Shown piece by piece: positions 1 to 64,000 of a stretch of DNA of 64,000 nucleotides; position 1 is the first letter of the stretch, and each line of letters opens with the position of its first letter. A program made the position numbers and the translations under genes. A model generated the notes under the pieces. It ran no database searches. It saw only the letters and a list, made by a program, of their open reading frames with translations, and was not told the origin of the DNA. The stretch comes from Microbacterium sp. GTDB taxonomy: Bacteria; Actinomycetota; Actinomycetes; Actinomycetales; Microbacteriaceae. Where the stretch lies: NCBI RefSeq assembly GCF_017305435.1, contig NZ_JAFKIP010000007.1, positions 124,001 to 188,000 on the forward strand, given 5' to 3'.

Positions 1-195
1 CGCGGCCGCGGGCGCCGCGGCGCTCGTGCCGGCGCCGTCCGCCTCAAGGGCGGTACGGAGCTTGCGCGCCACCGGGGGCGCGATCGTCGATGAGGGGCTC
101 TTGACGTACTCGCCGAGCTCCTTCAGCTTCGCGAGGGCGACTTTCGAGTCGACGCCGAGCTCGGAAGCGATCTCGTGCACACGTGGGTTTGCCAC
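1..195 (-). CDS. infB: Translation initiation factor IF-2, N-terminal fragment
   Basis: The gene runs off the left edge, so only the first 65 or so codons are present. Read from a GTG at 195-193 the protein begins [20 protein letters not shown] and continues with [16 protein letters not shown] and PPVARKLR. This is the conserved IF2_N region of actinobacterial IF-2, a GTPase that brings fMet-tRNA to the 30S subunit. The last visible codons are Ala-rich, as expected for the long linker that follows. An ATG at 197 lies in another frame and was not used. The gene lies downstream of nusA and ylxR on the same strand, the usual nusA-infB order. Confidence 0.93.
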
Positions 196-287
196 ATTTC
201 TCCTGTCTGGGGCCCACCCCGGACAGGGCGGACCGCTACTTGCGGACGGGTCTCATTTCGAGCCGTTCACTTTGCGTCCATAGCCGT

Positions 288-554
288 TCAGCCTTTTCGC
301 TGGTGGTTGTGAGGAAGGATCTGCGTATCCCAGGCCGACGTATCGAGGGCTCCCGTCACACGCAGTGCTCGCCCGAAGGCCCGGCGACGGAGAGCCGCCG
401 CCACGCACGCGTCCGTGTCATGCACCCACGCACCCCGACCAGGAAGGACCGCCTTCTCGTCTGCGACGAGCACGCCGTCCCGCTGGACGACCCGCAGCAA
501 GGCGGATCGCGGGGCACGCGCGCGGCATCCCACGCACGTTCGAACAGCTTCCAT
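288..554 (-). CDS. ylxR: YlxR family RNA-binding protein (DUF448)
   Basis: This 88-residue protein begins MEAVRTCVGCRARAPRSALLR, and the TCVGCR start together with the later GRGAWVH stretch are the signatures of the YlxR/DUF448 family. Family members are small RNA-binding proteins encoded in the nusA-infB operon; a nucleoid or regulatory role has been proposed for some. The ATG at 554 lies 11 bases after the nusA stop, so it is probably co-transcribed with nusA and infB. The C-terminal 20 residues are poorly conserved in the family and end in a basic tail. Confidence 0.9.
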   Translation of the reverse strand: MEAVRTCVGCRARAPRSALLRVVQRDGVLVADEKAVLPGRGAWVHDTDACVAAALRRRAFGRALRVTGALDTSAWDTQILPHNHQRKG

Positions 555-565
555 CCTACCCCCGG

Positions 566-1555
566 TCAGGCGTCCTCGAGAATCGAGTCGGGCTGGATGT
601 CGATCTTCGCGCCCGTGAGCTTCGCGGCGAGGCGGGCGTTCTGGCCCTCCTTGCCGATCGCGAGCGAGAGCTGGTAGTCGGGCACGAGAGCGCGGACGGC
701 TTTCGTGTTCGCGTCGAGCACATAGCTGGACGTCACCTTCGCGGGCGAGAGCGCGTTCGCGACGAACTTCGCGAGCTCCGGGTCGAAGTCGACGATGTCG
801 ATCTTCTCGCCTCCGAGCTCTTCCGTCACGGCACGCACGCGACGCCCCATCTCGCCGATGCAGGCGCCCTTCGCGTTGATCGCGGGGTCGTTCGCGGTGA
901 CGGCGATCTTCGTGCGGTGCCCCGCCTCGCGGGCGAGGGAGGTGATCTCGACGAGCCCCGAGGCGATCTCGGGGACCTCGAGCGCGAAGAGCTTGCGGAC
1001 GAGCCCGGGGTGCGTGCGCGAGACCGTGATCTGCGGGCCCTTGAGGCCCTTCGAGACCGAGGTCACGTACACGCGGAGCCGTGCGCCGTGCGGGTACTCC
1101 TCGCCGGCCACCTGCTCCTCCGGGGGCAGGATCGCCTCGACGGCGCCGAGGTCGACGTGCACCATCCGCGGGTTCGGACCCTGCTGGATGACGCCGGCGA
1201 CGATGTCGCCTTCCTTGCCGCGGAATTCGCCGAGCACCTGATCGTCGGCGATGTCGCGGAGGCGCTGGCTGATGACCTGCTTGGCGGCGAAGGCGGCGAT
1301 GCGGCCGAAGTCCTCGGGGGTCGACTCCTCTTCGCCGATGACGGCGCCCGTCTCGTCCACGAGGGGGATGAAGACGGCGACGTGCCCGGTCTTGCGGTCG
1401 AGCTCCGCGCGGGCGCCGTCGGGAAGCTCGCCGTCGGGCGAGGTGTGCTTGGCGTAGGCGGTGAGGATCGCCTGCTCGATGATCCGCACGAGCTCGTCGA
1501 AGGGGATCTCCCTCTCGCGCTCGACCGTCCGCAGCAGTCCCAGATCGATGTCCAC
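566..1555 (-). CDS. nusA: Transcription termination/antitermination factor NusA
   Basis: This 329-residue protein has the normal actinobacterial NusA length, without the C-terminal acidic repeats of proteobacteria. The N-terminal RNA polymerase-binding domain is residues 1-110 (starts MDIDLGLLRTVEREREIPFD). An S1 domain follows (GDIVAGVIQQGPNPRMVHVD), then two KH domains (ITVSRTHPGLVRKLFALEVP and LSLAIGKEGQNARLAAKLTG). NusA binds RNA polymerase and controls pausing, termination and rRNA antitermination. The ATG at 1555 is preceded by a purine-rich GAGGAA. The usual upstream neighbour rimP is absent: the next gene upstream is divergent at 1692. Confidence 0.95.
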   Translation of the reverse strand: MDIDLGLLRTVEREREIPFDELVRIIEQAILTAYAKHTSPDGELPDGARAELDRKTGHVAVFIPLVDETGAVIGEEESTPEDFGRIAAFAAKQVISQRLRDIADDQVLGEFRGKEGDIVAGVIQQGPNPRMVHVDLGAVEAILPPEEQVAGEEYPHGARLRVYVTSVSKGLKGPQITVSRTHPGLVRKLFALEVPEIASGLVEITSLAREAGHRTKIAVTANDPAINAKGACIGEMGRRVRAVTEELGGEKIDIVDFDPELAKFVANALSPAKVTSSYVLDANTKAVRALVPDYQLSLAIGKEGQNARLAAKLTGAKIDIQPDSILEDA

Positions 1556-1679
1556 AGGTTCCTCCCCTATTCAGCTCTCACCGCGACGCTCGCGCGCACG
1601 GCATCCTTCGAGGATACCGGATGCCTCGCACGGCGACGCCGTCCGTGGGCCCGGCTGGTGCGACCTCGCCGGCCCCCGC

Positions 1680-1692
1680 GATACTGAGGCAA
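1680..1692 (+). promoter_or_regulatory. Extended -10 just before the transporter start (leaderless type)
   Basis: GATACT at 1680-1685 resembles a -10 hexamer and sits 6 bases before the ATG at 1692. No purine-rich ribosome binding site lies between them, so the message probably starts at or next to the start codon. Confidence 0.5.
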
Positions 1693-2309
1693 TGGATACG
1701 CAGAACGTCGCACGGCCACGCCTGCGCACCGCCGATCCCGGACTCATCGGCCTCCTCGGCTTCGTGATCGCGACCCTCACGGCGCAGCTCGCGCACCTCG
1801 GGGTGCAGGACGAGAGCGCCGTGTTCTGGGTCGGCGCCGCGTTCGGCGGCATCGTCCAGGTGACGGCGGGGATGCTCTCCTACTTCATCGGCGACGACTT
1901 CCACTTCGTGGTCTACAACGCCTTCGGCTGGTACTGGATCTGCATGCCGGGATTCCTCCTCGGCGGCCAGCTCGGATTCTTCGAGGTCTCGGGGCCGGCG
2001 AAGCCCCTCTTCATGCTGATCTTCTCGCTTCTCGCGTTCGGGTTCGCGGTCGCCGGCGCGACGCACAACTCCGTGCTGCCGACGACGCTCCTGTGCGTCG
2101 GCGTCGGGCTGGGGCTCGAGTCGATCGGTGCGTTCGCGAACGCACCGGCCTTCGGCATCGTCGGTGCGTGGTTCCTCATCGGCGCGTCCGCGCTCGCGAC
2201 GTACATGCTCATCGAGAAGTTCTTCTGGCGCACGATGGCGCGTCGGGTCGTTCCCCTCGGCCCCGCATGGATCCGCCCGGCCGACGGCAGCGCGGACCCG
2301 GAGTCCTGA
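1692..2309 (+). CDS. GPR1/FUN34/YaaH family transporter (acetate/succinate type)
   Basis: This 205-residue protein has about six hydrophobic membrane segments, starting with LIGLLGFVIATLTAQLAHLG. The FGWYWICMPG stretch and overall layout fit the GPR1/FUN34/YaaH (SatP-like) family of acetate/succinate transporters. The family signature NPAPLGL near the N-terminus is degenerate here (DPGLIGLLGF), so substrate specificity is uncertain. It is divergent from nusA and stands alone. Uptake of acetate would suit the isocitrate lyase encoded 7 kb away, but that link is inference. The start was chosen because the -10 element at 1680 directly precedes it. Confidence 0.8.
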   Translation: MDTQNVARPRLRTADPGLIGLLGFVIATLTAQLAHLGVQDESAVFWVGAAFGGIVQVTAGMLSYFIGDDFHFVVYNAFGWYWICMPGFLLGGQLGFFEVSGPAKPLFMLIFSLLAFGFAVAGATHNSVLPTTLLCVGVGLGLESIGAFANAPAFGIVGAWFLIGASALATYMLIEKFFWRTMARRVVPLGPAWIRPADGSADPES

Positions 2310-2313
2310 CGAC

Positions 2314-2357
2314 GGCGGGCGCGCGGCGATCAGGCCACGCGGCGATCAGGGCCCGCC
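2314..2357 (+). repeat. Short direct repeat and GGCGGGC/GCCCGCC inverted repeat between convergent genes
   Basis: A 13-base direct repeat CGCGGCGATCAGG occurs at 2322-2334 and 2338-2350. It lies between GGCGGGC and GCCCGCC arms. The location between two convergent genes suggests a bidirectional terminator, but there is no T-tract. Confidence 0.35.
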
Positions 2358-2361
2358 GCGA

Positions 2362-3444
2362 TCACGGAGTCGGCGGCGTCAGCGGCGCGCTCTGCGCGGA
2401 CGGGAGCTCGTTCAGCGCACGGATGAGCCGATAGAGCTCTCCCACGCGGAACTGGTTCAGTTGCAGCACGACCCGCGGCAGGTCCAGCCGGTCGCCGTCG
2501 CGTCGCTCCGCGGGGAGCGGCGCCGTCGCCTGAATGCGCCCCGCGCCGTCGTCGCCCGGCAGCAGGAGATCGCCGAAGCGTTCGTTCAGGCCCTCGATCT
2601 CGGCGGGCGTCGGTTCCTGCTGCAACCTGAGCACGAGCCGACCCTTGACCCAGCGGAGCGAGTCGTAGTTGCGGTAGAACCCCGTGATCGCGGCGACGGC
2701 GGCATCCACCGAATCGGTCACGAGCACGCGATCGAAATCGTCGGGCGAGATGACGCCCGCGGGGATCAGCTGCTCGGTCGCGAAGCGTTCGAGTCCCGCC
2801 CAGAACGTGCCGCCGGGGCGGTCGAGCAGCACGATCGGCGTGGGATCGGCCTTGCCGGTCTGCTGGAGCGTCAGCAGCTCGAACATCTCGTCGAGCGTGC
2901 CGAAGCCGCCGGGAACGCAGATGAAGGCACGTGATTCCTTCACCAGCATGAGCTTGCGGGTGAAGAAGTACTTCATCGCGACCGAGCGCGAGTTCCTCGC
3001 GATGACGGCGTTCGGCTTCTCCTCGAACGGCAGCCGGATGCTCACGCCGAGCGAGTGATCGGGGCCGGCGCCCTCGGCCGCCGCCTGCATGATGCCGGGG
3101 CCGGCACCGGTCACGACCATCCACCCGCGCTCCGCGAGCGCGCGCGCCGCCGCGGATGCCGCGCGGTACAGCTCATCGTCCGGCTTGGTGCGGGCCGAGC
3201 CGAAGATCGTCACCTTCGGGATGCCGCGGTACGGCGCGAACAGCCCGAACGCCGCGCGCATCTCACTGAGCGCCGCGGAGGTGATCTTCAGGTCGAGCCG
3301 GTCGGTGTCGTCGAGCCCGAGCCCGACGCCGGTCGCGAGGATGCGCGCGACGAGGTCCCGATCGGTCTCGATGCCGGCGTCCGCGAGCAGGCGACGCACA
3401 TCGTCGGTGACGTCGGCGGGGATCGGGGTGGAGCTCGGGGTCAT
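2362..3444 (-). CDS. LOG family protein (TIGR00730-like, lysine decarboxylase-type Rossmann fold)
   Basis: The protein is 360 residues if started at ATG 3444 (MTPSSTPIPADVTDDVRRLL). The core shows the LOG signature PGGFGTLDEMFELLT together with VTGAGPGIMQAAAEG and IFGSART, which bind nucleotide monophosphates. Relatives release free cytokinin bases from nucleotides; others act on purine nucleotides more generally, and bacterial members are often only called Rossmann-fold nucleotide-binding proteins. About 90 extra residues at each side of the core make it longer than plant LOG proteins (about 200). It is monocistronic, convergent with the transporter and divergent from the next gene. Confidence 0.85.
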   Translation of the reverse strand: MTPSSTPIPADVTDDVRRLLADAGIETDRDLVARILATGVGLGLDDTDRLDLKITSAALSEMRAAFGLFAPYRGIPKVTIFGSARTKPDDELYRAASAAARALAERGWMVVTGAGPGIMQAAAEGAGPDHSLGVSIRLPFEEKPNAVIARNSRSVAMKYFFTRKLMLVKESRAFICVPGGFGTLDEMFELLTLQQTGKADPTPIVLLDRPGGTFWAGLERFATEQLIPAGVISPDDFDRVLVTDSVDAAVAAITGFYRNYDSLRWVKGRLVLRLQQEPTPAEIEGLNERFGDLLLPGDDGAGRIQATAPLPAERRDGDRLDLPRVVLQLNQFRVGELYRLIRALNELPSAQSAPLTPPTP

Positions 3445-3546
3445 ACGCCCACCCTGGCACGGCCGGGTGAACAGCGGGTGCGCGCACGCGACCGCCCGCT
3501 TGTCAATCCCCTGACAGCCGTCGCCGCGCGCTGGGAGGGTCGGGGC

Positions 3547-4050
3547 ATGACCGAGATCACCGGAACCGAAGCCCTCGCCCGCGTCAAGGAACTCGTCGAG
3601 GACATCGACTTCACGATGCTCACGACCGAGGATGACGACGGGCACCTCGTGAGCCGCCCGATGTCGACGCGAGAGATGGATGCCGCGGGCGATATCTGGT
3701 TCTTCACGTCGGAGGACACCGAGAAAGTCGACGAAGCACGCGCCCACCGCGACGTGGGGCTCTCCTACTGCGACGCGAAGGGCATGCGCTACGTCTCGGT
3801 GGGCGGCACTGCGGAGATCGTCCACGACAAGGGCAGGATGGCGGAGCTCTACTCCCCCTCGCTCGATGTCTGGTTCGAGGACGGCCTCGACACCCCCGGG
3901 ATCGCACTGCTGAAGGTGACGCCGAAGGTCACCGAGTTCTGGGAGCCGTCGAAGGGCAAGATCGCGATGGCCGCGGGGATGCTCAAGGCCCTCGTCACGA
4001 AGGACACGCCCGACGACGACATCATGAACCACGGCAAGATCACCTGCTGA
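3547..4050 (+). CDS. Pyridoxamine 5'-phosphate oxidase family / general stress protein 26-like
   Basis: The 167-residue protein reads KELVEDIDFTMLTTEDDDGH, then RPMSTREMDAAGDIWFFTSE, a pattern typical of the general stress protein 26 branch of the PNPOx-like split-barrel fold. These proteins usually bind a flavin and many have no assigned substrate. ATG 3547 follows a good ribosome binding site (GGGAGGG). It sits alone between two minus-strand genes. A role in oxidative stress is a family-level guess. Confidence 0.8.
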   Translation: MTEITGTEALARVKELVEDIDFTMLTTEDDDGHLVSRPMSTREMDAAGDIWFFTSEDTEKVDEARAHRDVGLSYCDAKGMRYVSVGGTAEIVHDKGRMAELYSPSLDVWFEDGLDTPGIALLKVTPKVTEFWEPSKGKIAMAAGMLKALVTKDTPDDDIMNHGKITC

Positions 4051-4094
4051 CGCGGCGTCGTCCCCGTCGTGCGGTCCGCACCGGAGGCGGGACG

Positions 4095-4508
4095 TCAGCG
4101 CGCGTCGCGCGATACCGCGCGGTCGCGCGCGATCTGCTCCCCCAGCACCTGACCGCCGCTCGTGAGGAGTGCCCGGCGCCACGGCAGCACGCCCTCGATC
4201 TCGATCTGGATCGACATCGACAGGACCGTCCGGATGAGGACGATCAGGCCGAGGATCACGGCATCCTCGAGGGACGGCTTGGACGTGATCGTGCGGATGA
4301 GGTCGGCCGCCACGAGCACCTCGAGTCCGAGCAGGATCGCGGCGCCGAGCGTCGTCCGGAGGGTCTGGAAGGCCGCCTGCCCGCCGTCGCCGCGCCGCAG
4401 GGAGCGGATGCCGAGGACGACGGCCACGACGAACCCGACGCACATCGCGAGCGCACCGATCACCTCGAACACGACCGCGACGGTCGTGAAGACGGGTTCG
4501 ATGTCCAT
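4095..4508 (-). CDS. DUF1622 family membrane protein
   Basis: A 137-residue protein with three hydrophobic segments, roughly residues 8-32, 50-70 and 82-100. The stretches LGLEVLVAADLIRT and LIVLIRTVLSMSIQIEIEG are characteristic of the DUF1622 family, small integral membrane proteins of unknown function. It ends 33 bases before the proS stop region on the same strand, so it may be transcribed with proS. No function is claimed. Confidence 0.8.
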   Translation of the reverse strand: MDIEPVFTTVAVVFEVIGALAMCVGFVVAVVLGIRSLRRGDGGQAAFQTLRTTLGAAILLGLEVLVAADLIRTITSKPSLEDAVILGLIVLIRTVLSMSIQIEIEGVLPWRRALLTSGGQVLGEQIARDRAVSRDAR

Positions 4509-4541
4509 GGGTCGAGCTTACGGGGCGCCTGCGCCGCGCTC

Positions 4542-6308
4542 TCAGCGTGCGCGGAGGCGCTCCACGACGTCGGTCGCCGGCACGACCTCGCGCTCTCCGG
4601 AGCGGCGGTCCCAGAGCTCGACCTCGCCCGCGGCGGCGCCCCGGCCGACGATCACGATCTGCGGCACGCCCACGAGCTCGGCGTCGCCGAACTTGACCCC
4701 GGGCGAGACCTTGGGTCGGTCGTCGTACAGGACGTCGAACCCGGCGGCATCCAGTTCGTCCGACAGCGACGCCGACAGCGCGAACGCCGCCTCGTCGCGC
4801 CCCGTGGCGACGACCTGCACGTCGAAGGGGGCGACGGATGCCGGCCAGACGAGGCCCTTGTCGTCGTTGTTCAGCTCCGCGATGATCGCGAGGATGCGCG
4901 TCACGCCGATGCCGTACGAGCCCATCGTCACCGTCACGAGCTTGCCGTTCTCGTCGAGCACCTTGAGCCCGAGCGCCTCGGCGTACTTGCGTCCGAGCTG
5001 GAAGACGTGCCCGATCTCCATGCCGCGCGCGAGCGACACGGGGCCCGAGCCGTCAGGTGCCGGGTCGCCCTCGCGGACGGTCGCGATCTCGACGACGCCG
5101 TCGCCGAAGAAGTCGCGCCCGGCGACGAGGGAGTGCACGTGCTTCTGGTCGATGTTGGCGCCCGTGATCCACGCCGTGCCGTCGACGACGCGCGGGTCGA
5201 GGAGGTACCGGATGCCGGTCGCCGACTCCTCGCCGAGGATGGCACCCTCCGGCGACCAGGGCCCGATGTAGCCCTTGACGAGGAGCGGGTGGTTCTCGAA
5301 GTCCTCCGGCGTCGCGGGCTGCACCGCCGCGGGGGCGAAGGCGACCTCGGCACGCTTGTCGTCGACGTCGCGGTCTCCCGGGATGCCGACGATCACGAGC
5401 TCCCGCGTCCCGTCGAGGTGCGTCAGGGCCAGGACGATGTTCTTCAGCGTGTCCGCGGCCGTGTACGGGCCGGAGGTCACGTCGAGCACCGCATTCGTGT
5501 GCGCGACGAGCGTCTCGATCGTGGGGGTGTTCGGGGAGTCGAAGATGACGGGCTGCACGGCGTCGTCGAACGGCACGGCGTCCGGAGCGGTCGTCGTGAA
5601 GGCCTCGACGTTGGCGGCGTAGCCGCCCGCCGATCGCACGAAGGTGTCCTCGCCTACGGGGGTCGGGTGCAGGAACTCCTCGCTGCGCGAACCGCCCATC
5701 GCCCCGGCATCCGCCTGCACGATGACGTACTCGAGGCCGAGGCGCTGGAAGATGCGCTCGTAGGCGTCGCGCTGCGCCTGATAGGAGGCATCCAGACCCG
5801 CGTCGGACGCGTCGAACGAGTACGCGTCCTTCATCGTGAACTCGCGCCCGCGGAGGAGCCCGGCGCGGGGTCGAGCCTCGTCGCGGTACTTGTCCTGGAT
5901 CTGGTAGATCGTGAGCGGCAGGTCCTTGTACGACGAGTACAGATCCTTCACGAGCAGCGTGAAGGCCTCTTCGTGCGTCGGGGCGAGCAGGTAGTCGCCG
6001 CCCTTGCGGTCCTGCAGGCGGAACAGCAGGTCACCGTACTCCTCCCACCGACCGGTCGCTTCGTATGCCTCGCGCGGCATCAGTGCGGGGAAGTGCACTT
6101 CCTGTGCTCCCGCAGCGGCCATCTCCTCGCGCACGACCTTCTCGATGCGCGCCTTGACGCGCAGGCCCAGCGGCAGCCACGCGAAGATGCCCGCCGCCTG
6201 CGGGCGGATGTAGCCGGCGCGGATCAGCAGCTTGTGGCTCGCGACCTCGGCCTGGGCCGGGTCTTCGCGGAGCGTGCGGAGGAAGAAGTTCGACAGACGG
6301 GTGACCAC
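4542..6308 (-). CDS. proS: Prolyl-tRNA synthetase, bacterial type
   Basis: This 588-residue class II aminoacyl-tRNA synthetase charges tRNA-Pro. Motif 2/3 regions are visible as [20 protein letters not shown] and [17 protein letters not shown]. Between them lies the roughly 180-residue insertion domain of bacterial-type enzymes, which hydrolyses Ala-tRNA-Pro; the C-terminal anticodon-binding domain ends the protein. The GTG at 6308 ([19 protein letters not shown]) was chosen because the family starts with this sequence; a TTG at 6317 is an alternative. It begins 12 bases after the stop of the upstream lipoprotein gene, suggesting co-transcription. Confidence 0.95.
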
Positions 6309-6319
6309 GAGGGTCAAGC

Positions 6320-7372
6320 TTAGCCGCGCGCCGCGGCGTCCTTTCCGGCGATGACGGACAAGACACCGAGGGCGGTGTCGACGACGCTCACGCCGGCGAG
6401 GCGCTGGCCCTGCAGGTGCAGGATGTTGACGCCGTCGGAGAGGTACACCTCGCCCTTCGAGGTCACGCGCGCGGCGTACCCGCCGACCGTCGCGTCGACC
6501 GAGTCGGGGATGCTCGCCGCGAGCGTCTTCCACGCCCATGCGCCGTTCGGCACCGCGATAACGCTGAAGTCGGAGCCCCGGTCGCCCTCCTGCGTCGGCG
6601 TGCGCACCCAGTCGCAGCGCGCGATCGTCGACGAGGCGATCGAGAGGCGTCCGTCGACGGTGGATGCCGCGGGTGCGGCGAGCGCGGTGCGCGCCTCGTC
6701 CGACCCGAGCAGGGACGTCACGCCAATCGTCTCCGCGATCGCCGTGCAGTCGAGCGGCTTGCTCCACGTCGCGGGACGCGACTTGGCGGGCTGCCCCTCC
6801 GTCGTCGACCCCGCGACGGCGGACGCGATCGCGGTCAGTTCGGCGAGCGCGGCCGGATCGTCCACCGACGTGTCGAACGACGCCGCGGCGAGCACGGTCT
6901 GCCCCGCGCCCGGCGCCGACGCGTGACACTCCATCGAGCCGGTGCCGCGATCGCACGTCGCCGCGCCGACGACCGCTGCGACATCCCCGACGACGGTCGC
7001 CGCCGGCAGGACGTAGACGTCCACCGCGAGGCGCGGAGTGAGCAGCGAGCAGGCGAGCCCACCCGCCGTGTCGATCCCGATGTGCCACATCTCGTCGAGC
7101 GCCGTGACGCGCTGGATCTCACCGGCGGCCGCGACCACCGCGGCCGCGGCGCCGAGCGCGGCGCAGCCTCCGGCGATCGGCGAGGTCGGCGTCAGAGGGG
7201 CGGGCGTTCCGGACGGCGTCGGGGTCGGCGTGGCGGTCGGCGACACCGAGGACGGGCCTCCCTGCGTGTCGGCATCCGCCGGTCCCGTGCATGCGGAGAG
7301 GAGGCCGGCGACGAGGATCAGCGAGGCCAGGGCCACCGGGACGGACACGGACCTCGACCTCGTAACGCTCAC
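6320..7372 (-). CDS. Predicted lipoprotein of unknown function
   Basis: The 350-residue protein has a lipoprotein signal peptide: basic start [10 protein letters not shown], hydrophobic core and lipobox LLSAC with Cys at about residue 28. A Thr/Pro/Ser linker follows ([20 protein letters not shown]). The rest is two similar-looking halves with several Cys residues ([18 protein letters not shown]), which hints at an internal duplication of a secreted domain of the DUF3558 kind; this is a weak resemblance only. It is immediately upstream of proS. The function is unknown. Confidence 0.75.
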
Positions 7373-7441
7373 TGCAGAATGCTAACCGGCGGAATCTGTG
7401 CCCGCGATGTGCGCAGGCCACCTGCCCGGATGCGCACGACC

Positions 7442-7456
7442 TACACTGACCCCGTG
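7442..7456 (+). promoter_or_regulatory. -10 element of leaderless promoter for the RNB nuclease gene
   Basis: TACACT at 7442-7447 is followed 6 bases later by the GTG start at 7454 with no ribosome binding site between. Confidence 0.5.
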
Positions 7457-8950
7457 CCGCACCGTCGCCCCCGCATCGTCCCGAGCCCCGCGCGCGGCGC
7501 GCTGGCCGCCTCGCTCGCCGCCCTGCGGCGGTCGCTCGATCTGCCGGAGGCCTACCCGGCCGACGCGCAGGCCGAGGCGGAGGCCGCCGCGCGGGACGTC
7601 CCCCTCGCACCGGACGCGGCGGCTCTGCCGGATCTGCGCGACATCGCGTTCCTGACGATCGATCCCGCCGGCTCCACCGACCTCGATCAGGCACTCCACC
7701 TCGAGCGCACTCCGACCGGCGCCGTCCTGCACTACGCGATCGCCGATGTCCCCGCCTACGTCGCCCCCGGTGGGCCGCTGGATGCCGAGACCCGCCGCCG
7801 CGGTCAGACGATGTACGCACCGGACGAGCGCATCCCGCTCCATCCGCCGGTGCTCGGCGAGGGAGCGGCATCGCTCCTGCCCGGCGTCGACCGGCGCGCC
7901 TTCGTCTGGCGGTTCGTCCTCGACGACGGCGCGCGGCCGATCGAGGTGACACTGACACGGGCCGTCGTCCGCTCGCGCGCGCAGTGGTCCTATGACGACG
8001 CGCAGCGGGCCATCGACGCCGGCGAGGCGCCCGGGAGTCTCCTGGCCATGCCGTGGTTCGGCGCGCAGCGCGAGGCGCGCGAGCGTGAACGCGGCGGGGC
8101 GAGCCTCACCCTCCCCGAGGCCCGCATCCTCCCCGTCGCCGGCGCGGGCGGCGCCGGCGACAGCTACACGATCGAGCGCAGTTACGGCGTCCCCCTCGAG
8201 GACTGGAACGCGCACGTGTCGCTCCTCACCGGGATGGCGGCGGCCGACATCATGATCGCGGGCGGCGTGGGCATCCTCCGCACGATGCCGCCGGCGGACC
8301 CCGAGGACCTCGCCGACTTCCGCGCGCAGACGGTCGCTCTCGGCATCCCCTGGCCAACGGACGTCGCGTACGGCGACTACCTGCGGAGCCTCGACCGCTC
8401 CCCCGCCGCGCGCGCCGTCAAGGAATACGCCGCCGGCCTGTTCCGCGGCGCCGGCTACGTCACCTTCGACGGCGAGGTGCCCGTCGAACGCGAGCAGGCC
8501 GCGATCGGCGCACCGTACGCGCACACGACGGCACCGCTGCGGCGCCTCGTCGACCGCTGGGCGCTGATCGTGTGCGAGGCACTCGCGAACGGCCGGGAGA
8601 TCCCGGAGTGGGCGCGGTCGTCACTGCCGGAGCTCCCCACGCTCATGGCGCGCTCCTCGCAGAAGGCCGCGCAGCTGGATGCCGGGGCCCTCGACCGCGT
8701 CGAGGCGGCCCTCCTGCTCGGGCGCGAGGGCGAGACCTTCACGGGCGTCGTCCTCGCCCGGCGCGGCGACGGGGCGCGCATCCAGATCTCCGATCCTGCG
8801 GTCGAGGCGAAGGTCGCCGGGGTGGATGCCGAGCCGGGCAGCACCGTCCGGGTCCGGCTCGTCGCGGCATCCATCGCCGACGGCGCGATCGAGTTCGCCG
8901 CGGAGTCCTCCGTCGTCGCGGAGTCTTCCCCTCAGCAGAAACTTCGCTGA
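7454..8950 (+). CDS. RNB domain ribonuclease (RNase II/R family)
   Basis: The 498-residue protein contains the RNB catalytic domain: FLTIDPAGSTDLDQALHLER carries the conserved Asp residues that hold Mg2+, followed by YAIADVPAYV. It lacks the N-terminal cold-shock domains of RNase R and is shorter than RNase II (about 640), as is common for the actinobacterial version. A small C-terminal S1-like region (TFTGVVLARRGDGARIQISD) is present. It is expected to degrade single-stranded RNA 3' to 5'. The GTG start at 7454 was chosen from its promoter position. Confidence 0.88.
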   Translation: MPHRRPRIVPSPARGALAASLAALRRSLDLPEAYPADAQAEAEAAARDVPLAPDAAALPDLRDIAFLTIDPAGSTDLDQALHLERTPTGAVLHYAIADVPAYVAPGGPLDAETRRRGQTMYAPDERIPLHPPVLGEGAASLLPGVDRRAFVWRFVLDDGARPIEVTLTRAVVRSRAQWSYDDAQRAIDAGEAPGSLLAMPWFGAQREARERERGGASLTLPEARILPVAGAGGAGDSYTIERSYGVPLEDWNAHVSLLTGMAAADIMIAGGVGILRTMPPADPEDLADFRAQTVALGIPWPTDVAYGDYLRSLDRSPAARAVKEYAAGLFRGAGYVTFDGEVPVEREQAAIGAPYAHTTAPLRRLVDRWALIVCEALANGREIPEWARSSLPELPTLMARSSQKAAQLDAGALDRVEAALLLGREGETFTGVVLARRGDGARIQISDPAVEAKVAGVDAEPGSTVRVRLVAASIADGAIEFAAESSVVAESSPQQKLR

Positions 8951-8961
8951 ACTTCACATGC

Positions 8962-8990
8962 CCAATGGCCGGAAGAGCACCGGTTATTGG
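8962..8990 (+). other. Hairpin between the RNB nuclease gene and aceA
   Basis: CCAATGGCCGG at 8962-8972 pairs with CCGGTTATTGG at 8980-8990 (11 pairs, two G-T). No T-tract follows. It could be a weak terminator for the nuclease gene or a binding site controlling aceA. Confidence 0.4.
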
Positions 8991-9061
8991 CACACAGTGG
9001 TGTCAACGCCCACCGCTTCGCACCGGATGCGACAGCGGACGACCACTACGGAGGACGCACA

Positions 9062-10654
9062 ATGACTGCCTACACCGACGCCATCCAGGCGATCACGGCC
9101 CTGAAGGAACAGAACGGCTCGGCTTGGGACGCCGTCAACCCCGAGTACGTCGCCCGCATGCGCCTGCAGAACCGATTCCAGACGGGGCTCGAGATCGCCC
9201 AGTACACCGCCGACATCATGCGGCGCGACATGGCCGAGTACGACGCCGACTCGTCGGTCTACACGCAGTCGCTCGGTGTCTGGCACGGGTTCATCGGGCA
9301 GCAGAAGCTCATCTCGATCAAGAAGCACCTGAAGTCGACGAACAAGCGCTACCTGTACCTCTCCGGATGGATGGTCGCGGCCCTGCGCAGCGAGTTCGGT
9401 CCGCTCCCCGACCAGTCGATGCACGAGAAGACGGCGGTCCCGGCGCTCATCGCGGAGCTCTACACGTTCCTACGTCAGGCCGACACCCGCGAGCTCGATC
9501 TGCTGTTCTCGAAGCTCGACGATGCGCGCGCCGCCGGCGACGAGACCGCGGTCGAGTTCATCCAGTCGCAGATCGACAACCACGAGACGCACGTCGTTCC
9601 GATCATCGCCGACATCGACGCCGGCTTCGGCAACCCCGAGGCGACCTACCTCCTCGCCAAGAAGATGATCGAGGCGGGCGCGTGCGCCATCCAGATCGAG
9701 AACCAGGTGTCGGACGAGAAGCAGTGCGGCCACCAGGACGGCAAGGTCACGGTCCCCCACGAGGACTTCCTCGCGAAGATCAACGCGGTCCGGTACGCGT
9801 TCCTCGAGCTCGGCATCGACAACGGGGTGATCGTCGCCCGCACCGACTCGCTGGGAGCCGGCCTCACGCAGAAGATCGCCGTCTCGCAGACGCCGGGCGA
9901 CCTGGGCGACCAGTACAACGCGTTCCTCGACGTCGAGGAGATCGACGCCGCGGACCTGAGCGACGGCGACGTCGTGATCCGCCGCGAGGGGAAGCTGCTG
10001 CGCCCCAAGCGCCTGGCATCCAACCTCTACCAGTTCCGCTCCGGCACGGGTGAGGCCCGCTGCGTGCTCGACTGCATCACGTCGCTGCAGAACGGTGCGG
10101 ACCTCCTCTGGATCGAGACCGAGAAACCGCACGTGGCGCAGATCGCGGGGATGGTCGACGAGATCCGCAAGGTGATCCCGAATGCGAAGCTCGTCTACAA
10201 CAACAGCCCGTCGTTCAACTGGACGCTGAACTTCCGTCAGCAGGCCTACGACGCACTCGTCGAGCAGGGCGCGGATGTGTCGTCCTACGAGCGCAGCGAA
10301 CTCATGAACGTGTCGTACGACGACACCGAGCTCGCCCGCATCGCCGACGAGATGATCCGCTCGTTCCAGAAGGACGGCTCGGCTCGCGCGGGCATCTTCC
10401 ACCACCTCATCACGCTGCCGACCTACCACACGGCGGCGCTGTCGACGGATGACCTCGCGAAGGGCTACTTCGGCGATGAGGGCATGCTGGCCTACGTCAA
10501 GGGCGTGCAGCGTCGCGAGATCCGCGAGGGCATCGCGACGGTCAAGCACCAGAACATGGCCGGCAGCGACATCGGCGACAACCACAAGGAGTACTTCGCC
10601 GGCGACGCGGCCCTGAAGGCCGGCGGCGCGCACAACACGATGAACCAGTTCTGA
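9062..10654 (+). CDS. aceA: Isocitrate lyase
   Basis: This 530-residue enzyme cleaves isocitrate to glyoxylate and succinate, the first step of the glyoxylate shunt for growth on acetate or fatty acids. VPIIADIDAGFGNPEATYLL and the catalytic region EKQCGHQDGK (Cys222) are present. QCGH instead of KKCGH and the longer length place it with the about 530-residue subgroup known from Pseudomonas, rather than the about 430-residue enzyme of mycobacteria. ATG 9062 follows GGAGG. No malate synthase gene is next to it; a rho-independent terminator follows directly. Confidence 0.96.
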   Translation: MTAYTDAIQAITALKEQNGSAWDAVNPEYVARMRLQNRFQTGLEIAQYTADIMRRDMAEYDADSSVYTQSLGVWHGFIGQQKLISIKKHLKSTNKRYLYLSGWMVAALRSEFGPLPDQSMHEKTAVPALIAELYTFLRQADTRELDLLFSKLDDARAAGDETAVEFIQSQIDNHETHVVPIIADIDAGFGNPEATYLLAKKMIEAGACAIQIENQVSDEKQCGHQDGKVTVPHEDFLAKINAVRYAFLELGIDNGVIVARTDSLGAGLTQKIAVSQTPGDLGDQYNAFLDVEEIDAADLSDGDVVIRREGKLLRPKRLASNLYQFRSGTGEARCVLDCITSLQNGADLLWIETEKPHVAQIAGMVDEIRKVIPNAKLVYNNSPSFNWTLNFRQQAYDALVEQGADVSSYERSELMNVSYDDTELARIADEMIRSFQKDGSARAGIFHHLITLPTYHTAALSTDDLAKGYFGDEGMLAYVKGVQRREIREGIATVKHQNMAGSDIGDNHKEYFAGDAALKAGGAHNTMNQF

Positions 10655-10672
10655 CGATCGCGTCGAACGCTC

Positions 10673-10713
10673 GCACGGGCTCCTGCTGAGGCAGGGGCCC
10701 GTGCGGCGTTTTT
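10673..10713 (+). terminator. Rho-independent terminator of aceA
   Basis: A 14-base stem (10673-10686 with 10691-10704, one G-T pair) closes a TGAG loop and is followed by GGCGTTTTT. Confidence 0.9.
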
Positions 10714-10729
10714 CCTCCGGTTCATTTTG

Positions 10730-10746
10730 CGATATATTGCATATCG
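10730..10746 (+). promoter_or_regulatory. Operator overlapping the -10 of the GntR-acdS promoter
   Basis: CGATAT at 10730-10735 and ATATCG at 10741-10746 form a perfect inverted repeat with a 5-base spacer. The likely -10 TATATT (10733-10738) lies inside it and the GTG start of the regulator overlaps its last base. This fits autorepression by the GntR protein encoded next. Confidence 0.6.
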
Positions 10747-11440
10747 TGCCCCTCGCGTCCACGCCCCTCCCCCGCAACCTCCTGCGTGAGGACGTGCACG
10801 CACGGCTGAAGAACGCCATCGTGGACGGGACCCTCGCTCCCGGCGAGCAGCTGCGCGATGGCGAGCTCGCCGCACGCCTCGGCGTCAGCCGCACACCGGT
10901 GCGCGAGGCCCTCCTCGAACTCGCGCGCGCGGGTCTCGTCCGCGCGACCCCGGGGCGGTCCACCGTCGTCGCACCGATCGAACCCGCCGCCGTTCGCGAC
11001 GCGCAGGCAGTCGTGGCGGCGATGCACGCCCTGGCCGTCCGGGCGGCGGTGCCGCACCTCACGGCATCCGACCTCGACGAGATGCGCGCCGCGAACGCGG
11101 AGTTCGCCGCCGCGCAGACGCGCGGAGACCTCGACGCAGCGATGGATGCCGATGCCCGATTCCACGCCGTCCCGGTCGCCCGATCGGGCAACGGCGCGGC
11201 GGCGGCGGTCCTCGCCCAGTACGAGCCGGTCCTGCAGCGCGCCGAGCGCCTGCGCTTCGCCTCCCACGAAGGCGCCCTGTCCGCGGAGCGGCACGCGCGC
11301 CTGATCGAGCTGTGCACCGCCCGTGACATCGACGCCGCGGCGACACTCGCCGCAGAGATCTGGCAGACCCTCCCGGCGCCCGATCTCGCCTCGCCTCACC
11401 ATCCACACCCGCATCGCCCGCCGAACAGGACACCCCATGA
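10746..11440 (+). CDS. GntR family regulator (FCD type) with frame problem at its 3' end
   Basis: The N-terminal part is a winged helix typical of GntR proteins: [20 protein letters not shown], then [21 protein letters not shown] helical FCD-type effector domain follows to about residue 220 (EIWQTLPAP). In this frame there is no stop until 12510, so the frame runs through the whole acdS gene. A shift of -1 near 11390-11430 would instead give a short tail and a TGA at 11438-11440 overlapping the acdS ATG, the normal arrangement. Either the sequence lacks one base or the regulator really has an unusual end. The end coordinate given assumes the shift. The likely role is control of ACC deaminase. 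Confidence 0.75.
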
Positions 11441-12468
11441 AGCTGCACGAGTTCGCCCGCTACCCGCTGACGTTCGGCCCGAGCCCCCTCCAGCGGCTCG
11501 ACCGCCTCTCCGACCACCTGGGCGGAGCGCGCATCTGGGCCAAGCGCGAAGACGTCAACAGCGGCCTCGCCTTCGGCGGCAACAAGGTGCGCAAGCTCGA
11601 GTACATCGTCCCCGATGTGCTCGCGTCGGGGGCCGACACGATCGTCTCGATCGGCGGCTACCAGTCGAACCACACGCGTCAGGTCGCCGCCGTCGCGGCG
11701 CACCTCGGACTCAAAGCGCGCCTCGTGCAGGAGAAATGGGTGCCGTGGGACGACCCCACCAACGACCAGGTCGGCAACATCCTCCTCTCCCGCATGATGG
11801 GCGCCGACTCGCGCCTCGACGACGCCGGCTTCGACATCGGCATCCGCGATTCGTGGAAACAGGCGCTCGAGGAGGTCGAAGCGGGCGGCGGAACCCCCTA
11901 CCCGATCCCGGCCGGGGCGAGCGAACACCCCCTCGGCGGTCTGGGCTTCGCGAACTGGGCCTTCGAAGTGGCGGAGCAGGAGAAGCAGCACGGAGTCTTC
12001 TTCGACACGATCGTCGTCTGCACGGTGACCGGTTCGACGCACGCGGGCATGATCGCCGGCTTCGCGGCGCTGGAGGAGCTCACCGGGGTGAAGCGACGCG
12101 TCCTCGGCATCGACGCATCGGCGACGCTCGAGAAGACCCGCGACCAGGTCGCGCGCATCGCGCGGCACACGGCGGACCTGATCGAGCTCGGCCGGGAGCT
12201 CCGGGACGACGAGATCCAGGTGCTCGAGGGCTGGGCGGGCGACCTCTATGGCATCCCTGTGGACTCGACGATGGAGGCGATGGCACTCGGCGCGCAGCTG
12301 GAGGCGATGATCACCGACCCGGTCTACGAAGGCAAGTCTCTCGCGGGGCTCATCGACCTCGTCCGATCCGGGGACATCCCGAAGGACTCCACCGTCCTCT
12401 ACGCGCACCTGGGCGGGCAGCCGGCGATCAACGCCTACCACTCGCTGTGGGATCCGTCGGCCTCCTGA
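11437..12468 (+). CDS. acdS: 1-aminocyclopropane-1-carboxylate (ACC) deaminase
   Basis: This 343-residue fold-type II PLP enzyme converts ACC, the plant ethylene precursor, to 2-oxobutyrate and ammonia. The PLP lysine is in [11 protein letters not shown] (Lys50). [21 protein letters not shown] and [14 protein letters not shown] match AcdS, and both the Glu of PVYEGKS and the Leu of YAHLGG, reported as separating true AcdS from D-cysteine desulfhydrase, are present. The close relative D-cysteine desulfhydrase remains an alternative. It directly follows the GntR gene and is probably in one transcript with it. The gene is common in plant-associated bacteria. Confidence 0.9.
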
Positions 12469-12501
12469 GCGGACGGTCGCCGGCGATGGGGGCCAGGCCG
12501 C

Positions 12502-13653
12502 TCAGGCCGTGACGACCTGCGCGGTGCCGAGCGGGGCGTCGGGGCCCATCTCGGCGGCGAGGCGGTTCGCCTCTTCGATGAGCGTCGCGACGATGTCGGC
12601 CTCGGGAACCGTCTTGATGACCTCGCCCTTGACGAAGATCTGCCCCTTGCCGTTGCCCGAGGCCACGCCGAGGTCGGCCTCGCGCGCCTCGCCCGGTCCG
12701 TTGACGACACACCCCATCACGGCGACGCGGAGCGGCACGGTCATGTCCTTCAGACCCTCGGTGACGTCGTCCGCGAGGGTGTAGACGTCGACCTGGGCGC
12801 GCCCGCACGACGGGCACGAGACGATCTCGAGCTTGCGCTCGCGGAGGTTGAGCGACTGCAGGATCTGGTGGCCGACCTTGACCTCCTCGGCCGGCGGCGC
12901 CGACAGCGAGACGCGAATCGTGTCGCCGATACCCTCCGACAGCAGGATGCCAAACGCGGTCGCGCTCTTGATCGTGCCCTGGAAGGCGGGACCCGCCTCC
13001 GTGACGCCGAGGTGCAGCGGCCAGTCGCCGCGCTCGGCGAGGAGGCGGTACGCCTTGACCATGATGATGGGGTCGTTGTGCTTGACCGAGATCTTGAAGT
13101 CGTGGAAGTCGTGCTCCTCGAAGAGGGACGCCTCCCACACGGCGCTCTCGACGAGCGCTTCGGGGGTGGCCTTGCCGTACTTCTCGAGAAGGCGCTTGTC
13201 GAGCGAGCCGGCGTTGACGCCGATGCGGAGGGACACCCCGGCCTCCTTCGCCGCCTTCGCGATGGCGCCGACGTTGCCGTCGAACTCGCGGATGTTGCCC
13301 GGGTTCACGCGCACCGCGCCGCAGCCGGCGTCGATCGCCTGATAGATGTACTTCGGCTGGAAGTGGATGTCGGCGATGACCGGGATCTGGCTCTTCTTCG
13401 CGATGATGTGCAGCACGTCGGCGTCTTCGGGGCGCGGGACGGCGACGCGGACGATCTCGCAGCCCGAGGCGGTGAGCTCCGCGATCTGCTGCAGCGTCGC
13501 GTTGATGTTGTGCGTCGGGGTGGTCGTCATCGACTGGACGCTCACGGGCGAGTCGCTGCCGACGCCGACCGATCCGACCTTGATCTGACGGGTCCGGCGG
13601 CGGGGGGCGAGGACTTCCGGCACGCGGGGCATCCCGAGGTTCACTGCTGGCAC
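12502..13653 (-). CDS. ispG: 4-hydroxy-3-methylbut-2-enyl diphosphate synthase (GcpE)
   Basis: The 383-residue protein is a [4Fe-4S] enzyme of the MEP isoprenoid pathway, turning MEcPP into HMBPP. It starts [20 protein letters not shown] and contains the TIM-barrel sequence [19 protein letters not shown] and the cluster ligands [11 protein letters not shown] and [11 protein letters not shown]. Another MEP gene, dxr, lies 10 kb away on the same strand; together with the rseP-type gene these form a series that is contiguous in many actinobacteria. Confidence 0.97.
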
Positions 13654-13725
13654 GACATCAGCCTACGCCGCACGGCGGGGCGAAGGCTGAGGATGCCACG
13701 AGCCCGCCCTGCCCGCGACGTCTGC

Positions 13726-13773
13726 TAACGTGACCTCATGTTCGCGAGCACCTCCTGGTGGCCCACCCGCTGA
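13726..13773 (+). CDS. trpL: trp leader peptide (TrpL), 11 codons, leaderless
   Basis: A short frame from ATG 13738 encodes MFASTSWWPTR and then stops. Two adjacent Trp codons make it a sensor of charged tRNA-Trp. The -10-like TAACGT (13726-13731) lies 6 bases before the ATG, so translation would begin at the 5' end of the transcript. The feature span includes this -10; the coding part is 13738-13773. It is followed by mutually exclusive hairpins and the anthranilate synthase gene. Confidence 0.85.
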
Positions 13774-13838
13774 GGCGGTGTGCTCGCAACGCTTGACACA
13801 GACCGCCCCGCACTCCACCGGGCGGTCTTCTCGTTTTC
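13744..13838 (+). promoter_or_regulatory. Transcription attenuator of the anthranilate synthase gene
   Basis: Three pairings are visible. GCGAGCA (13744-13750) with TGCTCGC (13781-13787) forms the pause hairpin over the leader peptide. GGCGGT (13774-13779) with ACCGCC (13802-13807) forms an antiterminator. GACCGCCC (13801-13808) with GGGCGGTC (13820-13827), followed by TTCTCGTTTT, forms the terminator. Stalling at the Trp codons would free the antiterminator; rapid translation would favour termination. Confidence 0.85.
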
Positions 13839-13877
13839 GCGATGAGGCAGCCCGCCTGAACGACAGAAAGGCCCGGC

Positions 13878-15815
13878 ATGCCCGACGCCATCGCTGACGC
13901 GATCTCCTCCGGACGCCCCTTCGCCCTGCTCGCCCGCGACGGCGAGACCGTCGAGATCCTGACGGGAGACGTCGTCGATGTCGCCCTCCTCGCCGACATC
14001 CCGCTGCACGGCGTGGACGGTGCTCCGCGCGAAGTCCTCGCCCTCGTGCCGTACCGCCAGATCGTCGAGCGCGGCTTCGTCTGCCACGACGACGGCGCTC
14101 CGCTGCGCTGCCTCGTCGTCGACGAGCACACGGCGATCCCTGTCGCCGCCGCGCTGGCCGCCCTCCCGACCACGCCGATCCCGCTCACGGATGCCGGATT
14201 CGACATCTCCGACGCGGAATACGCCGACATCGTGCGCACCGTCATCACCGACGAGATCGGGCGCGGCGAAGGCGCGAACTTCGTGATCCGGCGCGACTAC
14301 ACGGCATCCGTCGACACGGATGCGCTGACGGCGGGGCTCACGTGGTTCCGTGCCCTGCTCGAGCACGAGCGCGGCGCCTACTGGACGTTCCTCGTCTCGA
14401 CGCCCGGTCACCTCGCCGTCGGTGCGAGCCCCGAGGCGCACGTCAGCGCCGTCCACTCCGACAGCGGAGCCGGGGTGGTCACGATGAACCCCATCTCGGG
14501 AACCTTCCGCCACCCCGCCGGCGGGGCGACGAGCGAGACGTTGACCGAGTTCCTCTCCTCGACGAAGGAGACCGAGGAACTCTTCATGGTCGTCGATGAG
14601 GAGCTCAAGATGATGAGCGCCGTCTGCAGCGACGGCGGCCGCATCACGGGGCCGCACCTCAAGGAGATGTCGCGCCTCACCCACACGGAGTACATGCTGC
14701 GCGGGCACAGCGCGATGGACCCCCGCGACATCCTGCGCGAGACGATGTTCGCGCCCACGGTCACCGGATCGCCGATGCAGAACGCCTGCACGGTCATCCA
14801 GCGCCACGAGAAGACGCCCCGCGGCTACTACTCGGGTGTGGCGGCGCTGTTCACCCCGTCGTCCGACCCGGCGCCCCGGAACGGCGCGGGCACGCACGAC
14901 CTCGATGCGCCGATCCTCATCCGGACGGCGTACCTCGTCGACGGTCGCCTGCGCGTTCCCGTCGGCGCGACGCTCGTGCGCCACTCCGACCCGGACGGCG
15001 AAGTGAGCGAGACCCACGGCAAAGCGGCCGGCGTGCTCGGCGCGATCGGCGCGATCCCGCGCGACGAGGCCGCCGAACGCGCGGTCCTCGACGAGGATGC
15101 GCCCACGGTTCCGAAGGCGTCCCTCGCCGACGATCCCGCGGTCGCGACGCTGCTCGCCGCGCGCAACGAGCGCCTCGCCTCGTTCTGGCTGAACCCGCAA
15201 GACGGTGCCGAGGCGCCGACGGGACCGGGCGCGGGACGCACTGCCCTCGTCGTGGATGCCGAGGACCGCTTCACGACGATGCTCGCCCACCAGCTGCGGC
15301 ACCTCGGCTTCGCCGTCGAGATCGCCCCGTGGAGCGAGGTGACGGATGCCGCCGTCGCTGCGGCCGACGTCGTCGTCGCCGGTCCCGGCCCCGGCGACCC
15401 GCGCGACGGCGCGAGCCCGCGCATCGCGCGCATGCGCGACGTGGTCGGCCGCCGACTGTCATCCGGCCGGCCGCTCCTCGCCGTGTGCCTCAGTCACCAG
15501 ATCCTCGCCGACGCCCTCGGCATCGAGCTCGCGCCTCTCGCGTCGCCGCACCAGGGGCTGCAGAAGAGCGTCGACGTGTTCGGGTCTCCCGCGTCGATAG
15601 GCTTCTACAACACGTTCACGGCACGCGTGACCCCGGGCACGACATGGCTCGGCGCGACCGAGATCGCCGCCGACGCGGCATCCGGCGACGTCTATGCGAT
15701 GCGCGGACCGGGCTACGCCTCCGTGCAGGGCCACCTCGAGTCGATCCTCTCCCGCGACGGCCTGGAGACGCTCGAGCGGCTCATCGTGCACGCGCTCACC
15801 CCGGTCGGAGCCTGA
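13878..15815 (+). CDS. Fused anthranilate synthase, component I plus glutamine amidotransferase (TrpE-TrpG)
   Basis: The 645-residue protein combines a chorismate-binding domain (residues about 100-430, with MNPISGTFRHPAGG, FSSTKETEELFMVVDEELKM and LRETMFAPTVTGSPMQNAC) and a C-terminal class I amidotransferase (about 455-640, nucleophile Cys in LLAVCLSHQILADALG and His in VQGHLESIL). It makes anthranilate from chorismate and glutamine. Such fusions occur both in tryptophan synthesis and in secondary pathways (PhzE-like). The upstream Trp attenuator argues for tryptophan synthesis. ATG 13878 follows AGAAAGG. No other trp genes are adjacent. Confidence 0.92.
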   Translation: MPDAIADAISSGRPFALLARDGETVEILTGDVVDVALLADIPLHGVDGAPREVLALVPYRQIVERGFVCHDDGAPLRCLVVDEHTAIPVAAALAALPTTPIPLTDAGFDISDAEYADIVRTVITDEIGRGEGANFVIRRDYTASVDTDALTAGLTWFRALLEHERGAYWTFLVSTPGHLAVGASPEAHVSAVHSDSGAGVVTMNPISGTFRHPAGGATSETLTEFLSSTKETEELFMVVDEELKMMSAVCSDGGRITGPHLKEMSRLTHTEYMLRGHSAMDPRDILRETMFAPTVTGSPMQNACTVIQRHEKTPRGYYSGVAALFTPSSDPAPRNGAGTHDLDAPILIRTAYLVDGRLRVPVGATLVRHSDPDGEVSETHGKAAGVLGAIGAIPRDEAAERAVLDEDAPTVPKASLADDPAVATLLAARNERLASFWLNPQDGAEAPTGPGAGRTALVVDAEDRFTTMLAHQLRHLGFAVEIAPWSEVTDAAVAAADVVVAGPGPGDPRDGASPRIARMRDVVGRRLSSGRPLLAVCLSHQILADALGIELAPLASPHQGLQKSVDVFGSPASIGFYNTFTARVTPGTTWLGATEIAADAASGDVYAMRGPGYASVQGHLESILSRDGLETLERLIVHALTPVGA

Positions 15816-15837
15816 GGGGGCCCGACGGGGACGCGGC

Positions 15838-17133
15838 TCACCCCAGCAGCTGGACCGGATTGACGATGTCGGCGAGGATCAGCACGCCGCCCATGACGGC
15901 GAGCGCGATCACGACGACGAACGTCACAGGCACGAGCCTCGTCGCATCGACGGGGCGCGGGCTCGGGCGGCGGAACAGCTTCGCCCACGCCCGCTTGAGC
16001 GCGTCCCACAGCGCGACCACGACGTGGCCGCCGTCGAGCGGCAGGAGCGGGATCAGGTTGAAGACGAAGAGGGCGATGTTGAGCGCGCCGAGGATCGTGA
16101 GGAGGCTCGCCACGCGGTTCAGAATCGGCGCGTCGGTCGCCGCGACCTCTCCCGCGAGCCGCCCCGCGCCGACGACGGAGAGCGGACTGTTCGGGTCGCG
16201 ACTCTGACCCGTGACGAGGTCGACGGCGGTGTCCCAGACCCGCACCGGGAGCTGCCAGATGATCCCGAACACCTGGCCCGTCTGAGCGAGCGCGGCCTGC
16301 GGGCCGTCCCAGATCGGCTGGCGGACGTACTCGACCGTCGCGGTCATGCCGACGAACCCGACCTCGGCCGTCGTGACCGCGCCGCCCTCGCCCTGCACCT
16401 GGCGCTCGGCGAGCATCGGCGTGACCTGGAGCGACTGGCGCTGTCCGTCCCGCTCGACGACGATCGGCAGGGCGCGGCCCGGGGATGCCTGGATGATGGC
16501 GGATGCCTCGGCGAACGTGGAAACGGCGGTGCCGTCGACCGACACGATCTCGTCCCCCGGGAGGAGCCCCGCGGCCGCTGCCGGAGACGCCGGATCCGAG
16601 CTCGTGCACGTGGTCTGTGTCGACCCGGCGGGGAGCACGCATTCGTTGACGGACGCGATGGTCGTCGTGGCGGTCTGCAGTCCGATCCCGCTGAACACGA
16701 TCGCGAACAGCACGATCGCAAGGACGAAGTTCATGAACGGACCGCCGAGCATGATGATGATGCGCTTGTACACCGGCAGGGCGTAGAAGGTGCCGTCCGC
16801 GCTGCCGCCGAGGGTCTCGTCGTTCGCGGTGCGCGCGTCCTGCACCATCGCGGAGAAGAACCTGCCGGGCGCACGTCCGGGCTCCTCCGCGGGCGACGGC
16901 GGGTACATGCCCGCCATGGAGATGTAGCCGCCGAGGGGGAGCGCTTTGACGCCGTACTCGGTCTCGCCGATCCGCCGCGACCACAGCGTCGGCCCGAACC
17001 CGATCATGTACCTGCCGACGCGCACGCCGAAGCGCTTCGCGGGGACGAGGTGCCCGATCTCGTGCAGGCCGATCGAGACCGCGAGGCCGACGACCAGCAG
17101 CAGCACGCCGACGATGAAAGCGATGACGGTCAC
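15838..17133 (-). CDS. rseP: RseP-type M50 site-2 metalloprotease
   Basis: The 431-residue membrane protease starts at a GTG (17133) and has a first membrane segment that carries the zinc motif HEIGH (residues 24-28). A PDZ domain follows (residues about 170-250, AAAAGLLPGDEIVSVDGTAV), and the C-terminal membrane segments contain NLIPLLPLDGGH, the second zinc-binding motif. Relatives cleave anti-sigma factors or remnant signal peptides inside the membrane. The gene lies between dxr and ispG on the same strand as in many actinobacteria, though here separated from both by inserted plus-strand genes. Confidence 0.93.
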   Translation of the reverse strand: MTVIAFIVGVLLLVVGLAVSIGLHEIGHLVPAKRFGVRVGRYMIGFGPTLWSRRIGETEYGVKALPLGGYISMAGMYPPSPAEEPGRAPGRFFSAMVQDARTANDETLGGSADGTFYALPVYKRIIIMLGGPFMNFVLAIVLFAIVFSGIGLQTATTTIASVNECVLPAGSTQTTCTSSDPASPAAAAGLLPGDEIVSVDGTAVSTFAEASAIIQASPGRALPIVVERDGQRQSLQVTPMLAERQVQGEGGAVTTAEVGFVGMTATVEYVRQPIWDGPQAALAQTGQVFGIIWQLPVRVWDTAVDLVTGQSRDPNSPLSVVGAGRLAGEVAATDAPILNRVASLLTILGALNIALFVFNLIPLLPLDGGHVVVALWDALKRAWAKLFRRPSPRPVDATRLVPVTFVVVIALAVMGGVLILADIVNPVQLLG

Positions 17134-17184
17134 AGCAGGCGACGATACCGCGGGCCGCTTTGCGTTTGCCGTTAGGCTCCTCGT

Positions 17185-17790
17185 GTGGCACACGGCGAAT
17201 CCGGGAGAGCACTGCGCGCGCTGCGCGGGTGCGCAGCCGCCGCGATCGCCGTCCTCATCGCCTCGACCGCGCACACCCTCTCCGGCGGTGAGGCACCTCC
17301 GTTCTGGCTCGCCCTCGCGGTGACGATCCTCGCGGCGCCCGTCTGCGTCGCCCTGATCGGGCCCCGCCCGGGTCGCGCACGCGGTCTTCCCCGCCTGGGC
17401 GCCGCCGTCGTCGCGGCGCAGCTCGCGCTCCACGGCGCCTTCGCCGCGGTCGGCGACGGTGCCCCGTCACTCGCGTCGGCGGGGCACCACCACGCGATCG
17501 ACCTCGGCGCGCTCGTCGCGGGCGGTCAGTCCGTCGCAGCCGGCATGACGCTCGGCCACGCCCTCGCCGCCGTCCTCACCTTCGTCGTCCTCGCGTGGGG
17601 CGAGCGGCTCGTAGCGATCGTCGCCCGCGGCATCCGGCAGCTGCTGCGCCGCACCCTGCCGGCGCTCCGCCCGCACCGGGCCGTGATCACATCGACCGGC
17701 CATGTCGCCCCGCATCTGACCTCCCGACTCGTGCACTGCGCGAGCCGCCGTGGGCCCCCGCAGCGGCTCGCGCTCGCTCTCACCGCCTGA
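17185..17790 (+). CDS. Histidine-containing membrane protein of unknown function next to ycnI
   Basis: A 201-residue protein starting at GTG 17185, six bases after the -10-like TAGGCT at 17173-17178. It has about four hydrophobic segments (AIAVLIASTA, LALAVTILAAPVCVALIG, VVAAQLALHGAF, ALAAVLTFVVLAWG). An exposed GHHHAIDLG stretch lies between segments three and four. The layout resembles small actinobacterial membrane proteins found next to YcnI copper proteins, so a role in metal handling is possible. No family was recognised with certainty. Confidence 0.65.
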   Translation: MAHGESGRALRALRGCAAAAIAVLIASTAHTLSGGEAPPFWLALAVTILAAPVCVALIGPRPGRARGLPRLGAAVVAAQLALHGAFAAVGDGAPSLASAGHHHAIDLGALVAGGQSVAAGMTLGHALAAVLTFVVLAWGERLVAIVARGIRQLLRRTLPALRPHRAVITSTGHVAPHLTSRLVHCASRRGPPQRLALALTA

Positions 17791-17814
17791 CCGGGCTCTC
17801 CGGCGGCGGTGGCT

Positions 17815-17955
17815 TCATCGCGGCATCCCGCCGCCGCCGATCTTCGTCGCGGCATCCCGCCGCCATCGACCTTCGTCGCGGCATCCCGCCGTCATCGACC
17901 CTCGTCGCGGCATCCCGCCGTCATCGACCTTCGTCGCGGCGTCCCGCCGCTCCCT
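17815..17955 (+). repeat. Tandem 29-base repeat, nearly five copies
   Basis: A unit containing TCGTCGCGGCATCCCGCCG followed by a variable CATCGACCT is repeated with a 29-base period and a few substitutions. It lies in the gap between the membrane protein and ycnI. There are no unique spacers, so it is a minisatellite and not a CRISPR array. Confidence 0.85.
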
Positions 17956-17980
17956 GACGACCTTGCACAGAAAGACCCTC

Positions 17981-18682
17981 ATGACCCGTACTTCCTCGCG
18001 CACGCGTGCGCGCCTGCTCGCCGGCGTGATCGCCGGATCCGCCCTCGTGATCGCCGCCCCGCTCGCGGCATCCGCCCACGTCCACGTCACCCCCGACGAA
18101 TCGGCGGCCGGCGGCACGACGCGGCTCTCCTTCTCGTTCAGCCACGGCTGCGAGGACTCCCCCACGACCGCGCTCGTCTTCACGATCCCCGAGGGGATCG
18201 ACGGCGTCGCGCCGGTCCTCGACGGCGCCTGGACCATCCAGCGCGACCTCGGCTCCGACGGGATCCCCACCGCGGTCACGTACACCGCCGTGAACCCGAT
18301 CGAGTCGGGAGTCGCAGCGTCCGTGTCGCTCGACGTGATCTTCGCCGCGTCGGCGTCGGGGACCTCCGTCGCCTTCCCCGTTCTGCAGAAGTGCGTGGTC
18401 GGCGAGACCGACTGGTCGGAGGTGGCCGCCGAGGGCCAGACCGAGGACGACCTCTCCGCCCCCGCGCCGGTCGTCGCCGTGGGCGACGTCGTCGCGGAGT
18501 CCGGCCACGGCGGCCACGGCGATGACGACGCGTCGTCGGATGCCGCGGCATCAGATCACGGCGACGCCGCCGCTGCCACGAGCGACGCCGACCCGGTCGC
18601 GCGCTGGCTGAGCGGCGGAGCACTCGTCGCGGCTCTCTCCGCGCTCGGTGTCGCCCTGTTCGGACGCCGTCGCCGCACGTAA
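17981..18682 (+). CDS. ycnI: YcnI family copper-binding membrane-anchored protein (DUF1775)
   Basis: The 233-residue protein has a cleavable signal peptide ending APLAASA, so the mature protein would begin HVHVTPDE; the N-terminal His is the copper ligand in the YcnI family. The DUF1775 domain occupies residues about 30-165 and includes two Cys residues (HGCEDS, QKCVVG). A His/Asp/Ala-rich linker (SGHGGHGDDD) and a C-terminal membrane helix with a basic end (LFGRRRRT) follow. It probably handles copper at the cell surface. The ATG at 17981 follows AGAAAGACC. Confidence 0.88.
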   Translation: MTRTSSRTRARLLAGVIAGSALVIAAPLAASAHVHVTPDESAAGGTTRLSFSFSHGCEDSPTTALVFTIPEGIDGVAPVLDGAWTIQRDLGSDGIPTAVTYTAVNPIESGVAASVSLDVIFAASASGTSVAFPVLQKCVVGETDWSEVAAEGQTEDDLSAPAPVVAVGDVVAESGHGGHGDDDASSDAAASDHGDAAAATSDADPVARWLSGGALVAALSALGVALFGRRRRT

Positions 18683-18687
18683 TATCT

Positions 18688-18723
18688 GCGGGGCGTTCCG
18701 TCGGCTCGGACGGGACGCCCCGC
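18688..18723 (+). terminator. Strong hairpin after ycnI
   Basis: A 15-base stem (18688-18702 with 18709-18723, one G-T pair) and a 6-base loop begin a few bases after the ycnI stop. No T-tract follows. Confidence 0.75.
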
Positions 18724-18806
18724 TGTGCGCGCGGCACGATGTCGTAGGGACCTCCTCGTTCCTTCTGACGAATCTCATAAGCATGCGCGTGAATATGGAT
18801 AGGGAC

Positions 18807-20450
18807 ATGACTCCTTATCCCCCAGAGCACTCGCCGTCCTTCCTCCATCCCCGACGCCCGCCGCGTCGCCGCCTCGATGACCTCGTCCGCCGACTCGACG
18901 CCCGCCTCGTCGGCGCTCCGGCGGAGGATGTCGTCATCGGCGGCATCACACATGCGACGAACGAGCTCCGCCCCGGCGCGGCCTTCGTCGCGCTCCCCGG
19001 TGAACGCCATCACGGAGCCGAGTTCGCCGCCGAGGCCGTTGAGCGCGGCGCCGTCGCGATCATCACGGATGCCGCGGGTGCCGACATCGCCGCGGAGATC
19101 ACGGTCCCGATCGTCTGCGTCGAGGGGCCGCGACGGCGGCTCCCCGAGATCGCGGCGTGGATCTACGGGACGGACGCCGACCTCCCGATCCTCCTCGGCG
19201 TGACCGGGACGAACGGGAAGACGAGCGTCACGCACCTGCTGGAGGGGATCCTGACGCAGATCGGTGTGACCGCGGGCTCCTCGTCCACGGTGGATCGGCG
19301 CATCGCCGGGCGATCCGTGATCGCCGGGCTGACGACGCCCGAGGCATCCGACCTGCACGCGCTCCTCGCCGTCATGCGAGAACACGACGTCGAGGCGATG
19401 GCCGCGGAGGTCAGTGCACAGGGGCTCGTCCGCGACCGTGTCGGCAGCATCGTCTTCGATGTCGCGGGCTTCACGAACCTCACGCACGACCATCTCGACG
19501 ACTTCGGCGACATGGAGACCTATCTCGATGCCAAGGCGCTCCTCTTCAAGAAGGACCGCGCCCGACGCGCCGTCGTGAGCCTCGATTCCGCCGCGGGTTC
19601 CACCATCGTCACCCGCGCCGACGTGCCGGTGACGACGATCCTCACACCATCGGTCGCGATCGATCCCGCCCTGACTGCGCACTGGCGGGTCGAGATCGTC
19701 GCCGAGCGCCACGACGGCACGTCCTTCCTCCTGACCGGCCCCGAGGGACGATGGCTGCGCACCACCGTGCCGGTGATCGGCCGGCACATGGCTGCCAACG
19801 CGGGCCTCGCGATCGTCATGCTCCATGAGGCCGGATACGCGTGGGACCGCCTGCGTGACGCCCTCCACGGCGCGCGCATCGCAGCGTCGATCCCGGGACG
19901 GACGCAGCGCGTGTCCGGCGAGTCCGGCCCGACGGTCTACGTCGATTTCGGACACACCCCGGACGCGTTCGCGAAGACCCTCGCCGCCGTCCGGCGGGTG
20001 ACGCCGGGGCGGGTCCTCATGCTGTGCGGCGCCGACGGCGACCGCGACGCCACGAAGCGCGCCGCGATGGGCCGTACCGCCGCCGAAGGCAGCGACATCC
20101 TCGTCATCACCGATCATCACCCTCGATTCGAGGACCCCGACGCCATCCGCGCGGCGCTCGTGTCCGGGGCGCGCTCCGCCGGCGGATCCACCGAGATCCT
20201 CGACTTCTCCCCGCCGGAGCGGGCGATCGTCGAAGCGGTGGACCGCGTGACGGAGGGCGACGCGATCCTGTGGGCGGGGCCCGGACATCAGAACTACCGT
20301 GACATCCGGGGCACGCGTGCCCCCTACTCCGCTCGTGAACTGGCTCGGCGAGCCCTGCGGGCGGCCGGGTGGGCGGCGCCCGAACCGACGTGGGAGGTTC
20401 CCTACCCGGCGGACTCCACGCCGCCGTCGGACGAGCTCCGGCCCTTCTGA
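18807..20450 (+). CDS. MurE-like Mur ligase family protein
   Basis: About 547 residues with the three Mur ligase domains. The N-terminal UDP-binding-like domain runs to about residue 130; the central ATPase has LLGVTGTNGKTSVTHLLEG and the lysine that is normally carbamylated in ETYLDAKALLF; the C-terminal domain has TDHHPRFEDP. MurE enzymes add the third stem-peptide residue to UDP-MurNAc-dipeptide. The usual DNPR/DDPN substrate motif reads DHHPR here, so the amino acid added is unclear and it may be a paralogue of the true murE. The start is uncertain: in-frame ATGs lie at 18783, 18795 and 18807. Confidence 0.8.
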   Translation: MTPYPPEHSPSFLHPRRPPRRRLDDLVRRLDARLVGAPAEDVVIGGITHATNELRPGAAFVALPGERHHGAEFAAEAVERGAVAIITDAAGADIAAEITVPIVCVEGPRRRLPEIAAWIYGTDADLPILLGVTGTNGKTSVTHLLEGILTQIGVTAGSSSTVDRRIAGRSVIAGLTTPEASDLHALLAVMREHDVEAMAAEVSAQGLVRDRVGSIVFDVAGFTNLTHDHLDDFGDMETYLDAKALLFKKDRARRAVVSLDSAAGSTIVTRADVPVTTILTPSVAIDPALTAHWRVEIVAERHDGTSFLLTGPEGRWLRTTVPVIGRHMAANAGLAIVMLHEAGYAWDRLRDALHGARIAASIPGRTQRVSGESGPTVYVDFGHTPDAFAKTLAAVRRVTPGRVLMLCGADGDRDATKRAAMGRTAAEGSDILVITDHHPRFEDPDAIRAALVSGARSAGGSTEILDFSPPERAIVEAVDRVTEGDAILWAGPGHQNYRDIRGTRAPYSARELARRALRAAGWAAPEPTWEVPYPADSTPPSDELRPF

Positions 20451-20489
20451 GCGTCGCGGACGACGCCTCCGGAGACGGGCGTGGACTCG

Positions 20490-20504
20490 TTGTGGTCAGT
20501 CCAC
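20490..20504 (+). promoter_or_regulatory. Upstream operator-like inverted repeat before pflB
   Basis: TGTGG-TCAGT-CCACA is a perfect 5-base inverted repeat and resembles the second operator 66 bases downstream. Confidence 0.55.
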
Positions 20505-20539
20505 AGAATGGGCGCCGGTCCGGCCGGGAGGACAGGAGG

Positions 20540-20553
20540 TTTCGTGCACGAAA
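20540..20553 (+). promoter_or_regulatory. Perfect 14-base palindrome before pflB
   Basis: TTTCGTGCACGAAA is fully self-complementary and sits two bases before the 19-base operator. It is probably a site for a different regulator. Confidence 0.55.
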
Positions 20554-20555
20554 TC

Positions 20556-20581
20556 ACTGTGGTCTGACCACAGTTCTATCC
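20556..20581 (+). promoter_or_regulatory. 19-base operator and -10 of the pflBA promoter
   Basis: ACTGTGGTCTGACCACAGT (20556-20574) is a perfect odd-centred palindrome. It contains the GntR/FadR-type consensus TNGTNNNACNA known for Corynebacterium LldR. TATCCT at 20576-20581 just after it could be the -10, so a bound protein would block transcription. Confidence 0.65.
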
Positions 20582-20639
20582 TGAGATCACGGCTTCGCGC
20601 GAACGGGCGCGGATCCCACGACGACTGAGGAAGCGAATC

Positions 20640-22901
20640 ATGACCACCGTCACCCCCGCAGCTCAAGACGCGCAGCCCACCGCCTGGCGCGGATTCACCG
20701 CCGGCCCCTGGCAGGACGAGATCGACGTGCGCGACTTCATCCAGCGCAACTACACGCCCTACACGGGCGACGCCACGTTCCTCGCCGGGGCCACCGCGCG
20801 CACGACGCGCATCTGGGACACGCTCTCCGCCATGTTCCCCGAGGAGCGCGCCAAGGGCATCTACGACGTCGATCCGCACACCCCCGCGGGGATCACGGCC
20901 CACGGCCCGGGATACATCCGCGAGGGCGACGAGGTCATCGTCGGGCTGCAGACGGACGCGCCCCTCAAGCGTGCGATCATGCCCAACGGCGGCTGGCGCA
21001 TGGTCGAGGGAGCCTTGGAGACTTACGGCTACGAGGTCGACCAGACGCTCAAGACCGTCTTCAGCGAGTACCGCAAGACCCACAACCAGGGCGTCTTCGA
21101 CGTGTACCCGCCGAACGTCCGCGCCGCACGCTCCTCGCACATCATCACGGGCCTCCCGGATGCCTACGGCCGCGGACGCATCATCGGCGACTATCGGCGC
21201 GTGGCGCTGTACGGCGTCGACCAGCTGATCGCCGCCAAGAAGATCGACAAGCTGGGCCTGGACACCACCCCGTTCACCGAGCAGATCGCCCGCGAACGCG
21301 AGGAGCACGCCGAGCAGATCCGCGCGCTGCAGGAGCTGAAGCAGATGGCCGCCTCCTACGGCATCGACATCTCCGGGCCCGCGACGACGGCGAAGGAAGC
21401 CGTCCAGTGGCTGTACTTCGCCTACCTCGGAGCGGTCAAGGAGCAGAACGGCGCGGCGATGTCGCTCGGCCGCACCTCGACGTTCCTGGATGTCTTCATC
21501 CAGCGCGACCTCGAAGCGGGCACTCTCACCGAGACCGAGGCGCAGGAGATCATCGACGACTTCGTGATCAAGCTGCGGATCGTGCGATTCCTCCGCACCC
21601 CCGAATACGACGCGCTCTTCTCGGGCGACCCCACCTGGGTGACCGAGACGATCGGCGGCATGGGAGAGGACGGCCGTCCGCTCGTCACGAAGAACTCGTT
21701 CCGCTATCTGCAGACCCTCTACAACCTGGGCCCGGCGCCCGAGCCGAACATGACCGTGTTCTGGAGCCCCGAGCTTCCCCAGGGCTTCAAGGACTTCTGC
21801 GCGCAGGTCTCGATCGACACCTCGGCGGTGCAGTACGAGTCCGACGAGATCATCCGGCCCGCGTGGGGCGACGACGCGGCGATCGCCTGCTGCGTGAGCC
21901 CGATGCGCATCGGCAAGCAGATGCAGTTCTTCGGCGCACGGGTCAACCTCGCCAAGACTCTCCTGTACGCCATCAACGGCGGACGCGACGAAGTCTCGGG
22001 CAAGCAGGTCTCGCCGATCGCCGCTCCGGTCGGCGAAGGCCCCCTGGACTTCGACGACGTCATGGCCCGGTTCGACCTTACGATGGACTGGCTCGCCGCG
22101 ACGTATGTCGAGGCGCTGAACTGCATCCACTGGTCGCACGACAAGTACGCCTACGAGCGCCTCGAGATGGCCCTCCACGACAAGGACGTGCTGCGCACGA
22201 TGGCCTGCGGCATCGCGGGCCTGTCGGTCGCGGCGGACTCGCTGGCGGCGATCAAGTACGCGACGGTCACCCCGGTCTTCGATGACCGCGGCATCGTCGT
22301 GGACTACGCGATCGAAGGCGAGTTCCCGACGTACGGCAACGACGACGACCGCGCCGACGCCATCGCCGTCGACCTGGTCGAGCGCTTCATGTCGAAGATC
22401 CGCCGCCACCCGATGTACCGGAACGCGCTGCCCACCCAGTCGGTGCTGACGATCACCTCGAACGTCGTGTACGGCAAGGCGACGGGGAACACCCCCGACG
22501 GCCGTCGTGCGGGCGAGCCCTTCGCTCCCGGCGCCAACCCGATGAACGGCCGCGACACGCACGGCATGCTCGCCTCGGCGCTGTCGGTCGCGAAGCTGCC
22601 CTATTCGGAATCTCAGGACGGCATCTCGCTCACCAACACGGTCGTTCCCGCGGGCCTCGGCCGTACGAAGGACGAGCAGGTGAAGAACCTGGCAGGTCTC
22701 CTCGACGCGTATGTCGGTTCCCAGGGCTATCACATGAACGTCAACGTGCTGAACCGCGAGACCCTCGAGGATGCCATGGAGCACCCCGAGAACTACCCGC
22801 AGCTGACGATCCGCGTGTCCGGCTACGCCGTGAACTTCGTGCGCCTGACCCGCGAGCAGCAGCTCGACGTCCTGTCCCGCACGTTCCACGGCTCGATGTG
22901 A
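20640..22901 (+). CDS. pflB: Formate C-acetyltransferase (pyruvate formate-lyase)
   Basis: This 753-residue glycyl radical enzyme splits pyruvate with CoA into acetyl-CoA and formate under oxygen-poor conditions. The adjacent catalytic cysteines are Cys417-Cys418 in AIACCVSPM and the radical glycine is Gly728 in RVSGYAVNF, both at the expected places. Length matches the E. coli enzyme. ATG 20640 follows GAGGAAG. The activase gene follows 50 bases later. No formate channel gene is present. The enzyme is unusual in a family seen mainly as aerobic. Confidence 0.97.
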
Positions 22902-22951
22902 CCCCATCCCCATCGCGACCCATCGCGCAGACCCCGAGAGGAGCAGAGACC

Positions 22952-23800
22952 ATGGCCGCCACGCTCATCCACACCCTGATCGACGCTCCGCTCGGGGGCC
23001 TCGCGGTGGCCGACGTCGACCGCCACGAGCGGCTGACCGCGATGCGCGAGGGCCGGCTCGGCTCGGTGCACTCGTGGGAGCTCGTGACAGCGGTCGACGG
23101 GCCGGGGACGCGGCTCACGACCTTCCTGTCGGGGTGCCCCTTGCAGTGCCTGTACTGCCACAACCCCGACACGCTCCAGATGAAGGACGGGCACCCGGTG
23201 ACGAGCGACGAGCTGCTGCGTCGCATCGCACGGTACGCGGGAGTCTTCCGCGCCACGGGCGGCGGCATCACGCTGTCCGGCGGCGAAGTGCTGATGCAGC
23301 CCGCGTTCGCGGCGCGGATCCTGCGCGGCGCGAAGGAACTCGGCATCCACACGGCGATCGACACGTCCGGGTTCCTCGGCGCCGCGGCGACCGACGCGAT
23401 GCTCGCGGACGTGGACCTCGTCCTCCTCGACGTCAAGAGCGGCGACCCCGAGACCTATCGGCGCGTCACCGGGCGCGAGCTCGAGCCGACCCTCGAGTTC
23501 GGGCGCCGGCTGGCGGAGACGCCTGACGGCCCCGACGTCTGGATCCGCTTCGTCCTCGTCCCGGGGCTCACCGATGACGCCGACAACGTCGAGCGGGTGG
23601 CCGCCTACGCGGCATCCCTGAACGAGATCCGACCCGGCACCGTCCCGCGGGTGGAGGTGCTGCCCTTCCATCAGATGGGCCGGGACAAGTGGGCCGCACT
23701 CGGTCGTGAGTACGTCCTCGCCGACACCGAGCCGCCCACGATCGAGCTCACCGAGCGTGTGCGCGGACAGTTCCGCGTACACGGCCTCACGACGTACTGA
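22952..23800 (+). CDS. pflA: Pyruvate formate-lyase activating enzyme (radical SAM)
   Basis: The 282-residue protein carries the radical SAM cluster motif CPLQCLYC (Cys62, Cys66, Cys69) and the GGGITLSGGEVLMQP glycine-rich segment that binds S-adenosylmethionine. It makes the glycyl radical on PflB. Compared with E. coli PflA it has about 35 extra N-terminal residues. ATG 22952 follows GAGAGGAG. It ends 7 bases before the stop of the convergent dxr gene. Confidence 0.95.
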   Translation: MAATLIHTLIDAPLGGLAVADVDRHERLTAMREGRLGSVHSWELVTAVDGPGTRLTTFLSGCPLQCLYCHNPDTLQMKDGHPVTSDELLRRIARYAGVFRATGGGITLSGGEVLMQPAFAARILRGAKELGIHTAIDTSGFLGAAATDAMLADVDLVLLDVKSGDPETYRRVTGRELEPTLEFGRRLAETPDGPDVWIRFVLVPGLTDDADNVERVAAYAASLNEIRPGTVPRVEVLPFHQMGRDKWAALGREYVLADTEPPTIELTERVRGQFRVHGLTTY

Positions 23801-23806
23801 CCGCGT

Positions 23807-24895
23807 TCAGCCGGCGGCGATGAGCCCGTCGGCACTCTGACGCGCCCAGCGCTCGGCCTCGGCGAGCGCACCCCGGTCGAGGGTCGCCGGCGGCGTGTGC
23901 GCGTCCACGACGCGGCGGACCGTGTCCAGGATGCCGAGGAACGTCAGGGCACCCTCGTGGAAGGCATCCACCGCCTGCTCGTTCGCCGCATTGAAGACCG
24001 CCGGGTAGGTGCCCCCCGCGCGTCCCACCTGCTTGGCGAGGTCGACGGCGGGGAACGCCTCGGCATCGAGCGGCTCGAACGTCCACGTCTGCGCCGTCGT
24101 CCAGTCCAGCGGCACGCCGACACCCGGAACCCGCCGCGGCCAGTCGAGGCCGAGCGAGATCGGCAGCCGCATGTCCGGCGGGGATGCCTGGGCGATCGTC
24201 GACCCGTCGACGAACTCGACCATCGAGTGGACGATCGACTGGGGATGCACGGCGACGTCGATGTCGTCGTAGTCCACGCCGAAGAGGAGATGGGCTTCGA
24301 TGACCTCGAGGCCCTTGTTGACCAGCGTCGCGGAGTTCGTCGTGACGACGCGCCCCATGTTCCACGTCGGATGCGCGAGCGCCTGGGCGGGGGTGACATC
24401 GTGCAGCGATGCGCGGGTGCGCCCGCGAAACGGTCCACCGGACGCCGTGAGGACGAGTCGGCGCACTTCTCCCGCCGCGCCGCTGCGCAGCGCCTGCGCG
24501 ATCGCGGAGTGCTCCGAGTCGACCGGCACGATCTGGCCCGGCGCGGCGAGCGCGGTGACGAGATCGCCGCCCACGATGAGCGACTCCTTGTTCGCGAGAG
24601 CGAGGGTGCGCCCCGTCTCGAGCGCGGCGAGCGTCGGCCCGAGTCCGACCGATCCGGTGATGCCGTTGAGTACGACGTCCGCGTCGAGGTCGCGAACGAG
24701 CTGCTCGGCGGCATCCGCCCCCAGCGCCGTCGCCGCGCGGGCGACGCCGAACTCGGCGGCCTGCGCCGCGAGGGTCTCCGCGTCGCGCCCCGCAGCGAGA
24801 CCGACGACCTCGAACTGCTCGCGGCGTGCCCGGATGACATCGAGCGCCTGCGTCCCGATCGAACCGGTGGAGCCGAGGATCAGGACGCGCCGCAT
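23807..24895 (-). CDS. dxr: 1-deoxy-D-xylulose 5-phosphate reductoisomerase
   Basis: This 362-residue enzyme makes MEP from DXP with NADPH, the first committed step of the MEP pathway. The N-terminus holds the Rossmann motif [17 protein letters not shown]; the metal/substrate region contains [12 protein letters not shown] and [11 protein letters not shown], and [19 protein letters not shown] is the conserved segment after it. Length is slightly below the E. coli enzyme (398). It is the first of the minus-strand core series that continues with rseP and ispG. Confidence 0.97.
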
Positions 24896-24950
24896 GCGCT
24901 CAGCCTACCCGCGCGCGATCGGTCGGCCGGGGTCGATCACCCCCGGCCGC

Positions 24951-25916
24951 TCAGCCCTGGGCCTTCTGCGCGCCGATGATGTCGACGACGAAGACGAGCG
25001 TCTCGCCCTTCAGGTCGTTGGCGTTGATGTCGCCCTCGCCGTAGCCGTCCTTCGGCGGGATGACGACGAGTACCTGCGACCCGACGGTCTGGCCCTCGAG
25101 CGCCTTCTGGAAGCCCGCGACGACACCCGTCGTCGAGAAGCTGGTGGGCACGCCGCCCTTGTCCCACGTGGAGTCGAAGGTCTTGCCGTCCGACCAGCGG
25201 ACGCCGGTGTACTGCACGAGGACGGAGTCGCCGCTCTGCACGGTGTAACCATCGCCCTTCTTGAGGGTCTCGAGCGTCGTCTCGGTCGGCGCGTCGCCGC
25301 CGGGGAGCGTGATGGTCGGTGCGCCGTTGTCGGCGAGGGCGACGGTCGGCAATCCCTCGGTAGCGGGCTGCGGCTCGCCCCACGCGGACGTCGGAACGAC
25401 CGAGAGGAGGTCGATGACATACACCTGGCCGGAGGCCGACTCCGTCGCCGGGAAGGTCGCGACGACCCGCTCGCCGGGAGCGCCACATCCGAAGATCTGG
25501 CCGAGCGGCGCGTCCGCGGAGATCTGCTGCGGCATGAGCTCGGCGGGGTTGTAGCCGATGTCGCCGACCTTCTCACCGGTCGTCGCGTCGAACGCGCTCA
25601 TCGCGTAGGTGACGAAGTCGCCGGCCTTGATCGGCGTTCCGGTGCCCTCGGAGATGACCGTGGCCTGGAGCTCGGGGATGTCCAGCGGCGCGCTGAAGGT
25701 CGCCGTCGACGCGGCGCCCGCATCCCCCGTCACCTGGACGGCGTCCGAGGCGACGCCCGATGCGGCGCGCGCGTCGCACAGGTCGACCGCTGCGCTCGCG
25801 CTGGGGGATGCCGAGGGCGAGGCCGTGCCACCTCCGGCGCAACCGGCGAGAAGCAGCACCGACACAGCGGCGGCGGACAGGGCGGCGATCGGGCGCAGGC
25901 GCACGGAGAACCTCAC
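24951..25916 (-). CDS. FKBP-type peptidyl-prolyl isomerase lipoprotein
   Basis: The 321-residue protein has a lipoprotein signal (LLLAGCAGG, Cys at about residue 26) and a Ser/Ala/Pro linker. The C-terminal 100 residues are a typical FKBP domain: GDSVLVQYTGVRWSDGKTFD, VVAGFQKALEGQTVGSQVLV and PPKDGYGEGD. The preceding region (residues 50-200, GDFVTYAMSAFDATTGEKVG) looks like a second, degenerate FKBP domain. It would catalyse proline isomerisation in folding exported proteins on the outer face of the membrane. Confidence 0.92.
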   Translation of the reverse strand: MRFSVRLRPIAALSAAAVSVLLLAGCAGGGTASPSASPSASAAVDLCDARAASGVASDAVQVTGDAGAASTATFSAPLDIPELQATVISEGTGTPIKAGDFVTYAMSAFDATTGEKVGDIGYNPAELMPQQISADAPLGQIFGCGAPGERVVATFPATESASGQVYVIDLLSVVPTSAWGEPQPATEGLPTVALADNGAPTITLPGGDAPTETTLETLKKGDGYTVQSGDSVLVQYTGVRWSDGKTFDSTWDKGGVPTSFSTTGVVAGFQKALEGQTVGSQVLVVIPPKDGYGEGDINANDLKGETLVFVVDIIGAQKAQG

Positions 25917-26043
25917 AGAGATGGTGATGCAGGGGACGCCCCATCATGGCGCACTTTGTTCTGTGCACGCTGAGAACGGCGCCGGCCGGCGCGCGCACTC
26001 ATCGCAGAAGCTGGCCATACGCGAAGCGGCATGGAATCGGGAG

Positions 26044-26058
26044 TACCCTCGACGGGTG
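26044..26058 (+). promoter_or_regulatory. -10 element of leaderless plsC promoter
   Basis: TACCCT at 26044-26049 lies 6 bases before the GTG start at 26056. Confidence 0.5.
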
Positions 26059-26847
26059 GCAGAAGAGCAGGCCAGCGCACCGGACGCGCATCAGCCCCAC
26101 GCCCCGCAGGCGCACGCCGAGGTCGCCCCGGTCGGGTTCACGTACTACTTCGGGCGCGGCGTGCTCGTCCCGCTCGCACGCCTGCTCTACCGCCCGCGTA
26201 TCGAGGGCCGCGCGAACATCCCGCGCACCGGCAAGGTGATCTTCGCGAGCAACCACCTGTCGTTCATCGACTCGCTCGTCATCCCGATGTTCTCCCCTCG
26301 CCCGGTGTACTTCCTCGCGAAGTCGTCGTACTTCGACGGCAAGGGGTTCAAGGGATGGGTGAGCCGGCACTTCTTCACCGCGATCGGCGCGACGCCGGTC
26401 GAACGCGGGGCCGGACAGGCCGCGCTCGACGCGCTCGACCAGCAGCGCCGGATCCTCCACTCGGGGCGGGCGATCGCCCTCTATCCCGAAGGCACCCGCT
26501 CTCTCGACGGCCGTCTGTACAAGGGGCGCACCGGCGTCGCGTTCCTCGCGTTGGAAGAGGGCGCGCAGGTCGTGCCCGTCGGGATCATCGGCACGAACGA
26601 GGCGATGCCCGTCGGCGCAAGATTCCCCAAGCGGCATCCTCGCGTGACGGTGCGCTACGGCGAGCCCATCGACCTCTCCCATCTCGGCGCCGCGAACAGC
26701 GGACGCGCCCGCCGCCAGGCGACCGACGAGATCATGGCGGCGATCCACGCGCTCTCCGGCCAGGAGCTCGCCGGGACCTACAACGAGGCGCCCGCCTCGA
26801 ACCCGGTCGAACGGCTCAAGCAGGTCCTTCCGCACGAACGGCGCTGA
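26056..26847 (+). CDS. plsC: 1-acyl-sn-glycerol-3-phosphate acyltransferase family protein
   Basis: The 263-residue protein contains the acyltransferase motifs NHLSFID (catalytic His and Asp), YPEGTRS and VPVGIIGTNEAMP in the right order. PlsC enzymes put the second acyl chain on lysophosphatidic acid at the membrane. A Pro/His/Ala-rich N-terminal stretch of about 25 residues precedes FTYYFGRGVLVPLARLLYRP. The GTG at 26056 was chosen because a -10 element lies directly in front and the frame further upstream enters the divergent FKBP promoter. Confidence 0.9.
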   Translation: MAEEQASAPDAHQPHAPQAHAEVAPVGFTYYFGRGVLVPLARLLYRPRIEGRANIPRTGKVIFASNHLSFIDSLVIPMFSPRPVYFLAKSSYFDGKGFKGWVSRHFFTAIGATPVERGAGQAALDALDQQRRILHSGRAIALYPEGTRSLDGRLYKGRTGVAFLALEEGAQVVPVGIIGTNEAMPVGARFPKRHPRVTVRYGEPIDLSHLGAANSGRARRQATDEIMAAIHALSGQELAGTYNEAPASNPVERLKQVLPHERR

Positions 26848-26902
26848 CCGCCGCGCTCGCGCGGGAGATCGTGCGCGTCGGAGCGCCCAGACGTTCCGAA
26901 AA

Positions 26903-26968
26903 CAGGGCCGATCGACGACATCCGCGCCGAACGACGTCTGCGCGCCGTTCTCACCCTGCTTTCGTGAC
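26903..26968 (+). repeat. Short element A, left of the DUF559 gene
   Basis: It starts CAGGGCCGATCGAC (26903-26916) and ends CCCTGCTTTCGTGAC (26954-26968), matching both ends of element B at 28002-28077, with an unlike middle. The remainder of the gap from 26848 to 27116 shows no other feature. Confidence 0.6.
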
Positions 26969-27116
26969 CCGCACCGGCCTTCCTGGCGGTCCGGCGTCGG
27001 GCACCCCGTCGCCAGCGTGGTCATCGCCTTCTCCACAACCCGCCGATTCGCCGATCGATCCACAGATGCGGCCGTCGCGCTCCGGAACGGCAGGTCCGTC
27101 CGCAACCGTGTCCGTC

Positions 27117-27953
27117 ATGGATCACGCCGACACGGCCGAGAGACTCCCCGGCTTCCTCCGCACCCGAGACCTCCGATCCGCTGGCTGGCGTCCGCGCGAC
27201 CTCCGCGACGCAGTCGCGTCTGGGCGCCTGACACGGCTTCGACAGGGGGCATACTGCGCGGTATCGACTCCCGACGACTGCGTCGCGGCCGGTCGAGCGC
27301 GGGGGCGGCTCGCCTGCGTCTCCGAACTGCGCCGCGTCGGCGTGTTCGTTCTCGAACACTCCTCACGTCATATCCACGTCGCCCCCGAGGCATCACGACT
27401 CGTCCCTGCCGGAGCGGATCGGGTGCACCGCGACCGACTGTTGCGCGCGCCACACCCCCGTGCGCTCAGTGTGGAGATCGTCGACGCTGTGAGGCAGGCG
27501 GTCCTCTGCCAGAATCCGCGCGCGGCGATCGCGACGATCGACTCGGCACTGCATCTCGGTCTCCTGGTTCCGGACGATCTGGATGACCTCTTCGCCGCGC
27601 TGCCGCGCCGCCACCGACGCCTGCGCGCGCTCATCGACGCACGGGCCAAGTCCGGGCCGGAGAGCCTCCTGCGTCTCATCCTCCGGACGATCGGATGCCG
27701 CTTCGACGTGCAGGTGCGTGTCTCCGGGGTCGGCAGGGTCGACTTCCTCGTCGAAGGCTGGCTCATCATCGAGTGCGACAGTGAGGCCTTCCACTCCTCA
27801 TGGGAAGACCAGAAGCGCGATCGCCGGCGCGATCAAGCGGCGGCAGCCCAAGGACTAGTGACGTATCGCCCGATCGCCGAAGACATCATGTGGCATCCGG
27901 ATGTCGTGCGGACCGCGATCTCAGGGCTGCTCGCGCGCCGCCCGCGAGGCTGA
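27117..27953 (+). CDS. DUF559/Vsr-like endonuclease domain protein
   Basis: The 278-residue protein has an N-terminal winged-helix-like region of the AbiEi antitoxin kind (FLRTRDLRSAGWRPRDL, LTRLRQGAYC). Its C-terminus is a DUF559/PD-(D/E)XK-like domain with SGPESLLRLILRTIG, GRVDFLVEGWLIIECDSEAF and [17 protein letters not shown], whose Glu, Asp and Glu residues would be the catalytic set. Such proteins are frequent in Microbacteriaceae and usually stand alone; their job is unknown and they may belong to defence or to a selfish element. GTG 27108 is an alternative start. It is bracketed by two related repeats. Confidence 0.75.
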   Translation: MDHADTAERLPGFLRTRDLRSAGWRPRDLRDAVASGRLTRLRQGAYCAVSTPDDCVAAGRARGRLACVSELRRVGVFVLEHSSRHIHVAPEASRLVPAGADRVHRDRLLRAPHPRALSVEIVDAVRQAVLCQNPRAAIATIDSALHLGLLVPDDLDDLFAALPRRHRRLRALIDARAKSGPESLLRLILRTIGCRFDVQVRVSGVGRVDFLVEGWLIIECDSEAFHSSWEDQKRDRRRDQAAAAQGLVTYRPIAEDIMWHPDVVRTAISGLLARRPRG

Positions 27954-28001
27954 GTCACCGCGGCGAACAGGCTGACCCCTGGGAGAACCTTCGCCACGGC
28001 T

Positions 28002-28077
28002 GTGACAAAAGCAGGGCCGATCGACCGCAGGCAAGTCTGCGGAGTGCCTGCGTGCGGGTACGCCCTGCTTTCGTCAC
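28002..28077 (+). repeat. Short element B with terminal inverted repeats, right of the DUF559 gene
   Basis: GTGACAAAAGCAGGGC (28002-28017) and GCCCTGCTTTCGTCAC (28062-28077) are inverted copies with one mismatch, enclosing CCGATCGACCGCAG and a small CCGCAG/CTGCGG hairpin. It shares both ends with element A. It could be a non-autonomous element (MITE or REP-like) or a bidirectional terminator. Confidence 0.65.
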
Positions 28078-28120
28078 ACCTGACCCCCGTCACGCGGCAC
28101 GGCTCGGCGGTGCGGCGCCG

Positions 28121-28606
28121 TCACCGCGCGGCGCTGACCGCCGCTTCGTGGCGGACCGGGAAGTTCACCGAGTTCGCGATGAAGCACCAAGCGTTCGCCT
28201 GCGCGTGCGCGGCTTCGGCGGCGGCGATCATGGATGCCTCGGCCACGACGACACGCGGATGCAGCACGACCTCGCGGAACGCTCCCCCGCCGTGCCCGTC
28301 GAGGACCATGACGCCGCTCGCCTCGTCCGTGTACTCGATGACGGTGACGCCCGCGACGACGCACGCGTGGAGGTACGACAGCAGATGACACTCGGACAGC
28401 GCGGCCAGCAGCAGGTCTTCGGGGTTCCACTTCGCGCGGTCGCCTCGGAAGGGCCGGTCGGCGGATGCCGCGATCGGGTCCTTCCCGTCGACACGGAGCG
28501 TCACCGAGCGGTCGTAGTCGCGGTAGCCGCTCGTCCCCGCGCCGCGATTGCCCGTCCACTCGCTGCGCACGAGATAGCGGTGCTCGTCGATCGTAGAACC
28601 CGTCAT
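28121..28606 (-). CDS. OsmC family peroxiredoxin-like protein
   Basis: The 161-residue protein shows the OsmC pattern: WNPEDLLLAALSECHLLSYLH with the first reactive Cys, and AWCFIANSVNFPV with the second. Family members reduce organic hydroperoxides with a pair of cysteines and a nearby Arg/Glu. A good GSTID start at ATG 28606 fits. It is divergent from the asparaginase gene with only 39 bases between start codons, so both share a compact promoter region. Confidence 0.88.
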   Translation of the reverse strand: MTGSTIDEHRYLVRSEWTGNRGAGTSGYRDYDRSVTLRVDGKDPIAASADRPFRGDRAKWNPEDLLLAALSECHLLSYLHACVVAGVTVIEYTDEASGVMVLDGHGGGAFREVVLHPRVVVAEASMIAAAEAAHAQANAWCFIANSVNFPVRHEAAVSAAR

Positions 28607-28633
28607 GGCGCCAGTCTGCCACCACCCCGGCGG

Positions 28634-28648
28634 TAGGCTGTCCCGGTG
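28634..28648 (+). promoter_or_regulatory. -10 element of leaderless asparaginase promoter
   Basis: TAGGCT at 28634-28639 lies 6 bases before the GTG start at 28646. Confidence 0.5.
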
Positions 28649-29635
28649 CCCGAGACCATCACCGTTCCCGCATCCGTCGAGCTCGCCGTCGTCGAACGCA
28701 GCGGCTTCGTGGAGTCCCGGCACGCGGGTTCGGCCATCGTTCTCGACGCGGAGGGCGTGCCGGTCTTGACGCTCGGCGATGTCGAGACGCCGATCCTGCC
28801 GCGCTCGAGCCTCAAGCCGCTGCAGGCGCTGGGCTCGCTCACGGCGGGCGCCGTCCTCGACGGCGAGCGCCTGGCCCTGGCGACAGCGAGCCACGCCGGC
28901 ACCGACCGCCACGTCGCGGTCGTGCGCGACATGCTCACGGCGGGCGGGCTCTCCGAGTCCGACCTCGGATGCCCGGCGGCCTGGCCGAGCGACACCTCGA
29001 CGCGCGATGAGCTCGTGCGCGAGCTGGGTCAGCCCGAACGCATCCGCATGAACTGCTCCGGCAAGCACGCCGCCATGCTCCTCGCCTGCCGCGCGAGCGG
29101 CTGGGACCTCGACACCTATCTCGACCCGGCTCATCCGCTGCAGGTGCACATCCGCGAGGTGATCGAGCGGCTCACCGGCGCGAAGATCACCGTGACGGCG
29201 ATCGACGGGTGCGGGGCTCCCGTGCACGCGATGAGCCTGTCCGCCCTCGCCCGCGCGACGCATCGGATCGGCACCTCCTCGGAGCGCTCGCCCTTCGCTC
29301 TGCATCGCACGGCGGGAGCGCTCGTGCGCGCCGTGCGCGAGAACCCGTGGGCGATCGACGGCCCCGGCCGGCAGGACACGATCGCGATCGAGCGTCTCGG
29401 CGTCTTCGCGAAGGGCGGCGCCGAGGGGATCATGATCATGGTCGCCCCGAACGGCACGACCGTCGCCCTCAAGGTGCTCGACGGCTCGGGTCGCGCAGCC
29501 ACCGCGATCGCGATCGCCCTGCTCGAGCGCGTCGGAGCGCTCGCGGCCGGCGACGTCGCGCAGACGCTCGCACAGCTGCCCCTCGAGGTCCTCGGCGGGG
29601 GACGCGGTGTGGGCACGATCCGCGCGACCGTCTGA
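28646..29635 (+). CDS. Asparaginase, L-asparaginase II (Rhizobium etli AnsA) type
   Basis: The 329-residue protein belongs to the asparaginase family exemplified by Rhizobium etli (Pfam asparaginase_II), unlike the E. coli enzymes. Conserved segments are RSSLKPLQALG, RMNCSGKHAAMLLACRA, AIDGCGAPVHAMSL and LGVFAKGGAEGI. It would hydrolyse asparagine to aspartate and ammonia in the cytoplasm; no signal peptide is seen. The GTG start is chosen from the promoter position. The gene is convergent with the FtsK-like gene downstream. Confidence 0.9.
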   Translation: MPETITVPASVELAVVERSGFVESRHAGSAIVLDAEGVPVLTLGDVETPILPRSSLKPLQALGSLTAGAVLDGERLALATASHAGTDRHVAVVRDMLTAGGLSESDLGCPAAWPSDTSTRDELVRELGQPERIRMNCSGKHAAMLLACRASGWDLDTYLDPAHPLQVHIREVIERLTGAKITVTAIDGCGAPVHAMSLSALARATHRIGTSSERSPFALHRTAGALVRAVRENPWAIDGPGRQDTIAIERLGVFAKGGAEGIMIMVAPNGTTVALKVLDGSGRAATAIAIALLERVGALAAGDVAQTLAQLPLEVLGGGRGVGTIRATV

Positions 29636-29672
29636 GCCCGGCGTCTGACCTCGGCATCCGAGCCCGGCGCGC

Positions 29673-32477
29673 TCACGCGCCAGGGAGCCGTACGCGACGC
29701 GTGGGCAGGCCGGGCTCGACGAGCCACGCCCGCCCGGCTCCCGGGGCGGCGAACGGCGGCAGCTCTCGCGATCCGGTGACGGCGCGGAACTCCGCGGCGC
29801 ACGCCGTGTCGACGACGATCGTGCCGCGCTCGCGCGCGACGGCGAGCAATCGCCACTGCGCGAGCCACGCCTCGGGAGTGCCGACCACGACCTCGACGTC
29901 CTCCGCGCCGAGGCCGTCTGAGCGCGCGTCCGTGATGTCGGCGATCTCGCGGACCCGGACTCCTCGATGTGCCCACGCCGCGCATTCTCGCTCGGCCCGC
30001 GCACCGTGCGGCAGGACGAGGGCGAGGAGGCGACCGGGCACGTGCTCGACCACCGGCGCCGCCGGCGCCAGCACCTCGCCCACGCCACCCACCTCGCCGG
30101 CACCGAAGCCGATGACCGCGACCTGGACGAGCGTCCGCCCCCACCGTCCCCGTCCGGCGGGTGCGTCCGGCGCGAAGTCGGCGGACTCGCCACCCGCCGC
30201 GACATGATCCGCGCGCGTCGCCACCGGCAGGATGAGTCGCTGCGGCAGCAGCTCGAGCACGCGCCCGAGCATCCCGGTGAGCCGCGTCACCGCGACGACG
30301 ATCGTCACCTCCCGCGCCCGCGCCTCGCGGCACGCCCGCTCGAGCGCGGCGAGCCACGCGGCGCCGTGATCGACTCCGAGGCGGGACACCAGCGCGTCGG
30401 CGTCGTCGATCAGCACGACGGAGCCGCGCGGCGCGGCCTCGAGGCCCACGATCGCATCCCACGCCCCCTCCGGGTCGGTCGGCACCCGGATCGGCGCCCG
30501 CGCCTGTGACGCCACCGTCTGGAGCGTCGTGGTGCGCCCGCTGCCCGGGCCGCCGATGACGACGAGCCCCGTCGCGCCGACCGGCAGTGTCACGGCCGGC
30601 TGCCGCTGAAGCTCCGGTTCATCGGCGACGCCGATGAGGATGCCGCTCAGCGATGCCCCCGTCAGCGCACGCGCGGCATCCAGGTCGATTCGATCCGGCA
30701 GCGGCGGCAGCCACGGCCGTCGTGCGAGTCGGAGGCTCGCCGCCCTCTCGCGCACGGCACCGATCGTGTCCGGAGGGCACAGGGCGATGCGTGCGCGGCG
30801 CGGGGAGCTGTCGGCCGCTCGCCGGATGAGCGCGACGCCGCGCGCCCCCGTCGTGCCCGCCAGTCGCACGGCGTCGTCGTGCCCGAGGATCGTGCGCGAG
30901 TCAGCGGCATCCGTCACCCGGAACGCGATGCGCAGCGGAGCGTTCGCGAGCACACCGTCGCGGAAGGCGCCCGCTGCGCGCTGCGACGCGAGGACGAGGT
31001 GCATGCCGAGTGCGCGCCCACGCGCGGCGATGTCGGCGAAGAGATCGTGCAGCTCGGGACGCGCAGCGACGAGCGCGGCGTATTCGTCGACAACGATGAC
31101 GAGGCGGGCGAGCTCGTCACCGGCTTCGTCGATGTCGCGCGCCTCCGCGCGGGCGAGAACCCGCTCGCGATGGCGGATCTCGGCGCGGAGGCTCTCGACG
31201 GCCCGCAGCGCCCGCACCTCGTCGAGGTCGGTCAGCACTCCCGTCACGTGCGGCAGCCCGAGGAGTGCGTCGAACGTGCGTCCGCCCTTGAAGTCGACGA
31301 GGAGCAGCGCGACCTCCTGCGGAGTCCGGGTGCGGCACAGGGCGATCATCCACGTCGTCAGCAGCTCGCTCTTGCCGGAGCCGGTGACTCCGACCACGAC
31401 GGCGTGCGGCCCGTCGGCGACGAGGTCGAGCACGACCGGCTGCCCCGCGCTCACCCCGATCGCGGCGGCGAGGCTGGCGCGCCCGCCCGAGACGGGGGTG
31501 AGTTCGTCGAGGAGGGTCGCGCCGTCGACCCGATGTCCGAGAGTCGCCGCGCGTGCGGCGAGGGCCGTCGCCAGCCGCTCCGCCTGCCCTCGCGACACCG
31601 CCTCGACCGCGACCTCACGCGACGAACCGTCGTGGTCGAGGCGAGCGCGCCCTCCGGCGAGCAGCGTCAGGACGGCGGCGCAGCGCGGCGGAGGTGGCGC
31701 GTCCTCGGCGACGCGGATGATCGGGAGATCGGCGTCTTCGGGAACCGGCTGGTCGGCCGTTCCGACGAAGACGACGAGGCCACGTGTCGCGTCACGATGC
31801 GGCACTGCCGCAGCGCCCGCGTCCTCCCCCACGAGCCTCGCACTCCCCGGCGGATGAGCGAGGCACGCCTGCAGCGCGAGTGCACGCACGACGGCCGCCG
31901 CCGCGACGGGCGGCCCACATACGGCGATACCCGCCGCGAACGGCACCGCGACGGGCACGCCGTCGATGCGCGTCGCACGTCGACGCATCTCGCGGGTCGC
32001 GCCCTCGTGCCCGTCGGCGCCGTCGGATGCCGCACCGCCGGCGCCCTCGACGCGGAGCGCGCTCGGCCCGCTCCCCCGGCCGACGACCACGACGTCGCCG
32101 CGACCCGGCACGACCCGCCAGATCTCGTCGACGTCGGCGGCGTAGCCCGCGACATCCGGCGTGCGTCGCCACGCCCGCGTGCGCTCGGCGTCGTGCCGCG
32201 CGTCGACTTCTCCGCCGAGCGCCAGGAGCGCCGCCGCGCTCGCCCGGAGCGCGCGACGGCGGGCGCGTCGGGCCGTGCGCAGACCGTCGGCGAAGCCTGC
32301 GAGAGCCATGAGGGGCCCGAGGGCGGCGAACCACAGCGCGAACATCGAGCCGGTCACCTGCCACAGCACGACGGCGCCGACGACGGGGACGAGGGCCGCC
32401 GCGACCGGGATCGTGGGGCGGGCGGGGGAGGGAGGAGCCGCGGGGAGCCGTAGCGGCTCGTCGATGACGTCGTACAT
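29673..32477 (-). CDS. EccC-like FtsK/SpoIIIE ATPase membrane protein
   Basis: The 934-residue protein has two adjacent membrane helices near the N-terminus (residues about 25-65), then a cytoplasmic region with two P-loop domains. The first has GVTGSGKSELLTTW and the Walker B LVIVVDEYAAL. The second has GGPGSGRTTTLQTV, in which the P-loop Lys is Arg, and VVLIDDADAL. Layout (two helices, FtsK/SpoIIIE domains, degenerate later domain) is that of EccC, the type VII secretion motor, but with two rather than three ATPase domains. No WXG100, EccB, EccD or EccE gene is near. It lies downstream of a PP2C gene. Confidence 0.85.
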   Translation of the reverse strand: MYDVIDEPLRLPAAPPSPARPTIPVAAALVPVVGAVVLWQVTGSMFALWFAALGPLMALAGFADGLRTARRARRRALRASAAALLALGGEVDARHDAERTRAWRRTPDVAGYAADVDEIWRVVPGRGDVVVVGRGSGPSALRVEGAGGAASDGADGHEGATREMRRRATRIDGVPVAVPFAAGIAVCGPPVAAAAVVRALALQACLAHPPGSARLVGEDAGAAAVPHRDATRGLVVFVGTADQPVPEDADLPIIRVAEDAPPPPRCAAVLTLLAGGRARLDHDGSSREVAVEAVSRGQAERLATALAARAATLGHRVDGATLLDELTPVSGGRASLAAAIGVSAGQPVVLDLVADGPHAVVVGVTGSGKSELLTTWMIALCRTRTPQEVALLLVDFKGGRTFDALLGLPHVTGVLTDLDEVRALRAVESLRAEIRHRERVLARAEARDIDEAGDELARLVIVVDEYAALVAARPELHDLFADIAARGRALGMHLVLASQRAAGAFRDGVLANAPLRIAFRVTDAADSRTILGHDDAVRLAGTTGARGVALIRRAADSSPRRARIALCPPDTIGAVRERAASLRLARRPWLPPLPDRIDLDAARALTGASLSGILIGVADEPELQRQPAVTLPVGATGLVVIGGPGSGRTTTLQTVASQARAPIRVPTDPEGAWDAIVGLEAAPRGSVVLIDDADALVSRLGVDHGAAWLAALERACREARAREVTIVVAVTRLTGMLGRVLELLPQRLILPVATRADHVAAGGESADFAPDAPAGRGRWGRTLVQVAVIGFGAGEVGGVGEVLAPAAPVVEHVPGRLLALVLPHGARAERECAAWAHRGVRVREIADITDARSDGLGAEDVEVVVGTPEAWLAQWRLLAVARERGTIVVDTACAAEFRAVTGSRELPPFAAPGAGRAWLVEPGLPTRRVRLPGA

Positions 32478-32543
32478 GCGCGCCAGTCAAGCGCGCCGGG
32501 CCACCGCGCGGAGCGCCGGAGCCGGATCGGTGGATGGATCCCG

Positions 32544-33362
32544 TCAGAGGCCGGTTGTGGAGGAGTCGATGGACTCCGCGGCATCCGAGGTCGTGCGATG
32601 CGCGTTGAGCACGATGATCGTCACGTTGTCGCGCCCACCGTTCTCCAACGCCGCCTCGAGCATGTCGTCGGCGGCCTCCGTCGGGTCGTCGTGCTGCAGG
32701 AGGAAGTGCAGGATGCCGTAGTCGGTGAGCTCCTTCGTGAGCCCGTCGCTGCAGATCACGAACCGATCGCCGTCGACGACCTCGAGGCGCACGTAGTCGG
32801 GCGCGACGCCGTCGGAGGGGCCGATCGCGCGCGTGATGACGTTGCCGTAGGGATGGTTCTCGGCCTCTTCGGGAGTGAGCCGGCCCGCCGCGATGAGCTC
32901 CTGCACGACGGAGTGGTCGGTCGTCACCTGGGCCAGACCACCGTCGCGGAAGAGATACACGCGCGAGTCGCCGACGTTCAGAGTCACCCATGTCGGCTCG
33001 TCGCCGGTGAGGTCGAGATACACGCCCGTGACGGTCGTGCCGGTGCCCTCGTCGGTCGTCTCGGGGTGGGCCGCGATGTCGTTCACCGCGCGGGCCAGTG
33101 CCTTCTCGATCGTCTTCGGCCCCACATCGCCCTTCGCGGCGACGGAGCGCAGCCGGTCGACGGTGGACGCACTCGCGATCTCACCGCCGATGTGGCCGCC
33201 CATCCCGTCGGCGACGACGAACAGCGGGAACTCTGCGAGAACGGCGTCCTGATTGGCATCGCGCCGACGCCCGCGATGGGTCAGCGCGGACCAGGTCAGC
33301 TCGAGCGCACCGTCTTCGAGAGGGACGGTGCGCGACTGGGTCGCGGCTTCGGTCACGCTCAC
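32544..33362 (-). CDS. PP2C family serine/threonine protein phosphatase
   Basis: The 272-residue protein has all PP2C metal-binding motifs: RGRRRDANQDAV, VVADGMGGHIGGEIAS, NVGDSRVYLF, FVICSDGLT and GGRDNVTIIVLNAH. It is a soluble Mn2+/Mg2+-dependent Ser/Thr phosphatase, usually paired with PASTA or Pkn-type kinases; no kinase gene is in the window. Its GTG start overlaps the stop of the upstream ABC transporter gene (GTGA), which indicates translational coupling. The 66-base gap to the FtsK-like gene suggests one transcript. Confidence 0.92.
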   Translation of the reverse strand: MSVTEAATQSRTVPLEDGALELTWSALTHRGRRRDANQDAVLAEFPLFVVADGMGGHIGGEIASASTVDRLRSVAAKGDVGPKTIEKALARAVNDIAAHPETTDEGTGTTVTGVYLDLTGDEPTWVTLNVGDSRVYLFRDGGLAQVTTDHSVVQELIAAGRLTPEEAENHPYGNVITRAIGPSDGVAPDYVRLEVVDGDRFVICSDGLTKELTDYGILHFLLQHDDPTEAADDMLEAALENGGRDNVTIIVLNAHRTTSDAAESIDSSTTGL

Positions 33363-35350
33363 ACTCTAGTGGACGCCTCCCCCGCGTCCTCGGCGACGGG
33401 CTCATCGAACTGCGCGTTGTACAGCCTCCAGTAGGCGCCGCGCGCCGCCAGGAGCGCGGCGTGACTGCCCTGCTCCACGATCGCGCCGGCCTCCATGACG
33501 AGGATGAGATCGGCGTCGCGGATCGTCGAGAGGCGGTGCGCGATGACGAAAGAGGTGCGGTCCTCGCGCAGCCGCGACATCGCCCGCTGGATGAGCAGCT
33601 CCGTCCGGGTGTCGACCGAGCTGGTCGCCTCATCGAGGATGAGGATGCGCGGATCGGAGAGGAACGCGCGCGCGATCGTCACGAGCTGACGCTCCCCCAC
33701 GGACAGATTCGTGGCCTCGTCGTCGAGGACGGTGTCGTATCCGTCCGGCAGGGCGTGCACGAACCGGTCGACGTAGGCCGCGGTCGCCGCCGCGACGATC
33801 TCCTCCTCGCTCGCCCCGGGGCGACCGTAGGCGATGTTCTCGCGGATCGTGCCGGCGAACAGCCACGTGTCCTGCAGCACCATTCCGGTTCGGCCGCGCA
33901 GATCGTCGCGTGTCATCAGCCGCGTGTCGAGTCCGCCGAGGGAGATGACACCGGCATCCACATCGTAGAACCTCATGATGAGGTTCACGAGCGTCGTCTT
34001 GCCCGCACCGGTCGGACCGACGATCGCGACGGTGGAGCCGGGCTCGGCGTGGAGGGACAGGTCCTCGATGAGCGGGTTCTCCGGCGAATAGCTGAACGCG
34101 ACGCTGCGAAAGGCGAGGTCGGCCGCGCTCGGGGGCACGGTCTCGGCGGGGTCGGCATCCGGGGTCTGCTCCGCCTCGTCGAGCAGTTCGAAGACGCGCT
34201 CCGCGCTCGCGACACCCGACTGCAGCAGATTCGCCATCGACCCGAGCTGGCTGAGGGGCTGGGTGAACTGGCGCGAATACTGGATGAAGGCCTGGACGTC
34301 GCCGATCGACATGAGGCCGCCCGCGACCTGCAGGCCGCCCACGACGGCGATCGCGACGTAGACGAGGTTCCCGATGAACATCATGGCGGGCATGATGATG
34401 CCGGAGAGGAATTGGGCGCCGAAGCTCGCGCGATACACCTCTTCGTTCTCCGCGGCGAAGTCGGCCTCGACGTCGCGCTGGTGTCCGAACACCTTGACCA
34501 CGTTGTGCCCGGAGAAGGTCTCCTCGACACGGGCGTTGAGGATGCCGGTGGCCTTCCACTGCAGGACGAACAGCTTCTGCGACCGCTTCGCGACGAGCAT
34601 CGTGATGACGATCGTGAGCGGGATCGTGACGAGCGCGATGACGGCGAGGAGCGGCGAGATGAGGAACATCATGACGAGCACGCCGACGACGGTCAGAAGC
34701 GAGATGACGACCTGCGAGAGCGTCTGCTGCATCGTCTGCCCGATGTTGTCGACGTCGTTGGTCACGCGACTGAGCAGCTCGCCGCGCTGGACCCGATCGA
34801 AGTAGGACAGCGGCAGGCGGTGGATCTTGTCCTCGACATCCACGCGCAGGCGGTTCATCGCGCGCTGCACGATGCCGTTGAGCAGGCGCGCCTGCAGCCA
34901 GCCGAAGACCGCCGCGAGCAGGTACACCGCGAGGACCGTGAGGATGATCGCGCCGAGATGGGCGAAGTCGATGCCCGCTCCGGGCGTGAAGTCCATCGCG
35001 CCGAGCATGTCGGCCTGCTGCTGATTGCCGCTCGCGACCAGCTGGTCGATCACCTGCTGCTTGGTCGCGCCGGCGGGCACCTGCATCGAGATGAAGCCCG
35101 CGAAGATGATGTTGGTGCCCTCGCCGAGGATCTTCGGCCCCGCGACGCTCAGTGCGACGGAGAAGATGCCGAGGACGAGCACCACGATGAGCTTCGGTGT
35201 GTCCACGCGGAGCGTTCCGAGCAGCCGCTTCGCGCTCGGGCCGAAGTTCTGCGCCTTCGCCCCCGGAGCCATCCCCCGGCCCATCGGTCCGCCCGGCCCG
35301 CGCCCGCCACCCGGTCCGCGCCCGCCGCCCGGTCCCTGCCCGCCGCTCAT
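33359..35350 (-). CDS. ABC exporter half-transporter, partner with consensus site
   Basis: The 663-residue protein is a fused membrane and ATPase half-exporter. It begins with a Gly/Pro-rich stretch (residues 1-35), has six membrane helices to about residue 380 and an ATPase with Walker A GPTGAGKTTLVNL, signature LSVGERQLVTIAR and Walker B ILILDEATSSVD including the catalytic Glu. A roughly 50-residue insertion sits between the first two helices. Its ATG overlaps the stop of the preceding exporter gene, so the two very likely form a heterodimer. The exported substrate is unknown (drugs or lipids are typical). Confidence 0.92.
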   Translation of the reverse strand: MSGGQGPGGGRGPGGGRGPGGPMGRGMAPGAKAQNFGPSAKRLLGTLRVDTPKLIVVLVLGIFSVALSVAGPKILGEGTNIIFAGFISMQVPAGATKQQVIDQLVASGNQQQADMLGAMDFTPGAGIDFAHLGAIILTVLAVYLLAAVFGWLQARLLNGIVQRAMNRLRVDVEDKIHRLPLSYFDRVQRGELLSRVTNDVDNIGQTMQQTLSQVVISLLTVVGVLVMMFLISPLLAVIALVTIPLTIVITMLVAKRSQKLFVLQWKATGILNARVEETFSGHNVVKVFGHQRDVEADFAAENEEVYRASFGAQFLSGIIMPAMMFIGNLVYVAIAVVGGLQVAGGLMSIGDVQAFIQYSRQFTQPLSQLGSMANLLQSGVASAERVFELLDEAEQTPDADPAETVPPSAADLAFRSVAFSYSPENPLIEDLSLHAEPGSTVAIVGPTGAGKTTLVNLIMRFYDVDAGVISLGGLDTRLMTRDDLRGRTGMVLQDTWLFAGTIRENIAYGRPGASEEEIVAAATAAYVDRFVHALPDGYDTVLDDEATNLSVGERQLVTIARAFLSDPRILILDEATSSVDTRTELLIQRAMSRLREDRTSFVIAHRLSTIRDADLILVMEAGAIVEQGSHAALLAARGAYWRLYNAQFDEPVAEDAGEASTRV

Positions 35351-37080
35351 GCCGCCTCCTTCGCCGAGAGCTGCGAATCGACGATCTCGCGGTACGTCTC
35401 CGAGGTCTCCAGCAGTGCGTCGTGGGTGCCCATGCCGACCATGCGCCCGTGGTCGAGGACGATGATCTGGTCGGCGTGCTGGATCGTCGACACGCGCTGC
35501 GCCACGACGATGCGTGTCGCGTCGGGGATGTTCCGGTCCAGCGCGCGGCGCAGCGCGGCATCCGTCTTCAGATCCAACGCGGAGAAGGAGTCGTCGAAGA
35601 CGTAGATCTCCGGCTGCTTCACGAGCGCCCGCGCGATCGCGAGGCGTTGGCGCTGACCGCCCGACACGTTCGTGCCGCCCTGCGCGATCGGGGCTTCGAG
35701 ACCGCCGTCGAGCGCCTCCACGAAGTCCTTCGCCTGGGCGAGGTCGAGAGCGCGCCACAGGTCGTCGTCGCTCGCGTCACGATCGCCGTAGCGCAGGTTG
35801 GATGCCACGGTGCCGGCGAACAGGAAGGCACGCTGCGGCACGAGACCGACCCGCGCCCAGAGATCGTCGGGGTCCATCCGGCGCACGTCGACGCCGTCGA
35901 CCCGCACCACTCCGTCCGTCACATCGAACAGGCGTGCGACGAGCCCGACGAGGGTCGTCTTGCCCGATCCGGTCGAGCCGATGATCGCGGTCGTCGTGCC
36001 GGGCTCAGCCGTGAACGTGATGTCGTGGAGCACGGCGTCGTCGGCGCCCGGATAGGTGAAGGACACGTGGTCGAACTCGACGCGTCCGTTGCCGCGCGCG
36101 ACGACGGCGCTCTCGGTGGGCGCCTCGACCGAGGGCTCGGTCTCCAGGACCGCTCCGATGCGGTCGGCGCAGACGGCCGCGCGCGGGATCATGACGAACA
36201 TGAACGTCGCCATCATGACGCCCATCAGGATCTGCATGAGGTAGTTCAGGAAGGCGAACAGGGTGCCGATCTGCACGCCGTGGTTCTGCACCTGGTCGGC
36301 GCCGAACCAGATGACCGCGGCCGAGGAGAGGTTCATCACGAGCATCACGACGGGGAACATCAGCGCCATGAGGTTGCCCGCCCGGAGCGCCGTCTCCATG
36401 ACGTCCGCGCTGGCGCCGCCGAAGCGCTCGCGTTCCTCGCGCTCGCGCACGAAGGCACGGATGACCCGGATGCCGGTGAGCTGCTCGCGGAGGATCTGGT
36501 TCAGCCGGTCGATGCGGGCCTGCATACGCGTGAACGCCGGCACCATGCGCACGACGATCAGGGCGACGGCGATGAGGAGGACGGGGATCGCCACGAGCAT
36601 GAGCCAGGAGAGCCCGGCATCCTGACGCACCGCCATGATGATGCCGCCGATCGCCAGCATCGGAGCCGACACCATGACGGTCGCCGACATCTGGACGAGC
36701 ATCTGCACCTGCTGGACGTCGTTCGTGTTGCGCGTGATCAGCGACGGGGCGCCGAACTGCCCCACTTCGCGCTGTGAGAACGCGACGACGCGGTGGAAGA
36801 GGTCGCCGCGCAGGCTCTTGCCCATACCCATCGCAAGCCGGGACCCGAAGTACACCGCGATGAGCGAGCAGATCACCTGCAGCAGGCTCACACCCAGCAT
36901 GACGGCGCCCGTGCTCCAGATGTAGTCGATGTCGCCGGTGATGACGCCGTTGTCGATGATGTCGGCGTTCAGTGTCGGGAGGGCGAGCGAGGCGATCGAC
37001 TGCCCGAGCTGGAACACCACGACGAGCACGAGCAGCGGCCAGGCCGGCGCCAGATAGCGAACGAGGATCTTGCCGAGCAT
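35347..37080 (-). CDS. ABC exporter half-transporter, partner with degenerate site
   Basis: The 577-residue protein has six membrane helices (residues 1-320) and an ATPase domain with Walker A GSTGSGKTTLVGL, signature NVSGGQRQRLAIAR and Walker B IYVFDDSFSALD, in which the catalytic Glu is Asp. One degenerate and one normal ATPase site is the hallmark of heterodimeric exporters such as BmrCD or TM287/288, and its partner is the overlapping downstream gene. It is first in a probable operon: exporter, exporter, PP2C, FtsK-like. Confidence 0.92.
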   Translation of the reverse strand: MLGKILVRYLAPAWPLLVLVVVFQLGQSIASLALPTLNADIIDNGVITGDIDYIWSTGAVMLGVSLLQVICSLIAVYFGSRLAMGMGKSLRGDLFHRVVAFSQREVGQFGAPSLITRNTNDVQQVQMLVQMSATVMVSAPMLAIGGIIMAVRQDAGLSWLMLVAIPVLLIAVALIVVRMVPAFTRMQARIDRLNQILREQLTGIRVIRAFVREREERERFGGASADVMETALRAGNLMALMFPVVMLVMNLSSAAVIWFGADQVQNHGVQIGTLFAFLNYLMQILMGVMMATFMFVMIPRAAVCADRIGAVLETEPSVEAPTESAVVARGNGRVEFDHVSFTYPGADDAVLHDITFTAEPGTTTAIIGSTGSGKTTLVGLVARLFDVTDGVVRVDGVDVRRMDPDDLWARVGLVPQRAFLFAGTVASNLRYGDRDASDDDLWRALDLAQAKDFVEALDGGLEAPIAQGGTNVSGGQRQRLAIARALVKQPEIYVFDDSFSALDLKTDAALRRALDRNIPDATRIVVAQRVSTIQHADQIIVLDHGRMVGMGTHDALLETSETYREIVDSQLSAKEAA

Positions 37081-37208
37081 GCGCCCGCCTCTCCGCGCGC
37101 GGAGTGAGGTCCGGGCGCGGATCGACGCTACGCCCGGGCGCGCGATGCGGGCAAGCCCTCGCGTGCGCTGTCGGCGAACGCGAGGGCCGCGGCCATGCAC
37201 GCCGAGAC

Positions 37209-37250
37209 GACGAGGTGGGAGGGGGTGATGTCACCCCCTCCCACCTCGTC
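37209..37250 (-). terminator. Perfect 20-base-pair hairpin after the DUF5684 gene
   Basis: Bases 37209-37228 pair without mismatch with 37231-37250, leaving a 2-base centre. It begins 9 bases after the DUF5684 stop and separates that gene from the exporter operon. No T-tract follows on either strand. Confidence 0.8.
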
Positions 37251-37258
37251 AGCGGTAC

Positions 37259-37990
37259 TCAGGCCTTGGGCGCGTCGCCCTCGGCCGCCGGCGGCGCCGG
37301 CGGCTCGGTCGTCGGCGGCGTCACGGGCGGAACCGGCGGAGCTGCCGGCGGCTGCGCGGCCGGCGGGGCCGGCGGGGGCTGGTACGCCGGCGGGGCGGCG
37401 GGCGGCTGGTAGGCCGGCGGGGCGGCGGGGGGCTGGTATCCGGCGGGCGGCGCCTGGTATCCCGGCTGCGGCGCGGCCGCGCCGGCACTCGGCTGCACGG
37501 GGATGCCCTGCCACACGGTGCGGTCCGCGAAGAAGCCGTTCGACGCCCACGGGGCGGGCGCGACATTCGGGTTCCAGCGCGACTTGTCGAACGCGTTGAT
37601 GCCGAGCCAGACGATCGACAGCAGGACGTAGAGGATGACCCAGGGGGTCTCCTTCTGCAGCTTCTGCCCCACACGCCAGGCGGCCATCGCGCCGGCGGCG
37701 ACCGGCAGCAGGGCGATGATGAAGCCGAGCACGGGGATCGAGCTCAGGATCGCTCCGGCGGCGATCGCGATCAGCATGACCCAGGGGCTCAGATCACCGA
37801 GCTTGGCGAACACGAGCAGGTTGTACACGGGAACCCACGCACGCCAGCGGCCCTGCACGCCCGCCTTGTCGAAGATCTTCATCAAGAACCAGGAGCCGAT
37901 GACGTAGAACGCGACGGCGAAGAGGAAGAACAGGAACCCGAAGGCGGCGAGAAGGGCGAGATAGCCCGTATCCGAGTAGGAGCTGTCCAT
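37259..37990 (-). CDS. DUF5684 family membrane protein with proline-rich tail
   Basis: The 243-residue protein has four or so membrane segments: LALLAAFGFLFFLFAVAFYV, WVMLIAIAAGAIL, LGFIIALLPVAAGAMAAW and WVILYVLLSIVWLGI. The stretch FDKAGVQGRWRAWVPVYNLLV is the DUF5684 signature, which also occurs next to signal peptidase I domains. The last 90 residues are low-complexity with repeats of PPAYQPPAA. Function is unknown; the tail might bind SH3-like or cell-wall partners, a guess only. Confidence 0.82.
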   Translation of the reverse strand: MDSSYSDTGYLALLAAFGFLFFLFAVAFYVIGSWFLMKIFDKAGVQGRWRAWVPVYNLLVFAKLGDLSPWVMLIAIAAGAILSSIPVLGFIIALLPVAAGAMAAWRVGQKLQKETPWVILYVLLSIVWLGINAFDKSRWNPNVAPAPWASNGFFADRTVWQGIPVQPSAGAAAPQPGYQAPPAGYQPPAAPPAYQPPAAPPAYQPPPAPPAAQPPAAPPVPPVTPPTTEPPAPPAAEGDAPKA

Positions 37991-38161
37991 GGAAGTGCCT
38001 TCCTATCTGACAGAGCGACGCCGATCCGCGGCGCTCGGGGCACACGTGCCCGTCAGGACACATCGTAGGGGTGCGCGGTGCCCCGCGACCAGAGTGCGTC
38101 ACTCGCGTGTCGGGCGGCCGGGTCGCTAGCCTGGCGACAGACATCTGCCGAGAGGACCGCC

Positions 38162-38674
38162 ATGACCGACCCGTCGACGCCCACTCCCCCGCCCGTGCCG
38201 CCGCTGCCGCCGCTTCCCGGCCGCACCGCCGCTGACGCTGCGGCGGATGCCGCCACCGAGCCCGGCCTCGCCGACGGGCCCACCGAGGGCATCGCGGGCG
38301 TCGACGACACCGGGGTCCGCCGCCTCGCGGGTGACCTGGACGACATCGGCCGGGGATTCCTCGCCGCGCTGTTCGACATCTCGTTCACGCGTTTCATCAC
38401 GCGGCGCCTCGCGAGCGTGTTCTTCCTCGTGGGGCTCGTCGCGATCGGCATCGCGTTCGTCTCGACGTTCGTCGGCGGCATCATCTCCGGCATCGGCGCG
38501 CTCGGCTGGAACCCCGGCGGCGGCATCGCGCTCATCCTGTCGACCGTGATCGTCGTGCCCGTCCTCGCCTTCTTCGCCGTCGTGTTGCTGCGCTTCGTCA
38601 TCGAAGCAGGCGTCGCGCTCGTCGCCATCGCGGAGAACACCGAGCGCACGGCGCAGAACACGCGCCGCGACTGA
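38162..38674 (+). CDS. DUF4282 domain membrane protein
   Basis: The 170-residue protein has a Pro/Thr-rich N-terminus (TPTPPPVPPLPPLPG), an amphipathic stretch FLAALFDISFTRFITRRLAS, and two membrane helices at about residues 85-110 and 125-150. It ends AENTERTAQNTRRD. The FDFSFT-like box followed by two helices and an IAENT tail is typical of DUF4282 proteins, whose function is unknown. ATG 38162 follows GAGAGGA. It is convergent with yaaA with 2 bases between the stops. Confidence 0.82.
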   Translation: MTDPSTPTPPPVPPLPPLPGRTAADAAADAATEPGLADGPTEGIAGVDDTGVRRLAGDLDDIGRGFLAALFDISFTRFITRRLASVFFLVGLVAIGIAFVSTFVGGIISGIGALGWNPGGGIALILSTVIVVPVLAFFAVVLLRFVIEAGVALVAIAENTERTAQNTRRD

Positions 38675-38676
38675 GC

Positions 38677-39426
38677 TCACACGACGAGGTCGACCTCGCC
38701 CGGCGCACCGGAGCGTGCCGTCAGCCCCGCACGGCCCGCCCACGTGAGGAAGGCGGCCGTGCCGCCGATGCGCGGGCGCGTCTGCGCCAGCAGGCGCACG
38801 AGGGCGCCCTTCGCGTGCTTGTTGAAGTGGTTCAGCGCGCGCGTCACGCCGTCGCCGGCGTCCGTCACGACCCGCACGTACGCCGTCGGGATGCCGGCGG
38901 GGACGGGGCCGAGCGCGACATACGCCTCGGAGCGCAGATCCAGCACGAACCGCGGCGTCGCGTCCGCGAGCGCTGCGCCGGCGGCATCCGCCCACACTCT
39001 GCGCAGCGGCGGGATGCCGGGGAGCGATGCGCCCGCAGAGAGCCGATAGGCCGGGATCGCGTCGAGCGCGCCGACCGGCCCGAACGGCGCGGACTGGATC
39101 ATCACGTGTGTGCCGAGCCAGCGGCGCGCGGGCGCGTCGAGTGACGCGGCATCCAGGGCGTCGTAGAGGACGCCGGTGTAGCGGTCGACCGCGGGCATCG
39201 TCGGCGCGGAACGCAGGGCGGCGTTGTCGGCGATCTCTCCGCGCTGCCGGGCGGAGAGCTTCAAGACACGCGCCGCGGCATCCTCGTCGGCGCTGAGGGC
39301 GACGAGGGCGTCGACGACCGCCTCGCGCTGCGGTGCCAGGCCCTGAAGCGCCAGCGCCCCGACGTCCAGAGGTCGCGCACGCCCGCCGGGCCGCTTCGTC
39401 TCACTCGGCGGCAGCAGGATCAGCAC
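38677..39426 (-). CDS. yaaA: YaaA family peroxide-stress protein
   Basis: The 249-residue protein starts MLILLPPSETKRPGG, the invariant start of the YaaA/DUF328 family, and contains DRYTGVLYDALDA, FNKHAKGALVRLL and AYVALGPVP. E. coli YaaA lowers intracellular iron and protects DNA during peroxide stress and binds DNA. The ATG at 39426 needs no adjustment. It lies beyond the ATP synthase operon on the same strand, with a set of inverted repeats between. Confidence 0.9.
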   Translation of the reverse strand: MLILLPPSETKRPGGRARPLDVGALALQGLAPQREAVVDALVALSADEDAAARVLKLSARQRGEIADNAALRSAPTMPAVDRYTGVLYDALDAASLDAPARRWLGTHVMIQSAPFGPVGALDAIPAYRLSAGASLPGIPPLRRVWADAAGAALADATPRFVLDLRSEAYVALGPVPAGIPTAYVRVVTDAGDGVTRALNHFNKHAKGALVRLLAQTRPRIGGTAAFLTWAGRAGLTARSGAPGEVDLVV

Positions 39427-39443
39427 GGAGGTCTCCAGAACAG

Positions 39444-39510
39444 CGAGAAACCACTCCGCACGCGACGAACCACCTCAGCAGTGGTCTCTCGCGCGAGAAG
39501 TGGTTTCTCG
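39444..39510 (-). repeat. Nested inverted repeats between atpC and yaaA, probable operon terminator
   Basis: CGAGAAACCACT (39444-39455) pairs with AGTGGTTTCTCG (39499-39510). Inside lie partial copies of the same motif (CGAACCACCT about 39466, AGTGGTCTCTCG 39479-39490) that can form an inner hairpin. The block begins 20 bases after the atpC stop. Confidence 0.65.
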
Positions 39511-39529
39511 ACGGGTCGGTCAGGCGGGG

Positions 39530-39790
39530 TCAGGACTCGAGCGCGGCGTGGCCCGCGACGATCGTGAGCTCGTCGTTCTCCATGGAGAGGAAGCCGTCCT
39601 GCGCGGAGGCGATCACCTTGGTGCCGTCGGCCTGGGTGATGCGCACCTGACCCTCGGCGAGGATCGCCAGCACGGGCTCGTGACCGGTCATGAAGCCGAT
39701 CTCGCCCTCGACGGTCTTGGCGACGACGAGGCTCGCCTCGCCGTGCCAGACCTCCTCCTCCGCGGAGACGAGGGTGACGACGAGAGCCAT
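39530..39790 (-). CDS. atpC: ATP synthase F1 epsilon subunit, short form
   Basis: The 86-residue protein consists only of the beta-sandwich domain (VSAEEEVWHGEASLVVAKTV, GEIGFMTGHEPVLAIL, FLSMENDELTIVAGHAAL). The C-terminal two-helix domain that inhibits ATP hydrolysis in E. coli (total about 139 residues) is missing. It starts 1 base after the atpD stop region and is the last gene of the operon. Confidence 0.92.
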   Translation of the reverse strand: MALVVTLVSAEEEVWHGEASLVVAKTVEGEIGFMTGHEPVLAILAEGQVRITQADGTKVIASAQDGFLSMENDELTIVAGHAALES

Positions 39791-39791
39791 G

Positions 39792-42186
<2,395 letters not shown>

Positions 42187-42219
42187 GGATGTCCTGTATC
42201 AGTGAGGGATGCCTCGGCC

Positions 42220-43860
42220 TCAGCCGCGGCGACCCTTGACGATCTGCTCCTGGTTCACGTCTTCCTCGTGCGCGGCGGCGACCTCTTCGTGACCCGGCTT
42301 GTTGATGGCCTGGCCCTTGCCGCCCTGGAACTCGAGGATGAAGGCGTCGGTGACCTTCTCGAGCTCCGCAGCCGTGGCGTCGTCGAGGACGTTCGTGTCG
42401 CGCAGCGTGTCGAGGATCGACGTGTTGCGCTTCAGGTAGTCGAGGAGGTCGCGCTCGAAGCGGAGCACGTCCTCGACCGCGATCGAGTCGAGCTTGCCGT
42501 TCGTGCCGGCCCAGATCGAGACGACCTGCTCCTCGACGGGGTACGGGTCGTACTGCGGCTGCTTGAGGAGCTCGGTCAGGCGCGCACCGCGCTCGAGCTG
42601 ACGGCGGGATGCCGCGTCGAGGTCGGAGGCGAACATCGCGAACGCCTCGAGCGAGCGGTACTGGGCGAGCTCGAGCTTCAGCGTGCCCGAGACCTTCTTG
42701 ATCGACTTGACCTGCGCGTCGCCACCGACGCGGGACACCGAGATGCCGACGTCGACCGCGGGGCGCTGGTTGGCGTTGAAGAGGTCGGACTGGAGGAAGA
42801 TCTGCCCGTCGGTGATCGAGATCACGTTGGTCGGGATGTACGCCGAGACGTCGTTCGCCTTCGTCTCGATGATCGGGAGGCCCGTCATCGAACCGGCACC
42901 GAGCTCGTCGGAGAGCTTCGCGCAGCGCTCCAGCAGACGCGAGTGCAGGTAGAAGACGTCGCCGGGGTACGCCTCGCGGCCCGGCGGGCGGCGGAGGAGG
43001 AGGGACACGGCGCGGTAGGCCTCGGCCTGCTTCGACAGGTCGTCGAAGATGATGAGGACGTGCTTGCCGCCGTACATCCAGTGCTGGCCGATCGCCGAGC
43101 CCGTGTAGGGGGCGAGGTACTTGAAGCCGGCGGGGTCGGAGGCGGGAGCGGCGACGATCGTCGTGTACTCCATGGCCCCGGCATCCTCGAGCGCGCCCTT
43201 GACGGAGGCGATCGTGGAGCCCTTCTGGCCGATCGCGACGTAGATGCAGCGCACCTGCTTGTTGACGTCGCCCGAGTCCCAGTTGGCCTTCTGGTTGATG
43301 ATCGTGTCGATCGCGATGGCCGTCTTGCCGGTCTGGCGGTCGCCGATGATGAGCTGGCGCTGGCCGCGGCCGACGGGGATCATCGCGTCGATGGCCTTGA
43401 TGCCGGTCTGCATCGGCTCGTGGACGGACTTGCGCTGCATGACGCCCGGCGCCTGCAGCTCGAGCGCGCGGCGACCCTCGGTCGCGATCTCGCCGAGGCC
43501 GTCGATCGGGTTGCCGAGCGGGTCGACGACACGGCCGAGGTAGCCGTCGCCCACCGCGACGGAGAGGACCTCGCCCGTGCGCGTGACCTTCTGGCCCGCC
43601 TCGATGCCCGAGAAGTCGCCGAGCACGACGACACCGATCTCGGATTCGTCGAGGTTCAGCGCGAGGCCTTCGATGCCGTTCGCGAAGCGGACGAGCTCGT
43701 TCGCCATGACGCCGGGGAGACCCTCGACGTGCGCGATGCCGTCGGCGGCGTCGACGACCGTGCCGACCTCGGTCGCGGCCGCACCGGTGGGCTCGTACGC
43801 GGCGACGAAGTCTTTCAGCGCGTCACGGATGACGTCGGGGCTGATGGTGAGATCTGCCAT
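42220..43860 (-). CDS. atpA: ATP synthase F1 alpha subunit
   Basis: The 546-residue non-catalytic nucleotide-binding subunit carries Walker [15 protein letters not shown] and the segment SISDG-like [19 protein letters not shown] with the arginine finger region [13 protein letters not shown]. It has the usual C-terminal extension of actinobacterial subunits (about 40 residues longer than E. coli, ending [16 protein letters not shown]). It lies between atpH (15 bases) and atpG. Confidence 0.98.
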
Positions 43861-43875
43861 GGTGTTCCTTCTGTT

Positions 43876-44664
43876 CTAGCCAGCGAGACGCTGGCGCAAG
43901 TCGTTGATTCGAGAGGAGACCGTCGCGTCGATGACGTCGTCACCGATCTCCACCCGGACGCCCCCGAGGACGGTCGGGTCGACGACGACGTTCAGGGTGA
44001 CGTCGCTGCCGTACTTCGCGCCGAGCGCGGCCGCGAGGCGGCTCTGCTGCGCGGCATCCAGAGCACTCGCGACACGGACCGTCGCGACCGTACGGCCACG
44101 CTGGTCGGCCACGATCTTCAGCGCCCGTCCGAGCAGCGCACGCACGCGCCGCTCGCGCGGCTGCTGCACCAGCTCGGAGACGATGAGCACCGTCGCCTCG
44201 CTCGCGCGGCCGACGAGGAGCTTCTCGACGAGCGCGCCCTTCGCCGCCGCGTCGCCCAGGCGACTGCCGAGCGCGAGCTCGAGCTCGGGGTTCGCGGCGA
44301 CGGTGCGGGAGACCTGGAACAGTTCGCCTTCGACGTCGGCGCCCCCCGCGCCGAGCGCGGCGGCACGGATCGCGAGCTCTTCGATCCCGGCGATCAGGTC
44401 CTCGAGGGACGACCACCGCTCGGCGGCCGCGGCCGCGAGCAGCTGCAGGGATGTCGCACCGTAGCCGGCGAAGACCGTGCGGACGAGCTGGGCGCGCGCC
44501 GCGCCCGGCGCGCCCCACGCGGAGAGCGCGCCGCTCAGCTGCGCCGAGTCGGCGATCTCGCGCGCCGCCGTGAACAGCTCGCGAGCGACGACGAGGTCGC
44601 CCACCTTCGCTGCCCGAAGCTCCGCGGTGGTCGTCGCCAGTGCCTGAGTGGTCGCGCTGCCCAT
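43876..44664 (-). CDS. atpH: ATP synthase F1 delta subunit
   Basis: The 262-residue protein is the stalk subunit that links F1 to the b subunits. It ends with the diagnostic segment LNVVVDPTVLGGVRVEIGDDVIDATVSSRI. About 80 residues longer at the N-terminus than the E. coli delta (177), as usual in Actinobacteria. Its ATG overlaps the atpF stop by one base (TAATG), so the two are translationally coupled. Confidence 0.95.
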   Translation of the reverse strand: MGSATTQALATTTAELRAAKVGDLVVARELFTAAREIADSAQLSGALSAWGAPGAARAQLVRTVFAGYGATSLQLLAAAAAERWSSLEDLIAGIEELAIRAAALGAGGADVEGELFQVSRTVAANPELELALGSRLGDAAAKGALVEKLLVGRASEATVLIVSELVQQPRERRVRALLGRALKIVADQRGRTVATVRVASALDAAQQSRLAAALGAKYGSDVTLNVVVDPTVLGGVRVEIGDDVIDATVSSRINDLRQRLAG

Positions 44665-45200
44665 TACTTGGCCTTCTCGAGGTCGGCGAGGAAGCGGTCC
44701 ACGACGCCCTTCGCCTTGGCGTCGTCGGAGAGCGACTCCCCGATCACGCCGCCGGCGAGGTCGAGTGCGAGCGTGCCGACTTCGCTCCGCAGCGAGACGA
44801 GGGCCGACTGGCGCTCCGCCTCGATCTGCGTCTGCGCGGCGGCGGTCACCCGTGCGGCCTCGGTGGTCGCGGCGCCCTTCGCCTCGGCGACGATCTTCTT
44901 GCCGTCCTCACGGGCGGCGTCGCGGATCTCACCGGCCTCCTTGCGAGCCTCGGCGAGCTGAGCCGTGTACTCCTCGAGTGCGGCCTCGGCCTTGCGCTGT
45001 GCCTCGTCGGCCTTCGCGATGTTGCCCTCGATCGCTGCGGCGCGCTTGTCGAGCATGACCTTCATCTTGGGAAGTGCGACCTTCCACACGACGATGAGGA
45101 TGATGACGAAGCAGACCGCCGACCAGATGATGTCGTACCACGCGGGGAGCAGCGGGTTCGGAGCCCCCTCTTCCGCGGCGTACGCGACAAGATTGTGCAT
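44664..45200 (-). CDS. atpF: ATP synthase Fo b subunit
   Basis: The 178-residue protein has one N-terminal membrane helix (IIWSAVCFVIILIVVWKVAL) and a long, charged coiled-coil rich in Ala, Glu and Lys (AAAIEGNIAKADEAQRKAEA). Two copies form the peripheral stalk. Length is typical for actinobacteria. It precedes atpH with a one-base overlap and follows atpE by 29 bases. Confidence 0.95.
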   Translation of the reverse strand: MHNLVAYAAEEGAPNPLLPAWYDIIWSAVCFVIILIVVWKVALPKMKVMLDKRAAAIEGNIAKADEAQRKAEAALEEYTAQLAEARKEAGEIRDAAREDGKKIVAEAKGAATTEAARVTAAAQTQIEAERQSALVSLRSEVGTLALDLAGGVIGESLSDDAKAKGVVDRFLADLEKAK

Positions 45201-45229
45201 CCTGTCTCCTTAAGACTGGTGGGAAGCGA

Positions 45230-46325
<1,096 letters not shown>

Positions 46326-46441
46326 CGCAGACTCCAGCTTCGGGGCATCGGCGTGAACCGAGGCGACGATGGTCGGTGAAAGTCGATGCGCACACAGTCC
46401 CCAGCGTTTTCACACCGCGGTTAGGGCGCAGAGACAGCCTA

Positions 46442-47017
46442 TCAGGCGCGCGGGCCCCCCGCGTCCGCCGGGTTCGCGGCATCCCCCTCTTCCGGCGGCA
46501 ACGGCGGCAGGGACGGGTGCCGCGCCTCGTCGATGATGTCGGACAGCGTCGGCAGGTTCACATCGCCGACGTGCGGCACGCGCATCTTCAGCATCACGAC
46601 GACGTCGACGACGAGGGATGCCACGACGCTGACGACGAGCGCGACGAAGAACACGGTGCCGTTGAGCCACGGCTGTCCGCGCAGGACGAGCAGCACGACG
46701 ATGAACAGCGCGAACTTGACGATCCAGCCGCCCATCACCGCCCCGAAGAAGATCGGCACGTACAGCGGATCGCCATACCAGCGGTTCGCGACGAGGATCG
46801 TCCCGGCGGTGAGGCTGAGGAAGACGGCGGCCAACAGGATCGCGACGAGCGCGCTCCACAGCCCCGAGGTGCCGGCGACCGCGAAGCCGATGATCGCGCC
46901 CACGACGGCGAGCCCCGCGGTGATCGCGGCCGACCACAGAAGGGTCGTGCGGAAGATGCGGTTGCTCGACACGTCGCGGCGGGTCGTCGTGGAGGTCGGA
47001 TCGGGGGTCTCGGTCAT
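46442..47017 (-). CDS. atpI: AtpI-like membrane protein upstream of the ATP synthase genes
   Basis: The 191-residue protein has four membrane segments (LLWSAAITAGLAVVGAIIGF, ALVAILLAAVFLSLTAGTIL, YVPIFFGAVMGGWIVKFALF and VFFVALVVSVVASLVVDVVV), the layout of actinobacterial AtpI-like proteins at the head of atp operons. It may assist c-ring assembly. Its ATG overlaps the stop of the wecA-like gene. The 116 bases to the proposed atpB start hold no other gene. Confidence 0.78.
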   Translation of the reverse strand: MTETPDPTSTTTRRDVSSNRIFRTTLLWSAAITAGLAVVGAIIGFAVAGTSGLWSALVAILLAAVFLSLTAGTILVANRWYGDPLYVPIFFGAVMGGWIVKFALFIVVLLVLRGQPWLNGTVFFVALVVSVVASLVVDVVVMLKMRVPHVGDVNLPTLSDIIDEARHPSLPPLPPEEGDAANPADAGGPRA

Positions 47018-48189
47018 GAGGTCCTCGGTTCGGAGTCGGGTTCGGGTCGGGTGGCGGGAACGGCTCGGCCGGCGGAGGGCAGGAGCGTCACGATGACGCA
47101 CGCGGCCGCGCCGACGACGAGGAATGCGACTCCGCCCCAGTAGTCGCCCGGCCAGTCCCGGCTCGTCCCCATGTACATGAGGAGCACACCGACGGAGACG
47201 ACGGCAGTCCACGCGTAGAAGATGACGACGGCGGCGCGGTCGCTGTGCCCCATGTCGAGCATGCGGTGGTGCAGATGCTTGCGATCGGGTGAGAACGGGG
47301 ACTTCCCGCGGCCCATCCGGCGGATGACCGCCATGCCGAAGTCCAGCAGCGGCAGCAGCACGACGACGACTGGCAGCAGGATCGGGATGAACGCACCGAG
47401 CAGCTGGGAGCGCCCGAACACGTCGTTGTCGCCGAGGAGGGCAGGGTCGAGGCTCCCCGTGAAGGCGATCGCCGCGACCGCCATGAGGAGGCCGATGAGG
47501 AGCGCGCCGGAGTCCCCCATGAAGAGCTTGGAGGGGCTCCAGTTGAGCGGGAGGAACCCGAGGCACACCGCCACGAGGGCGACGGCGATGAAGGAGGCGA
47601 GACTCGAGTAGGTCGATGCGCCGGTGTCGCGGGCGACGAGGTAGGTGTAGACGAAGAAGACGGCGTTGGCGATGAGCGCGACGCCGGCGACGAGACCGTC
47701 GAGGCCGTCGATGAAGTTGACCGCGTTCATCACGATCACGATCGCGAACACCGAGAGCACGAAGCTCATCCAACTCGACACGACGAACTGCTGACCGAGC
47801 GGGATGGCGAAGATCTGGATGCCGCCGAAGCCGACGACGACCCCTGCGGCGAGGAACTGCGCGCCGAGCTTGATCATCCAGTCGAGATCCCACAGGTCGT
47901 CGGCGACGCCGATGATCACGATGAGGGTCGCGGCTCCCAGGATCGACCAGATGCGAGCCGGATCGTTCCAGATGATCGCGAAGTACGGGATCCGCGACGA
48001 CAGTGCGAAGGCCGCGAGGATGCCGATGTACATCGCGACCCCGCCGATGCGGGGCTTCGGCGTCGTATGGACGTCGCGTTCGCGGATCTCGGGGTAGAGC
48101 CGGAACCTCAGCCCCAGCTTCCACACGATCGCCGTGAGGCCGAGAGTGACGAGGGCCGTCACGACGACGGTGAGGGCGTAGAACCTCAC
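47014..48189 (-). CDS. wecA: WecA/TagO-like undecaprenyl-phosphate GlcNAc-1-phosphate transferase (MraY family)
   Basis: The 391-residue protein has about eleven membrane segments and the family motifs DVHTTPKPRIGG, ADDLWDLDW, NAVNFIDGLDGLVAG and MGDSGALLIG, plus the HLHHRMLDMGHS box typical of WecA/TagO. It transfers a sugar phosphate onto the lipid carrier to start cell-envelope polysaccharides. The GTG start at 48189 overlaps the tsaC stop (GTGA). The same order next to the atp operon is common in actinobacteria. Confidence 0.92.
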   Translation of the reverse strand: MRFYALTVVVTALVTLGLTAIVWKLGLRFRLYPEIRERDVHTTPKPRIGGVAMYIGILAAFALSSRIPYFAIIWNDPARIWSILGAATLIVIIGVADDLWDLDWMIKLGAQFLAAGVVVGFGGIQIFAIPLGQQFVVSSWMSFVLSVFAIVIVMNAVNFIDGLDGLVAGVALIANAVFFVYTYLVARDTGASTYSSLASFIAVALVAVCLGFLPLNWSPSKLFMGDSGALLIGLLMAVAAIAFTGSLDPALLGDNDVFGRSQLLGAFIPILLPVVVVLLPLLDFGMAVIRRMGRGKSPFSPDRKHLHHRMLDMGHSDRAAVVIFYAWTAVVSVGVLLMYMGTSRDWPGDYWGGVAFLVVGAAACVIVTLLPSAGRAVPATRPEPDSEPRTS

Positions 48190-48872
48190 GCGGAGCCGTC
48201 GTCGTCGGGAGCCTCCGGCTCGAGCAGATCGCCGAGGATCTCCTCGAGCTCGCTGCGCGAGACGGCGCCGCGGCGGAGGATCCGAACGGGCCGAGCGCCC
48301 GAGACGAGGCCCGTCGCGTCGATGATCGTCGAGGCGACCCCGTCGCGCGAGGGACCGCCGTCGAGATAGACGGCGACGGAGTCGCCGAGCATGCGGGCGG
48401 CGTCGTCGACGTCGACGGCGGCGGAGCGCTTCGTGAGGTTGGCGCTGGAGACGGCGAGTGGACCGCACTCTTCCAGGAGCTCGAGGGCGATGCGGTCGGC
48501 CGGCATCCGCACGGCGACGGTCCCGCCGGTGTCACCGAGGTCCCACGACAGCGACGGCTGCGCCGGGAGGACGATCGTGAGACCGCCCGGCCAGAACGCC
48601 TCGACGAGCCGCTCGACCGCCGCGGGGACCTCGGCGACGAGAGCTCTCATCGTGTTGACGCCGGCCACGAGGACGGGCGGCGGAGACTGACGGTCGCGGC
48701 CCTTCGCGGCGAGCAGGCGGGCGACGGCATCCGCGCTGAACGCATCGGCGGCGACGCCGTAGACGGTGTCGGTCGGCAGGACCACCAGCTCGCCCCGCGC
48801 GATCGCCTGGCGCGCCTTGCGCATGCCGGGAAGCAGCTGCTCGGAGTCGCGGCAGTCGAAGAGCTCGTACAT
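48186..48872 (-). CDS. tsaC: L-threonylcarbamoyladenylate synthase (Sua5/YwlC type)
   Basis: The 228-residue enzyme makes threonylcarbamoyl-AMP for the t6A modification of ANN-decoding tRNAs. The YrdC core is visible in LPTDTVYGVAADAFSADAV, AKGRDRQSPPPVLV, FWPGGLTIVLPAQ, TVAVRMPADRIALELL and GPLAVSSANLTKRSA. It lacks the long C-terminal domain of Sua5. The ATG start at 48872 lies 28 bases after prmC, and the pair is conserved in actinobacteria. Confidence 0.94.
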   Translation of the reverse strand: MYELFDCRDSEQLLPGMRKARQAIARGELVVLPTDTVYGVAADAFSADAVARLLAAKGRDRQSPPPVLVAGVNTMRALVAEVPAAVERLVEAFWPGGLTIVLPAQPSLSWDLGDTGGTVAVRMPADRIALELLEECGPLAVSSANLTKRSAAVDVDDAARMLGDSVAVYLDGGPSRDGVASTIIDATGLVSGARPVRILRRGAVSRSELEEILGDLLEPEAPDDDGSA

Positions 48873-48900
48873 ATCGCCCCCCAGTCTACGGATGCCGAGG

Positions 48901-49785
48901 TCAGGGGCGCAGAGCCGTCGTCGCGCGGTCGCGACCGGTCAGGTCGGGGTGGGTCGCGGTCGCACGCCAGCCGCCCTGGGCGAGGAGCTCGCGAATGGGG
49001 GCGCCCTGCCACTCGCCGTGCTCGATCACGAGCGCCCCGCCGGGCCGCAGCAGGCGCAGACCGACGCCGGAGAGCGTGCGGACGACGTCGAGCCCGTCCT
49101 CCCCGCCGTACAGGGCAGCGGGCGGATCCCAGTGCCGCACCTCGGGGTCGCGCGGGATCGCGGCATCCGGGACGTACGGCGGGTTGGACACGAGCACCGC
49201 CACCTGCCCGTCGAGCTCGGGGAACGCCGACGCCAGATCGATGAAGGCGAGGCGGGCGCCGGGTGCATGCTCGGCGAAGTTCTCCTTCGCCCAGACGAAC
49301 GCCTCCACCGAGTTCTCCGCCGCGTGGACGCGCGCGTGCGGCACCTCGGTCGCGAGTGCCAGAGCGATCGCACCGGAACCGGTACCGAGGTCCACCGCGA
49401 TCGGATCCGGGTCGGCGACGGCGCGCAGCGCGTCGATCGCGAGCTGGGCGACCATCTCAGTCTCCGGGCGCGGGACGAACACGCCCGGCCCGACACGCAG
49501 CTCGAGGTGGCGGAAAGGCGCAACGCCCGTCAGATGCTGGAGCGGCTCGCGTGCGGCGCGGCGCTCGATCAGTTCGGCGAAGCGGAGAGCCGCCTCCCCC
49601 TCCGGCGCGCGATCGCCGCGCAGGCTCGCGGCGGCGACCTCGCCGCGCCCACGCCCGAGGACGTGCGCAGCAAGGAGTTCGGCATCCACGTCGGGGGTGG
49701 GAACGCCGGCGGATGCCAGGGTGCCGGCTGCCGCGCGCAGCAGCTCGGCCAGGCTGCGCGCGTCGGAGTCCTGCTCGATGCTCAT
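48901..49785 (-). CDS. prmC: Peptide chain release factor N5-glutamine methyltransferase
   Basis: The 294-residue methyltransferase modifies the GGQ glutamine of release factors RF1 and RF2. The SAM motif is VDLGTGSGAIALALATEVPH, and VSNPPYVPD is the substrate-binding NPPY motif. Its target RF1 is encoded by prfA 6.4 kb away; in most relatives the two genes are neighbours, here separated by inserted genes. Confidence 0.94.
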   Translation of the reverse strand: MSIEQDSDARSLAELLRAAAGTLASAGVPTPDVDAELLAAHVLGRGRGEVAAASLRGDRAPEGEAALRFAELIERRAAREPLQHLTGVAPFRHLELRVGPGVFVPRPETEMVAQLAIDALRAVADPDPIAVDLGTGSGAIALALATEVPHARVHAAENSVEAFVWAKENFAEHAPGARLAFIDLASAFPELDGQVAVLVSNPPYVPDAAIPRDPEVRHWDPPAALYGGEDGLDVVRTLSGVGLRLLRPGGALVIEHGEWQGAPIRELLAQGGWRATATHPDLTGRDRATTALRP

Positions 49786-49801
49786 GGGTGCATCCAGCCT
49801 A

Positions 49802-49877
49802 GACGTTCCGTCACACAGCCCCTCGGAAAGTGACGTTCCGTCATATTCAGCCGACGGCTACCCGCGCGTTCTAGGCT
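49802..49877 (+). promoter_or_regulatory. cysK promoter with two copies of a TGACG-N3-CGTCA-type site
   Basis: GACGTTCCGTCA at 49802-49813 recurs as TGACGTTCCGTCA at 49831-49843 (29-base spacing). TAGGCT at 49872-49877 is a likely -10. The paired sites suit a regulator of cysteine synthesis. The 72 bases from there to the start codon contain repeated TTCGACC runs. Confidence 0.5.
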
Positions 49878-49949
49878 TGTTCGACCTGTCGACCCCGATT
49901 CGACCTCGATTCGAACCTCGGCCCGACCCTCACTGCAGAAAGGCCGCCC

Positions 49950-50900
49950 ATGTCCGGCATCCATCCCGACATCACCAGCGCGTTCGGCAACACCCCGCTC
50001 GTGCGCCTCAACCGCCTGACCGAGGGCCTGCCCGGCACGATCCTCGCGAAGCTCGAGTTCTACAACCCCGCGTCGTCGGTGAAGGACCGCCTCGGCATCG
50101 CGATCGTCGACGCCGCGGAGGCATCGGGCGAGCTGAAGCCCGGCGGCACGATCGTCGAGGGCACAAGTGGCAACACCGGCATCGCGCTCGCGATGGTGGG
50201 TGCGGCGCGCGGCTACAAGGTCATCCTCACGATGCCGGCATCCATGTCGATCGAGCGTCGCCTGCTGCTGAAGGCCTACGGCGCCGAGCTCGTCCTCACC
50301 GAGCCCGCACTCGGCATGAAGGGCGCCGTCGCCAAGGCCGAGGAGATCGCCGCCGAGACGCCCGGCGCGATCCTCGCGAAGCAGTTCGCGAACCAGGCGA
50401 ACGTCGAGATCCACCGGAAGACGACGGCCGAGGAGATCATCCGCGACACCGACGGCGAGATCGGCTACTTCGTCGCGGGCATCGGCACCGGCGGAACGAT
50501 CACGGGCGTCGGCCAGGTGCTCAAGGAGCGCGTGCCGGATGCCAAGATCATCGCCGTCGAGCCGGCGGACTCCCCGCTGCTGACCAAGGGCACGCCCGGA
50601 CCGCACAAGATCCAGGGCATCGGCCCGAACTTCATCCCGCCGATCCTCGATCAGGGTGTCATCGACGAGGTCGTCGACGTCGAGTTCGACGACGCGATCC
50701 GCGTCGCTCGCGAGGTCGCGACCTCCGAGGGCATCCTCGTCGGCATCTCGTCGGGCGCCGCGATCTGGACCGCGCTGCAGATCGCCGCACGCCCCGAGGC
50801 GGCCGGCAAGAACATCGTCGTGATCGTGCCGTCGTTCGGCGAGCGCTACCTCTCCACGGCACTGTACGAGCACCTGCGCGACGAGCCCGCAGGCATCTGA
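49950..50900 (+). CDS. cysK: Cysteine synthase (O-acetylserine sulfhydrylase), copy 1
   Basis: The 316-residue PLP enzyme makes cysteine from O-acetylserine and sulfide. The PLP lysine is in [19 protein letters not shown], with [37 protein letters not shown] and [18 protein letters not shown] 49950 follows AGAAAGG. A second copy follows 12 bases downstream, then cysE, so the three probably form one operon making cysteine from serine. It starts with [20 protein letters not shown]. Confidence 0.96.
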
Positions 50901-50912
50901 GGCATCCGTCAC

Positions 50913-51860
50913 GTGACAGGGATCGTCCCCGATATCACCCGCGCGTTCGGCGACACGCCGCTCGTCCGCCTGAACGCTCTCACCGAGGGCGTTCAGGCGG
51001 AGGTCGTCGCCAAGCTCGAGTTCTACAACCCCGGCGCGTCCGTCAAGGACCGCCTGGGGTACGCCCTGGTCGAGGCGGCTGAGCAGTCCGGCGCGCTGCA
51101 GCCGGGAGGAACGATCGTCGAGTCGACGAGCGGCAACACGGGCATCGCGCTGGCCCTCATCGGCGCGGCACGCGGGTACCGGGTGATCCTCACGATGCCG
51201 GCATCCATGTCGAAGGAACGGCGCACGCTCTTGAAGGCGTACGGCGCCGAGCTCGTGCTCACCGACCCGTACAAGGGGATGACGGAGGCGGTCCAGACCG
51301 CCGAGCGCATCGCGGCCGAGACCCCCGGCGCCGTCCTCGCCCACCAGTTCGAGAGCGCCGCGAACGCCGCGATCCATCGCCGCACGACGGCCGAGGAGAT
51401 CTGGCGTGACACGGACGGCAAGGTGGACGTGTTCGTCGCGGGGTCTGGCACGGGCGGAACGGTGAGCGGCGTCGGGCAGGTGCTCAAGGAGCGGAACCCC
51501 GACGTCAAGGTCGTGGTCGTCGAGCCGGCGGACTCCCCCGTCCTCAGTGAAGGCCGAGCGGGCGGGCACCGGATCCAGGGCATCGGGCCGAACTTCGTCC
51601 CCCCGGTGCTGGATCGGTCGGTCATCGACGAGATCGTCGACGTGCAGTTCGACGACGCGATCCGCGTCGCCCGCGAGCTCGCGACACGCGAGGGCATCCT
51701 CGCCGGCATGTCGGCGGGCGCGGCCGTGTGGGCGGCACTCGAGATCGCGGCGCGACCGGAGTCGACGGGAAAGCGCATCGTCGTGATCGTGCCGGATGCC
51801 GGGGAGCGCTACCTTTCGACGGCCCTCTACGCGCACCTGCAGGACGAGGCGACGGCGTGA
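50913..51860 (+). CDS. Cysteine synthase homologue, copy 2
   Basis: The 315-residue protein is a diverged tandem duplicate of the preceding cysK, with the PLP Lys in [19 protein letters not shown] and the loops [19 protein letters not shown] and [17 protein letters not shown]. The two share residues across their whole length, but key loops differ slightly (ESTSGN versus EGTSGN). It may be a second isozyme or a related PLP beta-synthase (for example CysM-like). The GTG start 50913 and its stop overlap cysE (GTGA). Confidence 0.93.
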
Positions 51861-52453
51861 ACAGCGTCAACCGGGTCGAACGGCTCGGCGCACGCGCGCG
51901 CCTGCGCGAGGATCTCGCGGCGGCGAAGCTGCGCGACCCCGCAGCCCGCAGCGCGTGGGAGATCGCGGTGCTCTACTCGGGTCTGCATGCGATCTGGTCG
52001 TACCGGCTCGCGCACGCGCTCTGGACGCGCGGCTGGCGCTTTCCCGCGCGTGCGTTGTCGCAGCTGACCCGCTGGCTCACAGGGGTCGAGATCCATCCCG
52101 GCGCCGTGATCGGCCGCCGCTTCTTCATCGACCACGGGATGGGCGTCGTCATCGGAGAGACCGCCGAGATCGGCGACGACGTGATGCTGTACCACGGCGT
52201 GACGCTCGGCGGCCGGACGCGCGATGCCGGCAAGCGGCATCCCACCCTCGGCGACGGCGTCGCCGTCGGGGCGGGCGCGAAGATCCTCGGGCCGATCACG
52301 ATCGGCGCGGGCTCAGCGGTCGGCGCGAACGCCGTCGTGACGAAGGATGCCGCGGAGGACTCGATCCTCGTCGGCGTTCCGGCCAAGGCGCGCCGACGTG
52401 GCGATGGCGAGGACACCAGGGCGCTCCTGACGACGCCGGAGTACTTCATCTGA
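51857..52453 (+). CDS. cysE: Serine O-acetyltransferase
   Basis: The 198-residue protein has the left-handed beta-helix hexapeptide repeats of Cys[61 protein letters not shown] and [20 protein letters not shown]. It acetylates serine to O-acetylserine for cysK. The N-terminal helical region is shortened (about 50 residues against 140 in E. coli), as in many actinobacteria. The GTG start overlaps the upstream stop, so it is coupled to the cysK copies. Confidence 0.95.
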
Positions 52454-52484
52454 GCGTGATCGGCCCGGCGGTTGTTCGGCGTGG

Positions 52485-53240
52485 TCAGTCGGCGTGGATG
52501 AGGTGGAGTCCAGCTTTGGCCAGTTCGCGTGAAGCCGGGTCACTCTTGGGTTTGTCCGTGATAATGCCGGTGACGGCGTCGATCGAGACGACGGCGTAGC
52601 GGGAGGCTGCGCCGATCTTCTCGTCGCTGCCGAGGACGTAGGTTTCGACAGCACGGGCAGCAAGTGCGCGTTTCATTGCGGCTTCCTCGGCGTCGCCCGT
52701 GGTGAGTCCTGCGGTGGGATGGATGCCGGTGACACCGAGAAAGAACAGGTCAGCGCCGATCCGGTTCGCGGCCTCGACCGCGGCGGCCCCGCAGGCCACG
52801 GCGGAGTGCTTGAAGATTCGACCCCCGATCAGGAGGACATCGGCCTCGTGGTCGAGGAGCGCCGCGGCGATGGTCGGACTGTGGGTGATGATCGTGCCGC
52901 GGAAGGTCTTGGGGAGAGCGTCGACCATCGCGAGCGTTGTGGTTCCGCCGTCGAGGATCACGGTGGCTCCCGGCTCGATCAGCTGGACCGCTGCCTGCGC
53001 GACGCGCCTCTTGCTCTCTTGTGCAACTCCGGCTCGAGCAGCGTAGTCGGCCACGGCGGGCGAGGCGGGTAGTGCTCCGCCGTAGACGCGCACGGCGAGG
53101 CCGTGCGCATCGAGTTCGCGCAGGTCCCGGCGGATGCTGTCCTCTGACAGGCCCAGTTCGGCGGCGATCTCCTTGGCGACGATGCGCCCGTCGATGCGCA
53201 ATCGCTCTAAGAGCAGGTCCTTGCGTGCCGCAGCCAGCAT
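52485..53240 (-). CDS. DeoR/GlpR family transcription regulator
   Basis: The 251-residue regulator has an N-terminal helix-turn-helix (KDLLLERLRIDGRIVAKEIA, LGLSEDSIRRDLRELD, GLAVRVYGG) and a C-terminal sugar-phosphate sensing domain (VILDGGTTTLAMVDAL, GLTTGDAEEAAMKRALAARA). It is convergent with cysE and divergent from the DUF4406 gene at 53288. It probably controls that neighbour; the promoter gap of 47 bases contains TTTATGCACG. A ligand cannot be told from the sequence. Confidence 0.88.
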   Translation of the reverse strand: MLAAARKDLLLERLRIDGRIVAKEIAAELGLSEDSIRRDLRELDAHGLAVRVYGGALPASPAVADYAARAGVAQESKRRVAQAAVQLIEPGATVILDGGTTTLAMVDALPKTFRGTIITHSPTIAAALLDHEADVLLIGGRIFKHSAVACGAAAVEAANRIGADLFFLGVTGIHPTAGLTTGDAEEAAMKRALAARAVETYVLGSDEKIGAASRYAVVSIDAVTGIITDKPKSDPASRELAKAGLHLIHAD

Positions 53241-53287
53241 TCACATTCCTTCTTGTTTATGCACGTTGTTGCTGTATCGTGCCTGGT

Positions 53288-53668
53288 GTGACTAAGCCTA
53301 TGTTGATTCTGATCGCCGGCCCCTACGCATCCGGCACGAACGGGAACCCTGACTTGATGGCCCAGAACCTCAAGCGCCTGGAAGCGGCCGCTTGGCCGAT
53401 CTTCCAAGCTGGTCATGTGCCGATGATCGGCGAGTGGGTGGCGCTGCCCGTGCTGGAGAGCGCGGGAGCGAGCGGGCCGACGGATCCGCTCGCGGCCGAA
53501 GTCATGTACCCCACGGCAGAGCGTCTCCTCCAGCACTGTGATGCAGTGTTGCGTCTTCCCGGCGAGTCTCGCGGCGCCGACCAGGACGTCACGATCGCAC
53601 AGCGAAGGGGCATCCCTGTGTACTACGCACTCCAGGAGATCCCGAACGCCGCCGTATCGGCCCAGTGA
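53288..53668 (+). CDS. DUF4406/nucleoside deoxyribosyltransferase-like protein
   Basis: The 126-residue protein begins MTKPMLILIAGPYASGTNGN and contains GHVPMIGEWVALPVLE and AERLLQHCDAVLRLPGESRG. This pattern (IAGPY..., a CDAVLRxxG stretch, then a GIPVY end) is that of DUF4406, a fold related to nucleoside 2-deoxyribosyltransferases. The GTG at 53288 follows a -10-like TATCGT (53275-53280); ATG 53300 is an alternative. The DeoR neighbour supports a role in nucleoside or sugar metabolism. Substrate unknown. The 82 bases to the next gene show nothing. Confidence 0.78.
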   Translation: MTKPMLILIAGPYASGTNGNPDLMAQNLKRLEAAAWPIFQAGHVPMIGEWVALPVLESAGASGPTDPLAAEVMYPTAERLLQHCDAVLRLPGESRGADQDVTIAQRRGIPVYYALQEIPNAAVSAQ

Positions 53669-53750
53669 ATGGATGACGGCTCTCCGAAACGCGGCGGACT
53701 GCGCTCTGATCTCCTTCAACGCCACCGGGGCGTGAGAGAGACGTGAGAGA

Positions 53751-55169
53751 TCAGAACGGCGGAGGGTCGGTCGGGTCGCGTCGGGCGTCGAGTAAGTGTC
53801 GCCACGGCGGCGGACCCACGGCCTCGACGACCGCCGGCGCGTCGTTTCGATATCGTCGCCGGGTCGGCGAGGTGAATTCGAGACGGCCGCCGCCGAGCTG
53901 TCGGACGGTCCACGCCGATGCGTGCTTGAGGGTGTGGTGGCCCTTGCAGAGAATCTCGAGGTTCGACGCGCACGTCGTGCCGCCGTCCTCCCACGCTTCG
54001 GTGTGATCGGCTTCCGAGCGGGCCGCGGAGCGGCGGCATCCCGGCCACCGGCAGGTACGGTCCCGCACGTTCAGCAGGCGGCGGAGGCGCCCGCTCGGCC
54101 GGTAGGTGTCGAGCCGAAGCGGCTCCTCGGTCAGAGGATGCGTCAGGACCCGCTGCCAGACGGGCGCGGCCGCTGCCAGGAGTCGCGCGGTGTCGACGTC
54201 GATGGGCCCGTGTCCGTCGAGGACCGCCGGCTGGTCGTCGAGGCCGGCGAGCGTGAGAACCGGGACCGTGACGTGCACAGTGGCGCGGATGGCGCCGAGC
54301 CCCGCGTCACCGCCGAGCGCGGGAGCCCCCGTGAGCAGCAGGTCGCAGAGGACATCGGCCCGGCGCTGATCGAGCGTGCGCGCGTCGCAATCGACGGTCG
54401 CAGGTTCCTCATCGGCTGCGGAGGAGAGCGCACCCGCCATATCGGTGACACGCTCGAAGATCCCCTGGACGAGCGCCGCCGGCGCATCGAGCAGCAATCG
54501 CGACAATCCATCGCGCAGACCGTACGTCCTCACCTGGCGCTGCGCGAGTGCGTCACGGCGGGACTCCTCGACGATCGACGGCTGCAGTCGCGCCGCGATG
54601 ACGCGCGCCGTATCGCGCAGCTCCGGGGCAGTGGCCGTGTCGGCAACGTCGAGCGCACGGCGCTCGTACTCCGCGCGCACATCGTCATCGAGGAGCATCC
54701 CGGCGTCGATGATCGCCGAGGCGTGCCGCTCATCGATCCGGCCCGCGCGAAGTGCCTCCAGTGTCGCCGGATACGTGCAGACGAGTGCCGCCCCGTCGCC
54801 GAGCCAGCTCGAAACCGTGCGCTCCCCCACCCGGAGAGCCGTCGCGAGTTCGGCGAGGACCTCGCGCAGCGGAATGGTGTCGCCGAGCTCGCGGCCCGGA
54901 TGCGCCGCCTGCCGCTGCGCGACCCGCCGCGCGATCAGGTCCAGGGCTTCGGCGCACATCTCCGCACGTTCGGCGTGAAGACGGGACATCTCGGCACGAT
55001 TGACGCCGACGCGCTCGACGAGGGATGACAGCTCCGCCCAGTGTGGATCGAGCAGCGGCGCGGGTGGATCGAGCAGCGGCGCGGGTGGATCCAGCTGCGC
55101 GGCGGGGTCATCCGCCCGCGCGGCATCCACGAATCGCACCCCGGGGTGGGATTGCTGCGGCTTGTCCAT
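53751..55169 (-). CDS. DUF222 / HNH endonuclease (13E12 repeat family)
   Basis: The 472-residue protein has a DUF222 region (residues about 40-330, RVGERTVSSWLGDGAALVCT) and a C-terminal HNH nuclease domain (CRWPGCRRSAARSEADHTEA, then LEILCKGHHTLKHA). The family occurs in many copies in actinobacterial genomes; its role is unknown and it may be linked to mobile elements. A tandem repeat of LDPPAPL lies at residues about 26-45. It uses lower-quality codons than the neighbouring core genes in places, but this was not measured. Confidence 0.88.
   Translation of the reverse strand: MDKPQQSHPGVRFVDAARADDPAAQLDPPAPLLDPPAPLLDPHWAELSSLVERVGVNRAEMSRLHAERAEMCAEALDLIARRVAQRQAAHPGRELGDTIPLREVLAELATALRVGERTVSSWLGDGAALVCTYPATLEALRAGRIDERHASAIIDAGMLLDDDVRAEYERRALDVADTATAPELRDTARVIAARLQPSIVEESRRDALAQRQVRTYGLRDGLSRLLLDAPAALVQGIFERVTDMAGALSSAADEEPATVDCDARTLDQRRADVLCDLLLTGAPALGGDAGLGAIRATVHVTVPVLTLAGLDDQPAVLDGHGPIDVDTARLLAAAAPVWQRVLTHPLTEEPLRLDTYRPSGRLRRLLNVRDRTCRWPGCRRSAARSEADHTEAWEDGGTTCASNLEILCKGHHTLKHASAWTVRQLGGGRLEFTSPTRRRYRNDAPAVVEAVGPPPWRHLLDARRDPTDPPPF
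55043..55102 (-). repeat. 21-base tandem repeat inside the DUF222/HNH gene
   Basis: GTGGATCGAGCAGCGGCGCGG occurs at 55043-55063 and 55064-55084 and once more in diverged form, encoding the repeated LDPPAPL heptads. It could vary in number by slippage. Confidence 0.85.
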
Positions 55170-55334
55170 GGCACTCCTGACGTCGATGCATTCAACGTCC
55201 GGTTGCTCTGCCGGCTCACCCTTGCGACCACCTGAATGGGATGACCGCCACCCTCAGTTTAGAACATAATTACGAAGAATGCAATGCGCCGTGCACTCCG
55301 AGGCGAGCGCCGAGGTCCTGATAGGTTCACGAGC

Positions 55335-55754
55335 ATGAAGACATCCAGGATCGCTGCTGCCACTGCCGCCGTGGTCCTGGGATCTCTGACGCTCTCCGCA
55401 TGCGCCCCCTACGGGGTCGCCTGCCCTGCAATCGCCTTCGTCTACACAGCACCAGTGGCGATCGAGATGAGTCCCGACCTGATCGGCGATGGAACGCTCG
55501 CCGCCTGCCTGGGCGAGGCGTGCGAGCCTGCTGCCATCGCTCCCGTAGAACCGGGAAGGTGGGAGGTCCCGCAGGAAGCACCCTACGCGCGAGAGGACAC
55601 CATCGGGCTCGACGCGGGCGCCGGGATTCGTGTCGTCATCATCGACGCGTCCGGCGTCACCGTCCGGGACGAGTGGTTCGACATTCCATTCGTCAGCAGT
55701 TCAGATGGGTTCTGCCCCGGCCCCGGCGAATTCCAGCCGGTCGTGGTGACATGA
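55335..55754 (+). CDS. Small predicted lipoprotein
   Basis: The 139-residue protein begins MKTSRIAAATAAVVLGSLTL followed by the lipobox SAC, giving a lipid-anchored Cys at about residue 23. The mature part has paired cysteines (ACPAIAF, LAACLGEACEP, GFCPGPG), which likely form disulfides. No family was recognised. The ATG at 55335 has a -10-like TAGGTT at 55322-55327, seven bases ahead. The 165 bases between the divergent HNH gene and this gene are relatively AT-rich and would hold both promoters. Confidence 0.7.
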   Translation: MKTSRIAAATAAVVLGSLTLSACAPYGVACPAIAFVYTAPVAIEMSPDLIGDGTLAACLGEACEPAAIAPVEPGRWEVPQEAPYAREDTIGLDAGAGIRVVIIDASGVTVRDEWFDIPFVSSSDGFCPGPGEFQPVVVT

Positions 55755-55781
55755 CCCCCACACCCGGGTCAGAGAGACATA

Positions 55782-56186
55782 TCAGGCCGCCCGGCGCTCG
55801 GCGACCTTCTTCTTGATGAACAGGCCCGGCAGCAGCCACGTCGCGAGCGCCGTGACGACCCACACGATCATCGGCGCGACGATCCAGGTCCACCACGGCA
55901 GTCCGATGGTGAGCCCCGCGCCGGGGATCAGCGCGACGACGAGCAGCGCGACGAACGTCGACACGATGCCGATGCCGCCCAGAAGAGCCGGCGCGTTGCG
56001 CCGGGCGACCTTTGCGGCCCACGGGGTCAGCACCGACTGCAGGACGGCGAAGATGACGACCGCGAGCACGAAGCCCCACCAGTGCGACCAGTCGATGCGC
56101 ACGCCCTCGAGGAGGAGGTCGGCGACGATCAGGCCGACGGCGGCCGAGACGAGGAAGATGAGCGCGCGGATCAAGAAGGTGATCAT
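55782..56186 (-). CDS. Phage holin superfamily IV-like membrane protein (Pfam Phage_holin_4_2)
   Basis: The 134-residue protein has four membrane helices (LIRALIFLVSAAVGLIVADLL, WGFVLAVVIFAVLQSVL, GIVSTFVALLVVALIPG and IVAPMIVWVVTALATWLLPG) and ends with a basic KKKVAERRAA tail. This matches the chromosomally encoded family called phage holin 4-2, widely present in non-phage settings; function is unknown and a lytic role is not implied. It ends 28 bases after the lipoprotein stop and precedes prfA on the same strand. Confidence 0.8.
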   Translation of the reverse strand: MITFLIRALIFLVSAAVGLIVADLLLEGVRIDWSHWWGFVLAVVIFAVLQSVLTPWAAKVARRNAPALLGGIGIVSTFVALLVVALIPGAGLTIGLPWWTWIVAPMIVWVVTALATWLLPGLFIKKKVAERRAA

Positions 56187-56237
56187 GCGCTGAGAGTATC
56201 GCGATCCGGCGCGCCCCGGTGCGCGACGCGGCGGCGC

Positions 56238-57314
56238 TCAGCCCTCGGCGAGCGCCGCGAGCCGGGCCTCTTCGTCGGCCGCGATCGCCGAGTCGATGAT
56301 GGGCCCGAGGGCGCCGTCCATCACCTGATCGAGGTTGTAGGCCTTGTACCCCGTGCGGTGGTCGGCGATGCGGTTCTCCGGGAAGTTGTAGGTGCGGATG
56401 CGCTCGGAGCGGTCCATGCCGCGGATCTGCGAGCGACGGGCATCGGATGCCGCGGCATCCCGCTCCTCCTGCTGCCTGGCGAGCAGGCGCGCGCGCAGGA
56501 CACGCATGCCGGCCTCGCGGTTCTGCAGCTGGCTCTTCTCGTTCTGCATCGACACGACGATCCCCGTGGGGAGGTGCGTGATGCGCACGGCCGAGTCGGT
56601 CGTGTTGACCGACTGCCCGCCCGGGCCCGAAGAGCGGTACACGTCGATGCGCAGGTCGTTCTGGTCGATCTGCACCTCTTCGGGCTCGTCCACCTCGGGA
56701 AACACCAGAACGCCCGTCGTCGACGTGTGGATACGCCCCTGCGACTCGGTCGCGGGCACGCGCTGCACGCGATGCACCCCGCCCTCGTACTTCAAGTGCG
56801 CCCACACACCCTGCGCCGGATCCGTCGAGGACCCCTTCAGAGCGACCTGCACGTCCTTGTAGCCGCCGAGATCCGACTCGTTGCGCTCCAGGAGCTCGGT
56901 CTTCCAGCCCATGGATGCCGCGTACTGCAGATACATCCGGAGGAGGTCCGCCGCGAACAGCGCCGACTCGGCACCGCCCTCCCCCGCTTTGATCTCCATG
57001 ATCACGTCGCGAGCGTCGTCGGGGTCGCGCGGGATGAGCAGGCGCCGCAGCTTCTCCTGCGCTGCGGCGACCTTCTCCTCGAGCGCGGGGACCTCCGCCG
57101 CGAAGGCGTCGTCCTCGCCGGCGAGCTCGCGCGCGGCATCCACGTCGTCACCGGCCGCGCGCCAGGCGTCGTACGCCGCAACGATCCTCGACAGCTCGGC
57201 ATAGCGCCGGTTCACGCGCTTCGCGCGCGCGGCATCGGCGTGCACCGCGGGGTCGGAGAGCTCCTCCTGGACCGCGCGGTGCTCGTCGATCAGCGCCTGG
57301 ACGGACTCGAACAC
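56238..57314 (-). CDS. prfA: Peptide chain release factor 1
   Basis: The 358-residue factor recognises UAA and UAG stop codons; the tripeptide motif appears in [16 protein letters not shown] (PAT, as in RF1) and the catalytic GGQ is in [23 protein letters not shown] methylation is done by PrmC. It starts 12 bases after the rho stop and the two are usually adjacent in actinobacteria. It contains no unusual features. Confidence 0.98.
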
Positions 57315-57325
57315 GGCGAGACCGC

Positions 57326-59347
57326 TCAGCGGATGCTGTTCTCGTGCCCGTGGCTGTGGCCGCCGCCGGCGGCCTGCTTGAGCTGCACGTTCTGCATCTG
57401 ATACAGGAACTCGACGTTCGAGCCCGTCTCCTTCAGCTTGCCGAGGACGACCTCCAGGGCCTGCTGCGGGTCGAGGCCCGCCAGCGCACGACGCAGCTTC
57501 CAGGTGATCTTGACCTCGTCGGGGCTCAGCAGCATCTCCTCGCGACGCGTGGACGAAGCGTTCACGTCGACCGCCGGGAAAATGCGCTTGTCGGCGAGCT
57601 GGCGCGACAGGCGCAGCTCGCTGTTGCCGGTGCCCTTGAACTCCTCGAAGATGACCTCGTCCATCTTGGACCCGGTCTCCACGAGCGCCGTCGCGAGGAT
57701 CGTGAGCGACCCGCCGTTCTCGATGTTGCGGGCCGCGCCGAAGAAGCGCTTCGGCGGGTAGAGCGCCGAGGCGTCCACGCCGCCCGAGAGCACGCGTCCC
57801 GACGTCGGCGCCGAGATGTTGTAGGCGCGCGAGAGACGCGTGATCGAGTCGAGCAGCACGACGACGTCGCGGCCGAGCTCGACGAGGCGCTTCGCGCGCT
57901 CGATGGCGAGCTCGGCGACCGTCGTGTGGTCCTCGGCGGGGCGGTCGAAGGTCGAGGCGATGACCTCGCCCTTGACCGTGCGCTGCATGTCGGTGACCTC
58001 TTCGGGGCGCTCGTCGACGAGCACGACCATGAGGTGGACCTCGGGGTTGTTCTTCGCGATCGCGTCGGCGATCTGCTGCAGCACGATCGTCTTTCCGGCC
58101 TTGGGCGGCGCGACGATGAGGCCGCGCTGACCCTTGCCGATGGGGGCGACGAGGTCGATGATGCGCTGGGTCAGCTTCTCGGGCGCCGTCTCCATACGCA
58201 GGCGCTCCTGCGGGTAGAGCGGGGTGAGCGCGCCGAACTCGACGCGGGTCGCGGCATCCTCGACGGAGAGTCCGTTGATCGCGTCGACCTTGACGAGCGC
58301 GTTGTACTTCTGCCGGCTCGACTGCTCGCCCTCGCGCGGCTGCTTGATCGCGCCGACGACGGCGTCGCCCTTGCGCAGGTTGTACTTCTTGACCTGGCCG
58401 AGGGACACGTAGACGTCGCTCGCACCCGGGAGGTAGCCGGACGTGCGGACGAACGCGTAGTTGTCGAGCACGTCGAGGATGCCGGCGATCGGGATGAGGA
58501 TGTCATCCTCGCCGATCTCGGTCTCGAACTCATCGCCCGTGCCGCTCTGACCGCGGCGCTTGTTGCGCTGACGGCCGCGAGCCGAGCCCTGCTCGTCGGT
58601 GGTGCTCGTCGTGTTGCCGCCGCCCGTGCCCGCGCCGTCCGCGTCGGATGCCTCGGTGGGCGCGTTCTGAGCGCCCTGCTGGCCGTTCTGGGCCGTGTCG
58701 GACTTGCCGCGGTTGCGGCTGCGGCTGCGCGAGCGGCTGCGGCTGCGGCTCGGGGTCTCCCCCTCGCCCTCGGTCTTCTCGCCGTCCGCGTTCTCGGTCG
58801 TCTCGGCGGGCGCGTCGGCCGCCTCAGCCGGAGCGTCGGTCGCCTCAGCCGGAGCGTCGGTCGCCTCGGTGGCGGCGTCGGGCTCGGCGATGACCTCGGC
58901 GGTCTGCTCGGCTTCGGGGGCGGCGGCGTCTGCGGCAGCGGCGGCGTCCGCCTCGGGGGCGCCGGCCTCGGCTGCGGCCGGCTCGACCGGCTCGGCGGGC
59001 ACGTCGGTGCTCTTCGCGCGGCGCGGCGCACGCTTGCGCGGCGCCTTCACCGGGGCGGGCTCCTCGACGGCCACGGGCTCGGCAGCCTCCGGCTCAGCGG
59101 CGGCGGGCTCGTCGGCGACGACAGGCGCCTCAGCAGCAGGCTCGTCGGCGACGGCAGGCGCCTCGACGGCAGCGTCCTCGGCGGGGGCTTCCTCCGCGGC
59201 GGGCGCCTCTTCGGCATCCACCGACGTCTCGTCGGCGGGGGTCTCGTCCGCGGCGGGCGCGTCGACGGGGGCTTCGCTCACAGGCGTCGCGGCGTCCTCG
59301 CGCGCGGCATCGGTGTTCTCGGTTTCGATCTCGGAGAGGGACTCCAC
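57326..59347 (-). CDS. rho: Transcription termination factor Rho with long N-terminal extension
   Basis: The 673-residue protein is the RNA-dependent helicase that ends transcription. The RNA-binding and ATPase core is normal: [20 protein letters not shown], the P-loop [14 protein letters not shown], Walker [17 protein letters not shown] and Q/R-loop regions. The first about 270 residues are low complexity, mostly Ala/Glu/Asp/Pro, followed by an [14 protein letters not shown] stretch and a [10 protein letters not shown] segment that can bind RNA. GTG 59347 follows AAGGAGAACTC. Gram-positive high-GC Rho proteins usually have such inserts. Confidence 0.96.
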
Positions 59348-59498
59348 GAGTTCTCCTTCAATAGGGATGTGGACAGGACAGATCCGCACAGACGTCGTCC
59401 ACGACAGGCGCCAACCCACGGCTGTCGAACGACCGATCGGTCGTCGCATGGTGCAGGGGGATCGTGCGGGGTTCGCAGAATTGCGACGGAGGCCAGAC

Positions 59499-60440
59499 TC
59501 ACGGACCAGCCGTGGAACCCTCCGTATAGTTCCTCACTGTACCACCCTTGACATCGACGGCGAGCAAACGCGGGTCCCACGGAGTGTCCGAGACGGATGC
59601 CGCGACACGCACCGCATCGAGGCGCCGCCCGGGGCCGTCGGCCAGCACGAGGACGCTGGGGCCTGCCCCCGAGACGACCGCCGCGAAGCCCTCCGCGCGG
59701 AGCGCCCGCACGAGCGCGTCCGTCGCGGGCATCGCCTGCGCGCGATAGGACTGATGCAGCTTGTCCTCCGTGGCGGCCATGAGGAGCTCGGGGCTCTGGG
59801 TCAGCGCCGCGATCAGCAGGGCCGAGCGGGAGACGTTGAACACGGCGTCCTCACGGGTGACCTGCAGCGGCGCGAGCCCGCGGGCGACCGACGTCGACAT
59901 CGTGAACTCCGGCACGAAGACGAGCGGCGACACACCTCGGTGCACGAGGAGCTTCTTGTGCTGCGGACCGTTCTCGTCGATCCACGCGATCGTGAGGCCG
60001 CCGAACAGGGCCGGAGCGACGTTGTCGGGGTGGCCCTCGAGCTCGGTCGCGAGGCGCAGCAGGGTGTCGCCCGAGAACTCGACGTCACCCGCGAGCAGCC
60101 CCTTCGCCGCGAGCAGTCCCGCGACGACGGCCGCGCCCGACGAGCCCATGCCGCGCCCGTGCGGGATCGCGTTGTCGGCGACGAGCCGGATGCCGGGGAG
60201 CGTGCGTCCGACCGCTTCGAACGCATACGCCATCGAGCGCACGACGAGGTGCGAGGCATCCGTCGGCACCTCCGCGGCGCCCTCCCCGGTCACGACGATC
60301 TCGAGACCCGGCTCCGGCAGCGCGGTCACGACGAGCTCGTCGTACACGCTCAGCGCGAGGCCGAGCGTATCGAAGCCGGGACCGAGGTTCGCGCTCGTCG
60401 CGGGAACACGGACCGCGACCGAGCGCTCGGTCACGGTCAT
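59499..60440 (-). CDS. thrB: Homoserine kinase
   Basis: The 313-residue GHMP kinase phosphorylates homoserine in threonine synthesis. It begins with [21 protein letters not shown] and has the phosphate-binding loop [18 protein letters not shown] and the third motif [13 protein letters not shown]. It overlaps thrC by 4 bases (ATGA), so the two are coupled. The 151-base gap before rho holds no gene but would contain its promoter. Confidence 0.97.
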
Positions 60441-61507
60441 GCCAGGTCGAGGACGGCGGCGACCTCGCTCGTCGTCGCGTCGACGACGGTGGGCTCGATC
60501 TCACTGCCGTCGGCGTTGCGGAGGGCCCACTGCGGGTCCTTCAGGCCGTGACCGGTGACGGTGAGCACGACCTTGGCGCCCTGCGGGATGATGCCCGCCT
60601 CGGCGCGATCGAGCAGCCCCGCGACGCTGATCGCCGAGCCGGGCTCGACGAAGACGCCTGCGGTGGATGCCAGGAGCTTCTGCGCCGCGAGGATCTTGTC
60701 GTCGCTGATCGCGCCGAACCAGCCGTCGGTCGCGTCGCGCGCTTCGAGGGCGAGCTCCCACGAGGCGGGGTTGCCGATGCGGATCGCAGAGGCGACCGTC
60801 TCGGGGTTCTTGACGATCTCACCGCGCACGAGCGGCGCGGAGCCCTCGGCCTGGAAGCCGAACATGCGCGGCACACGCGTCGACACGCCCCGTTCGGCCT
60901 CTTCGCGGTAGCCGCGCGTGTACGCGGTGTAGTTGCCCGCGTTGCCGACCGGGATGAAGTGGAAGTCGGGGGCGTCGCCCAGCTGCGAGACGACCTCGTA
61001 CGCGGCCGTCTTCTGCCCCTCGATGCGGTCGGGGTTGACCGAGTTGACCAGGTGCACGGGGTAGTTCGCCGCGAGCTCGCGGGCGATCTCGAGGCAGTCG
61101 TCGAAGTTGCCCCGCACCTGGATGAGCTTGCCGCCGTGGATGACGGCCTGGCTGAGCTTGCCCATCGCGATCTTGCCCTCGGGCACCAGCACCGCCGCCG
61201 TGATCCCGGCGTGCGCGGCGTAAGCCGCGGCCGACGCCGACGTGTTCCCGGTCGAAGCGCAGATGACGGCCTTCGCGCCGTGCTCGACGGCGCGCGAGAG
61301 CGCGACCGTCATCCCGCGGTCCTTGAACGAGCCCGTCGGGTTCATGCCCTCGAACTTCACGAAGACGTCGGCGCCGGTCAGGCGCGAGAGCGCCGCGGCG
61401 GGGATGAGCGGCGTGCCGCCCTCACCCAGCGTGACGACGGTGGAGGCGTCGGTGACGCCCAGCCGGTCGGCGAACTCGCGCAGGACGCCCTGCCATACGT
61501 GGACCAT
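60437..61507 (-). CDS. thrC: Threonine synthase
   Basis: The 356-residue PLP enzyme converts O-phosphohomoserine to threonine. The PLP lysine is in [20 protein letters not shown], with [40 protein letters not shown] and [16 protein letters not shown]. It is the short form found in actinobacteria. It lies between hom (64 bases) and thrB. Confidence 0.97.
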
Positions 61508-61571
61508 GTCCGTCTCCTTCTTCCGGGGATGCCTTGTTTTTCGAGGGATGCCGCGGGTGCGGTCGTCCGCT

Positions 61572-62897
61572 TCAGTCGCCCTCGACGCGCAGCACCGAGA
61601 CGACGCGCGTGACGGCGGCGCTCGCGGCGAGACGGTCGACGGTGTCGGCGAGGTCCTGCTCGAGCGCGCGGTGTGTTCCGATCACGAGGCGCGCCGTGCC
61701 GCTCTCGCCGCCCGCCTCGCCCAGGACGGTCTGCAGGGCGGTCGCGATCGACACGCGTCCGTCGCTCAGGATGCCGGCGACGGTCGCCAGCACGCCGGGC
61801 TCGTCGGCCACGTCGAGCGTGATCTGGTAGCGCGTCGTGATGCGGCCGATCGGCAGCACGGGGAGGTTCGCGCGGGTCGACTCCCCCACACCGACTCCGC
61901 CCGCGATGTGCCGGCGCGCAGCGGAGACGACGTCGCCGAGGACGGCGGACGCCGTCTGCACGCCGCCCGCGCCGGCGCCGTAGAACATGAGGCTGCCGGC
62001 GGCTTCGGCCTGGACGAACACGGCGTTGTTGGCGCCGTGCACGGAGGCGAGCGGGTGCTCGCGCGGGACGAGAGCGGGCGCCACCCGCACCGAGATCGCC
62101 TCGCCCGTCGGCGACTCCGCCGCGCCGTCGAGCCGCTCGCACACGGCGAGGAGCTTCACGACGTACCCGGCGCCGCGTGCGGCATCCATCACCGTCTTGT
62201 CGATCGCGGTGATGCCCTCGCGGTGGACGGCGTCGACCGGGACCGCCGTGTGGAACGCGAGGGATGCCAGGATGGCGGCCTTCTGCGCCGCATCGAATCC
62301 CTCGACGTCACCGGTCGGATCGGCTTCGGCATAGCCGAGGCGCTGCGCGTCGGCGAGCACGGCATCGAACTCGCCGCCCTCGCGATCCATGCGGTCGAGG
62401 ATGTAGTTGGTCGTGCCGTTGACGATGCCCATGATCCGCTGCACACGATCGCCGGCGAGCGAGTCGCGTAGCGGGCGGATGATCGGGATCGCGCCGGCGA
62501 CGGCGGCCTCGTACGACACCGTCGCGCCGACCTGGTCGGCGACGTCGAAGAGCTCCGAGCCGTGCGTGGCCACGAGGGCCTTGTTCCCGGTCACGACGTC
62601 GGCGCCCGAGTTCAGCGCCAGCTCGATGTACTCGCGCGCGGGATGGATGCCGCCCATCAGCTCGATGACGATGTCGGCGCCGACGATGAGCCCCTCGGCA
62701 TCCGTCGTGAAGAGCTCGCGCGGGAGGTCGGCGTCCCGCGGCGCGTCGAGGTCGCGCACCGCGATGCCGACGAGGTCGAGCGCGGCGCCCGCGCGGTCGG
62801 CCAGCTCGTCCTGGTGGGTGAGCAGCAGGGCGGCGACCTGGGAGCCCACGGAGCCGGCGCCCAGCAGAGCGACGCGGAGACGGCGGTAGTCGGTCAT
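61572..62897 (-). CDS. hom: Homoserine dehydrogenase
   Basis: The 441-residue enzyme reduces aspartate semialdehyde to homoserine. The NAD(P) Rossmann motif is [18 protein letters not shown]; the catalytic region contains [15 protein letters not shown] and [20 protein letters not shown], and a C-terminal ACT domain ([20 protein letters not shown]) gives feedback inhibition by threonine. The ATG at 62897 overlaps the lysA stop, so lysA and hom are coupled. Frames upstream were rejected as they lie in lysA. Confidence 0.97.
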
Positions 62898-64000
62898 GCG
62901 GACTCCTTCGGTGCCGGCGTTCGGTCCGAAGCGGCGAGAGGGGAGGCGGAGACGTCGCCGGTGACGCCGAGGTCGCGGGCGAGGAGGTCCTCGATCGTCT
63001 CGCCGCGCACGATGACGCGCGCCGCGCCGCCCGAGACGGCGACGACGGGCGGACGAGGGACGTAGTTGTAGTTGCTCGCGAGCGAGAAGCAGTAGGCGCC
63101 CGTCGCGGGCACCGCGAGAAGGTCGCCGGGGGCGACGTCGCCGGGCAGGTACTCGGCGTCGACGACGATGTCGCCCGACTCGCAGTGGCGGCCGACGACA
63201 CGGGCGAGCGCGGGGGCGGCATCCGACACCCGCGCCGCGAGACGCGCGGAGTACTGTGCACCGTACAGCGCCGGGCGGGCGTTGTCGCTCATGCCGCCGT
63301 CGACGCTCACGTACAGACGCGTCAGCTCGTCGGAGACGACGACGGGCTTGACCGTGCCGACCTCGTACAGCGTGATGCCGGCGCGCCCGACGATCGCGCG
63401 CCCCGGCTCGAACGCGAGGTTCGGCAGCGGCACGCCGCGCACTTCGCACTCGCGCGCCACGGCGTCGACGATCCCCTCGGCGAGCTGCGCGATGGGCGTC
63501 GGCTCGTCGACCGAGGTGTAGGCGATGCCGAAGCCGCCGCCCAGGTTCAGCACGGGAAGGTCGCCGCCGGCGAGGAGCTCGGCGTAGAGGTCGGCCAGGC
63601 GTGACGCCGACTCCGCGAAGCCGGCGGTGCCGAAGATCTGCGAGCCGATGTGGCAGTGCAGTCCGACGAGGCGCAGCGACGGCAGCTCGCGGATGCGCGC
63701 GGCGACGGCGGGGGCCGCAGCGAGGGAGAAGCCGAACTTCTGGTCCTCGTGCGCCGTCGCGAGGAAGTCGTGGGTCTCCGCGTGCACGCCGGTGTTCACG
63801 CGGATGAGGACGTTCTGCGCGCTCTCGCCGCGACGGCCCGCGCGGTCGGAGATCACGGCGAGCCGCTCGACCTCGATCAGGGAGTCGACGACGATCGAGC
63901 CGACGCCGATCTCGATGGCACGCTCGAGCTCGGCGACCGACTTGTTGTTGCCGTGGAGGCCCAGACGGGCCGGATCGGCGCCCGCCGCGAGCGCGACGGC
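62894..64000 (-). CDS. lysA: Diaminopimelate decarboxylase, C-terminal part (runs off the window)
   Basis: Only the last 369 codons are inside the window. The fold-type III PLP enzyme decarboxylates meso-diaminopimelate to lysine. Seen here are the FGFSLAAAPAVAARIRELPS segment, VGLHCHIGSQIFGTAGF, NLGGGFGIAYT, FEPGRAIVGRAG, VDGGMSDNARPALYGAQY and CESGDIVVDAEYLP with the active-site Cys. The open frame continues beyond 64000. Overlap with hom confirms the operon lysA-hom-thrC-thrB. Confidence 0.96.
   Translation of the reverse strand, partial: AVALAAGADPARLGLHGNNKSVAELERAIEIGVGSIVVDSLIEVERLAVISDRAGRRGESAQNVLIRVNTGVHAETHDFLATAHEDQKFGFSLAAAPAVAARIRELPSLRLVGLHCHIGSQIFGTAGFAESASRLADLYAELLAGGDLPVLNLGGGFGIAYTSVDEPTPIAQLAEGIVDAVARECEVRGVPLPNLAFEPGRAIVGRAGITLYEVGTVKPVVVSDELTRLYVSVDGGMSDNARPALYGAQYSARLAARVSDAAPALARVVGRHCESGDIVVDAEYLPGDVAPGDLLAVPATGAYCFSLASNYNYVPRPPVVAVSGGAARVIVRGETIEDLLARDLGVTGDVSASPLAASDRTPAPKESA

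Follow-up and report, generated by a model that had tools for sequence, protein, structure and literature searches.

A conserved tryptophan attenuator with a predicted leaderless leader peptide precedes a PhzE-like fused synthase gene in Microbacterium

A fused gene for a chorismate-binding enzyme and its glutamine amidotransferase, here called trpEG, lies in the 64,000-nucleotide stretch of Microbacterium sp. DNA that we have analysed (the window), and it raises the question of how its expression is controlled and which pathway it serves. An earlier note, made from the letters of this DNA, had read a complete leaderless trp attenuator directly before the gene: an 11-codon frame with two adjacent Trp codons starting 6 bases past a -10 element, then a pause hairpin, an antiterminator pairing GGCGGT with ACCGCC, and a terminator sharing the ACCGCC arm. 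All of these parts were found in the sequence where they had been placed (Table 1). The attenuator is real and conserved, and its kind is already known. We conclude with high confidence that it is a ribosome-mediated transcription attenuator of the classical type, whose leader ORF is leaderless, and that it controls what would be, by elimination, the cell's anthranilate synthase.

Table 1. Elements of the trpEG leader region and the gene that follows, in window coordinates
Feature	Position	Strand	Remarks
Extended -10, TGC-TAACGT	13723..13731	+	TAACGT 13726-13731, TG 13723-13724; no recognisable -35
Leader ORF, MFASTSWWPTR*, 11 codons	13738..13773	+	Predicted leaderless; putative transcription start A13738
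Tandem Trp codons (codons 7 and 8), predicted stall site	13756..13761	+	Read in the sequence
1:2 pause / anti-antiterminator hairpin	13744..13787	+	Base: GCGAGCAC 13744-13751 complementary to GTGCTCGC 13780-13787
2:3 antiterminator	13774..13807	+	Strand 2 GGCGGT 13774-13779 with strand 3 ACCGCC 13802-13807
3:4 terminator	13800..13837	+	AGACCGCCC 13800-13808 / GGGCGGTCT 13820-13828, then TCTCGTTTT 13829-13837
Shine-Dalgarno-like AGAAAGG of trpEG	13865..13871	+	Read in the sequence
trpEG, fused chorismate-binding and class I glutamine amidotransferase, PhzE-like, 645 aa	13878..15815	+	PF00425, PF00117

The arrangement of these parts in the window is compact. The six bases between the -10 and the leader ATG read GACCTC, strand 2 begins at the very next base after the leader stop, and the terminator consists of a stem of nine perfect pairs, an 11-base loop and the TCTCGTTTT tail, that is, an intrinsic terminator with its U-tract. 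Its score is equalled by 1 of 300 shuffles; a strict terminator scan called none at the window, the loop exceeding the limit of 8 and the T run being interrupted. TGGTGG occurs at 21 sites on both strands of the 64 kb, and a single one of them, the leader site, lies in a short ORF with TAnnnT 6 or 7 bases 5' of it. A search of the own genome with the bare pattern (WW with a TRG end) was given up as powerless, with 55 matches vs 105 for the reversed control.

A search of relatives for a WW leader at the same place, which the earlier note had called for, gave an answer that agrees with its reading: 95 of 99 related loci carry a tandem-Trp leader, or 96 of 100 loci with the window included. These 100 loci comprise 80 relatives fetched by protein and 20 fused-gene loci from 150 family genomes, the window's own included. 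TGGTGG was the motif by which the leaders were located; the invariance of the Trp pair therefore follows from selection, and the real test lies in the four misses. In two of these (L001 and L048) the stretch of upstream DNA is too short, and in the other two (L079 and L101) there is no leader. A short ORF with tandem Trp codons thus stands 5' of a gene which by elimination only is one of Trp biosynthesis. L101, from a genome of ~1.4 Mb (G027), has its fused trpEG beside ispG, with neither a tandem-Trp leader nor a match to the covariance model described below; this small genome appears to have lost the attenuation.

Conservation was also followed with a covariance model of the leader, which in the own genome scored 85.4 bits at the window site and 17.3 at the next best. 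Across the genus, 194 of 198 genomes have a match at E 1e-8 or better, one each, a count in which adjacency to the gene plays no part; the fused gene itself is present in 195 of the 198 (E 1e-100 or better). Three of the four genomes missed by the model also lack a match to the gene and lie in 480 to 650 contigs; the fourth (G300) has the gene. In the wider family the fused gene is found in 20 of 150 genomes, and in 19 of these 20 a model match lies 5' of it. The family search gave matches in 75 of the 150 genomes at E 0.01 or better, and interpretation was confined to the 21 that exceeded 30 bits.

Two family matches stand before other genes. In G089 a leaderless Trp leader, MHMTTAWWPTFSVG and its stop (41.5 bits), precedes a gene for a 249-aa methyltransferase-like protein (PF08241; L137:767-1516, minus strand, and upstream), an unexpected target for a Trp leader; at E 1e-20 or better, 249 family genomes hold this gene itself and one homologue only, the latter without such a leader. 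In G136 a similar leader, MSRNAMQSWWAA and its stop (38.8 bits), precedes a PALP-family gene (PF00291; L138:278-1465, minus strand, and upstream), which by reading of its sequence resembles TrpB. G136 lacks the fused gene and has no strong match to TrpE either, and a TrpB-like gene under a Trp leader could perhaps serve indole salvage.

The folding of the leader was examined next to its conservation, and it is conservation, not folding energy, that carries the case for the attenuator. Folding of the whole 103-nt leader gives -44.4 kcal/mol (z -2.8), with 1 of 200 shuffles equally stable. In 46 of 96 rows no more than 5 of 100 shuffles reach the stability of the antiterminator, and the window lies outside those 46, with an ordinary energy equalled by 24 of 100 shuffles. 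This last figure would suit a tandem-Trp frame and GC-rich hairpins that came together by chance in GC-rich intergenic DNA. We give such an origin practically no credit; it is contradicted by the 95 relatives and the 194 of 198 genus genomes in which the leader is conserved, by a fixed spacing to the -10 and by compensated pairs.

The compensated pairs come from a structure alignment of the window with 56 of 71 distinct relatives. The 15 omitted were near duplicates and the distant L071, L076, L077 and L080, and their omission may flatter the structure; L043, L053, L058 and L078 had been dropped earlier, because the hairpin caller picked another hairpin in them, and loci after L080 were unused. 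TGGTGG is invariant in the 57 rows, which were chosen by that motif. In the 3:4 terminator 97.2% of cells are paired in these 57 sequences, and 28 cells are changed on both sides vs a shuffled mean of 9.6, a value reached by 0 of 500 shuffles; the number of pairs changed on both sides (3) says less, being reached in 113 of 500. The 2:3 antiterminator is paired in 95.0% of cells and varies little: just 5 cells are compensated, which 0 of 500 shuffles reach, its pair types are not above control (495 of 500 shuffles reach them), and its covariation score is below those of versions slid by +1, +2 and +3 columns 3'-ward. Selection thus appears to keep the 2:3 and 3:4 stems, which have strand 3 in common and exclude each other, with the smaller support on the side of 2:3. 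Moreover, four distant rows show a concerted change at one position in strands 2, 3 and 4, resembling the complementary triples of Seliverstov et al. (PMC1262725, as far as its available part goes).

The geometry of the leader is likewise kept. In 87 of 96 leaders three codons lie between the Trp pair and the stop, and the GCGG of strand 2 lies at most one base from the stop in 83 of 96: directly after it in 73, one base on in 10, while it is three bases on in 4 and was not found in 9. The window is counted among the 10, its extra G being part of the stem. The rows are partly non-independent, with 88 distinct leader strings among the 96.

If the leader is leaderless, its promoter should lie at a fixed short distance. 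In 96 of 96 leaders, the window included, TAnnnT stands 6 or 7 bases 5' of the start codon, and it is preceded by TGn in 64 of the 96. Where a leader had several possible starts, the -10 had been used in choosing among them; spacing is therefore tested cleanly by the 73 relatives with a single start, in which TAnnnT lies at 6 in 45 and at 7 in 28, with no other spacing between 0 and 34, against a background of 13 in 14,359 positions. A leader with an ordinary ribosome-binding site was rejected, a Shine-Dalgarno-like site being present 5' of the leader in 0 of 96. Thus all 96 fall within the range of 4-9 bases from -10 to start codon known from S. lividans data (PMC8079986, here as elsewhere as represented by the parts of the cited papers that were available), and none has a Shine-Dalgarno site. 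By its promoter position the leader would be leaderless, with A13738 as the putative transcription start. Alternatively, the attenuator could be real but its leader lie within a longer transcript and be translated by ordinary initiation or after a start further 5'. The 5' end of the transcript being placed by sequence, and a strict sigma-70 two-hexamer scan calling no promoter at the leader (there is no -35), some room is left for this, yet the spacing in all 96 leaders and all 73 single-start relatives, the missing Shine-Dalgarno site and the S. lividans trpL1 leader, leaderless by RNA-seq start sites (PMC8079986), make it very improbable in our judgement.

From the parts, their conservation and the compensatory changes seen in some of them, we infer the start, the stalling, the termination and the response to tryptophan as follows. 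RNA polymerase would start at A13738, so that the message would open with the leader AUG and a 70S ribosome would load at the 5' end. When Trp-tRNA is scarce, the ribosome would stall at codons 7-8 and cover strand 1, leaving GGCGGT free to pair with ACCGCC, and transcription would proceed into trpEG. With Trp-tRNA in good supply, the ribosome would reach the stop, which touches strand 2, and with strand 2 covered the 3:4 terminator would form. In the absence of translation 1:2 would form, and 3:4 would terminate.

These states were modelled in 82 of the 96 rows, 14 being dropped because the fixed strand 2 or strand 3 motif was not found. In transcripts that ended before strand 4 and carried a ribosome at the Trp codons, the antiterminator had a probability above 0.5 in 82 of 82 rows. 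With the ribosome at the stop it did so in 0 of 82, which is partly by construction because strand 2 was masked, and without a ribosome it was still favoured in 19 of 82. Once the RNA of the window is finished, the terminator has the greater stability, also when a stalled ribosome is modelled. Since the terminator wins once strand 4 is present, the switch would need kinetic trapping. Classical attenuators do switch kinetically.

The earlier note went further and proposed that 70S initiation itself would couple tryptophan supply to transcription. We take this up as a hypothesis; the sensing of tryptophan is expected to occur by elongation at codons 7 and 8. Perhaps leaderless initiation acts as a second input, reporting 70S availability or initiation stress beside Trp-tRNA, which would be why the distance from -10 to AUG is fixed, and the terminated RNA of ~100 nt and its peptide may also act in trans, a set of ideas that we regard as doubtful. 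As the 1:2 hairpin begins ~7 bases from the 5' end, 70S would have to load before it closes if such a second input exists. In the window, the mean unpaired probability of the first 18 bases is 0.67 with 30 bases made and 0.35 after strand 2; the early start of 1:2 and the rising pairing of the 5' end thus make it plausible here that loading of the ribosome races against closure of the hairpin. Across the leaders, the 5' unpaired probability falls below 0.5 once strand 2 is made in only 49 of 96, so that 5' shielding is not a family constant. A participation of leaderless initiation in attenuation has already been discussed for C. glutamicum ilvBNC, where the first hairpin is proposed to pause polymerase for ribosome loading and then to shield the start site (PMC11857589, available part). 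That system shares the leaderless leader, but it responds to branched-chain amino acids, and the function of its terminator is supported by mutations (PMC11857589).

Which enzyme would be placed under this control? The earlier note had named the gene a fused TrpE-TrpG. The fusion of synthase and amidotransferase holds, with the chorismate-binding domain PF00425 first and the class I amidotransferase domain PF00117 after it, yet the sequence is PhzE-like. Among solved structures it is closest to the fused enzyme 3r74 (521 bits, residues 22-640), which we take to be Burkholderia PhzE although it is listed under another molecule name; provided that 3r74 is PhzE, the domain order and near full-length similarity are those of a PhzE-like fused anthranilate/ADIC synthase. 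Scores on the NCBIfam models TrpE-clade3 and PRK13566, fused TrpE(G), are far under the cut-offs (127.9 vs 739.15 and 141.3 vs 645), and trpEG is therefore not filed in that clade; among the best 25 of 40 families, it is under the cut-off of every NCBIfam TrpE model.

The assignment to tryptophan synthesis comes by elimination. The own genome (3.5 Mb, completeness 100) encodes three chorismate-binding enzymes. The other two have PabB and isochorismate synthase as their best matches, neither reaching the curated cut-off, and NF010086, the TrpE model for actinobacteria, finds no strong match in the genome (best 2.9e-69); therefore trpEG is most likely the cell's anthranilate synthase, short of proof. 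The elimination is imperfect, as the PabB-like protein scores 261.3 on TIGR00564 trpE_most (cut-off 517.7), not far under its PabB score of 311.9. Together with the nearly full-length match to 3r74 and the low TrpE-clade3 score, this speaks for a phenazine-type ADIC synthase (PhzE) whose tryptophan control would serve another pathway. To that reading we allow only a slim chance. Of the other two enzymes one fits PabB best and the other isochorismate synthase, and the genome lacks a strong match to canonical TrpE. Moreover, the fused gene occurs in 195 of the 198 genomes of the genus and lies as a single gene between ispG and rseP, and S. venezuelae TrpEG, another PhzE-like enzyme, acts as an anthranilate synthase (Ashenafi 2008, cited in the available part of PMC3111181). 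A function of the gene outside tryptophan synthesis was considered and rejected. The 20 fused-gene family genomes are divided with regard to canonical TrpE, to which 12 have a strong match (E 1e-199 or better) and 8 have none. The attenuator serves as a functional pointer: it marks an enzyme that is PhzE-like and under the cut-offs of the NCBIfam TrpE models among the best 25 of 40 families as the likely tryptophan-pathway anthranilate synthase of the whole genus.

Looked at for a phenazine cluster context, the direct neighbours of trpEG are ispG and rseP. The segment 12502-17433 holds trpEG as a single gene between ispG (minus strand) and the M50 protease gene rseP (minus strand), an order kept in many Microbacterium relatives, not in all. 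In other genera neither ispG nor rseP was found within ~1.5 kb of the fused gene, except for ispG in L101.

Attenuators of this kind are not new. Lin reportedly described the one of S. venezuelae trpE(G) in 1998. Experimental work on its tryptophan-dependent attenuation is cited in PMC4833913 and PMC1262725, and it shares with the present locus both a trp attenuator and a fused PhzE-like enzyme, there an anthranilate synthase (PMC3111181), whereas organism and sequence differ. The earlier note had called such attenuators known in Streptomyces and corynebacteria, and for Streptomyces S. lividans trpL1, which precedes trpE (SLIV_27120), bears it out: as in the window, there is a leaderless peptide (MFAHSTRNWWWTAHPAAH there), two hairpins with a U-enriched stretch and a monocistronic anthranilate synthase gene, but its leader has three Trp codons and 18 aa (PMC8079986, available part). 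In Sinorhizobium meliloti, an Alphaproteobacterium, a leaderless leader also precedes a fused gene: the 5' end of the leader RNA is the trpL ATG, and trpE(G) is attenuated according to tryptophan (PMC7298713, available part). Leader RNA and peptide act there in trans as well (PMC7298713), a role that would be hypothetical in Microbacterium. Seliverstov et al. (2005) named trp attenuators for Corynebacterium and Streptomyces, with Microbacterium unnamed in the part covered (PMC1262725), and the features of their actinobacterial attenuators, namely 2-3 Trp codons, a GC-rich terminator with poly-U and triples common to terminator and antiterminator, recur here. Korolev 2015 treats Trp attenuators in Actinobacteria (as cited in the available part of PMC4833913). 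In the open-licence literature we found no report of such an attenuator in Microbacterium or Microbacteriaceae, and we do not claim that it is unpublished. No family of Rfam 15, Trp_leader (RF00513) included, matched the window or six relatives' loci at the gathering threshold, and Trp_leader gave no match on 13690-13900 at a permissive threshold of E up to 10. The 194 genomes form a large natural set in which a predicted leaderless start is joined to attenuation.

Two further observations concern the surroundings of the locus. Downstream, at 17813-17950, lies a tandem array of 4.8 copies of a 29-base unit (91% matches), shortly before a secreted-like ORF whose translation matches no NCBIfam model. 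On the other side, at 11437-12468, is a gene for 1-aminocyclopropane-1-carboxylate deaminase (TIGR01274, 509.5 bits vs a cut-off of 392), preceded by a GntR-like regulator that was named by reading its sequence.
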